Shown in pieces: positions 1 to 64,000 of a stretch of 64,000 nt of DNA. Position 1 is the stretch's first letter; the number at the start of each line of letters is the position of its first letter. The stretch covers positions 44,464 to 108,463 of the forward strand of contig CALKIZ010000045.1 in NCBI GenBank assembly GCA_937995735.1, in the 5' to 3' direction. The notes beneath the pieces were generated by a model. It had not been told where the DNA came from. It was given only the letters and a program-made list of their open reading frames with translations, and did no database searches. The stretch is from an uncultured Neomegalonema sp. GTDB lineage: Bacteria > Pseudomonadota > Alphaproteobacteria > Rhodobacterales > Rhodobacteraceae. The position numbers and the translations under genes are program-made.

Positions 1-262
1 CATTGCATGACTCCCAAACAGAGTCTCCAGCCTCTTCGTCTATCTGCGGTCGTCACTCTGCAGAGAGAGCTTACTGTCCCGAGCGCAATGCAGCATGAAA
101 TGCTGCTTTGCAGACGCGGGATCTCCTAGATTGGGAGATAAATCTTCGTCGCATACTGGCTCCGCATTCAGCACGGGGCTAAAGGAAAATGTCCATACGA
201 TTGCCACACATCATCACAACACGCGCTTTTTCATCGAGCCGGGATAGGCTAAGGCTGTCTCC

Positions 263-1456
263 ATGACAGAAGAGATTTCAAAAAATCCCCTCGCCGGATT
301 GCGGGTGCTGGACATGGCACGGGTTCTCGCAGGGCCTTGGATCGGACAGACCCTTTCGGATTTAGGCGCTGACGTGATCAAGGTCGAAAGCGCGGGCGGC
401 GATGACACGCGCAGTTGGGGACCACCTTGGGTCGAGGGCGAAGAAGACGAACGCCTTGACGCCGCATATTTCCACGCGGCCAATCGCGGCAAACGCTCTA
501 TTGTCGTCGACTTCCGCACAGAAGACGGACAAGAAATCATCAAGCGCCTCGCGGCCAAAGCCGATGTGGTGGTCGAAAATTTCAAGCTCGGCGGTTTGGC
601 CAAATACGGCCTCGATCACAATGGATTAAGCGCGGTGAACCCGAGACTGATTACCTGTTCAGTGACAGGCTTTGGACAGGACGGGCCTTATGCACCGCGC
701 GCGGGTTATGACTACATCATTCAGGGCATGAGCGGCATTATGGACCTGACCGGCGAGCCGGATGGTGATCCGCAACGGATCGGCGTTGCCTTTGCTGACA
801 TCTTCACCGGCCTTTACGGAGTGATCGCGATTGAGGCCGCATTGCTCCACCGCGAAAAAACCGGCAAGGGACAGCATATTGATATGGCTTTGCTGGATAC
901 GATGACGGCAGTGCTGGCCAATCAAGCGCAAAGCTATCTCAGCACGGGGCGCTCGCCAAAACGCACCGGCAATTACCATCCCGCAATTGCCCCTTATCAG
1001 TCGTTTCAATGCGCGGATTATCCGATCATAGTGACCGTCGGAAATGATAACCAGTTCCGACGGTTCGTAGAGGCACTCGGCACGCCGGAGATGGCCGATG
1101 ATGAACGGTTCCTGACCAACGCAACCCGCGTTGCAAACCGCGATGCCTTAACCGAATCCTTGGCCGCGCTTTGCGGCGCGATTGAGCGTGATGTCCTGCT
1201 CACAACATTGGAGAACGCTGGCGTTCCGGCGGGTCCAATCAACTCGGTCGCGCAAGCCTTCGAAGATCCACACATCCAACATCGCGGATTGGTCGTGGAT
1301 TTGCCACACAAAGGGGTGAAAGGCGGGACAAAACCTTATGTCCGTTCGCCGCTGCGGTTCTCGGATGCAGAATTGGCACTCGACAAAGGCGCACCACGCC
1401 TCGGCGAGCATACCGACGAAATCTTGCGCGAAATCGGATGGGGCAGTGAAAGCTGA
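263..1456 (+). CDS. CaiB/BaiF (family III) CoA-transferase
   Basis: MTEEISKNPLAGLRVLDMARVLAGPWIGQTLSDLGADVIKVE...GDDTR, NRGKRSIVVDF and PRLITCSVTGFGQDGPYAPRAGYD are characteristic of family III CoA-transferases. Confidence 0.93.
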   Translation: MTEEISKNPLAGLRVLDMARVLAGPWIGQTLSDLGADVIKVESAGGDDTRSWGPPWVEGEEDERLDAAYFHAANRGKRSIVVDFRTEDGQEIIKRLAAKADVVVENFKLGGLAKYGLDHNGLSAVNPRLITCSVTGFGQDGPYAPRAGYDYIIQGMSGIMDLTGEPDGDPQRIGVAFADIFTGLYGVIAIEAALLHREKTGKGQHIDMALLDTMTAVLANQAQSYLSTGRSPKRTGNYHPAIAPYQSFQCADYPIIVTVGNDNQFRRFVEALGTPEMADDERFLTNATRVANRDALTESLAALCGAIERDVLLTTLENAGVPAGPINSVAQAFEDPHIQHRGLVVDLPHKGVKGGTKPYVRSPLRFSDAELALDKGAPRLGEHTDEILREIGWGSES

Positions 1457-1512
1457 TCATTGACAAAACGCAGTTTTGATTGATCCATCAACTCTCCAAT
1501 TCGAGGAGAATA

Positions 1513-2517
1513 ATGATGCCGTCTATTGCACAACCGCTAGAATTCCCACGCCCGCAACCGACAGGCTATCCTCGCCTTGAGAATGAGCCGGTCTTTGATG
1601 TCGCCAAGCATCTGGCTCTCGAAATGCCGACCCAAATAACGCGGCTGGATGCGCTTGGATATTCCGAAGAAACGATTGCGGCCTGTCCCACTGATCTGGG
1701 GATTACCTCGACATTCCGTATCTTGAGCGATGAAGGCGCAGCGTGTTTGCTAGAGGTCGCGCGCGGACTATCGCCTTATATCCGTGCATCCGGCGAGCGG
1801 GTTTCCCGCTCGGTAAGGGGCGGCGTGTATCAATCGCAATTCCTACGTGATTTTTGCATGGCTCCAGAATTGACCGAAGCCATCTCAGCAATGTGCGGTG
1901 CGCCGATGCATCCACACACGATGCCGCATCAACTCGGTCACCTGAACTACAATCCGCTGAAAGTCGGAGAGAATGTCGACAAATGGCATGTCGATACTCT
2001 CCGCGTCGATTTCGTGTTGTTCGTGACCGATCCGAACGCGATTGAAGGAGGCGAGTTCGAGTATTTCAACGGCACGGCAGATGAAGTGCGCGCCCTCAAA
2101 GACGCCGGGCAGGACTTGCCCACCGATAAGATTATGCAAGCCGACATTCCCGGCGCTGGCTATGGCGTTCTGCAACAAGGCAATATGGTCGTACACCGCG
2201 CCAAAGGTCTGCGCGAAGAAGGTGAGCGGATTACCCTCGTCAACGGCTATGTCCCCGCCGATATGAGCTACCCTGATTACACGCGCTTCGATCAGCTATC
2301 GCTGGTTGACCCCGAGACAATCGCAGCCAGTGAATACGCCCGCCATATCGCGTGGATGGGACGCGAGAGCCTGAGCACTCAATTACAGGATTTTGATTTC
2401 AGCGATGACCGGGACGGTTTCGCCGGACAGCTCGACCGCGTAGCCGCGCTATTGTCAGGCGCAGCGGCCCAGTTAAGAGCCACCGAAAAAATCAAGATGG
2501 ATCATTTCGGGGATTGA
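1513..2517 (+). CDS. putative Fe(II)/2-oxoglutarate-dependent oxygenase-like protein
   Basis: The ORF opens at 1480, but a GGAG Shine-Dalgarno precedes ATG at 1513/1516. WHVDTLRVDFVLF supplies an HxD and MVVHRAKGLREEGERITLVNGY a distal H...R. Confidence 0.55.
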   Translation: MMPSIAQPLEFPRPQPTGYPRLENEPVFDVAKHLALEMPTQITRLDALGYSEETIAACPTDLGITSTFRILSDEGAACLLEVARGLSPYIRASGERVSRSVRGGVYQSQFLRDFCMAPELTEAISAMCGAPMHPHTMPHQLGHLNYNPLKVGENVDKWHVDTLRVDFVLFVTDPNAIEGGEFEYFNGTADEVRALKDAGQDLPTDKIMQADIPGAGYGVLQQGNMVVHRAKGLREEGERITLVNGYVPADMSYPDYTRFDQLSLVDPETIAASEYARHIAWMGRESLSTQLQDFDFSDDRDGFAGQLDRVAALLSGAAAQLRATEKIKMDHFGD

Positions 2518-2702
2518 TCGACCGCCCTGTCGTATCCGCGCGAATGTTGGCCGAAGAGGGCGATGCCTCGCTCGCCTCCGCCGGATGCGCTCTGACCATA
2601 TTCCACGACTCCGGACTCGCCATAGGGGTTAGCGGTAGTGGACGCTTCCGTTAGTGGTGCTTAAAATGACAAAAAAAAGACACCTGACCAAGACATCCCT
2701 GT

Positions 2703-5700
2703 GTGAGACCCTCTGTGCTTGAAACTGACATTAGACGTTTAATCGGAGAGCCAGCTTATTCTCGCGGTTCAGAGTATTTCCGCCAGGGAAAAGTCATTGG
2801 AGCCGACGTAGCAACTGATGCCATTATCGAGGGCGAGGTCAGCGGCTCCGGACGGCGAGTCTATAGCCAAGATATTGAGCTAATCTATCGACGGGGGAAA
2901 ATCGTCGATATTGACGGTGAATGTTCTTGTCCTGTCGGCTATAATTGCAAACATATTGTCGCCGTCATGCTTGCCGTTAGAAAAAAGTTAGCGCCCCACG
3001 CCAAACCACGCGATGTAACACCCCCCAGCGCGCCTAAAATCCCAGAAAATGTCGAACTTTGGCTCTCTCATCTGAAAGAGCACACAAAGCGGAAACCAGA
3101 AAGCACCCCGAACCAAGAAAAGTTATACTATCTGTTTCATGCAGATGGCCTAAACCGCCCAGAGATCATACCCTATAAGGTGCGATTGCTAAAATCCGGA
3201 GCGATAAGCAAAACCCGCAAAGAATATAATCCTGCTTATGTAGCCAATGGGCCAAAATTTATTGACCTTGCCGATACGGGTATTTTGCAGAAATTGAATT
3301 ATCTTTTGAGTGGTTATCCGCGTCGTTACGCATGGCCGGAAGGCCCCACTCTCTTCACTCTCCTGCGCGAGATCATCGCCACGGGCCGCGCACGGGCCTT
3401 CGAACTTGATGGACCCGAATTGCAATGGGCCGCTCCCCGCTCTGTTCGATTTGAATGGGTCGCCGCCGATAGCGGTACGCAGAGGATTGAAGCAATCGCT
3501 GAAGACGGTAATCCGCTAGCTTTGCTCAGCTTTACGCCGCCTGTTTATTTTGATCGGGAAACCGGCGCGTGCGGAGAGATTGAAACCACATTGCCCCCTG
3601 CTTTGGCATCGCTCTGCGCTTCAGCACCGGCTGTACCGGCCCATGCCGTACCCGACGTGAACGATATCTTACACACATCCGCACCCAAAGAGATACCGCG
3701 CCCAACGGCAATGAAAATCGTTGAGCGCAAAGTTAAGCCTCAACCAGTTTTGCAGCTTTTCACCCTCCCGATCAAAAGACCCTCATATCCGGCCTATCAT
3801 GAACGCGGTCGAAGCGCAGGGCAAAAGCATGTCCCGGTTGCTCGCTTAAGTTTTGACTATGCGGGTCAAACTGTAAAAACCGCGATTTCAGACAATCCTA
3901 CATTTATAGAGGACGAAACACTCATCGTTCTGAAACGCGATTCAAAAGCCGAGTCCGAGGCGATCAACAAATTAGAGGATAGCCTGAAATATGACGCATA
4001 TCTGTATAACGAGATTGACATAACCGGTCCAATTACCATTGAAAATGTAGAAGAAAACGACCTTATTTTCCCACCGGAATTTGAGGAACCAGGAGGAGAA
4101 TTCGATTCAAGTATTCTAAGATTCTCAGCCCAATTTCTCCCCCAACTACGCCGGGAAGGGTGGCGCATTGACATTAACGAAAGCTGGCCAATTCAATTCT
4201 ACGAAGGGTCCGTCGATTTTGAAGCCAATACGGAATTGTCAGGTGTTGATTGGTTTTCTTTGGCTCTGACGCTTCAAGCGAATGGCGAAGAAGTCGATCT
4301 CGTTCCGGCAATCACCATGATCATCAATGCGCTTCCTGTTGATGAATTTGGTGATCTCAAAGCAGACTTTGATATTGAAGAATTTCTGGAAAACACCGTC
4401 ATATATCCCTCTCTTGCAGACGGGCGTATCGTTCCTGTTACCGGAGAGTGGCTTGCGCCGGTCGTTCGCGCTTTTCTCGAAGTTCATGGACTGACAGGGT
4501 TTCACCTTGGCGACTCTGGCCGTCTCGCAGAACTTGCAACAGCGCTAGAGGGATGCGGAATACCATGGCAGGGCGGGCAGGAACTTTTAGAGCTTGGGAA
4601 ACGCCTACGGGCTTTAACCGACGCGCAAGATGTGATTCCGCCCTCTACGCTCAAAGCCGAATTAAGACCCTACCAGCGCACAGGATATGGATGGCTGAAA
4701 GCTCTTTCAGAAACCGGGTTCGGCGGTGCGCTGACCGACGACATGGGGCTTGGCAAAACAGTGCAGGCACTGGCCTTACTGGTTGCACAGCATGTGGAGA
4801 ACAGCAGTGATCGGCCCAGTCTCCTTGTTGTGCCAACCAGCCTTATCGGGAACTGGCGAAACGAGGTAACGCGCTTTGCACCTGACCTGTCTTTTCTGAT
4901 TTTACACGGCGCTGATCGAAAAAATAATTTTGACGCGATCCCGAAACACGATGTCATCATCACAACATATCCGCTGGTCCATCGCGACCACGAAACGCTG
5001 TTTAAGCATGAGTATAATCTGGTCATTCTCGATGAAGCACAAGCGATCAAGAATCCTACCTCATCTATCGCTAAACGCATCCGCGATATTCGCGCGCGGC
5101 ATCGTATCGCCCTAACCGGCACACCCGTAGAAAATAATCTAATCGAGCTATGGGCTTTATTCGATTGGCTCATTCCGGGATTACTGGGCAACCGCGCCAG
5201 CTTCACAAAAACATTCCGGACACCAATCGAAAAACACGGCGACAAAGCAAAACAAAAATTACTTTCAACGCGCTTAAAACCTTTTCTACTACGCCGCACA
5301 AAAGAAGAGGTCGCGGACGACCTCCCACCTAAAACAATCATCAACGAGATTGTCCCGCTGACAGATGGCCAACGCAGTCTCTATGAGACATTGCGCGTCG
5401 CAATGGACAGCCGCGTTAAGCAAGCCATTGCACAAAAGGGCCTGAACGGGTCGCGTATCACAATCTTGGATGCTCTGTTAAAACTACGCCAAGCCTGTTG
5501 CGATCCCTCTCTCGTAAAGCTGGAAGCCGCCCGCAAAGTAAGTGACAGCGCCAAGAAAACGCGCCTTATGATTTTGCTCGAGGAATTGGTCGCTGAAGGG
5601 CGTAAGGTGCTGGTCTTCTCGCAATTTGTCGGAATGCTAAAGCTACTTGAACAAGAAATTCAAGCGCGCGGCTGGGGCTATTCCATGCTCACAGGAAAAA

Positions 5701-6059
5701 GCAAGAAACGCGAGGATTTAATCAAAGAGTTTCAGGAGGGCGACAACCAACTCTTTCTTATCAGCCTCAAAGCGGGGGGTGTTGGGCTTAACCTGACAAC
5801 TGCGGATACTGTGGTTCTTTACGATCCGTGGTGGAATCCGGCTGTCGAACGCCAAGCCATGGACCGCGCACATCGCATCGGCCAAACCAAACCGGTCTTC
5901 GTCTATCGCATGATTGCAGAGGGCACGGTCGAGGCGGCCATCCAAACAATGCAGGCCACGAAACAAAGCCTGGCAGATGCACTCTTCGACGAAAATAAAG
6001 GCGGCCCGTTAGCGCTCGACGAAGACGATATCACCGCACTCTTCGCACCCTTGGAATAG
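2703..6059 (+). CDS. SWIM zinc-finger / SNF2-family (HepA/RapA-like) helicase
   Basis: N-terminal CSCPVGYNCKH (SWIM CxCx(n)CxH). C-terminal LTDDMGLGKTVQALAL (Walker A), DEAQAIKNP (DEAQ), LTGTPVENNLIELWALFDW, and DPWWNPAVERQAMDRAHRIGQTKPVFVYR. Confidence 0.93.
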   Translation: MRPSVLETDIRRLIGEPAYSRGSEYFRQGKVIGADVATDAIIEGEVSGSGRRVYSQDIELIYRRGKIVDIDGECSCPVGYNCKHIVAVMLAVRKKLAPHAKPRDVTPPSAPKIPENVELWLSHLKEHTKRKPESTPNQEKLYYLFHADGLNRPEIIPYKVRLLKSGAISKTRKEYNPAYVANGPKFIDLADTGILQKLNYLLSGYPRRYAWPEGPTLFTLLREIIATGRARAFELDGPELQWAAPRSVRFEWVAADSGTQRIEAIAEDGNPLALLSFTPPVYFDRETGACGEIETTLPPALASLCASAPAVPAHAVPDVNDILHTSAPKEIPRPTAMKIVERKVKPQPVLQLFTLPIKRPSYPAYHERGRSAGQKHVPVARLSFDYAGQTVKTAISDNPTFIEDETLIVLKRDSKAESEAINKLEDSLKYDAYLYNEIDITGPITIENVEENDLIFPPEFEEPGGEFDSSILRFSAQFLPQLRREGWRIDINESWPIQFYEGSVDFEANTELSGVDWFSLALTLQANGEEVDLVPAITMIINALPVDEFGDLKADFDIEEFLENTVIYPSLADGRIVPVTGEWLAPVVRAFLEVHGLTGFHLGDSGRLAELATALEGCGIPWQGGQELLELGKRLRALTDAQDVIPPSTLKAELRPYQRTGYGWLKALSETGFGGALTDDMGLGKTVQALALLVAQHVENSSDRPSLLVVPTSLIGNWRNEVTRFAPDLSFLILHGADRKNNFDAIPKHDVIITTYPLVHRDHETLFKHEYNLVILDEAQAIKNPTSSIAKRIRDIRARHRIALTGTPVENNLIELWALFDWLIPGLLGNRASFTKTFRTPIEKHGDKAKQKLLSTRLKPFLLRRTKEEVADDLPPKTIINEIVPLTDGQRSLYETLRVAMDSRVKQAIAQKGLNGSRITILDALLKLRQACCDPSLVKLEAARKVSDSAKKTRLMILLEELVAEGRKVLVFSQFVGMLKLLEQEIQARGWGYSMLTGKSKKREDLIKEFQEGDNQLFLISLKAGGVGLNLTTADTVVLYDPWWNPAVERQAMDRAHRIGQTKPVFVYRMIAEGTVEAAIQTMQATKQSLADALFDENKGGPLALDEDDITALFAPLE

Positions 6060-6078
6060 AACCGCTTTCTAAATCAAA

Positions 6079-6114
6079 ATCAGGTTTCACGCTCTCTTTG
6101 GCGCGAAACCTGAT
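6079..6114. terminator. Inverted repeat in a convergent intergenic gap, likely bidirectional terminator
   Basis: ATCAGGTTTC(ACGCTCTCTTTGGCGC)GAAACCTGAT, extended by an inner CGC/GCG pairing. It lies between the 3' ends of the SNF2 gene and the 6134 ORF. Confidence 0.6.
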
Positions 6115-6133
6115 ACCCGATAATTCGCGTTAT

Positions 6134-7090
6134 TCAGCTTTTGCCGACATTGGTGTTGACCATCACAGGCGGAATGAACTGACCGTCAAAGCCAACGGCT
6201 TGTCCAAACTGGTTGACGGCGCGTGTTGGTTGCGTGCGCACCAACCACCCGATAACCTGTTGATCCGTATCAACGATAGGCTGGAAAGGACGATCAGGGG
6301 AGACGGTAAAAGTTGATCCAAGCGGCGCAAAGAACGCCGATGGCAACGACTGGATATTGCTTCTCGCATTGACAACCGTGCCGGTCAGGCCCGTGGAGCA
6401 TGTCGAGAAACTCGACGATCCACCCTCACCAATCAGCATTTTTGTTTTGTTGTCTTGGACTTGAATATTCGCAACGACGGGATTTTTGGCGGTGCTTTTG
6501 CGTAAACAAGCCTGCACTGCGGGGTAAAAACGCGCCAGATTGAACGCCCAAGCATCAGTATCCTGCAATTCACTTCCAGCCGATGGGAGAGTCGAGTCTG
6601 GAACCGACCGTGTGACTGTTTTTGCAGGTTGCGGGATGGTATGGGGTTGTGGTGTAGCAGCGAAATTTGGTTGCTGATAAGTTTGCGCCGGTGTTTGCAC
6701 ATATGTCTGCGCTGGCGTTTGCACATATGTTTGAGCCGGGGCCGGAGCAGCGATTTGCGCCGTGGGCTTATAAGGCGACGCATAGCTTGGTGTCGTATTC
6801 GAGTAAATTGTCGCTGTTTGTGGAGCCGAAATCGCAGGCTGTGGCGCAGCGAGGACAGGCTGTTGCTGAGTACTATAGGTAATTGATGGCGTGGTGTAGA
6901 TCGTTTGGCCAGCCGCTTGCTGTGCCGTGACGGGCGCTTGATACGTGCTCGTTGCAGCGGGCGCAATTATCCTCGTTTGATACCCGTTCGGAATCTGTTG
7001 ATAATATATATTATTGCTCTGTGCGGCCACTACGCTGGTCATCGCAAGTGTAATTGCCGTGGCGAATGTACCACCGACTTTAATGGACAT
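6134..7090 (-). CDS. secreted Gln/Pro/Thr-repeat protein of unknown function
   Basis: Signal peptide MSIKVGGTFATAITLAMTSVVAAQS; AGGAG before the ATG at 7090; low-complexity Q/P/T/A region; cysteine-containing C-terminal half (AVQACLRKST, FSTCSTGLTG). Confidence 0.7.
   Translation of the reverse strand: MSIKVGGTFATAITLAMTSVVAAQSNNIYYQQIPNGYQTRIIAPAATSTYQAPVTAQQAAGQTIYTTPSITYSTQQQPVLAAPQPAISAPQTATIYSNTTPSYASPYKPTAQIAAPAPAQTYVQTPAQTYVQTPAQTYQQPNFAATPQPHTIPQPAKTVTRSVPDSTLPSAGSELQDTDAWAFNLARFYPAVQACLRKSTAKNPVVANIQVQDNKTKMLIGEGGSSSFSTCSTGLTGTVVNARSNIQSLPSAFFAPLGSTFTVSPDRPFQPIVDTDQQVIGWLVRTQPTRAVNQFGQAVGFDGQFIPPVMVNTNVGKS
6661..6732 (-). repeat. Tandem 24-bp (8-aa, TPAQTYVQ) in-frame repeat: two near-identical units plus one diverged unit
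   Basis: gcgccggtgtttgcacatatgtct / gcgctggcgtttgcacatatgttt are adjacent at 6685 and 6709. Protein reads QTPAQTYVQTPAQTYVQTPAQTYQQ. Confidence 0.85.
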
Positions 7091-7314
7091 GACGTTCTCC
7101 TGGCTCAATCAATACGTCACTTTTTGGACGCTGTCTGAATCGTAAACGATTTATTGCCAAGACTCAAATATTTGTCGGAGTCAATTCTGATTGATAGCAC
7201 TTAAGGCTTTTTTAACCCTGTATGGCAAGTAATCCAGCGGATTAACCGAGTATAAAGCGGGTCGCGTTTTTCGACGCAACCTGATGAATTTTTCAGTCGT
7301 ATCCACAATAAACT

Positions 7315-8910
7315 TTATGAAATCGAAGGCGCTGCGGTCATCACATCGGCATCTACATCGGCTTCATATTTGGCGAAGTTATCGATGAACATTTGCACCA
7401 GTTTCTTCGCTTGAGCATCATAAGCCGCTGCATCCGCCCATGTCTGGCGCGGATCAAGGATAACGGTCGAAACGTCTGGAACAGCCTTAGGCACATCAAA
7501 CCCAAAGAAATCATCTTTGCGGAATTCCGCGTCATTCAGAGATCCATTCAGGGCCGCCGTCAGCAAAGTCCGTGTCACAAGGATAGGCATCCGCGATCCG
7601 ACGCCGTGCGCACCGCCGGTCCATCCGGTATTCACCAGCCAGCATGTCGCACCAGTTTCTGCGATCTTCTTCTTGAGCAAATCGCCGTATTCACTGGGGC
7701 GGCGTGGCATGAACGGAGCGCCGAAACACGTTGAAAATGTCGGCTCCGGGTCCGTAACCCCTTTTTCTGTGCCAGCGACCTTCGCCGTAAAACCCGAGAG
7801 AAAGTGGTATTGCGCCTGCGCCGGGGTCAAACGGGCAATCGGAGGCAGCACACCAAAAGCATCACAGGTGAGCATCACGATATTCTTCGGAACTCCGCCA
7901 ACGGATGTCTCGGATGCGTTCGGGATCATATCGAGCGGATAGCAAACGCGCGTATTTTGCGTCAGCGAGCCATCATCAAAATCAAGCTCCCGCGTGATCG
8001 GGTTCATCACCACATTCTCAAGCACAGACCCGAATTTCGAGCAGGTATCGTAAATCTCAGGCTCAGCTTCGCGGCGCAAGTTGATTGTCTTCGCGTAACA
8101 ACCACCCTCGAAATTGAAGATTCCACTATCCGACCAACCATGCTCATCATCGCCAAGCAATGTCCGGTTCGGGTCCGCCGATAATGTTGTTTTTCCCGTC
8201 CCGGAAAGACCAAAGAAAACCGCTGCATCATCGGGGTTGCCGGTGGCGTGGTTCGCTGAACAGTGCATTGGCATAATGCCCTTTTCAGGCAGCACATAGT
8301 TCATCACACCAAAGATCGATTTCTTATTCTCGCCGCCATACGAGGTGCAGCCAATCAGAACGGTCTTTTTCGTAAAGGACACTGCGATAACAGTTTCCGA
8401 GCGGCATCCGTGGCGGGCGGGGTCTGCCTTAAAGGATGGCAGGTTCAGCACCGTCCATTCATTCTGAAACGCGGCCAAGTCTTGTTGTTCAGGACGGCGC
8501 ATCATGTTCCGAATAAACAGCATGTGCCATGCAAGCTCGTTGATAAACCGTACCTTGATCTGATGCGTTGGATCGGCTCCACACGCCAAATCCTGAACGT
8601 AAAGTTTCGCACCCTTGGCATGGGCGATCATATCAGCGTGGAGCGTATCGAAATGCTCTGCTGTCATCGAAGCGTTATTGCCCCAGTCGACCGTTGTCTC
8701 TGTGGTTGCATCGCGGACGGTAAATTTATCTTTGGGCGAGCGCCCCGTATGCTGTCCTGTCAGTGCGAGAAAAGCACCACCCGGAGCAAGCTGTCCCTCT
8801 CCGTTTTGAAGGGCTTTCTCGACAAGCGATGGGGGCAAATCGTTGTAATGGACGGTGTTTGCCTCAATTCCGAGCGAAAGCGACTCGTTTCTGATCCCAA
8901 TCTCTTGCAC
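7315..8910 (-). CDS. pckA: phosphoenolpyruvate carboxykinase (ATP)
   Basis: [28 protein letters not shown] kinase motif, [23 protein letters not shown]. Confidence 0.97.
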
Positions 8911-9057
8911 GCTTTAGTCCTCCGCGACGGTATACCCTGAACAGAATCTCTGTCCGAATTTTTCTGTTCGTGCCTAACAACCACTGCAGTGTTGCGAAAG
9001 CCATAATATTACATTGTCTTTGATAGAGATTCATGAATTTGCGTAAAGGTCGCACGA

Positions 9058-9879
9058 ATGAAAACGAATTGGGAACAAATAACCGACTGGACGGCGGCCT
9101 ATGACAACCGGGCCGCTGTACCGGGGTATGAAGAGATTTTTTATACATGGGGCCGTGACGCCGCTGCATTCAGAACCGTTCATCCACCGGAAGATTTGGC
9201 ATATGGCGACGCTGAACGGGAACGGTTCGACCTCTACCGGCCATCTGGCACAGCGAAAGGTCTTTGTGTCTTCATTCATGGCGGATGGTGGAGTTATTTT
9301 GGGCGGGAATACTTTAGCCATCTCGCCGCCGGTCCACTAGCTCAAGGTTGGGCCGTGGCCATGCCAAGCTATACCCTCTGCCCTGACCTCAATATCGGTG
9401 GCATTGTCCGGCAAATGGTCGATGCTGTTGGATCGGCACATACCGCCGCACCGGATGGACCCTTAGTTGTTTGCGGCCATTCGGCAGGCGGACATCTTGC
9501 GACGATGATGGGAGCCAGCGATGTTGGCATAACAGGCGCTCCCGCAAACCGCCTTGAACGGATTGTCTCAATCAGCGGTGTCGCAGACTTACGGCCTTTG
9601 ATGCGCGTCGAAATGAACTCGGTTCTCAAGATCGACGAACAAGAAGCCCGTGCCTCCAGCCCCCTCTTCCTGACCCCAAAGGGCGGGTTTGATTATATCG
9701 CCCTTGCAGGAGCCAAAGAGTTATCCGAGTTCCGGCGACAAAACGCGATGCTCGCCGATTGTTGGGGCGCGCATGTCTCTGCACAGCGGCTTGAGGCAGA
9801 AGGATGCAATCATTTCGACGTCATTGATGCTTTGGCTGATCCTGAAAGCGCACTGACAGGATTAGTCACACTCAGCTAG
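9058..9879 (+). CDS. alpha/beta hydrolase, KynB / arylformamidase-like
   Basis: FIHGGWWSYFGREYFSHLA (HGGWW oxyanion motif), CGHSAGGHLATMM (nucleophile elbow), EGCNHFDVID (catalytic His). Confidence 0.8.
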   Translation: MKTNWEQITDWTAAYDNRAAVPGYEEIFYTWGRDAAAFRTVHPPEDLAYGDAERERFDLYRPSGTAKGLCVFIHGGWWSYFGREYFSHLAAGPLAQGWAVAMPSYTLCPDLNIGGIVRQMVDAVGSAHTAAPDGPLVVCGHSAGGHLATMMGASDVGITGAPANRLERIVSISGVADLRPLMRVEMNSVLKIDEQEARASSPLFLTPKGGFDYIALAGAKELSEFRRQNAMLADCWGAHVSAQRLEAEGCNHFDVIDALADPESALTGLVTLS

Positions 9880-9913
9880 GCAGTCTTCTCCGAAAACCCT
9901 GTCAGGACATCTC

Positions 9914-10147
9914 ATGAGCCTCATCACCCGCATTTCAGTTCACAGCTACATCTACGAGCTGGAGAATTTCGGCGCGAACATCATGACCTTCGAAAAAGGC
10001 GGGCGATTGCCGACCACCAAATTCGTCGTTGTCATTGAGACTGATGATGGTTTGCGCGGAGAATGCACGCCGCATTACATGGCGAACAAAATGACCTGCT
10101 CCCAAGCCAATGAAAAGCGCCGGGAATTCAAATTCCGGAATTTGTGA
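9914..10147 (+). pseudogene. truncated N-terminal fragment of a mandelate racemase/muconate lactonizing enzyme-like (enolase superfamily) gene
   Basis: MSLITRISVHSYIYELE...TTKFVVVIETDDGLRGECTPHYMA resembles the MR/MLE N-terminal capping domain. The frame then runs into unrelated residues and stops at 77 aa with no barrel domain. Confidence 0.5.
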
Positions 10148-10418
10148 ACAAGCTAGCGGCGTGCTACAAACGCGGATGGACAAATTTTAATTGTACACAA
10201 TTTTTTAACTTCACGGATTGCACATTACTTAAATCTCCAAATTAATTCCCGCCTTCGTGTCCGGATCAGGTAAAAGTGACTGCTCAAACGCAGCGGTGAC
10301 GCTGAATTATCTAATTTTAATAATGTTCGAGGTCACAGTACATTAATTGGAAACCTCTTTCGGCGAACTTACGTGAGGTGCACGTAGTAAAAGTATCGCG
10401 CGAAGGCTTCATAATTCG

Positions 10419-13400
10419 ATGAGCTCCATCCAAACCATCTACCACATTGCAAGGTCTGGAGCGGCCTTCATACTCTATGCGCTCGCGCTGACTTTAGGCG
10501 CTATTTTCCCGGCACAGGCAGCAAATACGAATCTCGACATCTCGGAAGAGGTCTTTGGCACTAACACCGCAGCGCGCATCAACGCAGAACTACTCGACAA
10601 TGCGTATGGTCAGCAATTTCCGCTTGGCGCGGTTCGGCCTGACCTCTTCGAAGGTGGAAGCGGCTTGTCAGGGAGCAGGACCTTCTCTGGCGGCGGCGGC
10701 GGTAGTTACAGGGTCGACTGGCAGCTTGGCACAATTAATGATTCCGGGCCGGGCACGCCCACCTCGACGGTCTTTACAAACGCAACGGGCGGTTCACCTG
10801 TCTATAACAGAAACAGCAATATCCAAGGCCGCGCACCATCCCCGGACAGGACGGATACGCGGCTCTCAACAAGCGTGAATGACGCTGGTCTCAGCGCAGT
10901 CCGTTTCGATTTTTCAAGCAGCCCGACGCCGATTTCACAATTCGGTATCTTCGTTGGCGATCTGGAATCGCGTGCGAATAATGGCACGGAAGGTCGGGTA
11001 ATTCTTTATGATGCGGCAGGAAGTGTAATCGGCGATCATCCTATCCGCTACTCAGGCACAGTGGTTAGCTCCGGCGGCACAACAACATATACTTCGGTAG
11101 AACCGGTTGGCTCTCCTTCGGGGGCGCAGAACAACAATGCCGGCGACTGGGGCAATGACACGACAGCATTCCTTACAATCACGTCGGACATGCCTATTGC
11201 TGCGGCGGTGATACATGTCGGCGACGATGACCACACGACTAACAATACCGGAACCACCGAAGAAATGGGATTGGTCGGCTTTCAGGTTCCGTCGATCGGA
11301 ACACCTCGGGAGCTCGCATGTGATGGCACATTATTTCAGATTGCGAGCGCGAATTCGACGTTGAATGAGTTAACTTTCATAGCTTCCGGCACTGGTTTCG
11401 CCGCAAACCTTGTCAGTGTGGGGAGCGCAGGTCGGACAATCAATGCCGGTTGGGGGTATAACGAACTCGATAACTATATATATGGCGTGCGTTCAGGGAC
11501 GCGGGAACTCTGGCGGGTTGATGCAAATGGCATCTTTACACAGATCACCACACTTGATGACTCTTTTGGCAATGGCAGTTTCGTTGGCGACATTCTCCCT
11601 AACGGAACCATGATCTACCGGATCAATAATACAACTTGGCAGCTCGCCGACCTCAGCGATCCGACAAACCCGGTCAACCTTGGCAGAATCTCATTACCTT
11701 CGCCGGGCGTTAGTACAGCAGACTTTGCGCTTAATCCGGGCGATGGACATATCTATGGCATACATGGAGGCACGGATCAGATATTTTACGTCGATGTCAG
11801 CGGCGGCGCGGGATCGGCAACAGTTGTTACTTTCGGCCCTGCCGTTTACAGTGGGGGTTATGGTGCAATCTGGTTCGACATCGACAACCGTATGTACATA
11901 TACGACAACAATACGAACGAAATTTCGGTTGTTAATGTTGGTATAAACGGCAATGGCACAGGAAACTCAACGCTCCTGGCGGTCAACAGCACGGACGAGG
12001 GCGGCATCAATGATGGAGCGTATTGCCGGGGTCCGGCTCCCGTTCCACTCGGCAATATTTCAGGTGTCGTCTATAACGATGTCAACGGTTCTGACATCAG
12101 GGAAGCCTCAGAGGCGTCAGTGGGTGCAGGTGTTCTTGTGAGCGCGTATTTCGATAACGGGACACCCCTCGACACAAGTGATGACCGCTTCATCGGAACG
12201 ACGGAGACACTGGCCGACGGCACGTATCTGTTCGATGGACTTGCAACCATAGAAACCTACCGGATCGAGGTCGACCCGACTGATAGCGACTTGCCGCCGG
12301 GGGCAACCCTAGGCACATCGAACCCGTTAGTGAATGTGGCTGTTTCTGCAAATACGGTCACAACGGGTCAGGATTTTGGCTTTGATCCGGGAGTCGCTGA
12401 CCTGTCGCTGACAAAGACCGCCAATGTAACATCGGCGGCAGAAGGCGATACCGTCGTTTGGACAATCTCCATCACAAACGAAGGCAGTGGCGCGCCGGGA
12501 GGTGTGCGCGTCCTTGATTTAATTCCTAACAGCTTCGAATATATCTCAGATGATGCGCCGGCAGCTGGCGATAGCTATGATCCCAGTACCGGCGTTTGGG
12601 TTGTAGGTGAAATACTCGTCGGTGCGACGGAAACGCTCAACATCACCACACGCGCATTAGGCGCAGGAAATGAGACGAACTATGCTGAAATCATTTCAAG
12701 TTCTCTTCCCGACATTGACTCTGATTTCAATGTTGGCCGATTGACTGACGATTTGGGTGACAACCTACCTGATGATGACGAAGCCAGTTTTACAGTCAGA
12801 CTAGGCCCTATGGGTACAATCTTGGCCGGTCGCATCATCAACGACAATGGCGCGGGCAGCGGTACTGCGCATGACGCGATTGCCAACGGGACCGAAACAA
12901 CATTGCAAGCAGCTCAGGTTTCACTGTTTGATTCAACCGGAACTCTGATTGCGACACCCACTGTGCAAGTGGATGGAACATGGTCGCATACCCTCCCTCA
13001 AACCTTTACCGGCGAGATTCGGGTCAGTGCAGTGCCTCAGGGTGGATGGCTGTTGGTTTCTGAACAAACGACCGGTCTTCCAGCGACAACCAACGTGAAC
13101 CCCTATGACGGGACATTCAGCTTCACGCCGGTAATGGGAGAAAATTATACTTCCCTCGATATCGGAGTGGTGGCCGAACCAACCCTCACGCAGAACCAAG
13201 TGATCAGCATCGCGGCAGGACAAGCCGTGGAAGTGCCACATGTCTATACAGCGACGTCGACCGCCAGCGTCACCTTTGCCTATGTCGATACCTTATCAAA
13301 TCAGGCGAACGCATTCAGCGCAGCGCTATTCCAAGACCTCGGATGCAACGGAACCATAGATACACCGGTATCCGCACCAATCGTGGTGACCGAAGGCGCT

Positions 13401-13901
13401 CCCATTTGCCTGATCTCCCGCGTGTCTGCTTCGCCGGGAGCAGGCATCAACGCTCAACTGAACTATGGTTTGACCGCTACCACGCTGTTCACGAGCACGG
13501 CGGTATCGTCCATTGCCCGCAATGATGACATGATCCGCACAGGATCAGGGAGCGATGAGCTGACCCTGAGTAAGACTGTTCGTAACATCAGCAAAGGTAC
13601 TCCTGAAGGCACGACCAATAGCGGGGACATCGGCGACATTCTGGAATACCGGCTAACCTTCTCAAATCCTGGGGTTGCACCAATTGTCAATATCACAGTG
13701 AATGACCGGACCCCCGCCTATACCGCACTCAGCAACTCCATTCCGCCATCTGTTGTCGTCGCAGGCGGCATTACCTGCTCAGTAACCGATCCGGCGTCCA
13801 TGACTGCTGGATATGTTGGCGATCTTGAATGGACATGCCCGGGGACTTTCGCTCCCGGTCAAAGCGGATCACTGACATTTCAGGTAGAGATTTCTCCGTA
13901 A
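10419..13901 (+). CDS. large secreted/surface protein with beta-propeller-like, SdrD-B-like and DUF11-like repeat domains
   Basis: N-terminal signal sequence. LFQIASANSTLNELTFIASGTGFAANLVSVG...NAGWGYNELDNYIYGV resembles DUF6923. ISGVVYNDVNGSDIREASEASVGAGVLVSAYFDNGTP..DTSDDRFIGTTETLADGTYLFDGL is SdrD B-like. DLSLTKTANVTSAAEGDTVVWTISITNEG and LTLSKTVRNISKG...LEYRLTFSNPG are DUF11-like. Confidence 0.85.
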   Translation: MSSIQTIYHIARSGAAFILYALALTLGAIFPAQAANTNLDISEEVFGTNTAARINAELLDNAYGQQFPLGAVRPDLFEGGSGLSGSRTFSGGGGGSYRVDWQLGTINDSGPGTPTSTVFTNATGGSPVYNRNSNIQGRAPSPDRTDTRLSTSVNDAGLSAVRFDFSSSPTPISQFGIFVGDLESRANNGTEGRVILYDAAGSVIGDHPIRYSGTVVSSGGTTTYTSVEPVGSPSGAQNNNAGDWGNDTTAFLTITSDMPIAAAVIHVGDDDHTTNNTGTTEEMGLVGFQVPSIGTPRELACDGTLFQIASANSTLNELTFIASGTGFAANLVSVGSAGRTINAGWGYNELDNYIYGVRSGTRELWRVDANGIFTQITTLDDSFGNGSFVGDILPNGTMIYRINNTTWQLADLSDPTNPVNLGRISLPSPGVSTADFALNPGDGHIYGIHGGTDQIFYVDVSGGAGSATVVTFGPAVYSGGYGAIWFDIDNRMYIYDNNTNEISVVNVGINGNGTGNSTLLAVNSTDEGGINDGAYCRGPAPVPLGNISGVVYNDVNGSDIREASEASVGAGVLVSAYFDNGTPLDTSDDRFIGTTETLADGTYLFDGLATIETYRIEVDPTDSDLPPGATLGTSNPLVNVAVSANTVTTGQDFGFDPGVADLSLTKTANVTSAAEGDTVVWTISITNEGSGAPGGVRVLDLIPNSFEYISDDAPAAGDSYDPSTGVWVVGEILVGATETLNITTRALGAGNETNYAEIISSSLPDIDSDFNVGRLTDDLGDNLPDDDEASFTVRLGPMGTILAGRIINDNGAGSGTAHDAIANGTETTLQAAQVSLFDSTGTLIATPTVQVDGTWSHTLPQTFTGEIRVSAVPQGGWLLVSEQTTGLPATTNVNPYDGTFSFTPVMGENYTSLDIGVVAEPTLTQNQVISIAAGQAVEVPHVYTATSTASVTFAYVDTLSNQANAFSAALFQDLGCNGTIDTPVSAPIVVTEGAPICLISRVSASPGAGINAQLNYGLTATTLFTSTAVSSIARNDDMIRTGSGSDELTLSKTVRNISKGTPEGTTNSGDIGDILEYRLTFSNPGVAPIVNITVNDRTPAYTALSNSIPPSVVVAGGITCSVTDPASMTAGYVGDLEWTCPGTFAPGQSGSLTFQVEISP

Positions 13902-14073
13902 ATATGGATAGCGTTTCGCGCGACACCTAGGGCCTTCTGAATTCTGTATGAGTCAAAGAGCATCAATATTCGCACATATTCTGGCGGGAATGTTGGTCCG
14001 AATAAAATTCAGAATGCTTTAAATCCACAAACCATTTGCCAAGTGGCAGATTGGTTTTGTGTATTCTCTAACC

Positions 14074-15111
14074 TTAAGCTAGCGCCCTCGACCGCGCCGC
14101 CTCAAACGATGCCTTAGCGTTCCGCCATGCCGCACCATCAGGATACGCACGCAATGTCGGCAGCAGTTGCGCAGCGAAATCTCCCGACGCTTCGCGCGGC
14201 AACAGGGATGGCAGATTATCAATCGCTGTCACCCATTTCCCCTCGGCAACCTCAACAAAAGGCGCAGTCCAAGGGGTCGGTGCATCATAGATCGGCAAAG
14301 GATTAAAGTCGGAAAACGGATCGCAGGCGACATCGGCAATCATCGACAACCGCGCATCGGGCAAGTCTTCAGGCCGCACTAATAGCAAACCCGGCCCGGT
14401 CATTAAGACACAACTGACCAACAGATCATGAGCCAGCAACCCCTCGCGATCCAGCTCGGCTGTCTCTGCCTTGTCCCAACAGGTCGGCGCAATCCCGACA
14501 GAGGCGAGCATGTCATACGCGCCCTTCCCTGATCGTCCCAAAGCACCAACGATAACGGTTTTAGGCAGCGGGTCTGTTGCTAACGCGGCAATCTGCGCCA
14601 GAAAGCCATCACGACTATCTGCAGACTGGACCCCGGTAAAAGGTCCATCAATGCCTTTGCGTTTCGCAAGCCACCCCCAAAGCCCAATCGCTGCCCCAAG
14701 CCATCCCGCCCAATATCCAAACGCAGCAACACGCTCTCCGGTGTCTCGGGTCAAGTATTCAAGATCGTAGAGCGATCCACCACCATGAGAAAACCGCGCC
14801 AGCTCATCCCGCCAGCCCTGCTGCTCTTTATAGACATGCGCAAAATGAGCAAAGTGACCGCTTAAAATTGCGGGCGCAGCGGGCAGCTCTTTCACACCAA
14901 GGATCAGCGCGTCTGCAGGGGCTTCGGGCCATGCACCGGATGCAACCAATTCGCAGCCAACCTCTTTATAATCGGCGTCAGCAAACACACGCTTCTGACT
15001 CCGCTCAACCGTGATGGATGCCCCGCCCGCGATCAGTTCTGCTGCGCCTTTGGGTGTCAACGGCGTGCGGCGCTCTGTATCCCGCGCTTCATCCCGCAAC
15101 CAAATTTTCAT
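14074..15111 (-). CDS. saccharopine dehydrogenase (LYS1-type)-like protein
   Basis: [52 protein letters not shown]...LILGVKELP...HFAHVYKEQQGW..LARFSHGGGSLYDLEYLTRDTGERVAAFGYWAG matches the AlaDH/PNT N-terminal type. Start chosen at the ATGA overlap with purN. Confidence 0.8.
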   Translation of the reverse strand: MKIWLRDEARDTERRTPLTPKGAAELIAGGASITVERSQKRVFADADYKEVGCELVASGAWPEAPADALILGVKELPAAPAILSGHFAHFAHVYKEQQGWRDELARFSHGGGSLYDLEYLTRDTGERVAAFGYWAGWLGAAIGLWGWLAKRKGIDGPFTGVQSADSRDGFLAQIAALATDPLPKTVIVGALGRSGKGAYDMLASVGIAPTCWDKAETAELDREGLLAHDLLVSCVLMTGPGLLLVRPEDLPDARLSMIADVACDPFSDFNPLPIYDAPTPWTAPFVEVAEGKWVTAIDNLPSLLPREASGDFAAQLLPTLRAYPDGAAWRNAKASFEAARSRALA

Positions 15112-15749
15112 GAGGCAACCCCCGGATGGCAAACACTATCAGGGACAACACCTTCAGCCAGCAGCACACGTTCATCGACAACGGGCGCAGCACCACTTGC
15201 AACCAGTTTTAAGGCAATCGGATAAAGCTCATGCTCGGCTTTCAGCACCCGCGCCGCCAAAACATCCGGCGTATCTTGCGCCGCTACAGGAACCACAGCT
15301 TGCGCGATGATGGGGCCTTCATCCACCGGCGCGCGCACATAGTGAACCGTACAGCCATGCCAACGCACACCCTTTTCCAGCGCCCGCACATGAGTATCCA
15401 ATCCCGGAAAGGATGGCAGCAAAGACGGATGAATATTAATCAGCTTATCGTGCCATTTATCCACAAACCAGGGCGTCAGAACGCGCATATATCCAGCGTT
15501 ACAAACAAGCTCGACATCCGCCTCAACCAGCGCAGCATCCATAAGGCGCTCATGCGCTTCACGGTCCATGCCTTTATGAGAAATCGCGGCGGTCTTGATC
15601 CCGCGTTCAGCGGCCCATTCCAAACCTGCGGCACTCGGATCATTAGAAATCACCAGCGCGACATCAGCCGGGAAATCACTTGCCGCACATGCCGCGATGA
15701 GCGCTTGCATGTTAGAGCCGCGTCCAGAAATCTGGATACCAATCTTCAT
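15108..15749 (-). CDS. purN: phosphoribosylglycinamide formyltransferase
   Basis: [63 protein letters not shown]. Confidence 0.96.
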
Positions 15750-16798
15750 GGATAAACCACCGCGTCGCCATCCCGCGCAATGACCTCGCCAATACGAGAA
15801 ACTGTCTCGCCCTCGCCTTCAAGCGCCGAGCGCACTACCGCCTCAGCATCAGGGGAGACAACAACAACCATGCCGATGCCACAGTTAAACGCCCGCCGCA
15901 TCTCGGCCTCTTCGACACCGCCTTGTTCGGCAATCCAATCAAAGACCGCAGGCCGCTGCCAAGACGTCATATCAATGCGCGCGGCAAGATCATCGGAAAG
16001 AACACGCGGGATATTCTCGGTCAGCCCACCGCCGGTAATATGAGCAAAGCTCCGCACCCCATCACTCGCACGCATCGCCGCGAGGCAGGATTTTACGTAA
16101 ATTCTTGTTGGTGTGATCAGGCTTTCCGCGACTGTCCCTCCCCCAAACGGCGATGGCGCATCCCATGCCAAACCAGATTGCGCAACGATTTTGCGGATCA
16201 GCGAATACCCGTTTGAATGTGGTCCGGAAGAAGCCAAACCGAGCAGCACATCGCCAACCGCCGCCGCACGGGGCAGCACAGCATCGCGCTCAACTGCACC
16301 AACTGAAAATCCGGCAAGGTCATAATCGCCGGAGGCATACATTCCCGGCATTTCGGCTGTCTCGCCGCCGATCAAACCGCAACCGGCCTGACGACACCCC
16401 TCGGCGATCCCCTCAACAACCGCAGCGCCATGATCGACGCTCAGTTTTCCGGTTGCAAAATAATCCAAGAAAAACAGAGGTTCTGCCCCCTGCGCCAGCA
16501 AGTCATTCACGCACATTGCGACCAGATCAATGCCGACCGTGTTGTGAATACCGCTCTCAATCGCCACTTTCAGCTTGGTTCCAACACCATCGGTCGCCGC
16601 GACCATAATCGGGTCTTTAAAGCCAGCCGCTTTGAGATCAAAAAGCCCGCCAAATCCGCCAATCCCGCCCATCATTCCGGGGCGTGCGGTCGATTTCACC
16701 GCAGGCTTGATTGTCTCAACAAACGCATTACCGGCATCCACATCGACACCGGCATCACGATAGGTAAGCCCTGATTTGCTGTTCTCGGCCATATCCAT
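15746..16798 (-). CDS. purM: phosphoribosylformylglycinamidine cyclo-ligase
   Basis: [78 protein letters not shown] overlap with purN. Confidence 0.96.
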
Positions 16799-16899
16799 TC
16801 CCCGTTGACAGCGTAGCAAGACGCCATTGGAACACTAAGGGTGTGGCTATAGCACAGAGGCGGGTTTTGGAAGCCCGGTTTAAGCTGCCAAATGGAAGA

Positions 16900-16929
16900 T
16901 GCGCTCCCGGATTATTCACCGGGAGCGCA
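16900..16929. terminator. Perfect 11-bp stem hairpin downstream of the M16 peptidase gene, possible terminator
   Basis: TGCGCTCCCGG-ATTATTCA-CCGGGAGCGCA. No strong U-tract is visible. Confidence 0.45.
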
Positions 16930-16938
16930 GAATGTCAT

Positions 16939-18246
16939 TTACTCATCAAGATCGGTTGGGTTTCCAACGACGACGATGAATAAATCATCTGGTTTCAACA
17001 GGCGCTTTGCCACGCGGTCGACATCTTCTTTGGTCACCGCATTCACCAGATCGTTCCGGGTATCGATGTAATCAATACTAAGATCAGCCGCCTGCAATCC
17101 TGCAAGATAACGAGCAATCTTGGCGTTCGAGTCAAAGCGCAGCGCAAAAGCACCCGTCAGGAACTTTTTCGCCTTTTCCAGCTCTTCTTCGGTCACGCCT
17201 TCATTGGCCAGCCGCGCCCATTCCGCACGGATCAGGTCAATGGATTGCTTCACGCGCTCGTTCGCGGTCGCCACGCCGCCCATGTAAAGACCGGCACGAT
17301 CATACGGACTGAGATACGAATAGACGGAATACGCCAATCCGTTTTTCTCACGGACTTCCTCGTACAAACGAGAGTTAAACGATCCGCCACCAAAAATATG
17401 ATTCATCACATAAGCAATGATAAAATCATCATCACCGCGAAGAATACCTTCATGGCCCAGCATCACTGTGCTTTGTGGAATATCCGCCTGAATAAGATGG
17501 GTTCCGCTCACATTGCTCAGTTCAATCGGCGACCTGTCCAGCGCTTCACCCTCTGGCAAATCACCAAATGTCTTATCCAACAGCGGGCCGAGCGTGGCTG
17601 CGTCTATGTCACCAACGACACCAATCTTCATCCGTGATTTAGCGACCATGCGGCCATAAGTCTCAACCAGATTATCGCGGGTCAGCGCCTTGATGCTCTC
17701 AGGTGTTCCCTTTGTTGGTCGGCCATAGGTCGAACCGGGGAACATCTGCTTAAACCACTCTGTCGCGCCTTGAGTGTCAGGGTTGACCAAATCGGACTTC
17801 ATTCCTGAAAGAACCTGATCACGAACGCGATCAATTTGGCGCTGTTCAAAAGTCGGCTCGGTCAGCGCAATATGAAGCAGATCAAAGCTCTCATCCAAAT
17901 TAGCAGTCAACGCCCGCATTCCAACGGTGAAATCATCCCGCCCACTGCTAAAACCAATACGCGCAGACAGATCTTCTTTTCGCAGCGCAAAGCCCTGCGA
18001 ATCCATATCTCCCGCACCCTCTTCGATCAAACCAGCAGTGAGATAAGCAGCACCCTCTTGTCCCTCGGCATCGACATGCGCACCGCCTGCAAACATGATC
18101 TCAACCGCGACCATTGGAATGGCTTGTTCTTCAACCAGCCACGCTTCAATCCCACCGGGACTGATAACGCGCTGAATACGATTCTCTTCCGCATGAGCAA
18201 GCGGTGCAAAAAGCACGGCGGCAACAAAAGCAATCAGCGTTCTCAT
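16939..18246 (-). CDS. M16 family peptidase-like subunit (non-catalytic type)
   Basis: Signal peptide, IEAWLVEEQAIPMVAVEIMFAGGAHVD, YLTAGLIEEGAGDMD. The HxxEH motif is replaced. Adjacent to a catalytic M16 gene. Confidence 0.88.
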   Translation of the reverse strand: MRTLIAFVAAVLFAPLAHAEENRIQRVISPGGIEAWLVEEQAIPMVAVEIMFAGGAHVDAEGQEGAAYLTAGLIEEGAGDMDSQGFALRKEDLSARIGFSSGRDDFTVGMRALTANLDESFDLLHIALTEPTFEQRQIDRVRDQVLSGMKSDLVNPDTQGATEWFKQMFPGSTYGRPTKGTPESIKALTRDNLVETYGRMVAKSRMKIGVVGDIDAATLGPLLDKTFGDLPEGEALDRSPIELSNVSGTHLIQADIPQSTVMLGHEGILRGDDDFIIAYVMNHIFGGGSFNSRLYEEVREKNGLAYSVYSYLSPYDRAGLYMGGVATANERVKQSIDLIRAEWARLANEGVTEEELEKAKKFLTGAFALRFDSNAKIARYLAGLQAADLSIDYIDTRNDLVNAVTKEDVDRVAKRLLKPDDLFIVVVGNPTDLDE

Positions 18247-19583
18247 TCTGCAGCCTCCTTCTTCTCGGCATCCGGTCCTTTTAGAATCCCCGTCACCGAA
18301 CGTTTACGGTCAAGAACCCTGCGGGCAGCATTCATAACATCCTCGGCGGTGGTCGCTTCGACTCGGCCACGCCAGCCTTGAATATCCTCAATGCTCATTC
18401 CGATTGTCAGCGCAGCACCATATTCACGCGCCAGCGCACGTTGGCTGTCTTGCGAATAGATCTCATCCGCAATCAACGATTTCTTGGATCGTGCCAGTTC
18501 TTCTTCGGTGACACCATTCTCAAGCAAATCTTCCAACATCCAATCGACAGCACCTTCAATAGCCGCCAGTGATGTATCGCCTTTTGGTCCGGCATATACG
18601 ACGAACTCACCATGATCGCGTGCGAGACCGGAATAGTATGCTCCAGCATAGATCGCCATATCAGCATCCCGTGTGAGAACACGCTGCATCCGTCGTGTAG
18701 ACCCACCTCCAAGAATATCTGCAAGCAGGACCAAGCCTTCTGCCTCACCGGGTTTTGCCGTTATGTAGCTTGGCGCAAGGTATCCGCGCATAAACTGAGG
18801 CTGTGCAACACGGGGGTCCGTCATCGAAATGCGGCGCTCTGCAAGATGGGGCGGTTCCACACCGCGTATATGCTCCGGCAAATCAACCGATTCAATCTTA
18901 CCGTAATACTTTTTCGCCAATGCCTCGACTTCGACCGGATCGACATCACCAGCAACAACGAGGATTGCATTCTTCGGAGCATAGAACCGGGCATAGAATT
19001 CGAGAGCATCTTCTTTCGTCAGCGCTTCAACTTCCGCCTTCCAACCGATAACCGGCGTGCCGTAGGGGTGGCCCAGATAAAGCGCAGCAGAGAATTGCTC
19101 GCGAAACTTCGCAGACGGCACATTATCCGTTCGCGTCCGACGTTCTTCACCCACCACATCGCGCTCGGCCTGCCAATCATCATCACCAACGACAAGATTA
19201 CGCATCCGATCCGCTTCCATCTCCATCATCAACTCTAGGCGGTCGGCAGCGATATTCTGAAAGTAGCCGGTATAATCACGGGATGTGAAAGCGTTCTCAC
19301 GACCGCCATTCTCGGCAACAATCTCAGAAAACTTCCCATTTGGAAATTTCTCGGTTCCCTTGAACAGCAAATGCTCGAGATAGTGAGCAATACCTGTCTT
19401 TCCGGGCGTTTCGTCTGCTGACCCGACTTTATACCAGACCATGTGTGTGACGACAGGCGCACGGTGATCTTCGATCACCACACCGCGCATTCCATTATCG
19501 AGTTCAAAACTTGTAACTACAGGTTCAGCAAGCGCGGCTTGCGGAACCAGAGCAACTGCTAACACAGCAAAAAGTCGTCGCAT
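18243..19583 (-). CDS. M16 family zinc peptidase (catalytic)
   Basis: ADETPGKTGIAHYLEHLLFKGTEKFPNGKFSEIVAENGGRENAFTSRDYTGYFQNI contains HxxEH and the insulinase signature. Confidence 0.95.
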   Translation of the reverse strand: MRRLFAVLAVALVPQAALAEPVVTSFELDNGMRGVVIEDHRAPVVTHMVWYKVGSADETPGKTGIAHYLEHLLFKGTEKFPNGKFSEIVAENGGRENAFTSRDYTGYFQNIAADRLELMMEMEADRMRNLVVGDDDWQAERDVVGEERRTRTDNVPSAKFREQFSAALYLGHPYGTPVIGWKAEVEALTKEDALEFYARFYAPKNAILVVAGDVDPVEVEALAKKYYGKIESVDLPEHIRGVEPPHLAERRISMTDPRVAQPQFMRGYLAPSYITAKPGEAEGLVLLADILGGGSTRRMQRVLTRDADMAIYAGAYYSGLARDHGEFVVYAGPKGDTSLAAIEGAVDWMLEDLLENGVTEEELARSKKSLIADEIYSQDSQRALAREYGAALTIGMSIEDIQGWRGRVEATTAEDVMNAARRVLDRKRSVTGILKGPDAEKKEAAE

Positions 19584-19774
19584 CTAACCTCCGGAGATTG
19601 AATGTCGGGTGTCCTCGACATACCAAATATAACTCTCGCGTACAGAGGCCAATAATGCCTCGCGCGCAGCACATCACGATAGGGTCAGAGAGATGTTAAC
19701 ATCCCGTCAACCATGTTCCGGGAAGGTCAAAAAGGTCACTTTTCACAGTTTGTTGTCGTAAAGATTCAGTCCAA

Positions 19775-20449
19775 TTACTCAGGGATGAAAATTAATTCCT
19801 CGCCGGTCGTTGGATCGACCGTTGGCAGAAATACTGGCGGTGGCGTCGTGCCCGGCAATACAGGCTGTACTCCAGCAGAGCCGGCATTTGTCGGAATCGT
19901 AGCGATTCCCGCACCATTTCGCGTTGCATCGTCGGCAAGCGTGCTCAGCCGAACGCGCTCTTCTTCCGCCTGAAGCAGCTCTTTCTGGTCAGCACCCCGC
20001 AGCGTCCGCAGCGCGGGAAAGGCCCGGTCAAGCAGATACGCCTGCTCTGCCTCGTCGCTTGCAGCTTGTTCAGCATCCAAGACGGTACGGATTTCGCTGG
20101 ACGCTGCCGTCGATCCAGATGCCGACAGAAGGGCAGCTTCTGATGTTGATACGCGAGCATTCGCCGCTTTAGGCGCAGTTTCACCCAATAGCGCTGCACG
20201 CGCATCGTTGATCGGATTAGATACCAATCTACTGCGTTCGCCCGGATTGGGGGGAGGCAGCGCTGTAAAATCCTTGGGTAGTTCAAGCGGCGCCGTCGGG
20301 ATCACCGCAAACTCATCTGGCGGGTTTTTCGTCGTTCCAATAATATTGGTAAGGTTCACACCGGCGTCATCAGATTGATCGTCACCGCTACACGCCGTCA
20401 CTCCCAACGCAACTATCAGGATTAAAGATCGCCGGATAAGCTGAACCAT
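19775..20449 (-). CDS. DUF3035-like lipoprotein
   Basis: Lipobox-like LIVALGVTACSGD; NPPDEFAVIPTAPLELPKDFTALPPPNPG. Located next to lspA as in many alphaproteobacteria. Confidence 0.82.
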   Translation of the reverse strand: MVQLIRRSLILIVALGVTACSGDDQSDDAGVNLTNIIGTTKNPPDEFAVIPTAPLELPKDFTALPPPNPGERSRLVSNPINDARAALLGETAPKAANARVSTSEAALLSASGSTAASSEIRTVLDAEQAASDEAEQAYLLDRAFPALRTLRGADQKELLQAEEERVRLSTLADDATRNGAGIATIPTNAGSAGVQPVLPGTTPPPVFLPTVDPTTGEELIFIPE

Positions 20450-20463
20450 AACAAATTCCTCGT

Positions 20464-21000
20464 CTATTCCTGAGCTGCGCGCGCTTCATCGCCTCTGGTT
20501 TGATACAGCAACAATGCTACGCCTGCAAAGATAGTAACATCCGCAATATTGAATGCATACGGATTGCTATACCCGCAACACGTCACATTAAGAAAATCCG
20601 TTACAGCCCCGAGCGTAAACCGATCAAAGGCATTGCCAATCGCTCCACCGACGACAAGCCCGATCGCGATGCTGAATGTCTTGTCATCCCAGCGCCTGAC
20701 AGCCCAAATAAGCAAAGCCAAACTAACGATGACCGACAACCCAATCAGAATATATTGGGGTCTTGGATCACCCGGCGGCATTTGAAACCACCCAAAGTTG
20801 ATTCCATAGTTTTTTACATACGTAAAAGTAACAAAACCATCTATGATTGAACGAGACTCATTCAACGCTATCTTGAGCACATCCGTTACATAGAATTTTG
20901 AAAGTTGGTCGATGGCAAAGGAAACAGCACCCGTGATCGCCGCAATTGAAAGGTTAGATTGGAAAAGCGCCACGCTGCGTCCGTTCTTTAATCGCGACAC
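20464..21000 (-). CDS. lspA: signal peptidase II (prolipoprotein signal peptidase)
   Basis: DQLSKFYVTDVL, VVGGAIGNAFDRFTLGAVTDFLNV, YAFNIADVTIFAGVALLL with the two catalytic Asp motifs. Confidence 0.95.
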   Translation of the reverse strand: MSRLKNGRSVALFQSNLSIAAITGAVSFAIDQLSKFYVTDVLKIALNESRSIIDGFVTFTYVKNYGINFGWFQMPPGDPRPQYILIGLSVIVSLALLIWAVRRWDDKTFSIAIGLVVGGAIGNAFDRFTLGAVTDFLNVTCCGYSNPYAFNIADVTIFAGVALLLYQTRGDEARAAQE

Positions 21001-21004
21001 TTAA

Positions 21005-21376
21005 TCACTGCGATGCGGGCCGCTCTATATTACGCAAACCGTCGGATACATTCTTTCTCTCAACGACGCAACGATTGTAGTTCTCTTCAGCCAGGAGCAA
21101 TTCATAGCTCAACAAAGGACAGTCTGCGATATTATCAGGCTGCGGCGCATTGCCCCGATACCGCGTGGAATCTATGCGGGCCAGCATCTTATCAATGTCT
21201 TTGCATTCCATGCTATTGATTGCTGGCAGCACGAGTTTTTCACCTGCCACCGTCGTAAATTCCAATGCGGCAGATTGAGTCAATGATGATGGCGGGCATG
21301 ATTGTGCGGATGCGCTCGATCCGAAAATCGACGCAAAAACAATTGCAACAATAGAGTGTCTCGCAAACATCATCAT
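21005..21376 (-). CDS. small secreted protein of unknown function
   Basis: Signal-peptide-like MMMFARHSIVAIVFASIFGSSASAQS; Cys-rich mature region. Directly upstream of lspA on the same strand. Confidence 0.55.
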   Translation of the reverse strand: MMMFARHSIVAIVFASIFGSSASAQSCPPSSLTQSAALEFTTVAGEKLVLPAINSMECKDIDKMLARIDSTRYRGNAPQPDNIADCPLLSYELLLAEENYNRCVVERKNVSDGLRNIERPASQ

Positions 21377-21590
21377 CGACGACGAAATCCCCTAATTAAA
21401 AACGGACAGAGGTATGCTGACCATCACTTACTGTTACAGTCAAGCCGACTGGCGCGGCGAAATTACGGCGCAACCATGCCAATTCGTAAATAGCCTTTTT
21501 ATCTAACAGCGAAATTCTGCCGCTGACCATAACCATAAGATGGTTTATAGACAGTGTTCTTGTCAGATTTCGTTCAAAAGCACGGTCACA

Positions 21591-22214
21591 ATGCCCATCA
21601 TTAAAGACATCAGCCCACCCCGTGCTTGGCAACGAATGTTAAGCGGTCGCAGGCTAGATTTACTCGATCCTTCGCCGCTTGATGTTGAAATCGAAGATAT
21701 CGCGCATGGGTTATCGCGTGTCGCACGATGGAATGGTCAAACGCATGGCGCCTATCCTTTTAGCGTCGCCGATCATTCTTTGCTCGTAGAACGTCTTTTA
21801 CGGCTGTCAGCGCCGAACATTTCACCGCGTTGGCAACTGGCCGCTCTCCTGCACGACGCGCCAGAATACGTAATCGGCGATCTTATCAGTCCATTCAAAG
21901 CAATGGTCGGTGGTGATTATAAAGAATTAGAGCATCGCTTGTTGGCCGCTGTACATCTGAGATTCGGTCTTCCGGTAGACATCCCTCAGACGGCGGTCAA
22001 GGCGATTAAACGGGCGGATCAGACCGCCGCTTGGTTCGAAGCAATACAACTAGCCGGTTTTACGCTACAAGAAGCAAAGCAATTTTTTTCACCGCCACGC
22101 TTAAAAATCCATGAGAGTATCGACTTGAAACCCTTTTCGCCCGACGAAGCCAAAAGAAAATTCCTCGACCGTTTCGCTGAACTTGAGCACCATGCGAATG
22201 AACAAGCGCAATAA
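21591..22214 (+). CDS. HD-domain phosphohydrolase, YfbR/5'-nucleotidase-like
   Basis: GLSRVARWNGQTHGAYPFSVADHSLLVERLL and LAALLHDAPEYVIGDLISPFK. Start inferred at MPIIKDISPPR; the listed ORF opens at 21540. Confidence 0.82.
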   Translation: MPIIKDISPPRAWQRMLSGRRLDLLDPSPLDVEIEDIAHGLSRVARWNGQTHGAYPFSVADHSLLVERLLRLSAPNISPRWQLAALLHDAPEYVIGDLISPFKAMVGGDYKELEHRLLAAVHLRFGLPVDIPQTAVKAIKRADQTAAWFEAIQLAGFTLQEAKQFFSPPRLKIHESIDLKPFSPDEAKRKFLDRFAELEHHANEQAQ

Positions 22215-22275
22215 TCGACATTCAGACTCAACAACACTGTAATAATCCGACAATATAAATGCGCTAAGGTAGAAA

Positions 22276-23268
22276 ATGGAAATCCCATCCGATTTTAGCG
22301 CGCTTATCGCTGAAAGCCGTGCGAAACACATTGCCCCGGCGATTGGCGCAGTGTGGATCAATTCGGATGCCACGTTAAACCTCGCAATGCACGGCGCTCT
22401 TCCGATAGCGAAAACACCTCAATGGCATATCGGCTCATGTACGAAAGCAATGACAGCGACCCTATTCGCACGGCTTGTCGATCAGTCATTAATACGGTTC
22501 GATACAACACTTGCGAATGCTCTGCCCAACCTCGCCGCTCGCATGACACCAGAATTTCGCAAGATACCGATGCACGCCCTTCTGACCCATTCCGCAGGGA
22601 TCGCGACAAACCCATCCCAAAGCACCTTTCGCGCCCTGCGCCGTTCATCAGCACCAGCACCAGCACAGCGGCGCTTTCTAGTGGCCGATGCGCTCAAAGA
22701 AAAACCGAACCCTGATAACGGTTACTCCAACCTCGGGTATATTGTTCTAGGCGCTGTGATCGAACAGGCCACAGGGCAATCTTGGGAAAGCATGATCGCG
22801 AAAGAAATCATGATCCCCCTCAGCATCTCGCGCTTTGGTTTCGGCACACCCGGTTCGGAACATCCTGCAGGGCATTACAGAACCGGCAATACATGGACCG
22901 AAGATCGGAGCGACAATCCTAAAGCCTATGGCCCCGCCGGGCGCGTAAATCTAGCGCTATCAGAGTGGGGTCGATTTCTTCGCGCTCATCTAAATCAATC
23001 TCACCTACTCAGCACGGCCACTAGAAGCCGCCTTCATCATCCGGCATCAAATGGCTTCGCAATGGGCTGGATTGCCACATCGCGCCGTGGCAAGCGCCTA
23101 TTATTCCACACGGGGTCAAACAACGCTTGGTTCGCGCAGGCAACATTATTACCGGATTACGGCATTGGGCTTGGTATTGTCTGCAATGCGTATGAGCCTT
23201 CTATCGAGCGTGCAGTCAGTGATTTGACGTTGGAATTAATCGACCAACTGCCCACCCAAGCGCCCTAA
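22276..23268 (+). CDS. beta-lactamase-family serine hydrolase
   Basis: WHIGSCTKAMTATLFARL (SxxK), NPDNGYSNLGYIVLGAVIE (YxN), LLFHTGSNNAW (HTG). Confidence 0.88.
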   Translation: MEIPSDFSALIAESRAKHIAPAIGAVWINSDATLNLAMHGALPIAKTPQWHIGSCTKAMTATLFARLVDQSLIRFDTTLANALPNLAARMTPEFRKIPMHALLTHSAGIATNPSQSTFRALRRSSAPAPAQRRFLVADALKEKPNPDNGYSNLGYIVLGAVIEQATGQSWESMIAKEIMIPLSISRFGFGTPGSEHPAGHYRTGNTWTEDRSDNPKAYGPAGRVNLALSEWGRFLRAHLNQSHLLSTATRSRLHHPASNGFAMGWIATSRRGKRLLFHTGSNNAWFAQATLLPDYGIGLGIVCNAYEPSIERAVSDLTLELIDQLPTQAP

Positions 23269-23293
23269 GAAATCAGAAATCCTAACTAATGAA

Positions 23294-25042
23294 TCAGCGA
23301 CCTACGGCTGTCTGAACGATCTGTCCTCCAACATCTTGATTAAGCCAATCAGGTTCAATCTCAGGGCGACCAAAGAGGAAACTTTGAAAAGCATCTACAT
23401 GCATTTTACGCAATAAATTTGCGGCTTCATCACAGCCAACCATCTCGGCAACAACCAGTACATCATGATGCCGTGCGATGCTTGTCAGTGCTTCAACGAA
23501 AACCTGATCACTGGGGCTCTCGAGAATATTTCGAATATAGCTGCCATCAATTTTTACAATATCGAATTTCAAATCTCGAAGCTGTTGGAACGATGTATAT
23601 CCCGCGCCAAAATCATCCAAAGCAATCGTACATCCCATCTCGCGAAATCTCGTCAAGAGTTGCACGGTTACTTCAACATCATCAATAACGGTCGCTTCAG
23701 TAACCTCTAAAATCATCCGCTCTAGAGCGTTCGGATTTTCCGACGCCAGTCTTTCAAACGTATCATTCCACCGACGGTCACGAAGGGATTGCGGCGAGAT
23801 ATTAATGCTTAGGCGCACCCGGGGATTCCGGCGAAGCGTCTCGAAGGCGAGTTCCAAAACACGACGGTCAAGCATTCGAATCAAACCCAGCTTTTCCGCT
23901 ACCGGGATAAACGCACCAGCCGATGTCACCTCGCCGTCACGGTTTATCAACCTCAACAGACATTCATGAAAAGCAACTTGGGTAACGTCACGTGCCTGGA
24001 CGACGGGCTGATACGCAAGGCACAAGCGATTTTCGCGCAATGCAGCAAGCAGGTCGTCGGCCAAAGTGATATTATCGCGCCGCTCTGCAGCACCGATAGC
24101 GTTAGGTGTGTAAATTACAACCTGATCCAAACCAAATTGCTTTGCTTGATTTAGAGTATCTTCTGCAACTGCCAGCGCTTCATAAGTCGTTGCAGCATCT
24201 TCCGGCAATGAAAGCCCCGCCGCTGATACCGTTACAACCACCGGGCCGGCTTCTGTTTCAATCACGGTGTCGCGGATACATTTCTGAAATTCCGCCAACC
24301 GCACTTTCAGACAGTCTCTCGGGCAGTCATGAAAAAGAATGCCGAACTTTGAACTGCCGATACGGCCAATAGAATCTTTAGAACCGAGGCGACGTTTGAT
24401 TTCTTCACCAACTCTGACGAGGACGGCATCAGCGACATCATAGCCGAACATGACATTAAAGCCCGATAGATTGTCGAGGCCAACCAAGCCAAAACTTATC
24501 GTAACCTCCTCATTCTGCGCTTCATTAATTTTCTGATCAAGCACAGAGCGAAAATAAGGCCGGCTTAACTGTCCGGTTAACTCGTCAAAACGAGCAAGAT
24601 AGTCCAAGTGTGCAACACGATTTTGTTCTTCGGACACATCACGCACGCGCCCCAGATAGCGCACTATACCCTCCTCATCGTCGTTCAAACGGGCAAGACG
24701 CTCTTCAACCCATAGATCGCCGAATTCATGCTCCAAACGATATGTTCCGACAAATCCTCCACTTTGGTCTTCACTAGAGAACCACGAATCGCGCCGATCA
24801 ACAGCATCCCCTAAAAGCGCAGCGCGCCAAACTGAACCGGATTTCACAGCTGATAAATTTTCAAGTATACTCGAAGTATTCTCGGACCATTCCAAGCTGT
24901 CTAACTCAGGAATCCATAGATACATCGCTTCTCGCGCGACATTCATTGCGTGCTGATAATCAGCGCTGGATACCGAAAGTCCGTTCACGGGCGTCCGCCT
25001 GACGTAAAACCATGCGCGCACAATCCGTGCGGGCTTACTCAA
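23294..25042 (-). CDS. degenerate-GGDEF / EAL bifunctional-type signalling protein
   Basis: LARFDELTGQLSRPYFRSVL and RIGSSKFGILFHDC (GGDEF replaced by GSSKF). EAL core AFHECLLRLINRDG, LSINISPQSL, EVTEATVIDD, LDDFGAGYTSFQQLRDLKFDIVKIDG, FLFGRPEIE. Confidence 0.9.
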   Translation of the reverse strand: MSKPARIVRAWFYVRRTPVNGLSVSSADYQHAMNVAREAMYLWIPELDSLEWSENTSSILENLSAVKSGSVWRAALLGDAVDRRDSWFSSEDQSGGFVGTYRLEHEFGDLWVEERLARLNDDEEGIVRYLGRVRDVSEEQNRVAHLDYLARFDELTGQLSRPYFRSVLDQKINEAQNEEVTISFGLVGLDNLSGFNVMFGYDVADAVLVRVGEEIKRRLGSKDSIGRIGSSKFGILFHDCPRDCLKVRLAEFQKCIRDTVIETEAGPVVVTVSAAGLSLPEDAATTYEALAVAEDTLNQAKQFGLDQVVIYTPNAIGAAERRDNITLADDLLAALRENRLCLAYQPVVQARDVTQVAFHECLLRLINRDGEVTSAGAFIPVAEKLGLIRMLDRRVLELAFETLRRNPRVRLSINISPQSLRDRRWNDTFERLASENPNALERMILEVTEATVIDDVEVTVQLLTRFREMGCTIALDDFGAGYTSFQQLRDLKFDIVKIDGSYIRNILESPSDQVFVEALTSIARHHDVLVVAEMVGCDEAANLLRKMHVDAFQSFLFGRPEIEPDWLNQDVGGQIVQTAVGR

Positions 25043-25071
25043 AAGCGTATCCGGACGTAGTTAATGCTTGG

Positions 25072-26394
25072 TTACTTCGAAGGAGCAGGCTCAACGAATT
25101 TAGCAATCACACGCTGAACCGTGAGCCCTTGGACGACGATTGAAAAGATAACGACACCGTAAGTCATCGCGAGAACCGCAGGCTTGCCGTCGAAATCCGG
25201 CAGCGACAACGCAAGCGCGACAGAAATGCCGCCCCGCAATCCTCCCCAAATAAGCACCGGAACAGCGCCTTTCTCCACATACCCTCCCCGCGAGCGAATA
25301 AATGCCGTTGGAACGCTGACAGCCAAGGTCCGGCCCAGCAAAACAATCGGAATAATCGCAAGAATGAGAAAAATAAGGTTCTCCGAGAACGGGATAACGA
25401 GGATTTCAAATCCAATTAGCAAGAAGAGAACTGCGTTAAGGATTTCATCAATTAATTCCCAAAATTTCTCAAGATGCTCTTGTGTTACCCGTGACATAGC
25501 AAAACGGGTTCCGTGATTACCGATAAACAACCCAGCAACGACAACACCTAACGGCCCGGAGGCATGGAGATAACTACAAAGCGCATAAATGCCCATAACG
25601 AGGGCGAGAGACATGATGACCTCGACCACATAATCATCAATGGTCCGCATCGCGAGAAATGTCACATAGCCCAGCACAAGGCCAATCAGAACACCGATAA
25701 CGACTTCTTGGAAGAGCAGTTCAACAATCGCTCCGGGGTTAAATGATCCAACAGCCGAGTGTGCCGCAACCGCGCCGCCATGGGATGCCTCAACAACACC
25801 ATGGCCGGTATCGCCCGTCGCAATCCCCACCAAAGCCAGAAATACAACGACGCCAATCCCATCATTAAACAGGCTTTCGCCAGCAATCTTGGTTTGTAGG
25901 TTCTTCGGCACGTCGAGTGTGCGAATAATAGATAACACCGCAACAGGGTCCGTTGGCGAGATCAGCGAACCAAACACCATGCACCAGATAAGCGGGATTT
26001 CGAACCCGAAGGCCGCGACCAGATAATAAGTAATAAATCCGATAATCGCCGTCGAGATCACGACACCAAGTGTCGCCATCAAAAGGATGTGGAATTTATA
26101 CCGCAACAGGTTATCGAGGTCAGTATGCAAAGCCCCTGCAAATAAAAGCAGATGCAGCATTCCGATCATCAGGCTGTCATGGAAATCAATGGTATTCAGC
26201 GCCTCACGCGCAACCTGAGCATATCCAAGACCGAACACTGCATCGAGAGCGACAACGCCCATTGAGGCCGCCAGCGAAATTAAAACCAAGCCAATGGTCA
26301 TCGGTAAATTCAGGAACCGCGTATTGATCCAGCCGAAAAACGCCGCAAACGCGAGCAGGATCGCAGAAATATTCAAAAGCGCAGTTGCGTCCAT
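25072..26394 (-). CDS. CPA1-family Na+/H+ antiporter (NhaP-type)
   Basis: Multi-TM protein. GALHTDLDNLLRYKF, GSLISPTDPVAVLSIIRTLDVPKNLQTKIAGESLFNDGIGVVVFL, LIWGGLRGGISVALALSLP. Confidence 0.93.
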   Translation of the reverse strand: MDATALLNISAILLAFAAFFGWINTRFLNLPMTIGLVLISLAASMGVVALDAVFGLGYAQVAREALNTIDFHDSLMIGMLHLLLFAGALHTDLDNLLRYKFHILLMATLGVVISTAIIGFITYYLVAAFGFEIPLIWCMVFGSLISPTDPVAVLSIIRTLDVPKNLQTKIAGESLFNDGIGVVVFLALVGIATGDTGHGVVEASHGGAVAAHSAVGSFNPGAIVELLFQEVVIGVLIGLVLGYVTFLAMRTIDDYVVEVIMSLALVMGIYALCSYLHASGPLGVVVAGLFIGNHGTRFAMSRVTQEHLEKFWELIDEILNAVLFLLIGFEILVIPFSENLIFLILAIIPIVLLGRTLAVSVPTAFIRSRGGYVEKGAVPVLIWGGLRGGISVALALSLPDFDGKPAVLAMTYGVVIFSIVVQGLTVQRVIAKFVEPAPSK

Positions 26395-26582
26395 CGCGCG
26401 GAACCTCGTCTATAATGTTTCGCGCAGACGCTACCCGATTGCGAGCATGAAGCGCAATTGTTCGATGCGGTATCGTCACGTTATGATCAAATCTTCTACC
26501 CGTGCTATGTGGAAACCTTTATTGAATAGGTACAAGTTTCCATGACGCACGTGGCAAACAACATCTGAATCGGGCGAGTCCT

Positions 26583-27593
26583 ATGCAGACAATTGGTATT
26601 ATCATCGTCGTTGCAGCACTCCTTATTGTACTTGGCCTTGCTTGCGTTCACTTCGTCCCGCCGAAGCGCGTTCACGTCATAACGTTTCTTGGGACAAAAC
26701 CAATTGCCATGCTTGAAACCGGCGTACATTTCACGATCCCGCGTCCGTTTGCCGTGACCTCCGCTGTCATACCCACTGATGTTATCGCGCAAAAAGTCCA
26801 AGTGCAGATCAAGTCGCAAGACAATCTTGTCTTCGAACTGCCCGCAACATTGCAGTTTCAGGTTACCAACGCGATGCGCTTTGCATTTGAACGCGACGAG
26901 CCAGTGGCACAGATGGTCAATCTCGTTGTCGCCGCTCTCCGGTCTGCTGCAAACAGGATGGAATTTCAGGAAATCTACGACGATAAAATCACCATCCAGC
27001 AAGAAGTAGAGTCGACCGTTGCCGAGCACTTACAAGGCTTTGGCGTGAAAATCGTTGATTTGGTTATCGACGATCCTGAACTGCCAGTTTCCACGCAAAC
27101 CGCCCTCAACAACATCCGCGAAGCCGAATGGGGTCGCCGCGCCGCTGAACACGAAGCCGATGCGACTCGCGTCCGCATGGTTGGCGCGGCCCGTGCCGAA
27201 GCGGAAAGCACGCTCTTAAAGGCCAAAGCCATTGCCGGCTTTCGTATGGAGATCGCCGAAGGGAACGCTGCCTCTATTGCAGTCATGCAAGGCAAGATTG
27301 GCGTCCGCTGGGTCGAACGCACAATCGGCGAAGGCCCATCAGCTCAAAAGGTCAAAACACCCACTTATGTTGACCGCGACGGCACGCCTGTCGCTCCCCC
27401 GGAGATGGACTTACCCGCCGAAGTCATCCTCGATTTCTTCAAAGTCCTCGATAGTAACGAAACGATCCGTGACGCCTCAAAAAATCAAGGCAGCATCATC
27501 ATGTTGCCGACCCCCGGTAGCAAAGGAACTATGGGTGGAGGCATTTCCGATTGGATTGCGGCTCAAGAGGCATCCAAACGAATGACGCCGTAA
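26583..27593 (+). CDS. SPFH/Band-7 domain protein
   Basis: N-terminal TM, FVPPKRVHVITFLGTKPIAMLETGVHFTIPRPF, LPATLQFQVTNAMRFAFERDEPVAQMVNLVVAALRS, EAEWGRRAAEHEADATRVRMVGAARAEAESTLLKA. Confidence 0.87.
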   Translation: MQTIGIIIVVAALLIVLGLACVHFVPPKRVHVITFLGTKPIAMLETGVHFTIPRPFAVTSAVIPTDVIAQKVQVQIKSQDNLVFELPATLQFQVTNAMRFAFERDEPVAQMVNLVVAALRSAANRMEFQEIYDDKITIQQEVESTVAEHLQGFGVKIVDLVIDDPELPVSTQTALNNIREAEWGRRAAEHEADATRVRMVGAARAEAESTLLKAKAIAGFRMEIAEGNAASIAVMQGKIGVRWVERTIGEGPSAQKVKTPTYVDRDGTPVAPPEMDLPAEVILDFFKVLDSNETIRDASKNQGSIIMLPTPGSKGTMGGGISDWIAAQEASKRMTP

Positions 27594-27657
27594 CGGTCGG
27601 GGTTTAAATTCAATGCAGCCATGCTAACTCCTCTGTGCAGAAGATAAGGAGAGCAAC

Positions 27658-28113
27658 ATGAGCTGGAACGTCTATCTCAGCGGCGAAATTCATACGGATT
27701 GGCGCGAAGAAATTGAAGCCGGAACGAAAGCCAAAGGCCTGCCCGTTGCTTTCTCCGCTCCTGTTACCGACCACGCCGCCTCCGATGATTGCGGGGTCAC
27801 CATCATGGGAGCAGAGCCAAACAAATTCTGGCATGACCGCAAAGGCGCACAGCTCAACGCGATCAGGACACGCACATTAATCGAAAAAGCCGACATTGTT
27901 GTCGTTCGCTTTGGCGAGAAATATAAACAATGGAATGCAGCCTTTGATGCAGGCATGGCGGCAGCACTTGGCAAGCCTCTGGTGATTTTGCACCAAGAAG
28001 AACACGCCCACGCGCTAAAAGAAGTAGACGCAGCGGCACTCGCGGTTACCGAACAACCTACGCAAGTCGTTGACATTTTAGACTACGTTATCAACGGAAA
28101 ACTCCCTGCCTAA
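27658..28113 (+). CDS. YtoQ family protein (nucleoside 2-deoxyribosyltransferase-like)
   Basis: MSWNVYLSGEIHTDWREEIEAG, VTDHAASDDCGVTIMGAEPNKFWHDRKGAQLNAIRTRTLIEKADIVVVRFGEKYKQWNAAFDAGMAAALGKPLVILH. Confidence 0.85.
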   Translation: MSWNVYLSGEIHTDWREEIEAGTKAKGLPVAFSAPVTDHAASDDCGVTIMGAEPNKFWHDRKGAQLNAIRTRTLIEKADIVVVRFGEKYKQWNAAFDAGMAAALGKPLVILHQEEHAHALKEVDAAALAVTEQPTQVVDILDYVINGKLPA

Positions 28114-28115
28114 CG

Positions 28116-28146
28116 AAAAAGCCCCGGCGATAACCGGGGCTTTTAA
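28116..28146 (+). terminator. Rho-independent terminator
   Basis: AAAAAGCCCCGG-CGATAA-CCGGGGCTTTTAA directly after the YtoQ stop codon. Confidence 0.9.
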
Positions 28147-28181
28147 TATTTTAAGCGGGATAATGTTTTCCGTCGACATCA

Positions 28182-30206
28182 TCAGAAGGAGTGTTTGAAC
28201 ACCAGGCTAAAATTGTATCCATCCACACCGTTTTGCGCGAAATTCGTTGTTGCCTGAAAATTCGCTGACGTATTATGCGTCAACTCTTTGACTATTGTTG
28301 CGGTGGCAAAACCATAAGAGTCGTCCGGACGCGGGGCAAATTGCACATTTGTCGGCGCATTGCCTACGGCAAAGGGAACCGCGATATCATCGTCGTTGAA
28401 ATCATGTTCCCAAGTGCCGCGCAATCCAAATGTCCAGGTCGGCGCAGCAGCCGGACGGTAAAATCCACCGAGTGCAAGCGTGCCGCGCAAGCCTTCATAA
28501 TCCTGATCTCCGACACGGGCCGCCAGTGAAGTGGGTGCCCCGCCACGCGCCGTTTCCTGAAAGCCGTCAATATCGACACGCTCATAGGCAAAGCCTACAC
28601 TCGGATTTAAAAACAGTTCCTTTGTCACCGGAAAGGCAGCACCTAAATTGGTGCGGGCGATAAAGTACGTACCGTCCGTTTCCGCATCAAAGCTATTGTT
28701 GCTTACAACATTACCACTCAGATCACTTGTGGAAAAGTTCCGTTCAATATCAACAGACTCGATAATGCCGCCACCCAGAAAGGCGTTCGCATAAATACCA
28801 GGGATAATCTGTGCAACACCAAAGACACCGCCGACAAATAAACGCGAGTCAAATCCACCACGATCCTCGGAAAAATCCACCTGGCCATGGTCGATACTGC
28901 CGCCGATTCCGACAAGAATGTTATCAGTAATCGTAATATCAGCCGCCGCTTTCAGAACTTGGGTTTCCGCCTCGAAACCCGGAACCACCTGTTGCTCGTC
29001 ACTCTCGTAAAACCCGACCTCGACACCGCCGTATACTTCGACGTTACCGACGGGACGACGAATACGCTTTCCGGTCTCATCGTTGATGAAAAACGCGCCA
29101 AGATTCAGCCTTTGCTCCAGCCCTTGCGATTGCTGGCGAAGGGCCGAGATCGTCGCGACTGGAATCACTCCAGATTGCCCGATTGCAGTCAAGGCGGAAA
29201 AGGCCAGTTCACCCAAAACACGGTGCGCCTGCGCCGTAGGGTGCCGGTCATCCGCAAAAATCGGATTAATACCGGTCCGTGTAGTAAGCCCGTCAATACA
29301 TTGAACCGCCGAAGGTGTCAGGCACGCAGTCTGATTAATATCGAGGTGGTCAATGTCGGAGAACCCGAAACGGACGGGATCAGCCAAAACATCACCGAGA
29401 ACGGCACCGGCATCAACCACGGTCGCACTACCGGCGACACCATCTGTCAGGATGTTGTTATACGTCGCACTTAAACCGGAAAGAAGAGCCTGGCCCGCCG
29501 GCGCTTGACCCGCACCAACAGGCGTGCTGGTCCCGACATCCGGCACTGTGACCACCACCAGGTTGGTCGCACCAGCATCTATTAACCGCTGAACCTGTGC
29601 GACGGCTTGTGTCGCAGCCAGACCGACGGACTGTCCCGCTTGTGCAACCGTTTGTGAGCCGGACGCAACCTCCTCGGCATTGACCGTGATGTCATTGGCA
29701 CCGACCCAGTAAACGACAAGGTCGTTACCGTTGAAGCTGGGGTTTGCTGCTAGCAAGCGGTCAACCTGAACGTCAGACGACGTTTGCGCAATGCCACCGG
29801 CAAGCAATGCAGGATCGGAATTCGGGATTGTCACGCGCGCGCCGCCCTGGGCAAAGTTGCTGCCGCCAACAGGAATATCATTTGCAAACGGCGTACCTGC
29901 CGCCGCTGGTACACCCGTGATCAGGTTCGGCCCGTGTTCAACGCCCAGATTTTCTGCCAGGACACCGGCGTAAGTCTGACTTGAACCGTCCGGCGCGTTA
30001 TTCAGAAACTGATACGGAATCTGCGGCAGGATCGTACCACCAGCCGCCGCAGCTGCTGGAATTGCTTGCGAGTAAGCGCCCGCATCACTCAGGCTGTCAC
30101 CAATAATAAAAAGCCGGTCAATTCTGAACTCCTGCGCTATGGCTGACGTTGCCAAAACCGTTGTCGTCAAAAAAACGGTCGTTGCCGTTCTCAATCGAAA
30201 ACCCAT
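28182..30206 (-). CDS. autotransporter with GDSL/SGNH lipase-esterase passenger
   Basis: LFIIGDSLSDAGAYS (GDS block), VYWVGANDITVNA (GxND), DDRHPTAQAHRVLG (DxxH). C-terminal beta-domain ends in FSLVFKHSF with a terminal Phe. Confidence 0.93.
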   Translation of the reverse strand: MGFRLRTATTVFLTTTVLATSAIAQEFRIDRLFIIGDSLSDAGAYSQAIPAAAAAGGTILPQIPYQFLNNAPDGSSQTYAGVLAENLGVEHGPNLITGVPAAAGTPFANDIPVGGSNFAQGGARVTIPNSDPALLAGGIAQTSSDVQVDRLLAANPSFNGNDLVVYWVGANDITVNAEEVASGSQTVAQAGQSVGLAATQAVAQVQRLIDAGATNLVVVTVPDVGTSTPVGAGQAPAGQALLSGLSATYNNILTDGVAGSATVVDAGAVLGDVLADPVRFGFSDIDHLDINQTACLTPSAVQCIDGLTTRTGINPIFADDRHPTAQAHRVLGELAFSALTAIGQSGVIPVATISALRQQSQGLEQRLNLGAFFINDETGKRIRRPVGNVEVYGGVEVGFYESDEQQVVPGFEAETQVLKAAADITITDNILVGIGGSIDHGQVDFSEDRGGFDSRLFVGGVFGVAQIIPGIYANAFLGGGIIESVDIERNFSTSDLSGNVVSNNSFDAETDGTYFIARTNLGAAFPVTKELFLNPSVGFAYERVDIDGFQETARGGAPTSLAARVGDQDYEGLRGTLALGGFYRPAAAPTWTFGLRGTWEHDFNDDDIAVPFAVGNAPTNVQFAPRPDDSYGFATATIVKELTHNTSANFQATTNFAQNGVDGYNFSLVFKHSF

Positions 30207-30417
30207 TTATTCCTCCACAGCATGTAGGTAAGGGCAGCATTGAAACAGCCACCGCATTTTTTGCGCTCACAGCGCAGTTACCTAATGTGTAAAGTGGGCC
30301 TAACTGAAAGGGAACGCGAAAAGAACAGTAGTGGTATATTTTCAGTATTTTTTTGGGAAGACGCAAGGTCACCTGTGCGCCTTCCGATACACTGAAATCA
30401 ATCAGAGATTGATTGAA

Positions 30418-32628
30418 TCAAGCCGCAGCCTGTTTAGGCTGAAAACGTCCATAGAAAGTATCGCCCTTAGCGGCAATGTCTTTCAACAGATCAGGTGCTT
30501 TAAAGCGCTCACCATAATTCTGTTCCAAGGCATCACACATCGCAACAACCTCAGCAGGGCCAGTCAGATCGACCCACGAGAGAGGCCCGCCGGACCAAGG
30601 CGCAAAGCCCCAACCCAAAATTGCACCGACATCACCTTCACGAATATCAACCAGCACGTCCTCTTCTTTCGCGCGAATGGCTTCTAAGACCTGCGAAAGA
30701 ATAAGCCGGTTTTTCACTTCCTCAACATCGGGTTGGTCATCCGACACCGGGAAATGCGTTGCGAGATCAGGCCACAGTTTTTGCCGTTTGCCCTTCTCAT
30801 CGTAATCGTAAAAGCCCTTACCGTTCTTACGTCCAGCACGGCCCTGTCCTTCAAACATTTTGATGATCACATCATCAGCGCCCGTCCCTTCATACGCATC
30901 GCCCATCTGTACTTTGGTGGCGGACATAATCCGGTGACCAAGCTCTAACGATGTCTCATCGGTCAATTGCAAAGGAGCAACCGGCATTCCAATATGCTTT
31001 GCCGCATTTTCAATCAGTGCAGGCTTCACGCCTTCATTCACCATCGTCATCGCTTCATTCAGATACGGAATGATGCAACGGTTCGCATAGAAGAAGCGGG
31101 CATCATTGACGACAATCGGCGTCTTCTTGATTTGGCGAACGAAGTCTAACGCCTTGGCCACCGCAACATCCCCGGTCTTCTCGCCTTTGATGATTTCGAC
31201 TAGCATCATCTTCTCAACTGGCGAGAAGAAGTGGATGCCAATAAACTGCTCGGGACGCTTTGACGCTTTGGCCAGCCCCGTGATGGGCAAGGTCGATGTA
31301 TTGGTCGCAAATATCGCATCTTCGGGAATAACCGCCTCGGTCGCTTGCGTAACAGTCGCCTTGATTTTCGGATCTTCAAAGACCGCCTCAACAATCAAAT
31401 CACAGCCCGACATCTTGTCATAATCAGGAGTCGCCGTAACCCGCGCGAGGATTTCGTTTTTCTGATCCTCAGTGACTTTTTTACGTTTCACGCCTTTATC
31501 AAGAATGGCTTCAACCGAAGCCCGTCCGCGATCTGCACTTTCCTGATCCCGGTCAACCAACACGACATCAATACCAGCACGCGCTGAGACAAAAGCAATG
31601 CCGGCCCCCATCATCCCTGCGCCTATGATACCGACGGATTTAACTTTTTGATCCGGCACGTCAGGACGGCGCGCGCCTTTCTCAATCGCTTGCTTGTTCA
31701 CAAAGAGCGAGCGGATCATCGCCGAAGACCGTGGGTCCATCAGGACAGATGTGAACCACCGCGCCTCGATTCTGAGCGCATTGTCCATGTCAACCAACGA
31801 GCCTTCATAAACCGCTGAAAGCATCGCGTTAGTTTGCGGGTAGACACCGGCGGTCTGACCATGAGTCATGGCAACAGCGCCAAGATACGTTTGGAAACCT
31901 TTCGGTGTGTAGGGCGCACCGCCGGGAATTTTATAACCCCGATCATCCCAAGGCTTCACGGCGTCTTTCTCACTGGACCCGCGCACCCAAGCCACCGCAG
32001 AAGAAACCAAATCTTCCTGCGGAACAACTTCGTCGATCAACAAACCGGCTTTGGCCTTTTTCGGGTTTACCAGCTTACCCTTGAGCAAGTAATCTGCCGC
32101 GCCCATCACACCAAGCATCCGCACCAACCGAGTCGTCCCCCCTGCACCGGGGAAAAGACCAACCAGTGTTTCAGGAAGGCCGAGCTTGGCCTTGGGATTA
32201 TCCGCCGCAAACCGGCGATGACACCCAAGCAGCAATTCAAAAACACCGCCAAGCGCCGTACCGGGCGTAGCAGCAGCAAAGACTTTGCCGCCCTTTTTGG
32301 TTTTCTTATCCGCACCGCCCACTTCGATCTTGCGATAAAGAGAATGCAGCGCCCAAACAAAACCAAAAAGCGCCTCGCCGACATTGCCGCCCTCTTTCGC
32401 GGCCTGCGCCTTGATCTCAGCCAGCATCGTTAAGTCAACACCGCCGCCCATATCAGCTTTCGCCGAAGTGATCACCGCCCCCTTGAGCGCATCATCGGCA
32501 AGCACCGCATCAACATGACCATCCAGCTCGCGGATAACATCAGCCGTCATCACATTCATCGAACGATCAGCCATATCCCACGTAATGATCGCCACATCGC
32601 CGTCGGTCTCATATTTCCAGTTGGTCAT
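30418..32628 (-). CDS. FadB/FadJ-like trifunctional 3-hydroxyacyl-CoA dehydrogenase/enoyl-CoA hydratase
   Basis: MTNWKYETDGDVAIITWD with GGGAG RBS at 32628. GLPETLVGLFPGAGGTTRL (ECH), VGIIGAGMMGAGIAFVSARAGIDVVLVDRD (NAD binding), FIGIHFFSPVEKMMLVEII. Confidence 0.95.
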   Translation of the reverse strand: MTNWKYETDGDVAIITWDMADRSMNVMTADVIRELDGHVDAVLADDALKGAVITSAKADMGGGVDLTMLAEIKAQAAKEGGNVGEALFGFVWALHSLYRKIEVGGADKKTKKGGKVFAAATPGTALGGVFELLLGCHRRFAADNPKAKLGLPETLVGLFPGAGGTTRLVRMLGVMGAADYLLKGKLVNPKKAKAGLLIDEVVPQEDLVSSAVAWVRGSSEKDAVKPWDDRGYKIPGGAPYTPKGFQTYLGAVAMTHGQTAGVYPQTNAMLSAVYEGSLVDMDNALRIEARWFTSVLMDPRSSAMIRSLFVNKQAIEKGARRPDVPDQKVKSVGIIGAGMMGAGIAFVSARAGIDVVLVDRDQESADRGRASVEAILDKGVKRKKVTEDQKNEILARVTATPDYDKMSGCDLIVEAVFEDPKIKATVTQATEAVIPEDAIFATNTSTLPITGLAKASKRPEQFIGIHFFSPVEKMMLVEIIKGEKTGDVAVAKALDFVRQIKKTPIVVNDARFFYANRCIIPYLNEAMTMVNEGVKPALIENAAKHIGMPVAPLQLTDETSLELGHRIMSATKVQMGDAYEGTGADDVIIKMFEGQGRAGRKNGKGFYDYDEKGKRQKLWPDLATHFPVSDDQPDVEEVKNRLILSQVLEAIRAKEEDVLVDIREGDVGAILGWGFAPWSGGPLSWVDLTGPAEVVAMCDALEQNYGERFKAPDLLKDIAAKGDTFYGRFQPKQAAA

Positions 32629-32651
32629 TTTAATTCTCCCTGTGGAGTGTT

Positions 32652-33047
32652 CTATTTTCTCGGCGCAGAAACACCGCGTAGCCACTCGGCAAATTCGGTT
32701 TCAGTCAGTTCGCCAGAGGCGAGGGTAAGAATAGTGTCGATGACATCTTTTTGGGATGTTTCGAGATCAAAGCCACACGAATCGAGAAAGAAAGCAGCAG
32801 CAACAAACGCCGTTCTCTTATTCCCATCACTAAATGGGTGATTCCGGACGATCCCAAAAGCGTAGCTGGAAGCCAGAATGATTGGGTCGTCCACACCCTC
32901 ATACCCATTCAAATTAACCGGCCTTGCAAGTGCAGAAGACAGTACGTTGGTATCTCTTATCCCAGGCAATCCTCCGTACCGCTCGATTTGTTTGCGATGA
33001 ATTTTTAGAGCATCTTCCTCCGAAACCCACTGCCACTCCTCGATCAT
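32652..33047 (-). CDS. Doc-type (Fic fold) death-on-curing toxin
   Basis: RYGGLPGIRDTNVLSSALARP...ASSYAFGIVRNHPFSDGNKRTAFVAAAFFLDSCG carries the Doc-type HxFxDGNKR motif. ATGA overlap with the upstream ORF. Confidence 0.92.
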   Translation of the reverse strand: MIEEWQWVSEEDALKIHRKQIERYGGLPGIRDTNVLSSALARPVNLNGYEGVDDPIILASSYAFGIVRNHPFSDGNKRTAFVAAAFFLDSCGFDLETSQKDVIDTILTLASGELTETEFAEWLRGVSAPRK

Positions 33048-33412
33048 TTCGCAAGTTCTCGAAGCGCCTCATCGTATCGATCCATTATCGCATCGACACG
33101 ATTCATGCGCTCATCAGAACCTTGCGCATTACTTCGAATTTCATCAATCGCCTGCATCAACGAATGTGGATCAAACTTGGACTTCGAATGTAAAGCGCTC
33201 GAAAATCGAAATGCCTGATCAGAGTAGACCATGAGACGCAGAATATCATCGTGCATTCGTGTTTTTGCCACTTGTTCTAGAAGTCGATCACGAACTACAT
33301 CCACGTCTTCGCGTTGCACCTGACCACGTGCAATTCGGCTGGAGAGCTTTGAGTGAAGCTCGATAATCTCATCTCGTGCAGATAATCGGAGTTGTTCGAC
33401 CGTTATGCTCAT
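33044..33412 (-). CDS. putative antitoxin partner of the Doc-type toxin, family unrecognised
   Basis: 122-aa, mostly helical charged protein. Its stop overlaps the doc start (ATGA). No obvious Phd/AbrB/HTH signature by eye. Confidence 0.55.
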   Translation of the reverse strand: MSITVEQLRLSARDEIIELHSKLSSRIARGQVQREDVDVVRDRLLEQVAKTRMHDDILRLMVYSDQAFRFSSALHSKSKFDPHSLMQAIDEIRSNAQGSDERMNRVDAIMDRYDEALRELAK

Positions 33413-33438
33413 AACAAAATTCCTCCAATGTTAGTCAA

Positions 33439-34650
33439 TCAAACCCGCTCAATAACAGTGGCTGCGCCCATGCCTGATGCGACGCAGAGTGTGCACAAAG
33501 CCGTGCCGCCCCCGGTACGTTCTAACTCATCCAAAGCCGTCCCAATAATCATCGCGCCAGTTGCGCCGAGTGGGTGACCCATCGCGATTGCACCGCCATT
33601 CGGGTTCAGCTTGGCATGATCCGCATTAAACGCTTGCAAGAAGCGCAAAACGACTGCGGAAAAGGCTTCATTCACTTCGTACAGATCAAAGTCACTGATC
33701 GACATGCCGGTCTCTTTCAAGACCTTCTCCGTTACCGGAACCGGGCCTGTCAGCATGATCGTCGGATCGGTTCCGATCTTCGCTGTGTGTTTAATACGCG
33801 CACGAGGTTTCAGGCCAAGTTTTTCGCCAATCTCTTTCGAACCAATCAGCAAGCCCGCAGCGCCATCGACAATCCCCGATGAATTACCCGCGTGATGAAC
33901 GTGATTGACGGATTCAAGCTCAGGATATTTTAGCAGAGCCACGGCATCAAAGCCCGGCATCGACTCGCCCATATCTTTGAACGACGCTTTCAAGCCGCCA
34001 AGCGATTGCATGTCCGTGCCGGGGCGTATGTGCTCATCGTGATCAAGGATTGTCACATCGTTCATGTCTTTGACCGCAACAATCGAATTAGCAAAACGTT
34101 TGTCTTCCCAAGCCGCCGCTGCACGTTTCTGGCTCTCAACCGCGAAAGCATCACAATCATCGCGAGAGAAGCCATATTTCGTTGCTATAATATCAGCAGA
34201 AATTCCTTGCGGCACGAAATACGACTTCATCGCAGGCGTTGGGTCAACCGCGATAGCAAAGCCATCGCTGCCCATCGGGACGCGGCTCATCATCTCAACG
34301 CCGCCAGCAACATAAAGATTGCCAGCCCCGCCTTTTACCTGGTTCGCAGCGAGGTTGACCGCTTCCATACCGGATGCACAGAACCGGTTGATATGCAGGC
34401 CGGGGACGCTTTCGTCATAATCAGCTTGCAGCACAGCAGTCCGAGCAACTTCTCCGCCCTGCTCTCCGACCGGTGTCACACAGCCCAAAATCACATCTTC
34501 AATCTCTGACGTGTCGAGGTCATTGCGATCCCGCAGTGCTTCGAGAATGGTCGACGCGCATCTCAGCGATGTTACCTCGTGAAGCGAGCCATCTTTCTTG
34601 CCCTTACCTCTGGGGGTTCGGACGGAGTCGTAAATGTAGGCTTCGGTCAT
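33439..34650 (-). CDS. acetyl-CoA C-acyltransferase (thiolase), FadA-like
   Basis: AYIYDSVRTPRGKGKKDGSLHEVTSL, INRFCASGMEAVNLAANQVKGG, NVNGGAIA-type NPNGGAIAMGHPLGATGAMI, LCTLCVASGMGAATVIERV. Confidence 0.96.
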   Translation of the reverse strand: MTEAYIYDSVRTPRGKGKKDGSLHEVTSLRCASTILEALRDRNDLDTSEIEDVILGCVTPVGEQGGEVARTAVLQADYDESVPGLHINRFCASGMEAVNLAANQVKGGAGNLYVAGGVEMMSRVPMGSDGFAIAVDPTPAMKSYFVPQGISADIIATKYGFSRDDCDAFAVESQKRAAAAWEDKRFANSIVAVKDMNDVTILDHDEHIRPGTDMQSLGGLKASFKDMGESMPGFDAVALLKYPELESVNHVHHAGNSSGIVDGAAGLLIGSKEIGEKLGLKPRARIKHTAKIGTDPTIMLTGPVPVTEKVLKETGMSISDFDLYEVNEAFSAVVLRFLQAFNADHAKLNPNGGAIAMGHPLGATGAMIIGTALDELERTGGGTALCTLCVASGMGAATVIERV

Positions 34651-34717
34651 CGAATATCCTCCACCGCCATTGCGGTCTGCAAATGCTGAGAAATGAGAGT
34701 TATTACCTTAAAATCTT

Positions 34718-35368
34718 TCACGCCGATGCTCCCGGCATAGGATGCCCCGGCATCAGATCGTATGGATGTTTCCAACCCGGCAAGGCTTGCATACGGGTTT
34801 GCCATGCTTCGATATGCGTAAATCGTTCTGCGTCAGTCCATTGGAATTCGTCGCGCGGATAAAACAGATAGCCAGCGCAAGCGACATCAGCGGTCGTTGG
34901 GCGATCCACAGCAATCCATTCGCGATTGACGAGGTGTTGATCCAGCACCTTCATCGCGCCAAGCGCACGTCCACGCATAAACTTGTTGACGTCTTCACTG
35001 CGGACGGCTTCAGGCGCCCAATTCAACATAAAGCGATAGATACCCTGAAAACTGTTCAGCTTGTGGTTCTCCCAAAGAGTCCAGCGTAGAATCTCAAGAC
35101 GTTCATCTTCGGTATCCGCACCGAATTTTCCAAATTGCTTTGAAAGATAATCAAGCATCACACCTGATTGAATAAACTTCTTATCGCCATGAAACAGGAC
35201 CGGCGCTTCCCCCATCGGATTCATGGCTTGGTATTCCGGGCTGCGTGCTTCGCCGTTAAAAAAGTCAACGAAAACCGGTTCCCAATCCGCTTCGCAAAGC
35301 GACAACATCAAGGCTGCTTTGTAGGAATGCCCGGACTGCGCAAAGCAGTGAAGTTTGAAATCAGTCAA
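34718..35368 (-). CDS. glutathione S-transferase family protein
   Basis: MTDFKLHCFAQSGHSYKAALMLSLCEADWEPVFVDFFNGEARSPEYQAMNPMGEAPVLFHGDKKFIQSGVMLDYLSKQFG (thioredoxin-like GST N-domain). Confidence 0.88.
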   Translation of the reverse strand: MTDFKLHCFAQSGHSYKAALMLSLCEADWEPVFVDFFNGEARSPEYQAMNPMGEAPVLFHGDKKFIQSGVMLDYLSKQFGKFGADTEDERLEILRWTLWENHKLNSFQGIYRFMLNWAPEAVRSEDVNKFMRGRALGAMKVLDQHLVNREWIAVDRPTTADVACAGYLFYPRDEFQWTDAERFTHIEAWQTRMQALPGWKHPYDLMPGHPMPGASA

Positions 35369-35592
35369 GATGTTCCTCCAAAGCCTTGAGTGATGCGTTT
35401 GCGTAAAATGCTGCGCTCTCTCAAGTGTTATACATCATTATCTGACGCAAGTTGACATGATCACACAAGGCCAGCGCTCATCATTTTTAGCGGTCATATC
35501 CATTTTAACGATAAAATAGCTGCACACCGCTTGCAAACTTCAGGCGCATAATAAGTGCAGGTGCGCCGTCAAAAAACAACGCACCCACAAGA

Positions 35593-37380
35593 TTAAAATG
35601 CTTCGGCATCCAGCGCCATCACCGTATCAGCACCTGATTTGATGCGGGCAAGATGTGCCGTGGTCGCGGGCATCACACGCTGCATATAATATCGTGCCGT
35701 TACAATCTTAGCCTCGTAGAACGCCGGATTGTCCGACCCTGCGGCCAGCGCCTCTTGCGCTGTCTTCGCCATCTTCGCCCACATAAAGCCAATCGCGACA
35801 TGGCCAAAGAGGTGCATAAAGTCAGTCGATCCGGCGGCGGCCTGATTTGGGTCTTTCATGCCATGCTGCATGAACCACATAACCGCCTCTTGAAGTTCTT
35901 TAGAGGCATTCTTAACCGGCTCAATGAATTCCGCCATCTCGTCACTGGAGTTCTCTTTTGAGAAATCTTTGACGATACCAAAGAATGTCTGCATTCCCGC
36001 ACCGCCCTTTTGAGGCAGTTTACGGCCAATCAAATCAAGGGCCTGAACACCGTTTGCCCCCTCATAAATCATCGCGATACGGGCATCGCGGACGAACTGG
36101 CTTTGCGACCAATCCTCGGTATACCCATGGCCTCCGAAGATTTGCTGCATCTGGACCGCTGTATCAAAGCCCTTATCCGTGAGGAAGCCTTTCACCACCG
36201 GGGTCAACAGCGCAATCAACAGACCGGCTTGATCCCGCTTTTTCTCATCTTCGTGGTGCAGTTCTTCGTCGATCAGCGTCGACGCCCAATAATAAAATGC
36301 ACGGCCCCCTTCGACAAAGCCCTTTGCATCCATGAGCATCCGGCGAACATCGGGATGGACCAACAAAGGGTCTGCTTTTTGATCAGGGAATTTATCGCCA
36401 TCAAGCGCACGACCTTGCAGGCGGTCTTTCGCATACGCTGCTGCGTTTTGATACGCGATGGAGGCTTGTGATAGCCCCTGCATCCCAACAAGAAGGCGCG
36501 CTTCATTCATCATCAGGAACATCGCGCGCAACCCTTTATGCTCGTCGCCAATGAGCCATCCGGTTGCTTCATCATAGTTCATCACACAGGTCGAATTCCC
36601 GTGAATGCCCATCTTCTCTTCAATCTTGCCACAAGACAAAGTGTTTCGTTCTCCGAGGCTTCCGTCTTCTTTCGGCAAAAACTTAGGAACGACAAAGAGC
36701 GATATTCCCTTCACGCCTTCCGGCCCGCCGGGGATTTTAGCGAGCACCAAGTGAACGATATTCTCGCTCATATCGTGCTCGCCCGAAGAGATGAAAATTT
36801 TCTGCCCGGAAACCTTATAGCTGCCATCGCCATTCGGTTCGGCTTTCGAGCGAAGCAAACCTAAATCGGTTCCGCAATGCGGCTCCGTCAAGTTCATCGT
36901 GCCGGTCCATGAACCGGAGATCATTTTCGGCAGATAAGTGTTTTTCTGCTCTTCAGAACCAAAACCCTCAATGGCTTTAATCGCACCATGGGTTAGGCCG
37001 GAATACATCGAAAACGCCATCGCGGCTGACGAAGAGATCTCGCCTGTGACAGCATGAACAATGTAGGGCATACCTTGCCCGCCATATTCGGGATTACAAT
37101 CAATCCCCGGCCAGCCACCTTCGCATTGTGCGGCATAGGCTTCTTTGAAACCATCAGGCGTGCGGACAACGCCATTTTCGAGAACACACCCTTGCTTATC
37201 GCCTACTTCATTGATCGGCAGCAGAACTTCCGTGGCAATCTTGCCCGCTTCTTCAAAAATCGCACCGGTCATGTCATCGGTGAGGTCTGAATAACCTTCG
37301 ATTGACGACTGCTCATGAATGCGCAGCACATCATGCAAAATGAATTTTATGTCTTCGGTCGGAGCCTGATAAATCGCCAT
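35593..37380 (-). CDS. acyl-CoA dehydrogenase (long form with C-terminal extension)
   Basis: [19 protein letters not shown] start. [108 protein letters not shown]. Confidence 0.95.
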
Positions 37381-37433
37381 GGTTTCTCCATTCATTTTTC
37401 ATTTCGACGCGAAGATATTCATCGCATCAGATT

Positions 37434-37850
37434 TTAACCTGAGGCCGTCTTTTCATCTAAAATACTACGCACCAGCTTTATTTGTTCTTGGAGTTCTGCG
37501 ATGCCAAGTTCTAATTCTTCTCTTTGACGCCGCATTTCCGACAGACGTTGCTCGGCGGTTTCGATCGTGCGGGTCAGCTGTGTCACTTGCGAATCGCCGG
37601 TATCGTATAAGTCCAACAATTCGCCAATCTCTGCCAGACTGAAGCCGAAACGTTTCCCGCGCAGTATCAAAGCAAGCCTCGCACGATCACGATTCCCGAA
37701 CCGGCGGCGCGTATCTTGCCGACTCGGATGGAGTAGACCCTTTGATTCATAAAAACGAAGCGCCCGGGGGGTCACGTCAAACTCGCGGCATAACTGCGTT
37801 ACCGTAAATATGGCACCTTCATCCGGCTTCGATATGTCTGCGTTCATCAT
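37434..37850 (-). CDS. MerR-family transcriptional regulator (fatty-acid/branched-chain catabolism type)
   Basis: FTVTQLCREFDVTPRALRFYESKGLLHPSRQDTRRRFGNRDRARLALILRGKRFGFSLAEIGELLDLYD. Upstream of and co-directional with the acyl-CoA dehydrogenase. Confidence 0.92.
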   Translation of the reverse strand: MMNADISKPDEGAIFTVTQLCREFDVTPRALRFYESKGLLHPSRQDTRRRFGNRDRARLALILRGKRFGFSLAEIGELLDLYDTGDSQVTQLTRTIETAEQRLSEMRRQREELELGIAELQEQIKLVRSILDEKTASG

Positions 37851-37870
37851 ACGCTCATTTTATATATACG

Positions 37871-37886
37871 CTTACGTAAACGTCAA
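37871..37886. promoter_or_regulatory. Imperfect palindrome CTTACGTAAACGTCAA, candidate MerR operator overlapping a putative promoter
   Basis: Symmetric ACGTwwACGT core 20 bp upstream of the MerR ATG. The minus strand reads TTGACG-N16-TATAAA. Confidence 0.5.
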
Positions 37887-38026
37887 TAAAGTCTTTTGGA
37901 ACGTTTTTACACTCTGGATTTCTGATACGATGTCCATGTTAGATCAATCTTAAAGATAATCGATATACATAGATGCCAGCAGGCACGTCAGCGCGTCTGT
38001 TCCTGACGACCGTGTGGAAGATATGT

Positions 38027-39490
38027 ATGACTTCAACCGATCCACGACAGGCAAAGACAGCAGGTGAAGCTGTTGTTGAACCTAACGTTTCCGTCGATCC
38101 GGAAGCGCGAAAAGACGATGCGTGGATTGAAGCTAGTCGAGGCGAGTCTCAAATAGACAATACGGCTAACAAAATATCTGCCACGAAACTATTGAGTGTA
38201 GAGGCTGAAACAGCTGATCTCGAACCAGACGATCATCCTTCCGATGACAACCAAAACGCAACCGACCGCGCCGGAACTTCTTTAACAGACGTGGCGATTG
38301 AACAGACAGGCGATGATGCAATGAGCAAATTCGGACATGCTATTGGAGCCCTTGCAAAGCACGAAGACGATCTGGATGAAGACGCGCTAAACCATGCCGC
38401 TGAGATGGCGGGTCCCTCTCCTTTTCGTGATGATGCCGTTGCCCCGCATATTGCAGCCGCTGAGCGTGAATTGGAAAGATCCAAAGCCAATCCGGTCGAT
38501 ATTTTTGACCGGATTGCGCAAGCCGCCGAATCTCAATTCGACGAATCGCGTGGCAATACCGCCAAACGTGTGAGCGAACTCGTCGATGATCGGCGTGTCG
38601 GCACAAAGCGCTGGACGCCTTCAAAGACTATGAAAGAGCGGATGGCGAAACTCGAGGCTGCTCGCGCAGCCGCAACGGGTGGAGAACCCGTTGCAGTGGA
38701 ATCGCCTGAGCCGGAAGTAAAAGCAGCTTCCGCTCCGTCATCAAGCACAGCAACGGTCGTTACACCGGGAACTGGCGAAAAACCTGCGTCCGAAACAAAA
38801 TCTGAAACGACATCAACAGCAGAGCCAGAAAAAGTCACAGTCTCCCGCCGTGATCGCAAACCGGAAATCGAAGATACAATCGAAACGGAAAGCAGCGGAG
38901 CAACAATGGTCGAGGCCGAATCAGAAGAAGACGATTCTGACGGTCTCCGGATTATCCCGGGCGCACGGGGGCGTCGACGCGATCGCGTACGCAAATCGCG
39001 CTTAGACGAGGACTTCGAGAAAATCTTCGATGACGAAGGAAAACCGTCAATTAACAGCCTGCGTAGAAAATTACGCAGTGCGTCAAAAGAAGATGACGAA
39101 TCTGTTGAAGACGAAGCTACGGCTAAGACTGGAAGTGCAAATCGCACGGCATCTTCCGGTAACGGCTCTGATGCAGGGAACAGCAGTGAGTCCAAGCTCG
39201 GCCTATTCTCCCGCCTGCTCAACTCAAACCGTAAAAAACCTCAGAAAGCTGACGCAAACGAGTTTAACGAAGACGACCTCGTTGCTGCGTTCGAAGCAGA
39301 CAATGATGACAACAACGCACCGCTCGCTGACAACCGTGATTTAGAGGCTGCGGAAGACGATAGCTGGCAAGATGCAATCGACACCGAACGTAAACAAAAA
39401 CAAATTGCCATGCCGATTATCGGGGCGGGTGTAGCCATTCTGTTCGGTGGCATCGGCTGGTTTGCTTACAAATTTCTATTCGGCGCATAA
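38027..39490 (+). CDS. highly acidic, low-complexity protein with a C-terminal transmembrane segment
   Basis: D/E/S/T/A-rich throughout, ending MPIIGAGVAILFGGIGWFAYKFLFGA. The ORF can open at 37973; MTSTDPRQAK at 38027 is a plausible start. Confidence 0.7.
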   Translation: MTSTDPRQAKTAGEAVVEPNVSVDPEARKDDAWIEASRGESQIDNTANKISATKLLSVEAETADLEPDDHPSDDNQNATDRAGTSLTDVAIEQTGDDAMSKFGHAIGALAKHEDDLDEDALNHAAEMAGPSPFRDDAVAPHIAAAERELERSKANPVDIFDRIAQAAESQFDESRGNTAKRVSELVDDRRVGTKRWTPSKTMKERMAKLEAARAAATGGEPVAVESPEPEVKAASAPSSSTATVVTPGTGEKPASETKSETTSTAEPEKVTVSRRDRKPEIEDTIETESSGATMVEAESEEDDSDGLRIIPGARGRRRDRVRKSRLDEDFEKIFDDEGKPSINSLRRKLRSASKEDDESVEDEATAKTGSANRTASSGNGSDAGNSSESKLGLFSRLLNSNRKKPQKADANEFNEDDLVAAFEADNDDNNAPLADNRDLEAAEDDSWQDAIDTERKQKQIAMPIIGAGVAILFGGIGWFAYKFLFGA

Positions 39491-39514
39491 GGCAGGCACT
39501 CTTGAAAAGATTTC

Positions 39515-39547
39515 AAGGGCGTTCCAATCGGAGCGCCCTTTTCGTTT
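39515..39547 (+). terminator. Rho-independent terminator
   Basis: AAGGGCGTTCC-AATC-GGAGCGCCCTTTTCGTTTT shortly after the 39490 stop. Confidence 0.85.
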
Positions 39548-39601
39548 TCAGATTTGCCGATAGCGCGTTACGCTCATCCCAACCTAATTTGAGAGGCATG
39601 A

Positions 39602-40069
39602 GTGACAGACAACAAATTCAAAAACTCGATCGTACCGCCTCTTCAAGAAAATAATGAAGATGGCTCGCTTATGTCAGCAATCCCGCACTCGCGGGAGCTT
39701 GGAATGCGCCTCGTTTCGCGTGCAGACGACGAGGCCGTTCTGATGATTCCTTATGATCCAAGACTCATCGGCAATCCTGAAACCGGCATCATGCATGGTG
39801 GAGCAATCACAGCACTGCTTGATACCTGTTGTGGAACGGCGGTGATGATGTCGCGCAAAAAGCCTTCTTCGACAGCGACACTGGATTTGCGGATCAACTA
39901 TATGAAACCGGCGACGCCAGAGAAATCTGTCTATGCACACGCCCATTGTTATCGCGCGACACGCTCTGTCGGCTTTGTCCGGGCCATTGCTTACCATGAA
40001 GATAGAGACGACCCCATAGCGACGGCTTCTGCCGCCTTCATTCTAAATTTTAAAGGGGATTCTGCATGA
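39602..40069 (+). CDS. PaaI-family hotdog thioesterase
   Basis: LIGNPETGIMHGGAITALLDTCCGTAVM (HGGAI.aLlD), LRINYMKPATPEKSVYAHA. The ORF track translates the first codon (GTG) as M. Confidence 0.88.
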   Translation: MTDNKFKNSIVPPLQENNEDGSLMSAIPHSRELGMRLVSRADDEAVLMIPYDPRLIGNPETGIMHGGAITALLDTCCGTAVMMSRKKPSSTATLDLRINYMKPATPEKSVYAHAHCYRATRSVGFVRAIAYHEDRDDPIATASAAFILNFKGDSA

Positions 40070-40533
40070 GCATGGATACCCCAACATCCCAAACACTCGA
40101 TGACGCCTTCGCTGCCCTGACAGAAAAGATTCCGTATATCTCATTTCTCGGGGTGACGTTTCAGCGGCGAGGCGACGAAGTTTCTGCCCTTCTGACATAC
40201 ACGCCTGACCTCATCGGCAACCCCATTCTCCCGGCGCTTCATGGCGGCGCTACCGGCGCTTTCCTGGAGATCACCGCTATCACTTCTTTAACATGGGTCG
40301 CGGCGCTTGAGCGCATTCACAGTGAGCCGAAATGGGATGGCACATTTGCTCCACAACCCAAGACAGTGGATTTCAGCATTGATTATCTGCGCTCCGGCAA
40401 ACCTCAAGACGCTTATGCGCGTGCGATCATCCTACGGCGCGGACGCCGGGTCGCGAATGTAAGAGTCGAGGCTTGGCAAGATGAGAGGAGCAAACCTTTC
40501 ATTGCTGCTCACGGACATTTTTTGCTGTCGTAG
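40066..40533 (+). CDS. PaaI-family hotdog thioesterase, second copy
   Basis: LIGNPILPALHGGATGAFLEITAI, KTVDFSIDYLRSGKPQDAYARA. ATGA overlap with the upstream paralogue. Confidence 0.86.
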   Translation: MSMDTPTSQTLDDAFAALTEKIPYISFLGVTFQRRGDEVSALLTYTPDLIGNPILPALHGGATGAFLEITAITSLTWVAALERIHSEPKWDGTFAPQPKTVDFSIDYLRSGKPQDAYARAIILRRGRRVANVRVEAWQDERSKPFIAAHGHFLLS

Positions 40534-40616
40534 AATGATTGAACGGCAGTAACATCACTCTACCATGGCTACTCGACTAACAGATAAACTTAGAAAGCAC
40601 CTGTGCGAGATTTTCT

Positions 40617-41945
40617 ATGACCCCGGTAACCGGCCCGCGTGTCCTCGCTATCGCCGTCCCTGTCGTTTTGTCGAATGCGACAGTGCCAATTCAAGGAACC
40701 ATCGACACCGCGATTATTGGCAACCTTGGATCAGCTTTCGCGCTGGCCGGAGTTGGGATCGGCGCAGAATTGTTTGCGATCCTTTTTACCAGCTTTAACT
40801 TCCTGCAGCTCGGCTGTTCGGGTCAATCGGCACAAGCACTTGGTGCGCAAAACCATGGGCGGGTTCTCAATACGCTCTTCAGAACATTGGTTATCGCGGC
40901 CTGTATTGCGGCGGTTCTGATCTTGTGCCAAACGCCTTTGCTGTGGCTCGGCTTGCAGATTTTTGAGGGAAGCGCAAAAACCGAAACCGTCGCATCGCAA
41001 TATTTCTCCATCCGTATTTGGGGCGCGCCGTTCGAGCTTGCTAATTATGCACTTCTCGGTTGGTTCGCCGGACAGGAAATGACCAACCGGTTATTCCAAC
41101 ATCAACTCGTCATTACCCTATCAAATATTTCTCTCAGTTTGGCACTGGCCGTGGGCTTGGAGATGGGGATAACCGGCGTAGCCATCGCCACCGTCATTGC
41201 AAACGGATTAGGCGTCACATTTGCCGTCATCGTTGCCAGCAAGCGCAAGACACATATCGCCCCGAAAGGATGGCGGATCGACTGGCCTCGCATTCTGAAC
41301 CGTTCAGAGCTATGGCGCGTGATGGCCATGAACCGCGATATTTTCATCCGCACCGCTTTACTAACCTTAGGGTTCGCATGGATCATGCGCCTCGGCAGCC
41401 TGCAAGGGGACGAGGTACTCGCGGCCAATATTGTGCTCTGGCAGTTCTTCATCGTCTCGGCTTCCGGTTTGGATGGATTTGCAATCGCCGCTGAGACATT
41501 GGTTGGACAAGCGCGCGGCGCAAAGGACCGTAAAGCACTGCGGCAAGCAGTCGTAATCTCTTCACTGTGGTCCGGCGGATTGGCCGTCGCTGTCGCTTTA
41601 TTATTCACCGTCATATCGGGGACAGTGATTGATGCGCTCACGAATGTCGAAGAAGTGCGCGCTATAGCACGGGACTTTGCGCTCTGGGCTGCTCTGATCC
41701 CCGCCTTCGGATTTGCCGCCTTCCAACTTGACGGAATCTTTATCGGTGCAACCGAGTCAAAACTGATGCGGAACGCGATGATCTTTTCCGCCGCGATCTA
41801 TTTTCCCATGGCATGGGTGCTGTCACAAAGTTTCGGCAACCATGGTGTGTGGGCGTCGATCTATCTGTTCTTACTGCTCAGAACCGCCAGTCTGTTGTGG
41901 TTTTACCCGGTACTGGAAGCACGGACGTCAACGCCGACGGCTTGA
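40617..41945 (+). CDS. MATE-family efflux transporter
   Basis: IPIQGTIDTAIIGNLGSAFALAGVGIGAELF (MATE N-half), multi-TM, DGFAIAAETLVGQARGAKDRKAL. Confidence 0.92.
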   Translation: MTPVTGPRVLAIAVPVVLSNATVPIQGTIDTAIIGNLGSAFALAGVGIGAELFAILFTSFNFLQLGCSGQSAQALGAQNHGRVLNTLFRTLVIAACIAAVLILCQTPLLWLGLQIFEGSAKTETVASQYFSIRIWGAPFELANYALLGWFAGQEMTNRLFQHQLVITLSNISLSLALAVGLEMGITGVAIATVIANGLGVTFAVIVASKRKTHIAPKGWRIDWPRILNRSELWRVMAMNRDIFIRTALLTLGFAWIMRLGSLQGDEVLAANIVLWQFFIVSASGLDGFAIAAETLVGQARGAKDRKALRQAVVISSLWSGGLAVAVALLFTVISGTVIDALTNVEEVRAIARDFALWAALIPAFGFAAFQLDGIFIGATESKLMRNAMIFSAAIYFPMAWVLSQSFGNHGVWASIYLFLLLRTASLLWFYPVLEARTSTPTA

Positions 41946-42973
41946 GAAATAGTCGTATAGCCATCGCGCTCCAACAGCTTCGCGAGACCTTTTACGATCT
42001 GTGGGACCAGTCCCATGCCATGATATGAGAGCGCGGTGTATAGCTGGACAAGGGACGCTCCAGCGCGGATTTTTGCATAGGCTTGTTCAGCAGAGGCAAC
42101 CCCGCCAACACCGATCAGCGGAATGCTTCCATCGGTCAGCTCAGTCACGCGCCGGAGCACCGCCGTCGATTTTTCAAACATCGGTTGCCCGGAAAGCCCC
42201 CCCGCTTCTCCCTGATAGTTCGAGCGCAAACCCTGACGATCAAGCGTTGTGTTGGTCGCGACGATTCCATCAATCTGTCGGTCCATACAAACCTCGACCA
42301 CATCAACCAACTGCGCATCCGATAAATCCGGTGCGAGCTTTAGCAAAACAGGTTTTCCCGATGCCACATCATCACGCGCGGCAAGCACAGCGCCAAGAAG
42401 TTCTTCCAACGCAGTTTTCTCTTGCAAGTCGCGCAAGCCCTTCGTGTTCGGTGAAGACACGTTGATCGTGAAAAAGTCGGAGCAATCAGCGAGCCTTGTC
42501 AGCACAGTGACATAATCCGCAACACGATCCTTAGACAGCTTATTAGCACCGAGGTTCACACCGATTGGCCCACGCGCCGGATGCGCCTTTAAGAACAAGC
42601 GCTGCCGAACCGCTTCAACACCATCATTGTTAAAACCGAACCGATTAATCGCGGCCTCATCATCCGGTAATCGAAAGAGGCGCGGTTTGAGATTACCATA
42701 TTGCGCGACGGGCGTAACGGCTCCAACTTCGACGAATGAGAATCCACAGTTCAAAAGCGGACCAACCGCTTCGGCATTTTTATCAAACCCCGCCGCAAGA
42801 CCAAGTGGGTGCGCCAGATCAAAACCCAATACTTTCGTGCGAAGAACACCGGGAACAGCAACATTCCACTTCGGCACAAGACCCGCACGAAGACTATTGA
42901 TCGCCACACGATGCGCACGTTCAGGATCAAGAGCACGAACAGCACGCAAACCAAGGTCGGTTAATATCGTCAT
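41903..42973 (-). CDS. pyrD: quinone-dependent dihydroorotate dehydrogenase
   Basis: GFDLAHPLGLAAGFDKNAEAVGPLLNCGFSFVEVGAVTPVAQYGNLKPRLFRL, NRFGFNNDGVEAV, FFTINVSSPNTKGLRDLQ, IPLIGVGGVASAEQAYAKIRAGASLVQLYTALSYHGMGLV. Confidence 0.97.
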   Translation of the reverse strand: MTILTDLGLRAVRALDPERAHRVAINSLRAGLVPKWNVAVPGVLRTKVLGFDLAHPLGLAAGFDKNAEAVGPLLNCGFSFVEVGAVTPVAQYGNLKPRLFRLPDDEAAINRFGFNNDGVEAVRQRLFLKAHPARGPIGVNLGANKLSKDRVADYVTVLTRLADCSDFFTINVSSPNTKGLRDLQEKTALEELLGAVLAARDDVASGKPVLLKLAPDLSDAQLVDVVEVCMDRQIDGIVATNTTLDRQGLRSNYQGEAGGLSGQPMFEKSTAVLRRVTELTDGSIPLIGVGGVASAEQAYAKIRAGASLVQLYTALSYHGMGLVPQIVKGLAKLLERDGYTTISQAVGVDVRASSTG

Positions 42974-43323
42974 ACAGCCTCTAGCGGAAATTCATGTGAC
43001 CCATCCGCATTCAAAGGCAAAGGCTTACACCAGACTGCCTCCTCAACTTTTAACGCGCGATACAAGTGAGGAAACAACGCCCCGCCCCGCGAAGGTTCCC
43101 ACTTCATCTTTTCACCGAGCATCTCAGCATCAACAGCGATGATGACCAATCCTTCGCGCCCGGCAAAATATTTCGCCGCTGTCTCTTGCATTTGTTCAGA
43201 AGTGGAGAAATGAATGTAACCGTCTTGCAGGTCGATCTCTGCGCCTATGAATTCGCCAGACTCGACAGCAGACTGCCAAAGCGTCGCGTCGCAAATTTTA
43301 TAGATAAACATCCGAATCCCCAT
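42970..43323 (-). CDS. DUF952 domain-containing protein
   Basis: IYKICDATLWQSAVESGEFIGAEIDLQDGYIHFSTSEQMQETAAKYFAGREGLVIIAVDAE.LGEKMKWEPSRGGALFPHLYRAL. Overlaps the pyrD start. Confidence 0.93.
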   Translation of the reverse strand: MGIRMFIYKICDATLWQSAVESGEFIGAEIDLQDGYIHFSTSEQMQETAAKYFAGREGLVIIAVDAEMLGEKMKWEPSRGGALFPHLYRALKVEEAVWCKPLPLNADGSHEFPLEAV

Positions 43324-43401
43324 TTTTCAGGGGAAGAACTACGCCGACACCCTTCGCATCACAAGCAGTACATTCGAACTTTTAGCGTTCCAAAAGATAT
43401 A

Positions 43402-44793
43402 TTACTCACCCGGCGCAGGGTCTTTACGATCACGTTCTGCACGCGCCGCTTCACGTTCTTCCAGCCACCAACGGGGTGGCGCATAACGTGCCCAACGCAA
43501 GAAACGCGGAACCCAAGCCATGATTCCTTTTGTCTCCATCCACATCGCATAGCGGACGTAAACAGGGTCACGCGACAAGTGACGTTCTTCGGTGCGCGCA
43601 CGGACATAATAGATCAGATTCACACCGACCAAGCGCAACGTGCGCGTCAGGGCATCCGTCCAATGGCCACTCCACCCTTGCCCGCGAAAGCCCATCACGA
43701 AAGGCGCAATGAAGGGCAGCGCCTCAAACCACCAACTCAGGTTTTTCGACAGATAAGCAGGATGCTTACACCAACGGTATGGGCCATTCGTGATAATCCC
43801 GCGATGCGTCAAGTTCGAGAAGCGCAACCCGAAACTGACAGAAGCCCATGTATAAATACCCATCAGTCCAAGGATAATTACCGCGAAAACGACACGCAGT
43901 ACAGGATACCCTTCCAAGGTGCTCGCCCAATCTAATTCCGTTCGATAAGCAAAATAATTCGGCCCCATCAAACCCCAGAAAGGCTGATAGCAAATCACCG
44001 CAGGAATCCAACCCGACCAGGTTGGTTCAGCACTGCGGATATGACTATCAAACAACCGAACCGTCAGTGCGTAGCCTACAACGATAACGCCGACATCGAC
44101 CAGAATGAGGATGTCATAAAGAATGCGCTGCCAGGCAATAATATCCAGCTCTGCAGCATCCCACGTGAAGGCCGGAATTTCAGTGACACGCAGATGGTTT
44201 ATATTGCCGTGGAAATAACTAAACATCAGCGGCAGGAAAAACCCTTTTACCAACCACCCGAGAGCGTGTTGGCGCAACTTACCGAGGTCAACGGCTTCCG
44301 ACCATCCGAGCATCAACGCGCCAACATGCCAATACCCGTCGCGCGGCTCTTTCATCCGGCCATCTATCCAGAAAAAGTAGACGGGCGAAACAACCAAAAA
44401 TAATGGGATGACGACAATAAGCACTTTCCAAAACGGCTCAAATAATGCCGCCTGATATTCAGGGAAAATCAGATAGATAAGTGCGATCATGGCAAGCGTG
44501 GTCCAAAGGCCCACCAGTTTGATGGCAACCCGCGCAATGCTTGCTTCGCTGATACGTGGCTTCATAGACCAATCAAGCCCGGTGTCTTCATTGCGATAGG
44601 TTCGCAGGATCAGAAACTCCAGCACAATCACCGGAATGGCAAAGCTGGCACAAGCAATCAAAGTTGCAGCCACATTCGAAATATCAGGAGCCTGACGCAG
44701 CAACCAAACCGAGCCTAAAAAGCAAGCAACGCCGATCCAATTAATGCTTTGCAACGTAACGGAACGCGGACAGCCGGAAGAATCATCGCTCAT
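43402..44793 (-). CDS. multi-TM protein with C-terminal isoprenylcysteine-carboxyl-methyltransferase-like (ICMT/DUF1295) region
   Basis: About 10 hydrophobic segments. THRGIITNGPYRWCKHPAYLSKNLSWWFEALPF (NGPYR..RHPxY motif), RARTEERHLSRDPVYVRY (EE..L..DPxY). Confidence 0.75.
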   Translation of the reverse strand: MSDDSSGCPRSVTLQSINWIGVACFLGSVWLLRQAPDISNVAATLIACASFAIPVIVLEFLILRTYRNEDTGLDWSMKPRISEASIARVAIKLVGLWTTLAMIALIYLIFPEYQAALFEPFWKVLIVVIPLFLVVSPVYFFWIDGRMKEPRDGYWHVGALMLGWSEAVDLGKLRQHALGWLVKGFFLPLMFSYFHGNINHLRVTEIPAFTWDAAELDIIAWQRILYDILILVDVGVIVVGYALTVRLFDSHIRSAEPTWSGWIPAVICYQPFWGLMGPNYFAYRTELDWASTLEGYPVLRVVFAVIILGLMGIYTWASVSFGLRFSNLTHRGIITNGPYRWCKHPAYLSKNLSWWFEALPFIAPFVMGFRGQGWSGHWTDALTRTLRLVGVNLIYYVRARTEERHLSRDPVYVRYAMWMETKGIMAWVPRFLRWARYAPPRWWLEEREAARAERDRKDPAPGE

Positions 44794-46076
44794 GACAGAG
44801 CATCCAATATCCGTGCAGGTCCAAGGCCATCGCCGGTTACCAATGCCGGTTCGAGTGTACGAACAGTTTCCATATCGTCTTTGCTGGCAACTGAGCCACC
44901 GATCAATGCAATGTCATGGATCGCGAGCGCTTGGGCGAGACGACGGGGATCACCGCCCTGCTCCCTGGCACTATTAGCCATCGCAACGGCATCAACAATG
45001 ATGAACCGCAGTCCTGATGTCGCCAACCCGGCAAGGTCGAGCGACCAGTCGCGAATGTCTTCCATGGCAAATTTGCAGCCATGCTCGGCAATTGCCGCCA
45101 GAGTGCTTTGGGCATTAACGTCAAACCCTTGCTGTTGCGTCAACAATGTTAGCCGCAGCTGCAAAGCATGTGATGCCTCAATGGCGGATAGAAGTTCATT
45201 TCGCACCGACTGATCCGAAAGCGTCTCGGGCGACATCCGCACCAACAGTAAAATCGGACGACCGGCTTCTTCCAGTTCTGTAGAAATTTGCACGGCATGT
45301 TTAAGCAGCACCGATGTGACACTTTCTACCGAATCACTTTGAACAGAGAGGATAAAGGCAACCGGCGCGCCAAGACCCGGATCAAATACCGGAGTAAGGC
45401 TGACATCCGGTTTCACAATCCCCGGCATTTCGGCTGCGTCTGACTCTTCTGTGCTCTGCCCGTCTTTATTTTCAGTATCAATCGCGCCACCTGCGCGCGC
45501 AATTAACGACCGCAAATCACCGGGATTCGTCGTTGGCACCTCAGCAACGGGTGCCGATGGTGATAACGGACCTGCTAAACCCACCGCCCCGTTATGCGCA
45601 TAAGCTTGTTGGCTTATCGTATTTTCAAGCGCTACGAGGCGCAGATTTATTTCGTCAACACGTGAATTGAGTACAGGCAAAGCATCAAGGCGTGTATCAA
45701 TCACCGGTTCAGGGACAGGAGCAGATTGCAGCGCAAACAGGTCAGTACGCAACCCATCAATTTGCGGCTGAAATGTATTCGCGTCATTGGCTGTCACTGT
45801 TGCAATCTGCTCAATCACATCAGCCAGCTCTTCAAGCATATTATTCGATTTTTCGAGATCGGCCCGCAGATTAAGATTGGCCTCTTGCAGTTCCGAAACC
45901 TCACCTGAGAGATCAGGCGATTCGTCACCGGCATAGACTTTAAATGCCAATGCTATAGCCGCTCCGGAAATCGCAATTGAAAGCGCCGCCGGCCACAATG
46001 ACGGGAGAGTCACTGCCAGAATAACCGCAATAAACATGCAGGTCGCAAACAAAATAACTGGCAGGTTTTTATCCAA
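44790..46076 (-). CDS. membrane-anchored, coiled-coil, degenerate EAL-domain protein (TipF-like)
   Basis: Two N-terminal TM segments, coiled coil (SELQEANLNLRADLEKSNNMLEELADVIEQIA). C-terminal EAL-like fold (CKFAMEDIRDWSLDLAGLATSGLRFIIVDAVAM...LVTGDGLGPARILDAL) lacking the EAL catalytic signature. Confidence 0.6.
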   Translation of the reverse strand: MDKNLPVILFATCMFIAVILAVTLPSLWPAALSIAISGAAIALAFKVYAGDESPDLSGEVSELQEANLNLRADLEKSNNMLEELADVIEQIATVTANDANTFQPQIDGLRTDLFALQSAPVPEPVIDTRLDALPVLNSRVDEINLRLVALENTISQQAYAHNGAVGLAGPLSPSAPVAEVPTTNPGDLRSLIARAGGAIDTENKDGQSTEESDAAEMPGIVKPDVSLTPVFDPGLGAPVAFILSVQSDSVESVTSVLLKHAVQISTELEEAGRPILLLVRMSPETLSDQSVRNELLSAIEASHALQLRLTLLTQQQGFDVNAQSTLAAIAEHGCKFAMEDIRDWSLDLAGLATSGLRFIIVDAVAMANSAREQGGDPRRLAQALAIHDIALIGGSVASKDDMETVRTLEPALVTGDGLGPARILDALS

Positions 46077-46360
46077 CTATAATCTCACACATATCTCGGT
46101 GCCCTAACCATTTTGGCAGACACGGTACTGTGTCGCATTTTTCTTTTGATATACGGTTAACCTAGACGACAAGGACGCTTTCTTTCGAATTACATCCATC
46201 TGCTCACGTCGTTTTGTTGTGGCAAAGACCGCGCGGAAATCAAAAGGATCGGGGCTGTGACCGACACCTTTGATAAAAAGCGTATTTTCGGCAATGCGGA
46301 TAAAAAATCGAATTGCCGCATTCACCTGTGAAACGAATGTTTGAGGATAGTAAAGTTTCG

Positions 46361-46987
46361 TTAAGCTATCCGAGCGCGTTCCGCAGCATCACCGGCATTA
46401 ACCAAGGGAACACGAACACCGGGTTGTATATTCTTCGGGTCGTAAGGCGTCCGCGCAAACACGTCGCGAACCATCGGACGAAAGAAATCGAGCGGAAGAT
46501 CTTTATAGTCAGGATCAAAGCTCGCCTGATCCCACCTCTCACAAAATGCGGCACAGTCATCAAAATAGGCATGGCCGGAAAATTGATCCCGCTTATGAGG
46601 GTTCCCGCCAACATGCTGCGCGTAATAGATCATCTGAAAGTCGCCATGCTTTTCGACCGTCCACGTACATTGCTCACGGACAAAAGGCTTTATGATCGTC
46701 GCAGCGTATTCGTCATGATTATAAGGGGCATAGATATCGCCGATATCATGCAACAGCGTGGAGACAACCCAATCAATATCTGCACCGTCAAACCATGCCC
46801 GCGTTGCCGATTGCACCGAATGGCCCAGGCGCGTAACTTTATATCCTGACAGACTTTCATCAAGATCGCGCAACGCATCAAGCAACCGGTCCGCTGTCCC
46901 TTTGGTGTATTCGATTTCATGCTCAGTCAAGAAGGCATAATCTTCGGCATCGCCATCCTTCATCTGAGAGAATTTTACCTGATCCAT
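46361..46987 (-). CDS. HD-domain protein (candidate PhnZ/TmpB-like di-iron oxygenase or phosphohydrolase)
   Basis: GYKVTRLGHSVQSATRAWFDGADIDWVVSTLLHDIGDIYAPYNHDEYAATIIKPFV...EKHGDFQM...QASFDPDY matches the H..HD..H..H..D metal ligand pattern. Confidence 0.75.
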   Translation of the reverse strand: MDQVKFSQMKDGDAEDYAFLTEHEIEYTKGTADRLLDALRDLDESLSGYKVTRLGHSVQSATRAWFDGADIDWVVSTLLHDIGDIYAPYNHDEYAATIIKPFVREQCTWTVEKHGDFQMIYYAQHVGGNPHKRDQFSGHAYFDDCAAFCERWDQASFDPDYKDLPLDFFRPMVRDVFARTPYDPKNIQPGVRVPLVNAGDAAERARIA

Positions 46988-46994
46988 ATCGGTC

Positions 46995-47858
46995 TCACAT
47001 GCTTGCCGCGTACGTGTTCAATTCGCCGGTCGCACCCTCTGCTAAAGCAGCACGTTGCGCCTCACGGATTTCTTCATAAATCGAAAGGGATGCGGAGTCG
47101 AATTCGCGGGCGGGTGGCGCAAAATGGATAAAGCTGCCCATGCGATCTACGCCCCGCGCCAACATCGCATAATCACGGTCTGCTACTTCCTGACGCGCGT
47201 TCGGATTGACGTAGCGGATCGCCAAACCAATCCGCCGATCCTTAGATGTATTCGGCCCCGAAGCATGGAACAACAAACCGTGGTGTAAACTCATCTCGCC
47301 GGGAGAAAGTTCAATATTCGTGGCATCCGCTTCGTCAACCTCGACGGCGATTTCCTGCCCCCGAGATAAAAGGTTATCAACGTCAAACGTATCATTATGC
47401 GGAACAATCGCTTGTTTATGAGATCCCGCAACAAACCGCATACAGCCGGACGCCACAGACACATCGGACAAAGCAATCCATGCGGTCACTTGATCTGATG
47501 TCTCGCCAAGCCCCCAATAAGTCAGGTCTTGATGCCATGAAACAACTTTGGTTGTATTTGTTTCCTTAATGAAAAAGTCTGCCCCCCAGATCATCAAATC
47601 CGGGCCGAGGACACCTTCGACGGCATCCAGGACAGCACGATCAAACGCGAGGCCGGAAACAAACGGTAAAACGATATGCGGGCTGGTGCGCAGGTACTGG
47701 CTGACATCATGTGGCAGTTTACGGGCCGCGTAGCGGGCCTCAACCTCTTCCAGCTTCTTTCGCAAATTTATTGCCGCATCCTCAGACATGACACGCAAAG
47801 GAAATAAGAAACCATCCTGCCAGTATTGGGCGACTTGATCTTCAGTGAGCTTTGACAT
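46995..47858 (-). CDS. phytanoyl-CoA dioxygenase (PhyH)-family oxygenase
   Basis: KVVSWHQDLTYWGLGETSDQVTAWIALSDVSVASGCMRFVAGSHK (HxD) and GEMSLHHGLLFHASGPNTSKDRRIGLAIRYV (distal H and R). Confidence 0.92.
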   Translation of the reverse strand: MSKLTEDQVAQYWQDGFLFPLRVMSEDAAINLRKKLEEVEARYAARKLPHDVSQYLRTSPHIVLPFVSGLAFDRAVLDAVEGVLGPDLMIWGADFFIKETNTTKVVSWHQDLTYWGLGETSDQVTAWIALSDVSVASGCMRFVAGSHKQAIVPHNDTFDVDNLLSRGQEIAVEVDEADATNIELSPGEMSLHHGLLFHASGPNTSKDRRIGLAIRYVNPNARQEVADRDYAMLARGVDRMGSFIHFAPPAREFDSASLSIYEEIREAQRAALAEGATGELNTYAASM

Positions 47859-47917
47859 GAGCGTTCCTTAATAACACGACATTACTCCGTCATGCATAGG
47901 AGCGCTCGTCAAACGAA

Positions 47918-47942
47918 AAAACGACGCACAAGGCGTCGTTTT
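47918..47942 (-). terminator. Hairpin terminator with A/T flanks downstream of the 47986 gene
   Basis: AAAACGACGC-ACAAG-GCGTCGTTTT. Confidence 0.8.
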
Positions 47943-47985
47943 CCGTTGCTCATCCAGTTTTATCATTCAGCGCTTTGGCCTTAGT

Positions 47986-49041
47986 TCAAAAGCCGTAACG
48001 TGCGCCGACAACAACATTGTGGCTGTCGACATCTATTTCTGCCGATGACCCCACACCCACATCAACATCAACATCAACAAAGTTCGTATAACGATATAGT
48101 GCTTCGAGAGCGATACGATCTGTTACGTCATAGCTTAGGCCCGCATCGAGGTGATAGCCGAAAGCGGTGTCGTCATCATCCAGAAAAGTCCCGCCACCGG
48201 GGATATCGACAGAATGACCATCAAAATCTACTTGCCCGATACCGATACCGCCGCCAACAACACCATTCAGGCGTTGGATAAGAGGCACATCAACATAGGC
48301 ATTCACAAAACCATAAACTGTGCTGATTTCGCCGCCTGCGGCTGATGTAAACGTGTTACCGCCAAACGTATGACTGCTGACATCCGCTGTCTGATATCCG
48401 ACTTCAGCCTCGAGACGATAACCCAATCCGCTAGACGACTTGGTTCCCCATCCGGCAACACCGGAAATGTTATATCCCGTTTCTTCGTAGTCGGTATTAA
48501 CGCGACCGTCTGGCAAGCCAAACGATGTGTCCCGAATGTTACTAAAGCCACCCCGAGCGCCAACATATACACGGCTACTCCATCCCGTTCCCACTGCGAC
48601 GACGGGCGCTGCTACAATCGGTGCAGCAACGACTGGAGCTGCAAAAACCGGTGCAGGTGCAGGAAGAACCGGCGCAGGTTTGATGTTGATAATAGTTTCA
48701 GTCACGGCTGGCGCTGCATGATGCGTAACGGTTGGCGCGGCGTGATGCGTTATCACAGGCGTCGGCTGATGATGCGTAATGATTGGCGCAGGAGCAGCGT
48801 GCGTCGTAATCGTTGGGACATGATGCGTCGTCACTGCTGGTAACGCCTCATGACTAATAACCGGCAGGGTGTTTGTAGACAGCTCAGTCGTGGCACAGCA
48901 ATTTACCGCCCCGTGACCATAAGGAATATTCACCGTTCCACCGCTCGTATGGGGAACACCGTTGATAATAATGTCGTTCGCAATGGCAGCCTGACTCATC
49001 AAGACCAACACCGCAGTGCCGTTAAGCAAATTCTTCAACAT
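47986..49041 (-). CDS. outer-membrane beta-barrel (OmpA/porin-like) protein with His/Pro/Ala-rich N-terminal repeat region
   Basis: Signal peptide, THHVPTITTHAAPAPIITHHQPTPVITHHAAPTVTHHAAPAV repeats, then RVYVGARGGFSNIRDTSF..., ending ALEALYRYTNFVDVDVDVGV...HNVVVGARYGF. Confidence 0.85.
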   Translation of the reverse strand: MLKNLLNGTAVLVLMSQAAIANDIIINGVPHTSGGTVNIPYGHGAVNCCATTELSTNTLPVISHEALPAVTTHHVPTITTHAAPAPIITHHQPTPVITHHAAPTVTHHAAPAVTETIINIKPAPVLPAPAPVFAAPVVAAPIVAAPVVAVGTGWSSRVYVGARGGFSNIRDTSFGLPDGRVNTDYEETGYNISGVAGWGTKSSSGLGYRLEAEVGYQTADVSSHTFGGNTFTSAAGGEISTVYGFVNAYVDVPLIQRLNGVVGGGIGIGQVDFDGHSVDIPGGGTFLDDDDTAFGYHLDAGLSYDVTDRIALEALYRYTNFVDVDVDVGVGSSAEIDVDSHNVVVGARYGF

Positions 49042-49216
49042 GGCAGACCGTCACCTTCCGTGAAATAAACAGTACACGGATGAGGTTGCAGAATCGGTAT
49101 GGTTAAAGTCTATAAATATTTTTTATTATACTTTGTAATTATAAGTATTTATAGTTTATTTTAAATATTTTACTACAAATAGTACAGGCATTAATTAATA
49201 TACATCGAATATTCGC

Positions 49217-49244
49217 AAGGCGAATTGAGAAATTAATTCGCCTT
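49217..49244. terminator. Inverted repeat downstream of trxA, possible terminator
   Basis: AAGGCGAATT-GAGAAATT-AATTCGCCTT, 10-bp perfect stem. Confidence 0.55.
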
Positions 49245-49260
49245 ACTTACTATAACCGAA

Positions 49261-49581
49261 TCAGGAGTTCTCGTTAATCCATTCAACGAGTTTTCCTTTT
49301 GGCTGTACGCCAACCTTGGTCGAGATCAATTCGCCGCCCTTGAACATCATCAAAGTGGGGATACCGCGAACACCATATTTACCGGGGGTATTCGGGTTCT
49401 CGTCGATATTCACCTTCGCAATGGCAACTTTTCCGTCCATCTCACCGGCAATCTCATCGAGAGCCGGAGCAATCTGCTTACACGGGCCACACCATTCGGC
49501 CCAGAAATCAACAACAATAGGTGTTTCGGAATTCAGTACATCAGCATCAAAGGATGTATCGGAAACAGTCTTAACAGCCAT
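49261..49581 (-). CDS. trxA: thioredoxin
   Basis: [50 protein letters not shown]. Confidence 0.97.
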
Positions 49582-49655
49582 GGTATTCTCCTCATGAGAG
49601 CGAAAAATTCGCCCTGCTGCGACATAGTAAGAGTTAGGAATGCATGGCGATGAAA

Positions 49656-52600
49656 TCAACCATGTTTCTCTAAGTCAGAGTTTGTGCGGTCCAGTGCCCC
49701 TGCTAACTCGCCCACCGTAGGGGTTTCAAATTTACGGACATCAATCCACAAGAGATGTGCGTTTACACTTGCGGAAGGGTAAATTTCTCTCATCACAGCC
49801 GTATATACAGCCAGCTGCCGCAGGTAAGCTTCCGGTATCTGATCGTGAGGCGAGCCGCTCTTGAAATCAATAATATCGACCTGACTGCCTCGAACCACCA
49901 ATCTGTCAATTTTACCGGAGACACGCCGCCCCCCAAGAGCAGCGACTGGGCCGGCGACCGGAACCTCCGCCATCGACCCATCACCGAACATCCACGAAAA
50001 CTCAGGCGCATCAAGAATCGAAATTATTGTCTCTAGCGAAGCCAGGTCATCACCTGACGTCAACCCCTGCGCCCCAACATCGCGGCGTCTTTCCAGTGAC
50101 ACGGGTGCAAGCCGCTCCAACAAACCATGCATCAAATTTCCACGTTCCGCCGAAGACCAGACATGCGCCCCGTCTTCATCATCAGATGGCAATGGAGGAG
50201 GATCAGTCGGATCATCTTCCGCCAATCGCGAAGGAGCAAACGGCACAACCGCCGCCGCCTCTTTTTTCACGGGCAGCATGAGTGCAGCATCAAAGGGTTG
50301 CGGTGACCAATCCTCGCTTATCAACGGATCGGGCTTTTCACGCGCCTTACCATCCGTCTCGATCCTTAACCCCTCAACAGCTCCGCCGTCGTCCCCGGTT
50401 AAAGGCGTTGCGCAAGGCACACCGTCTCCAAATCCATTCTCGACGACACGCAACCAGCTTTCATCCGATGCATCGCGCGCGCCGCGATACCCGCACACGA
50501 CCAACCAGTCCTGCGCGCGGGTCATCCCGACATAGAGCAGCCGTCGATACTCCTGCATCTCAAGAAGTCGGCGCTGTTCTCTTAGCCCGGCAATCTGCAC
50601 AGGGTCTTCATTCTTTCTTCGGGACCAGATCGGTGCATCGCCGCCTTCGTTCTTAACCACAAAAAGGCTGGAGCGATTGCTTGGGGGCAATGCAACAGTA
50701 TCAGGCAAAAAGACAATATTTGCCTCCAGTCCTTTCGCACCGTGAGCGGTCATCACCCGCACTTCGTTACGGCCCTGCTCCATCTCGCGCTTGACCTGAA
50801 AATCACTGGCATCAATCCGCTCAACGAAAGCCTGAAGCGTCGGTGTTTCGATACTTTCAAAGGCAAGCGCCTGTGAAAGCAGTTCATCAATCGGGTCTTC
50901 TGATTGCACACCAAGCCGGCCCAAAAATCGTGCCCGCGCGCCATGCTTATTCAATGCCCGTTCGAAAAACTCGAAGGGCCGGAGAAAGTCTGCTTGCTGT
51001 TGCAAATCATCAAGAATGGCAAACGCCTCAGCAAAAGCAGCCTCTTCCCGTCGCGCATATAATTGTGACCAGAGCCGCCGCCCTCCCCGATCATGGGCTA
51101 ATTCAAAAAGCGCCTCTTCGCTCATACCAACAATCGGAGAGCGCAACACCGTCGCCATCGTCAAATCATCATCCGGCAATAACGCAAACCGGGCCAGCGC
51201 CATCAAATCGCGCACAGCAAGTTGTTGAGTTAAGATCATGCGATCTTCACCGGCCACAGGAATATCCCGTGCCTTCAAAGAACGGATCATCGCATCCGCA
51301 AATGCATTTCGCCGCCGCACAAGAATAAGCACATCCCCCGCCCGAATGGGCCTATCGCGAGAGGGCAGATGCGTTCCTTTGGAAAGCCATTCAGCAATCC
51401 GTGTTGCGATACCCTCGGCCAGTCTTAGATGCGGGGCATCCGGTTCGACTTCATCCACCGGCACATACCAGGGCTGAGGTTCCGGCACTTCGCGTGGCTC
51501 AACAACCGGCCAAAACTCAACCCGCCCCGGTTGGTCTTTTCGGTATGCGACATGCTTCGGCGCAGCATGATCACCGCTCAGCCCATCGCGCGCCGTCTCC
51601 GGTTCAAATACTTTATCGACCGTTTGCAGCACGGCGGGTGTTGACCGGAAAGAATGAAGAAGCTGCGGCTCTTGCATCGGCGCTTCGACACCGCGCGTTA
51701 ATTCATCGAACCGTTCTTTGACCACCGACAGCCCGCGAGGATCTGCGCCTTGAAAGCTATAGATCGATTGTTTTTCATCCCCGACGACAAACAAAGTCCG
51801 GTGCGTCTCGCGCGCGCTTTGTCCCGAGAAAAACTCTTCTGCGATGGCTCCGATTACCTGCCATTGTTCAGCAGACGTATCCTGCGCCTCATCGACGAGA
51901 ATATGATCGACACCTCCATCGAGCTTATACCGAACCCAGTCGCGTGCCTCCGCTTCGGTCAATAAAGAACTGGCGAGGCGGATCAGATCATCAAAATCAA
52001 GCGCATCGGCCCTTGCCTTCAACGCTTTCACTTCACCGAGCAACGCAACACCAAAACGCGCAAGCGCTTTGCTGTTTTCATATCCCTCAATGGCTTGCTC
52101 ATGCGCTGCAAGTTCAAGTAGACGCTCGGATATTTCAGTGCAAAATTCTTCCGCCCATGGGAGTGCTTTTTTAACAGCCGCCGTCGGAAAGCGCGAACGC
52201 GGCGTTCCTGATTTTGTGAGCAGTGCGGCGCGCAATGCATTCACCAAATCGTCGGCGGTTCCTTCGGCGAGCGCGTAGAGCAAATCCGGCGCAACCGATG
52301 TCTCGTGCTTGCCCCCCGACTCAAACGCTCGCGCCATTTCGCGCAGCGGAGCCAGATTAAACGCCTTAGCAAATGCTGCTCGCGCCGAGTCGATAGTGTC
52401 ACTGTCATCAACGCCTAATGCCTCGGCAATGCGCGTAATCACATCGTCGGTTGTCCCGGCAAAGGCAAGACGCTGCTTGACGATCTCTCTAACGAGATCA
52501 TCAATGCCAAACTCCTGCACCCTGTCGATAATCAATGCGGTCGCATCGCGAAGCGCACAATTGCCTCCAGTCAACCCGCGTCGGATGGTTCTCTCTTTTG

Positions 52601-53087
52601 CTTCCCCCAACAACTCGGCAGAAGAGACCTCATCCATTAATTCAAAGTGCGGTGAAATCTTTGCCTCCAACGGAAAGCGCCTCAGCAAACTTTCACAGAA
52701 AGCATGGATCGTTTGAATCTTCAGCCCACCGGGAGTCTCAAGTGCTTGCGCAAACAATCGCCGGGCACGTTTGAGTTCAATATCCCCGCCGCGTTCCTTG
52801 TCCAAATCGACAAGCGCCGCACGCAAGGCATCGTCATCCATCAATGCCCATCCGCCAAGGCGGGCGAATAACTTGTTCTGCATATTCGCGGCGGCGGCTC
52901 GCGTGTATGTCAGACATAAAATCTTTGACGGATCGGGCGGCGTGTCACGATCTTCATTTCGCCCAAGCAACAGCCGCGCAACACGGTCAATCAAAACTTT
53001 CGTTTTTCCCGAGCCTGCATTCGCCGTCACCCATGCAGAGTGATTGGGATCAGCAGCAACACGTTGCGGCGCAGAAGGATCACTCAT
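49656..53087 (-). CDS. addA: double-strand break repair helicase AddA
   Basis: [84 protein letters not shown]-terminal nuclease IDFKSG. Confidence 0.96.
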
Positions 53088-56000
53088 TCCCCGCCATCCC
53101 CTTCGGCACTGACCCATTCGCCGACACGGGCAAGATGATCGTAAGCACCTTCGAAGTTAATCGACATGGGCCGCGCCCGCGACAAGTATCCTTGGTTCGG
53201 ATCTGCATAAGCACTCAGCAAATCTGACAGTTTGGGAAAGGCTTCCGCAATCAATCTATCCTCGTCAGACAGAGAGGTTTCTTTGCCGCCAGCATCACCA
53301 CCTTGCAATCGGATATGCGCGAGCTTTGATACCGTCGAAGGCGGCACACCCTCAAAAGCACCATCGCGCAACATCGCCCCCTCCAAAGGAAGCTGCTGCG
53401 CAAAGGCTGCGACCTGATCATCAGTCGGGGGCGCGCCGGTTTTATAATCGTAGATCGCAATGGTCTCGTCGGCGAGACGATCAATCCGGTCTGCATATCC
53501 TTTCAACTCGACTTGAGAGAAGCCCGGAACATTCAGCTCAATAGATCCTCTTGCTTCGAGAGCAATCGGTGTATCACCCTGCGCCCGGCGCTTTGACTCT
53601 TCTTCCAAGAACCAAGGCGCAATGCGTAGAACACGCGCGCGATAAAATGCCTGCACACTCGGCCAGCCATCAAAATCCGCAAGCGCCTTGGTCATCTCTT
53701 CTTTGAACAAAGCGGCGGCGCTCTCATCATCGATCCATTTTTCCATGGTTGCCTCGACCACCTTTTCGACGATTGCATGAATGACATTGCCACGGTCGCG
53801 AGCATCAGGATCAGGAGAAAGCCCCGACAGCTCATGCAGCCCCAGGACCTTTTGAGCATAAATCGCGTAAGGGTCACGCGCGAGCGTCTCAATCTGCGTC
53901 ACCGAAAATGATCGAGGACGCGCTTCGACGGGCGGTGTCGGATCGGGCCGTTGAACCGGAAACCCAACAGCTTCGCGCGCTAAATGCCCTGCGAAACTCC
54001 GATAGCGATTTCCGCGCTGTCGCATCTCCGCTAAGACCTGCGGTGCAAATCCGGTCGTCTCATCTTCGCCCAGCAGCGTTGTAATCCGTTGCAGCCACCG
54101 CGAAGCAACCGTCGGCGTTCCCTCTTGCTTTCGTGCACGGGTGAGGATCACCCGCTTCGCACAAAAGGCTTGCTGGAAATCATGCGCCGAAAGCCCGATG
54201 CGCCTCTCCAGAGAAGGCAAGCCAAAATCGCGACGCATCGCGCGGCTCATCCAAGGATCAGGGTCAGGCAATTTCGGCCAGCCATCCTCATTCAAACCCG
54301 CGAGGATCATCACATCCGCACTCAGCATCCGCGCTTCTAACGTTCCCCAGATAAAAACGCGCGGGTGTTGACCGTAAGGCGCACGCACTTTTCGGTCCGC
54401 CATCAACCCGGCAATCAAAGACGGCGCTCCGGCAGGGTCCAACGCGCCAAAGCTCGGCGCGTGTTTGATGATATCTTCGACAAATACCAGCGCAGCCTTG
54501 CCGGTTTCCTCCTGCCAAACTTCTTCGCTGCCATCTTCTTTCAGCGACATCTGGTTGGCACTTACACGAAGAGCCACCATGATTTCACTCAAGGGAACTT
54601 CGTCCCGATCCATCAACATTTGCAATGGCGCGAGCGCATCCCCCAAACCGTCAAGCCATTCAAACAAGGCTGCGTCGGCTTGCAAGCGCTGCGTCTTGGT
54701 TTCTTGCGGCGTACCATCGCGATCATTGCGATCGGCCGTGCGTTTCGTAATCGCTTTGCAAATTTCTTCTGGGTTACTCCCGCTGCTACGATCGCGCATG
54801 GCTTCGATTTCCACACGGCGCACATACCCCAGATGCACACCCCGCGATAGGCCTAGCGATGTCAGCGGATGCTTCATCAATGCAAGCCACCGTGCAGGAT
54901 CACCCGGTCCCGGACTTCGCAATCCTTCTTCGAGCAACAGCGACAAAAAAACGCCCGGCGGCGTCAAGTGCAGAGGTCGCCCGGCTGAGTCATCCGCTTT
55001 AATATTCCAGCGTTGCAAGCCGGCAGAAACACGCCGCCCCAACATGCCGTCCGTGGTGACCAAAGCCACAGTTTGCCCCGGCACTTCCACCGCTTCACGA
55101 ATGGCAAAGGCTATCGCCTGCGCCTCCTCTTGTGATGTTTCGGCTTCGATCAAATCGACATGCGCCATCACATCCGGCGCGCTCTGCGCAACATCTTGTC
55201 TATGCGCAAGCCAAGTGTCCGTCACCGGCGCAGGCCGCAGCGCAAGGCTGAAAAACGACTCGCGTGTAAACTCAGGGGCCGTAACCCAATCAGCAACGAC
55301 GTCACGGGGTATGGGACCACCTTCCCCGCCAATCGCAGCCAACAAGCGCGCCAAGCCCGCTTGCGGATGGTCTGGGTGACCGCTCGTCAATCCCATAAAT
55401 GACCCCACATCAAGCGACCGATCCAAGCCCGGTAAAATAACCACTCCTTGAGGCAGTCTTGCAATGGCGGCGATCAACTCCGAAGAGATTCCCACACTGC
55501 CGGTCGACCCCGCAACAATCACCGGATCAGTCGGCGGCTCAGCTTCCCATGCAGCAATTTGCCGAGCGATCAATTCAGCACGATGCGCCACCGGATCGCT
55601 CTTGGATATATCCTCTAAAATCGCGGGCCAACCTGATCGGAGAATATTCAAGAAGGTAACCGTCTCGGTCCAATGCGCTGCGTGATTTTCGGGCGCTGCC
55701 TTTTCCAATGCGTCAAGCGACAAACGCTCACCGTGGATTTGGTCAATCAGACTCATCAGGTCACGGGCCAGTGCCGTTGCGGTCGCTTCTTGAGCAAGAT
55801 GCGGCTTTTGATTTCCCAATGCGCGCACCAGTCGCGTCAATGTCAACAGCCGTTCGGTTGGCGCAATCGGCTCAGGCAATCCCGCGCCCAACCCCATCGG
55901 ATCATCAAGATCAGCGAGAGTCAGAATACGGGGAACCAAAACAGGCTTGCCGCCCGCCAGCTCGACAAAGGCTTCGGTGAGAACGCGAACACCCCGGCGG

Positions 56001-56143
56001 GTCGGCGCATAAAGAGTCACCCGAGCCAGCGCCATCGGGTCCGCATCCTCCAGCCTCTCAATCAACCCCTTTGCCAGAGTCGTCGCGAAGGGTTGACTGG
56101 AGGTAATATTAAAGATGCGCGGTGCAGGGCTGTGAAACATCAC
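53084..56143 (-). CDS. addB: double-strand break repair protein AddB
   Basis: YAPTRRGVRVLTEAFVELAG, MILAGLNEDGWPKLPDPDPWMSRAMRRDFGLPSLERRIGLSAHDF, nuclease IYDYKTGAPP. ATGA overlap with addA. Confidence 0.95.
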   Translation of the reverse strand: MMFHSPAPRIFNITSSQPFATTLAKGLIERLEDADPMALARVTLYAPTRRGVRVLTEAFVELAGGKPVLVPRILTLADLDDPMGLGAGLPEPIAPTERLLTLTRLVRALGNQKPHLAQEATATALARDLMSLIDQIHGERLSLDALEKAAPENHAAHWTETVTFLNILRSGWPAILEDISKSDPVAHRAELIARQIAAWEAEPPTDPVIVAGSTGSVGISSELIAAIARLPQGVVILPGLDRSLDVGSFMGLTSGHPDHPQAGLARLLAAIGGEGGPIPRDVVADWVTAPEFTRESFFSLALRPAPVTDTWLAHRQDVAQSAPDVMAHVDLIEAETSQEEAQAIAFAIREAVEVPGQTVALVTTDGMLGRRVSAGLQRWNIKADDSAGRPLHLTPPGVFLSLLLEEGLRSPGPGDPARWLALMKHPLTSLGLSRGVHLGYVRRVEIEAMRDRSSGSNPEEICKAITKRTADRNDRDGTPQETKTQRLQADAALFEWLDGLGDALAPLQMLMDRDEVPLSEIMVALRVSANQMSLKEDGSEEVWQEETGKAALVFVEDIIKHAPSFGALDPAGAPSLIAGLMADRKVRAPYGQHPRVFIWGTLEARMLSADVMILAGLNEDGWPKLPDPDPWMSRAMRRDFGLPSLERRIGLSAHDFQQAFCAKRVILTRARKQEGTPTVASRWLQRITTLLGEDETTGFAPQVLAEMRQRGNRYRSFAGHLAREAVGFPVQRPDPTPPVEARPRSFSVTQIETLARDPYAIYAQKVLGLHELSGLSPDPDARDRGNVIHAIVEKVVEATMEKWIDDESAAALFKEEMTKALADFDGWPSVQAFYRARVLRIAPWFLEEESKRRAQGDTPIALEARGSIELNVPGFSQVELKGYADRIDRLADETIAIYDYKTGAPPTDDQVAAFAQQLPLEGAMLRDGAFEGVPPSTVSKLAHIRLQGGDAGGKETSLSDEDRLIAEAFPKLSDLLSAYADPNQGYLSRARPMSINFEGAYDHLARVGEWVSAEGDGGE

Positions 56144-56847
56144 CCTTGTTTAACAGCAGCTTCCGCCAATCGCAAACCATCAGGCGTCCCCACGTCACAC
56201 CAACCGCCGTGATGCACGACACCGCTGGCACGCCGCGAAGCGATAATCTTATCCCACACCACATTCAACGAGAACGGTCCTTCAGGCGCGCCTTCAAATA
56301 CGGAGGGCTTGATGATTTGCGCACCGCTAAAAACAAGCGGCGCAGAGGGCCGGTCGCCGCGCCGGATCAAACGCTGATCCACGTCCAGTGAGAAATCACC
56401 GCTCCGCGTATATCCGATTGCGGTTTCAACAGGGACCATCAGCAACAGCACATCCATGTCGTCAGGTTGCCAAGCATCAATCAGCGACTGAAGCGCCCGC
56501 GCGCCAAGCCAAATATTGTCGCTGTTGATAACGACAAAAGGATCATTCCCCAACAGCGGCAGCGCCCGAACAATGCCGCCGCCCGTCTCTAGTAATTCTC
56601 CCGTCTCATCAGAATATTCAATGCGGGGCGCTTTGCGCCAACCAAGATGAGCGCGCATCATGTCCGGAAAATAATGCAGATTAACAACGGCGCGGGTCGC
56701 ACCGATTTCTTCGACACAATCAAGCGAGCGATCAATCAACGCACGCCCGTCGACTTCGATCAATGGCTTAGGGCAGTCATTGGTCAAGGGCCGCATCCGT
56801 GTTCCAAGCCCCGCCGCCAAGACCATCGCAGTGTGCGGCGCGGTCAA
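56140..56847 (-). CDS. murU: nucleotidyltransferase (N-acetylmuramate-1-P uridylyltransferase-type)
   Basis: TAMVLAAGLGTRMRPLTNDCPKPLIEVDGRALIDRSLD, FVVINSDNIWLGAR. Followed the upstream AmgK-type kinase domain. Confidence 0.82.
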   Translation of the reverse strand: MTAPHTAMVLAAGLGTRMRPLTNDCPKPLIEVDGRALIDRSLDCVEEIGATRAVVNLHYFPDMMRAHLGWRKAPRIEYSDETGELLETGGGIVRALPLLGNDPFVVINSDNIWLGARALQSLIDAWQPDDMDVLLLMVPVETAIGYTRSGDFSLDVDQRLIRRGDRPSAPLVFSGAQIIKPSVFEGAPEGPFSLNVVWDKIIASRRASGVVHHGGWCDVGTPDGLRLAEAAVKQG

Positions 56848-56880
56848 AGTGCTAACTCTCTAAACAGCATCATCAATATC

Positions 56881-58335
56881 TCACCCTCTCGCCTTCACCA
56901 GATTTTCCGGTGTCGGTTCAGGGACATGCTTTTCCACAAACACTCTCAAACCGGACAAGTGCGGTGAAGCAAGGTCGCGCATGAAATGCGCCCAGACGCG
57001 CGGGATCAAATCGACATAATGTTGCTTACCATCTCGCAATGACAGCCGCGCAAAAATCCCGATGATCTTAGCATTGCGCTGCGCCCCCAAAGCATCATAT
57101 CCGGCGCGAAAAGTATCCCCGTCCAAATCCGGGCGCGCCGACAGAAACCGTTTGATCATCGCCAGGGCCAAGTCGGGCGGCACATCGCGTCTTGCATCCT
57201 CTAACAGCGAAACAAGATCATAGGCCGGATGCCCAATCAGCGTGTCCTGATAATCAAGCAACCCAACCCGAGCCAACCCGCCCCGCTCAGGCAACCAAAG
57301 CAAATTCTCCGCATGATAATCCCGCAGCACCAGAGCGGAACGATCCGCTTCAACATCAACCGTCGCCTCAGCAATCAACCCGAGATACTCGGCGCGAAGG
57401 TCAGGCGAGACATCGCCCGACACCGCAGGCAACCACCAATCCGTTAGGAGCGCGGCTTCGCGTTCAAGCACCGCCGCATCATAGGGCGGCACATCATCAC
57501 CGGATTTCGCATCCAATCCCGCAAGCACATCAACCGCCGCTTCATAGAGCGAAAGTTCGAGCGAAGCGTCTTGCTCGCATCGCCGCGCATAAAGCGCATC
57601 GCCTAAATCTTCGAGCAGCAAAAATCCGTGTTGAACATCGCGCGCTAATATTTCCGGCGCACTAAGCCCGCGCTCACGCAGCACATCCGTCAGTGCAGCA
57701 AAAGGACGGACATCTTCTCCTTTTTCCACCGGCGCATCCATGAGAACCGCCCGCTCGCCACCCCTATTGAGACGCAAATAACGCCGGTTCGACGCATCTC
57801 CTGCCAATGGCGCAATCTCAGCGGCACCCCAGCCCGCGTCCTTCACAAAAGACGTAATCAATTCATCACGGGATCGCATCACAGCCATCAACATTTCCTC
57901 TCCCCGAGGACCGCTCGCCTTTAAAACCGCCTCGCGCCCTTCGCCCTTTATCGACAGATGAACCTCTAACCGATCATCAGGGGTATCCTCTTCTAACCGT
58001 TGCGGCCACTCGACCAAAACTGCCGCAGTGTCAAACGCATCAAATAACCCGATCTCATCAAGCTCACTATTGTCCGAGATACGATAAAGATCAGAGTGTA
58101 CAATCTTGCTGCGGGGTCCGTCATACTCTTGCATGAGCGTAAAAGTTGGCGATGGAACGGGAATTTCCTCACCCAGCGCGGCGCGGATCGCAGCACGGGC
58201 AAAAGAAGATTTTCCCGCTCCTAAATCGCCAAACAGCAATACGATGGAACCACCAGTTAACGCCGACGCCAAACGCGCGCCCAACGCATCCGTTGCTGAG
58301 GCATCAGGCAGATATAAGGATCGTGAGACAGACAT
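56881..58335 (-). CDS. fused TsaE (tRNA t6A ATPase) and AmgK-like sugar phosphotransferase
   Basis: N-half: LFGDLGAGKSSFARAAIRAAL, VPSPTFTLMQEY, HSDLYRI. C-half: APLAGDASNRRYLRL, LLLEDLGDALYARRC, LVLRDYHAENLLWL, GLLDYQDTLIGHPAYDLVSLLEDARRDV. Confidence 0.93.
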   Translation of the reverse strand: MSVSRSLYLPDASATDALGARLASALTGGSIVLLFGDLGAGKSSFARAAIRAALGEEIPVPSPTFTLMQEYDGPRSKIVHSDLYRISDNSELDEIGLFDAFDTAAVLVEWPQRLEEDTPDDRLEVHLSIKGEGREAVLKASGPRGEEMLMAVMRSRDELITSFVKDAGWGAAEIAPLAGDASNRRYLRLNRGGERAVLMDAPVEKGEDVRPFAALTDVLRERGLSAPEILARDVQHGFLLLEDLGDALYARRCEQDASLELSLYEAAVDVLAGLDAKSGDDVPPYDAAVLEREAALLTDWWLPAVSGDVSPDLRAEYLGLIAEATVDVEADRSALVLRDYHAENLLWLPERGGLARVGLLDYQDTLIGHPAYDLVSLLEDARRDVPPDLALAMIKRFLSARPDLDGDTFRAGYDALGAQRNAKIIGIFARLSLRDGKQHYVDLIPRVWAHFMRDLASPHLSGLRVFVEKHVPEPTPENLVKARG

Positions 58336-58348
58336 TGACGCGGACGTA

Positions 58349-60925
58349 TCAGGCACGGGTCGCGCTGTCACCACCGGTCCATTCATCGGCAACACGTATG
58401 CTTTCTAAATCCGAACGCTTACGAGCGAGTGCCGAATGAATATGCGCTTCATCTGTTAGAAAACGGCACACAACAGATTCGCGTGTTTTGCCTATGTTTT
58501 TCTCAAGGTTAACCGTTCCGCCTTGACGCTCTACAAATTGCTGGACGAGCGTGATGCTAAGCGCATCGCGGTGCAGAGGTGGCGGGTCCATGCCATGTAG
58601 AGACTTTTCCAAAACCTTCCAAGTTGCCCCGGACAGTTCGGAGCTCTCAGCACCGATCCACAACATCAACGTTTGACCGTGCCGGCGCACGCCAATCTCG
58701 ATAACTTCGTTCGCATCAGCATCATTGCGGACAGCATTGATGAGGTTATGCATAATTTCACGGAAGCGCGGCCCATCGCCCGGCACTTCACCAATGCTCT
58801 CAGGACAATCAACCCGCAGGCTGATGGGTTCAACAACATTGCGTTCGATATAGCGTACTGTCGCTTCAATCACAGACTTCAGGTGAACCGCTTCAACACG
58901 AAACGGAAAATCATCTGCCTGAATCATTGCCAAGTCGGTGATGCCGGTCACCAATTGCCGCAGGTCATTGGCCGCCGTTGAAACACCTGTCGTGTATTCG
59001 CGCTGCTTATCATTCAGATCGCCGAATATCTCCTGAGAGAGAATTTCGGAAAATCCGACAATCGTATTGAGCGGAATTTTTAATTCCTGCGACGCATCAT
59101 GAATGCCGTCAAGGAAAGCACTTTTCAAGCGCGATAATTCTTCCAGCTTTTCGTTTTGCTCTCGCAGCGTGCGCTCTTTCATGACCGAGTCGGTAATATC
59201 CGTAAACGCAAACATCGTTGCCCCATCCGGCAACACGGTTCCCGCCATTCTCAACACAGTACCATCTGTGCGGTACAGCCGTTCATACCAAGTACCGCGC
59301 GCTTCGGTCGCACCTGAAACAAATTCAGTCATGCGCGACCAAACGCTTTCATCCCCGAATAACGGTTCACAAAGCGTGGCAATCTCCCGGATATGAGCCT
59401 CTTCAACCATCGAAGGTTCCAGATTCCAAAGCGCCTCAAACGCTTCATTCGACAAGCGCCGCCGCCCGTCAAGACCCAGCACCAATACAGCCTCGCGCAA
59501 CCGGGAGAACGCGGCTTGTTGAACTGCCGACACCGTTGCCATTTCGCGCTTCATTTCGAAAAAGTCGGTGACGTCTTCTACCATCAACAGCAACCCGCCC
59601 AGCGGATGAGGTTGCGCCAGCAGATGCAGCACAACACCATTCGGCAAATGCCAATGGGTTTCATGTGCCTCGGTCAACTTGGCATACCGTTCAAGCGTTT
59701 CCGTACGCCATGTCGCAAAATTACGCGCTTGCGGGACGTTGCCACGTTCCCGCAACGCATTTAAAACATCGCGGAGACTTGGCAGCGATTGCATAAATCC
59801 CGGCTCGAGACCCCAAAGGCTTGCGACCGCATCATTCGCATAGGAGAGCGTCAGATCTTTGCTGAACACTGCAACCCCGCGATGCAAACGGTCCAGTGTC
59901 AATTCATTGGCTTCGATCTGTCTGCGCAGGGCGTCCGCCGCCACAACCTGAGCCGTCATATCCGTCGCGAAGCCGACAGTGCCGTGCTTGACAGGGACTT
60001 CACGAAATTCAAGCGTCCGCTTGGACCCGTCGATCACCGTAGCAGTACGCACTTTCTGAGGTCGCCCCACCGTGCGCGCTCTGGTTGCCAAATCCGAGAG
60101 CAAGTTTTCTTCGCCGCCGAAAACCAATTCAGTCTTTTGGCTGATAACCTCTTCCAGATCAGCCGCTTCGACCGCATCAATATAAGCCTGATTAACCCAT
60201 ACCGGATTGCCATCCATATCCCGGCGCCATGCGATGATTGGTGCGTGGTCAAAACTTTCCGCCAACTCACTTTGCAGCAAATCATTTTCGCGCGACGCAG
60301 TGTCATCACCAAAAGCAAACCGGCGATCAGCAGCACCTTCAATAATACGAACAAGGGCACGCCCGCCAAGCGTCCGGCCAAAAATCTTTCTTGGTCCCGA
60401 CTGCGGTGAATTGATCGACGCCTCAAACGGAACCCCCATATCGAGCAGCGCATCGAGATCCGCCGAAACCTGAGGAGCAAAAGCCGGGGCCGCTAACACC
60501 CCCGCAATATCCGAGGTACTTGCCCCGAACTCTAGGTCATTCAGCGGAGCCGCCGCCCCAATCGCCATCTGCAATTTACGGCCCGACCAGATTACCGCAC
60601 CATCCGCGCGATCAAGCAACAGCGCGTCAAGCGCTTGAGACATGTTGTCCACTTCATCATGGGCAGCTGAGATCAGCGATGAAGACGCATTGTCGGATTG
60701 TATTTTTTGACGTGCGATAAAGAGCGACGCGCCAATACCACCAACGGCACACAAGGCCAATGCAAGCGTCGGCAACAAACTTGTCGAGGATACAACACTT
60801 TCCTGTGCCGCCCATACGGGCGACGGGCACATCAACGCCGATGTGCAAAGCAACATATATTTTCCACAGGGTGCAGGCATTCTGCTCGTCTTTTTATACA
60901 CATAACTGCGTCCCGCGTACTGCAT
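58349..60925 (-). CDS. PAS-domain histidine-kinase-like protein, DivL-like, with degenerate H box
   Basis: Membrane anchor, several PAS-like segments (HAPIIAWRRDMDGNPVWVNQAYIDAVEA), then LKSAFLDGIHDASQELKIPLNTIVGFSEILSQEIFGDLNDKQREYTTGVSTAANDLRQLV. ATPase-like C-terminus EIMHNLINAVRNDA. Confidence 0.8.
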   Translation of the reverse strand: MQYAGRSYVYKKTSRMPAPCGKYMLLCTSALMCPSPVWAAQESVVSSTSLLPTLALALCAVGGIGASLFIARQKIQSDNASSSLISAAHDEVDNMSQALDALLLDRADGAVIWSGRKLQMAIGAAAPLNDLEFGASTSDIAGVLAAPAFAPQVSADLDALLDMGVPFEASINSPQSGPRKIFGRTLGGRALVRIIEGAADRRFAFGDDTASRENDLLQSELAESFDHAPIIAWRRDMDGNPVWVNQAYIDAVEAADLEEVISQKTELVFGGEENLLSDLATRARTVGRPQKVRTATVIDGSKRTLEFREVPVKHGTVGFATDMTAQVVAADALRRQIEANELTLDRLHRGVAVFSKDLTLSYANDAVASLWGLEPGFMQSLPSLRDVLNALRERGNVPQARNFATWRTETLERYAKLTEAHETHWHLPNGVVLHLLAQPHPLGGLLLMVEDVTDFFEMKREMATVSAVQQAAFSRLREAVLVLGLDGRRRLSNEAFEALWNLEPSMVEEAHIREIATLCEPLFGDESVWSRMTEFVSGATEARGTWYERLYRTDGTVLRMAGTVLPDGATMFAFTDITDSVMKERTLREQNEKLEELSRLKSAFLDGIHDASQELKIPLNTIVGFSEILSQEIFGDLNDKQREYTTGVSTAANDLRQLVTGITDLAMIQADDFPFRVEAVHLKSVIEATVRYIERNVVEPISLRVDCPESIGEVPGDGPRFREIMHNLINAVRNDADANEVIEIGVRRHGQTLMLWIGAESSELSGATWKVLEKSLHGMDPPPLHRDALSITLVQQFVERQGGTVNLEKNIGKTRESVVCRFLTDEAHIHSALARKRSDLESIRVADEWTGGDSATRA

Positions 60926-60951
60926 ACGTCGAACTGATTGACTTGACCAGC

Positions 60952-62361
60952 TTAAAGTAGCTGCACTTTTGCCGGTTCTATTGCACGGTTCAAATCACCG
61001 CCTTGACCCTCACCGAGCGGCCACAAAAGCTGAACGACTGCTCCGGATCCTTTACCGCGACCCCGCCGGTTAAAAAATGTTACTTTCAGGCCACGGCGCT
61101 CTAACAAGGTCTTGGCGATAAATATCCCAAGGCCCATCCCTTCATAACCCGTCTCAGCATTCTTGTGCCGCGATCTGCTGGTAACGAAAGGCTCGCCGAG
61201 CCTTCCAAGCACCTCTGAAGGATAACCCATCCCGTCATCTTCGATGCGAACCTCTAATCGCTCAGCGGAAATATGGCTGTGAATCGTCACACTCGAATGC
61301 GCGAAATCAACAGCATTCTGAATGAGGTTCCGCAATCCGTGGATAATCTCAGGGCGGCGCTCGATTCCGGGTGTGACCGGCGCAACGTCATGGACCATCG
61401 CGCCATTCACCATGAAAATCACCGCTTTGCCGGTGTGACGGTGCGGGCTGGCCGCTTCTTCGAGAATCGAGAGCAGTGGAACTTCCTGAAAGCCGGTAAT
61501 ATCCTGCCGCTGAATCCCCGCCAGTTCCGCCAGAATATCACGGCAGCGCGCCGTTTGCTCACGGATCAGCGCCAAATCACCTTCCTTATCGATTCCTTCG
61601 GGTAAATTGCGTTCCATTTCGCGCGCCGTCACCGCGATTGTGGCCAAAGGCGTTCCCAGCTCATGCGCCGCCGCCGCTGCCATAGCCCCCAGCGATGACA
61701 GCTGATGCTCGCGCGACAACGCAAGCTGAGTCGCCGCCAATGCCTGAGACATGCCAAAGGCTTCCTCGGCGATTCGTCCGTTATATCCGGCAGTAAACGT
61801 AATCCCGACCAGCAAGGCGAGCGCGAATCCGATGCGATAAATCACCGGAAGAATCAGTTCCTCACCATTCGTTCGGACCAGCGGAAAATGCCACAGCTCG
61901 ATTAAGACAATCAGCACCAGACAGACCGCAACAACAATCCGCGCGCCCCATATGGTCAGCGCCGCCGCACTGATTGTCGTTGTTGCAAGAAACAAAATGC
62001 AAAACGGGTTCGACAATCCCCCGGACAATGCCAGCAAAACGGCCAATTGTACCGCGTCAAAAATCAGCCATCCCAAGGCGGCGCGCTCTGACAACCTTGC
62101 GTTTGAAGGCAAAAAGCTGGCGGCGAGAATATTGAACCAGATCGACCCTAAAATCACCGCAAGACTGGGGATCAACGCGAGGTCGAAATCCAAAAAGAAA
62201 TGTACAAATAATATTGTTATGAGCTGACCGGTGACCGCCACCCATCGGATATTGGCCAGCGTCGCCGCTCGAACGCCATACCGGCGCTCATGTACCAATG
62301 ACAGATAATTATCTGCATCCTTCTGTCCGGTATCCGGATTTTTTCCGGCTTCAACAGCCAT
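60952..62361 (-). CDS. regB: RegB/PrrB/ActS-family redox-sensing histidine kinase
   Basis: Six TM segments, GGLSNPFCILFLA quinone-site-like motif, SSLGAMAAAAAHELGTPLATIAV H box, EQTARCRDILAEL redox-box Cys, LIQNAVDFA, DDGMGYPSEVL. Confidence 0.9.
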   Translation of the reverse strand: MAVEAGKNPDTGQKDADNYLSLVHERRYGVRAATLANIRWVAVTGQLITILFVHFFLDFDLALIPSLAVILGSIWFNILAASFLPSNARLSERAALGWLIFDAVQLAVLLALSGGLSNPFCILFLATTTISAAALTIWGARIVVAVCLVLIVLIELWHFPLVRTNGEELILPVIYRIGFALALLVGITFTAGYNGRIAEEAFGMSQALAATQLALSREHQLSSLGAMAAAAAHELGTPLATIAVTAREMERNLPEGIDKEGDLALIREQTARCRDILAELAGIQRQDITGFQEVPLLSILEEAASPHRHTGKAVIFMVNGAMVHDVAPVTPGIERRPEIIHGLRNLIQNAVDFAHSSVTIHSHISAERLEVRIEDDGMGYPSEVLGRLGEPFVTSRSRHKNAETGYEGMGLGIFIAKTLLERRGLKVTFFNRRGRGKGSGAVVQLLWPLGEGQGGDLNRAIEPAKVQLL

Positions 62362-62502
62362 GTATGCGCCTTTCGAGGTCGCTTAAACTTCCAGCAAACG
62401 TGATTTTTTAAATCGCAGCACTCCGGGGCAATGTCATACAAGACGGATTGCAGCATCTCCCGATATGATAGATATGGCACGAAACGCCTCAAAGGACACA
62501 TT

Positions 62503-63126
62503 ATGACTTCATTTCGCACTGCTTCCCTCGCAACAGGGGCCGTTTTGTTCGCGGGCGTTATCGGGTTGGGTAGCTATACGGCACTTGGCGGAAAGTTGCC
62601 GGGGGCGCGGTCTTGTCCGGGGGGAATCACCAATGCGAGCATCGGCGGCCCGTTTGAACTGACAAGTCAAACCGGCGCGCGCATGGGGTCTGAGCAATTC
62701 AAGGGCAAACCTTCCCTTGTCTATTTCGGGTATACAACCTGCCCTGATGTGTGCCCTCTGGATTTGGCGGAAGTAGCTGAAGCCGTTGACATTTTGGCTG
62801 ATGAGCACGGCGAAACCGTGCAACCGGTCTTCATCACAATCGACCCGGAACGCGATACCGTTGAAAAGGTCGGGGAATATGCCGGCTTTTTTCACGATAA
62901 TATGGTTGGCTTGACCGGAACTCCCGAAGAAATCGCGAAAACCGCAAAGTCCTTCAAAGTCTTTTACCAGCGGGTTGCCGACCCCGAATTTCAAGACGGT
63001 TATTTGATGAGCCACTCGAACACGATTTATCTGCTCGACGACAATGCGGAGTATATGACGTTTTACCGGGCGAACGAAGTAACCCCGAAAGACCTCGCCA
63101 GCGGCGTGGCCTGTCACATAGGATAG
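62503..63126 (+). CDS. SCO1/SenC-family copper/thiol protein
   Basis: N-terminal TM anchor, LVYFGYTTCPDVCPLDLAEVAEAVDIL (CxxxC), FITIDPERDT, YLMSHSNTIYLLD (conserved His). Confidence 0.95.
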   Translation: MTSFRTASLATGAVLFAGVIGLGSYTALGGKLPGARSCPGGITNASIGGPFELTSQTGARMGSEQFKGKPSLVYFGYTTCPDVCPLDLAEVAEAVDILADEHGETVQPVFITIDPERDTVEKVGEYAGFFHDNMVGLTGTPEEIAKTAKSFKVFYQRVADPEFQDGYLMSHSNTIYLLDDNAEYMTFYRANEVTPKDLASGVACHIG

Positions 63127-63150
63127 TTTTAACCGCGCAAGACAAAGCAT

Positions 63151-63169
63151 CCTCTCCTTGTGGGAGAGG
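63151..63169 (+). terminator. Short hairpin downstream of the SCO1/SenC gene
   Basis: CCTCTCC-TTGTG-GGAGAGG. Confidence 0.4.
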
Positions 63170-63201
63170 GAGCTTTGACGGCAATAATCTCATCTTAAAA
63201 A

Positions 63202-63936
63202 TCAACCCTTATCCGGTGGGCGTGGCTCGTGCCGGACGAGGCAATGACAATCCCATAAAATCTCATCGACCTTGTGGAGATGCTTTCGCCGATACCCCGG
63301 TGGCAGGCCCATGCGCAGCGGCGGAACGCTTTTCGGCCCCGGCGCGGCGGCTTTGCGTTTCGCCACTTCGCGGACATAGCGTTCGGCTTGCTTTGGCATA
63401 TCTTCCAGCGCCAGTTTGAGCGCCAAAAGCCGGCGACAAAGCACCTTCGCAGAAACCTCATCCTCCGGCGTTAAAACCGCTTTCGGTTCCGACCAGAGGA
63501 TAAAATCAGGCTCGCCGTCAAATGTCCCAATCCGCACTTGAATATGCGGGTCCGTGGAGCCACTCGCCTTGGGCTTGCTGCGTGGTTTGCGCCGGTTGGG
63601 ATGCAGTTCAGGAAAATATTTGCGCGGATCAATCAAACAAAATTGCGGCGCACGCGACCCGCGCTTTTCGCCCGTGCCTTTACCCGCCGGGCTTTTTCGT
63701 TTCGCAGGTTTCACATACTCAGGCACAGCCATATCCCGTGCGACCATCGCAATAATCCGCCGCGCTGCCGATTCAGCAGGCCGCAAAATCAGCAAAACCG
63801 CATTGCGAACATGCCGTGGCAGCTTGTCGATAACCGCTTCATCCGAAGCCACCCCCGCCGACACAAACAACCCCGCGACAATGCGCAACAGCACAAGGCG
63901 GTAGTTTTCAGTCATGCGGTCAAGGCTCCAGATCAT
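63202..63936 (-). CDS. conserved hypothetical protein, basic
   Basis: Continuous 244-aa ORF on the minus strand with no opposing recognisable protein. RYVREVAKRKAAAPGPKSVPPLRMGLPPGYRRKHLHKVDEILWDCHCLVRHE. Confidence 0.65.
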   Translation of the reverse strand: MIWSLDRMTENYRLVLLRIVAGLFVSAGVASDEAVIDKLPRHVRNAVLLILRPAESAARRIIAMVARDMAVPEYVKPAKRKSPAGKGTGEKRGSRAPQFCLIDPRKYFPELHPNRRKPRSKPKASGSTDPHIQVRIGTFDGEPDFILWSEPKAVLTPEDEVSAKVLCRRLLALKLALEDMPKQAERYVREVAKRKAAAPGPKSVPPLRMGLPPGYRRKHLHKVDEILWDCHCLVRHEPRPPDKG

Positions 63937-64000
63937 GGTGTCTTTCTATTAAAAAACAAAACAAGAACATTTAAGCTGGAAAATTTGAACCTGTCAAGCA

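Follow-up and report, generated by a model that had tools for sequence, protein, structure and literature searches.

A Doc-type toxin gene lying between two genes of fatty-acid β-oxidation raises the question of whether the toxin serves fatty-acid metabolism or is only housed in its operon. The sequence-only reading of the window, a 64,000-nt stretch of DNA from an uncultured Neomegalonema sp., had proposed that the module is transcribed with the fad genes and possibly tuned to fatty-acid catabolism. The gene order, strand, 26-nt gap, 4-nt overlap and 23-nt gap that it gave are exact in every coordinate. The thiolase gene, ORF122, doc and the FadJ/FadB-like gene follow one another co-directionally on the minus strand (Table 1), and the overlap between ORF122 and doc is ATGA. 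Identification of the module as a putative Doc-type toxin–antitoxin (TA) pair in a β-oxidation gene cluster is well supported by these gene positions and by profile matches.

Table 1. Features of the module and of the adjoining host genes in the window
Feature	Coordinates	Strand	Evidence or remark
Thiolase, host gene preceding the module in the operon	33439..34650	-	PRK08242 type acetyl-CoA C-acetyltransferase; NF006090, 682 bits, over cut-off
Thiolase-ORF122 spacer, 26 nt	33413..33438	-	Ribosome-binding site GGAGGA; promoter-like site not found
ORF122, proposed antitoxin, 122 aa	33044..33412	-	Tail profile; TIGR02609 weak
Antitoxin tail SDERMNRVDAIMDRYDEALRELAK and stop	33044..33118	-	Tails of this type also lie at this junction in G010, G006 and G009
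doc, 131-aa Doc-type Fic toxin	32652..33047	-	Pfam Fic PF02661, E 6.3e-20; NCBIfam DOC_P1 TIGR01550, 69.0 bits, passes curated cut-off of 38.65; P1 Doc in PDB (3k33), E 2e-14; PHROG 577 Doc-like toxin, E 9.8e-33
doc-fadB spacer, 23 nt	32629..32651	-	Ribosome-binding site AGGGAGA
FadJ/FadB-like enoyl-CoA hydratase/3-hydroxyacyl-CoA dehydrogenase, host gene downstream of the module	30418..32628	-	Profile matches

The FadJ/FadB-like gene has the full domain set, yet it scores below the equivalog cut-offs, so the names FadA and FadB are valid at the family level only. A longer mechanical fadB frame (GTG 32685) is unneeded because alignments with the relatives place residue 1 at ATG 32628. An assembly artefact was ruled out, as Doc copies or remnants occupy the same junction in other species.

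Doc carries the motif HPFSDGNKR from residue 70, and H70, D74, K77 and R78 are all intact. The motif follows the form H-x-F-x-D/N-x-N-K-R, in which Lys replaces Gly. This Lys marks the Doc form of the Fic motif; Fic proteins that transfer AMP have Gly there. The Doc-variant motif claimed in the sequence-only reading is thus present, and the Doc profiles are over cut-off. PADLOC matched Doc to unnamed candidate models, with the alignment mainly around the Fic motif. A search of this genome found no second Doc.

ORF122 is best read, from its sequence, as the Doc antitoxin. The chance of a 122-codon open frame at this base composition is about 0.0008. Of 80 Doc relatives drawn from 85,462 genomes, 77 are preceded by a partner whose C-terminus is the same LAK/LAE/LAQ tail; these partners are mostly of AbrB type, and a few have other N-domains. 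A tail profile was built from the last 28 residues of the 77 partners. The ORF122 tail (residues ~98–122, the last ~24) scored 21.2 bits against it, compared with 12.4 bits for the best of 2000 shuffles, and among the window reading frames of at least 60 aa the profile matched ORF122 alone. TIGR02609 (doc_partner antidote) gave 18.1 bits against a cut-off of 55.9 (E 0.0027), with only the last 30 residues of ORF122 aligned, and a full-length AbrB-type antitoxin profile recovered just the same tail. No Pfam domain was detected in ORF122, and neither Pfam nor NCBIfam found a PhdYeFM domain in it. The AbrB/MazE N-domain with its GNS motif is absent from ORF122, and no AbrB remnant appeared in any of the six frames. 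Since the tail scores far above the shuffles and no AbrB remnant is present, ORF122 appears to be an antitoxin by its tail, with ~95 N-terminal residues that lack a known domain.

Residues 1 to ~95 had no convincing relatives in ~700 genomes (overlapping sets of 101 related, 387 class and 298 family genomes) and plasmids. Searches with ORF122 returned its own tail or weak matches (23–36% identity, E 0.003–0.05), mostly within longer reading frames. The AF2 model from the single sequence has six helices at a low-confidence pLDDT of 67, and no PDB entry matched it below E 0.6; for both reasons the fold was left uninterpreted. This part of the protein is probably an all-helical domain without a recognised family. 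The unusual antitoxin, overlooked in the sequence-only reading, is the more novel part of the locus.

Co-transcription of ORF122 and doc with the fad genes is plausible. The spacing of the genes implies it, and neither a promoter nor a terminator that would isolate the pair was recognised. The consensus scan, which is weak evidence in alphaproteobacteria, found no minus-strand promoter-like site in 32500–35700. No isolating terminator stood out in the scan, and the terminator-like matches inside doc are at chance level. The sole strong hairpin (15 pairs, minus strand 35556–35589) lies just past the stop of the acyl-CoA dehydrogenase (ACAD) gene and before the GST gene, and it possibly separates a MerR-ACAD part from a GST-thiolase-TA-fadB part. 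A single message carrying GST, thiolase, ORF122, doc and fadB would fit the promoter and hairpin scan. The shared transcription proposed in the sequence-only reading therefore stands as an implication of the spacing; the tuning is unsupported. Direct repeats of a mobile element flanking the module were looked for, and none were found.

The genus, a member of the Rhodobacteraceae, comprises 14 genomes in our collection, and we examined the thiolase-fadB junction in the window (G000) and 11 relatives. It was left uncounted in G011, where both contigs stop before the junction, and in G007, which lacks the thiolase. ORF122 and Doc are intact in the window. Among the 11 relatives, one junction has an intact AbrB-type antitoxin/Doc pair, three have a broken Doc, three an orphan antitoxin, one a Doc broken by the contig, and three are empty. 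The intact pair, in G002, has a 161-aa ORF ahead of it. Doc has lost its middle, including the Fic motif, in G010, where the AbrB-type antitoxin has two successive tails; in G004 only its C-terminal half remains, directly behind the thiolase stop; and in G003 a cupin-like gene stands with a short C-terminal Doc scar. G006 and G009 have ORFs of ~50 aa that retain the antitoxin tail only, and in G008 an AbrB-type antitoxin stands orphaned beside two further ORFs, one of 135 aa and one of 110 aa, the latter resembling a pentapeptide-repeat protein by eye. In G013, the Doc end lies at a contig break and only the two ends of the junction were read. The sequence-only reading had proposed to look for an empty site in close relatives, and G012, G005 and G001 have one of 23 nt. 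G012 is the nearest relative, with a thiolase 99% identical. The tail pattern RM....IMD.YD.AL.ELAK is common to ORF122 and to the antitoxins and orphan tails at this junction, and the DNA from the doc stop to the fadB start is common to several members of the genus. These junctions give a clear picture of a single module decaying at a single site; this series and an antitoxin whose N-terminal domain appears to have been replaced are the new elements here.

The two-tailed antitoxin of G010 (L065, interval 6163–6721) is of AbrB type and carries two tails of the Doc-binding type, EIAGRIIEENREVLQKLA and then MDMVDKIMDEYDQALAELAK; it stands upstream of the Doc without an active-site motif. The orphan tail ORFs of G006 (L064, ~2746–2898) and G009 (L066, ~6092–6252) have the tail IMDxYDxALKELAKK. 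No Doc was detected in the G006 and G009 genomes, and the tail-only ORFs are possibly remnants or anti-addiction peptides.

Most partners at 40 stand-alone Doc loci of Rhodobacteraceae resemble Phd or AbrB, and nearly all of the AbrB partners have a G-N/A-S motif (one has GET). None of the four antitoxins of AbrB type encoded at the fad junction has this motif. AbrB domains in general also occur without GNS, so equating the loss of GNS with a loss of DNA binding was set aside. The missing motif may reflect relaxed DNA binding or, equally, a different AbrB subfamily.

The Doc tree groups the proteins of G000, G010, G004 and G013 with a bootstrap support of 99 and separates them from every other sampled Doc; this clade is found at the thiolase-fadB site only. 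Between G000 and G010 or G004, the synonymous divergence of doc (pS 0.94 and 0.83) is saturated, as is that of the thiolase gene (pS 0.81 and 0.78). Doc evolves faster than its neighbours (pN 0.25 and 0.24, compared with 0.07–0.08 for the thiolase), but its pN is low while synonymous sites are as saturated as in the thiolase, which indicates purifying selection on Doc for most of the divergence. As Doc was long constrained, it was broken comparatively late in G010 and G004. On the fad-gene tree, three losses explain the presence and absence, counted by hand, just as well as a single loss plus two re-gains. The Docs of G002 and G021, a genome of another genus, fall elsewhere in the Doc tree. 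The G002 Doc is 44% identical, and the G002 TA genes have a GC3 of 0.44–0.47 compared with 0.91–0.95 in their flanks. Judged by these values, they were probably transferred recently, and the site has likely re-acquired a module at least once. In G002 (L061, 7202–8354), the last doc bases and the doc-fadB spacer agree with those of the genus despite the low GC3.

The junction was also compared in 67 genomes of other genera of the family. The thiolase and fadB are separated by at least 400 nt in 40 of them and by at most 140 nt in 26. Of the 40 long junctions, 32 contain at least one of two protein types, cupin and NTF2-like, as judged by similarity to two seeds named from their motifs. We know of no role of these junction proteins in β-oxidation. 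In 60 other-genus genomes (L169–L228), the junction repeatedly holds a ~155-aa cupin-like and/or a ~150-aa NTF2-like (SnoaL-type) protein, and some of these proteins are about double in length, as if fused in tandem. Doc occurs in only 1 of the 67 junctions, that of G021. The junction there (L069, ~6063–7250) carries a NADAR-domain protein (E 3e-49) together with an AbrB-type antitoxin and Doc, which makes two adjacent candidate elements of TA or defence, unrelated to each other. Doc adjoins this thiolase in only one other genus among ~280 sampled, and none of the 80 Doc loci from the 85,462 genomes has these fad genes within 4 kb. Because the guest genes are many and unrelated and Doc is rare among them, the junction is a permissive insertion place in the operon, with Doc as one guest among several.

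We consider it likely that the locus is a type II Doc-family TA module, long resident at one β-oxidation junction, which persists as a self-maintaining passenger with modular turnover of its antitoxin. The message would most likely read through from the thiolase into fadB; on it, ORF122 would be made first and Doc next by translational coupling. The C-terminal helix of ORF122 would plug Doc. P1 Doc as a model suggests that, once the antitoxin dropped, Doc would block translation by modifying EF-Tu. Loss would thus be penalised, and the module would retain itself and the neighbouring DNA. When the toxin or the body of the antitoxin is damaged, the module could be shed, and what remains would be an orphan antitoxin, a scar or a clean junction. 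The antitoxins of the genus range from AbrB type to tail-only peptides and an unrelated helical domain. In the window strain, the AbrB-type DNA-binding part would have been replaced by this helical domain while the tail was kept, and classical autoregulation would then probably be gone or rewired.

The passenger reading has to be weighed against a growth switch tuned to fatty acids, in which the host would have recruited the module so that induction or repression of the fad genes sets the balance of antitoxin and toxin and arrests growth when supply changes. The operon position and the coupling spacing agree with such a switch, as do the unrecognised separate promoter, the AbrB autoregulatory domain missing in the window strain and the purifying selection on Doc. 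We nevertheless regard it as very unlikely. The junction is empty in the nearest relative and two others, Doc is broken or absent in most of the genus, and it adjoins the thiolase in one other genus only. The fad genes are intact in relatives where Doc is absent, truncated or without the Fic motif. A mutated toxin in relatives is what the sequence-only reading had named as evidence against itself. The empty and broken junctions of close relatives weaken the link to fatty-acid physiology, and the acceptance of unrelated genes at the site also speaks against tuning. In a related version, embedding among the fad genes would have let the module drop its own autoregulatory antitoxin domain, the balance now being set by the host fatty-acid regulator and by whatever the ORF122 domain senses; we hold this version to be quite doubtful. 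If true, the growth switch would be wired to metabolism and its antitoxin would represent a new class.

A different history would make the junction a permissive spot where each species recently caught its own Doc module, with nothing ancestral. The many unrelated genes at the junction, a module GC3 below that of the flanks in G002, G010, G008 and G000, and the distinct G021 Doc, which does not group with the genus, are in line with this. It is unlikely, however, given the well-supported clade of four Docs restricted to this site, the thiolase-like synonymous saturation of doc between G000 and G010 or G004, and the shared DNA between the doc stop and the fadB start. Finally, ORF122 might be an unrelated small protein, with Doc solitary or otherwise neutralised. 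Its first 95 residues match nothing known and TIGR02609 stays below cut-off, but the tail match is rightly placed and comes with translational coupling, and the same tail recurs at this junction, both in antitoxins and in the tail-only ORFs. We find this explanation barely credible.

For the long-resident passenger, the within-genus series (intact, toxin-broken, antitoxin-only, scar and empty) makes the upkeep and loss of chromosomal TA modules directly testable. ORF122 would add a Doc antitoxin that is conserved in its neutralising tail only. This suggests that the tail alone may suffice where the host operon supplies transcription.

In the open-access literature searched, TA pairs within fatty-acid operons are not described, although absence there is no proof. 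The closest known system is the composite mazE-doc module TasAB, which showed that Doc antitoxins are modular with a conserved C-terminal end (Fico & Mahillon 2006, PMC1626090). The same study paired Doc toxins with at least 10 groups of upstream proteins and with orphan ones (PMC1626090). The window module resembles TasAB in its Doc-type toxin, small upstream antitoxin, conserved C-terminal end and translational coupling, and its antitoxin gene lies directly upstream of doc as in AbrB-Doc modules, here with the 4-nt overlap. Unlike TasAB, ORF122 lacks the AbrB/MazE N-domain and GNS motif, and the module sits within a metabolic operon whereas the TasAB locus is free-standing. Since the TasAB work had already shown modular Doc antitoxins with a conserved C-terminal end, ORF122 is not a new kind. 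Compared with Phd-Doc of phage P1, the toxin is homologous over its full length (32% identity, NKR motif type), whereas ORF122 is not Phd-like by Pfam or NCBIfam. The cupin-like and NTF2-like genes of other Rhodobacteraceae genera share the insertion point and direction but are not TA genes. The HTH-like Doc antitoxin of Parahaliea mediterranea (L092) likewise joins a different N-terminal domain to the same Doc tail; its N-domain is XRE-type helix-turn-helix-like by eye, whereas that of ORF122 belongs to no recognised family.
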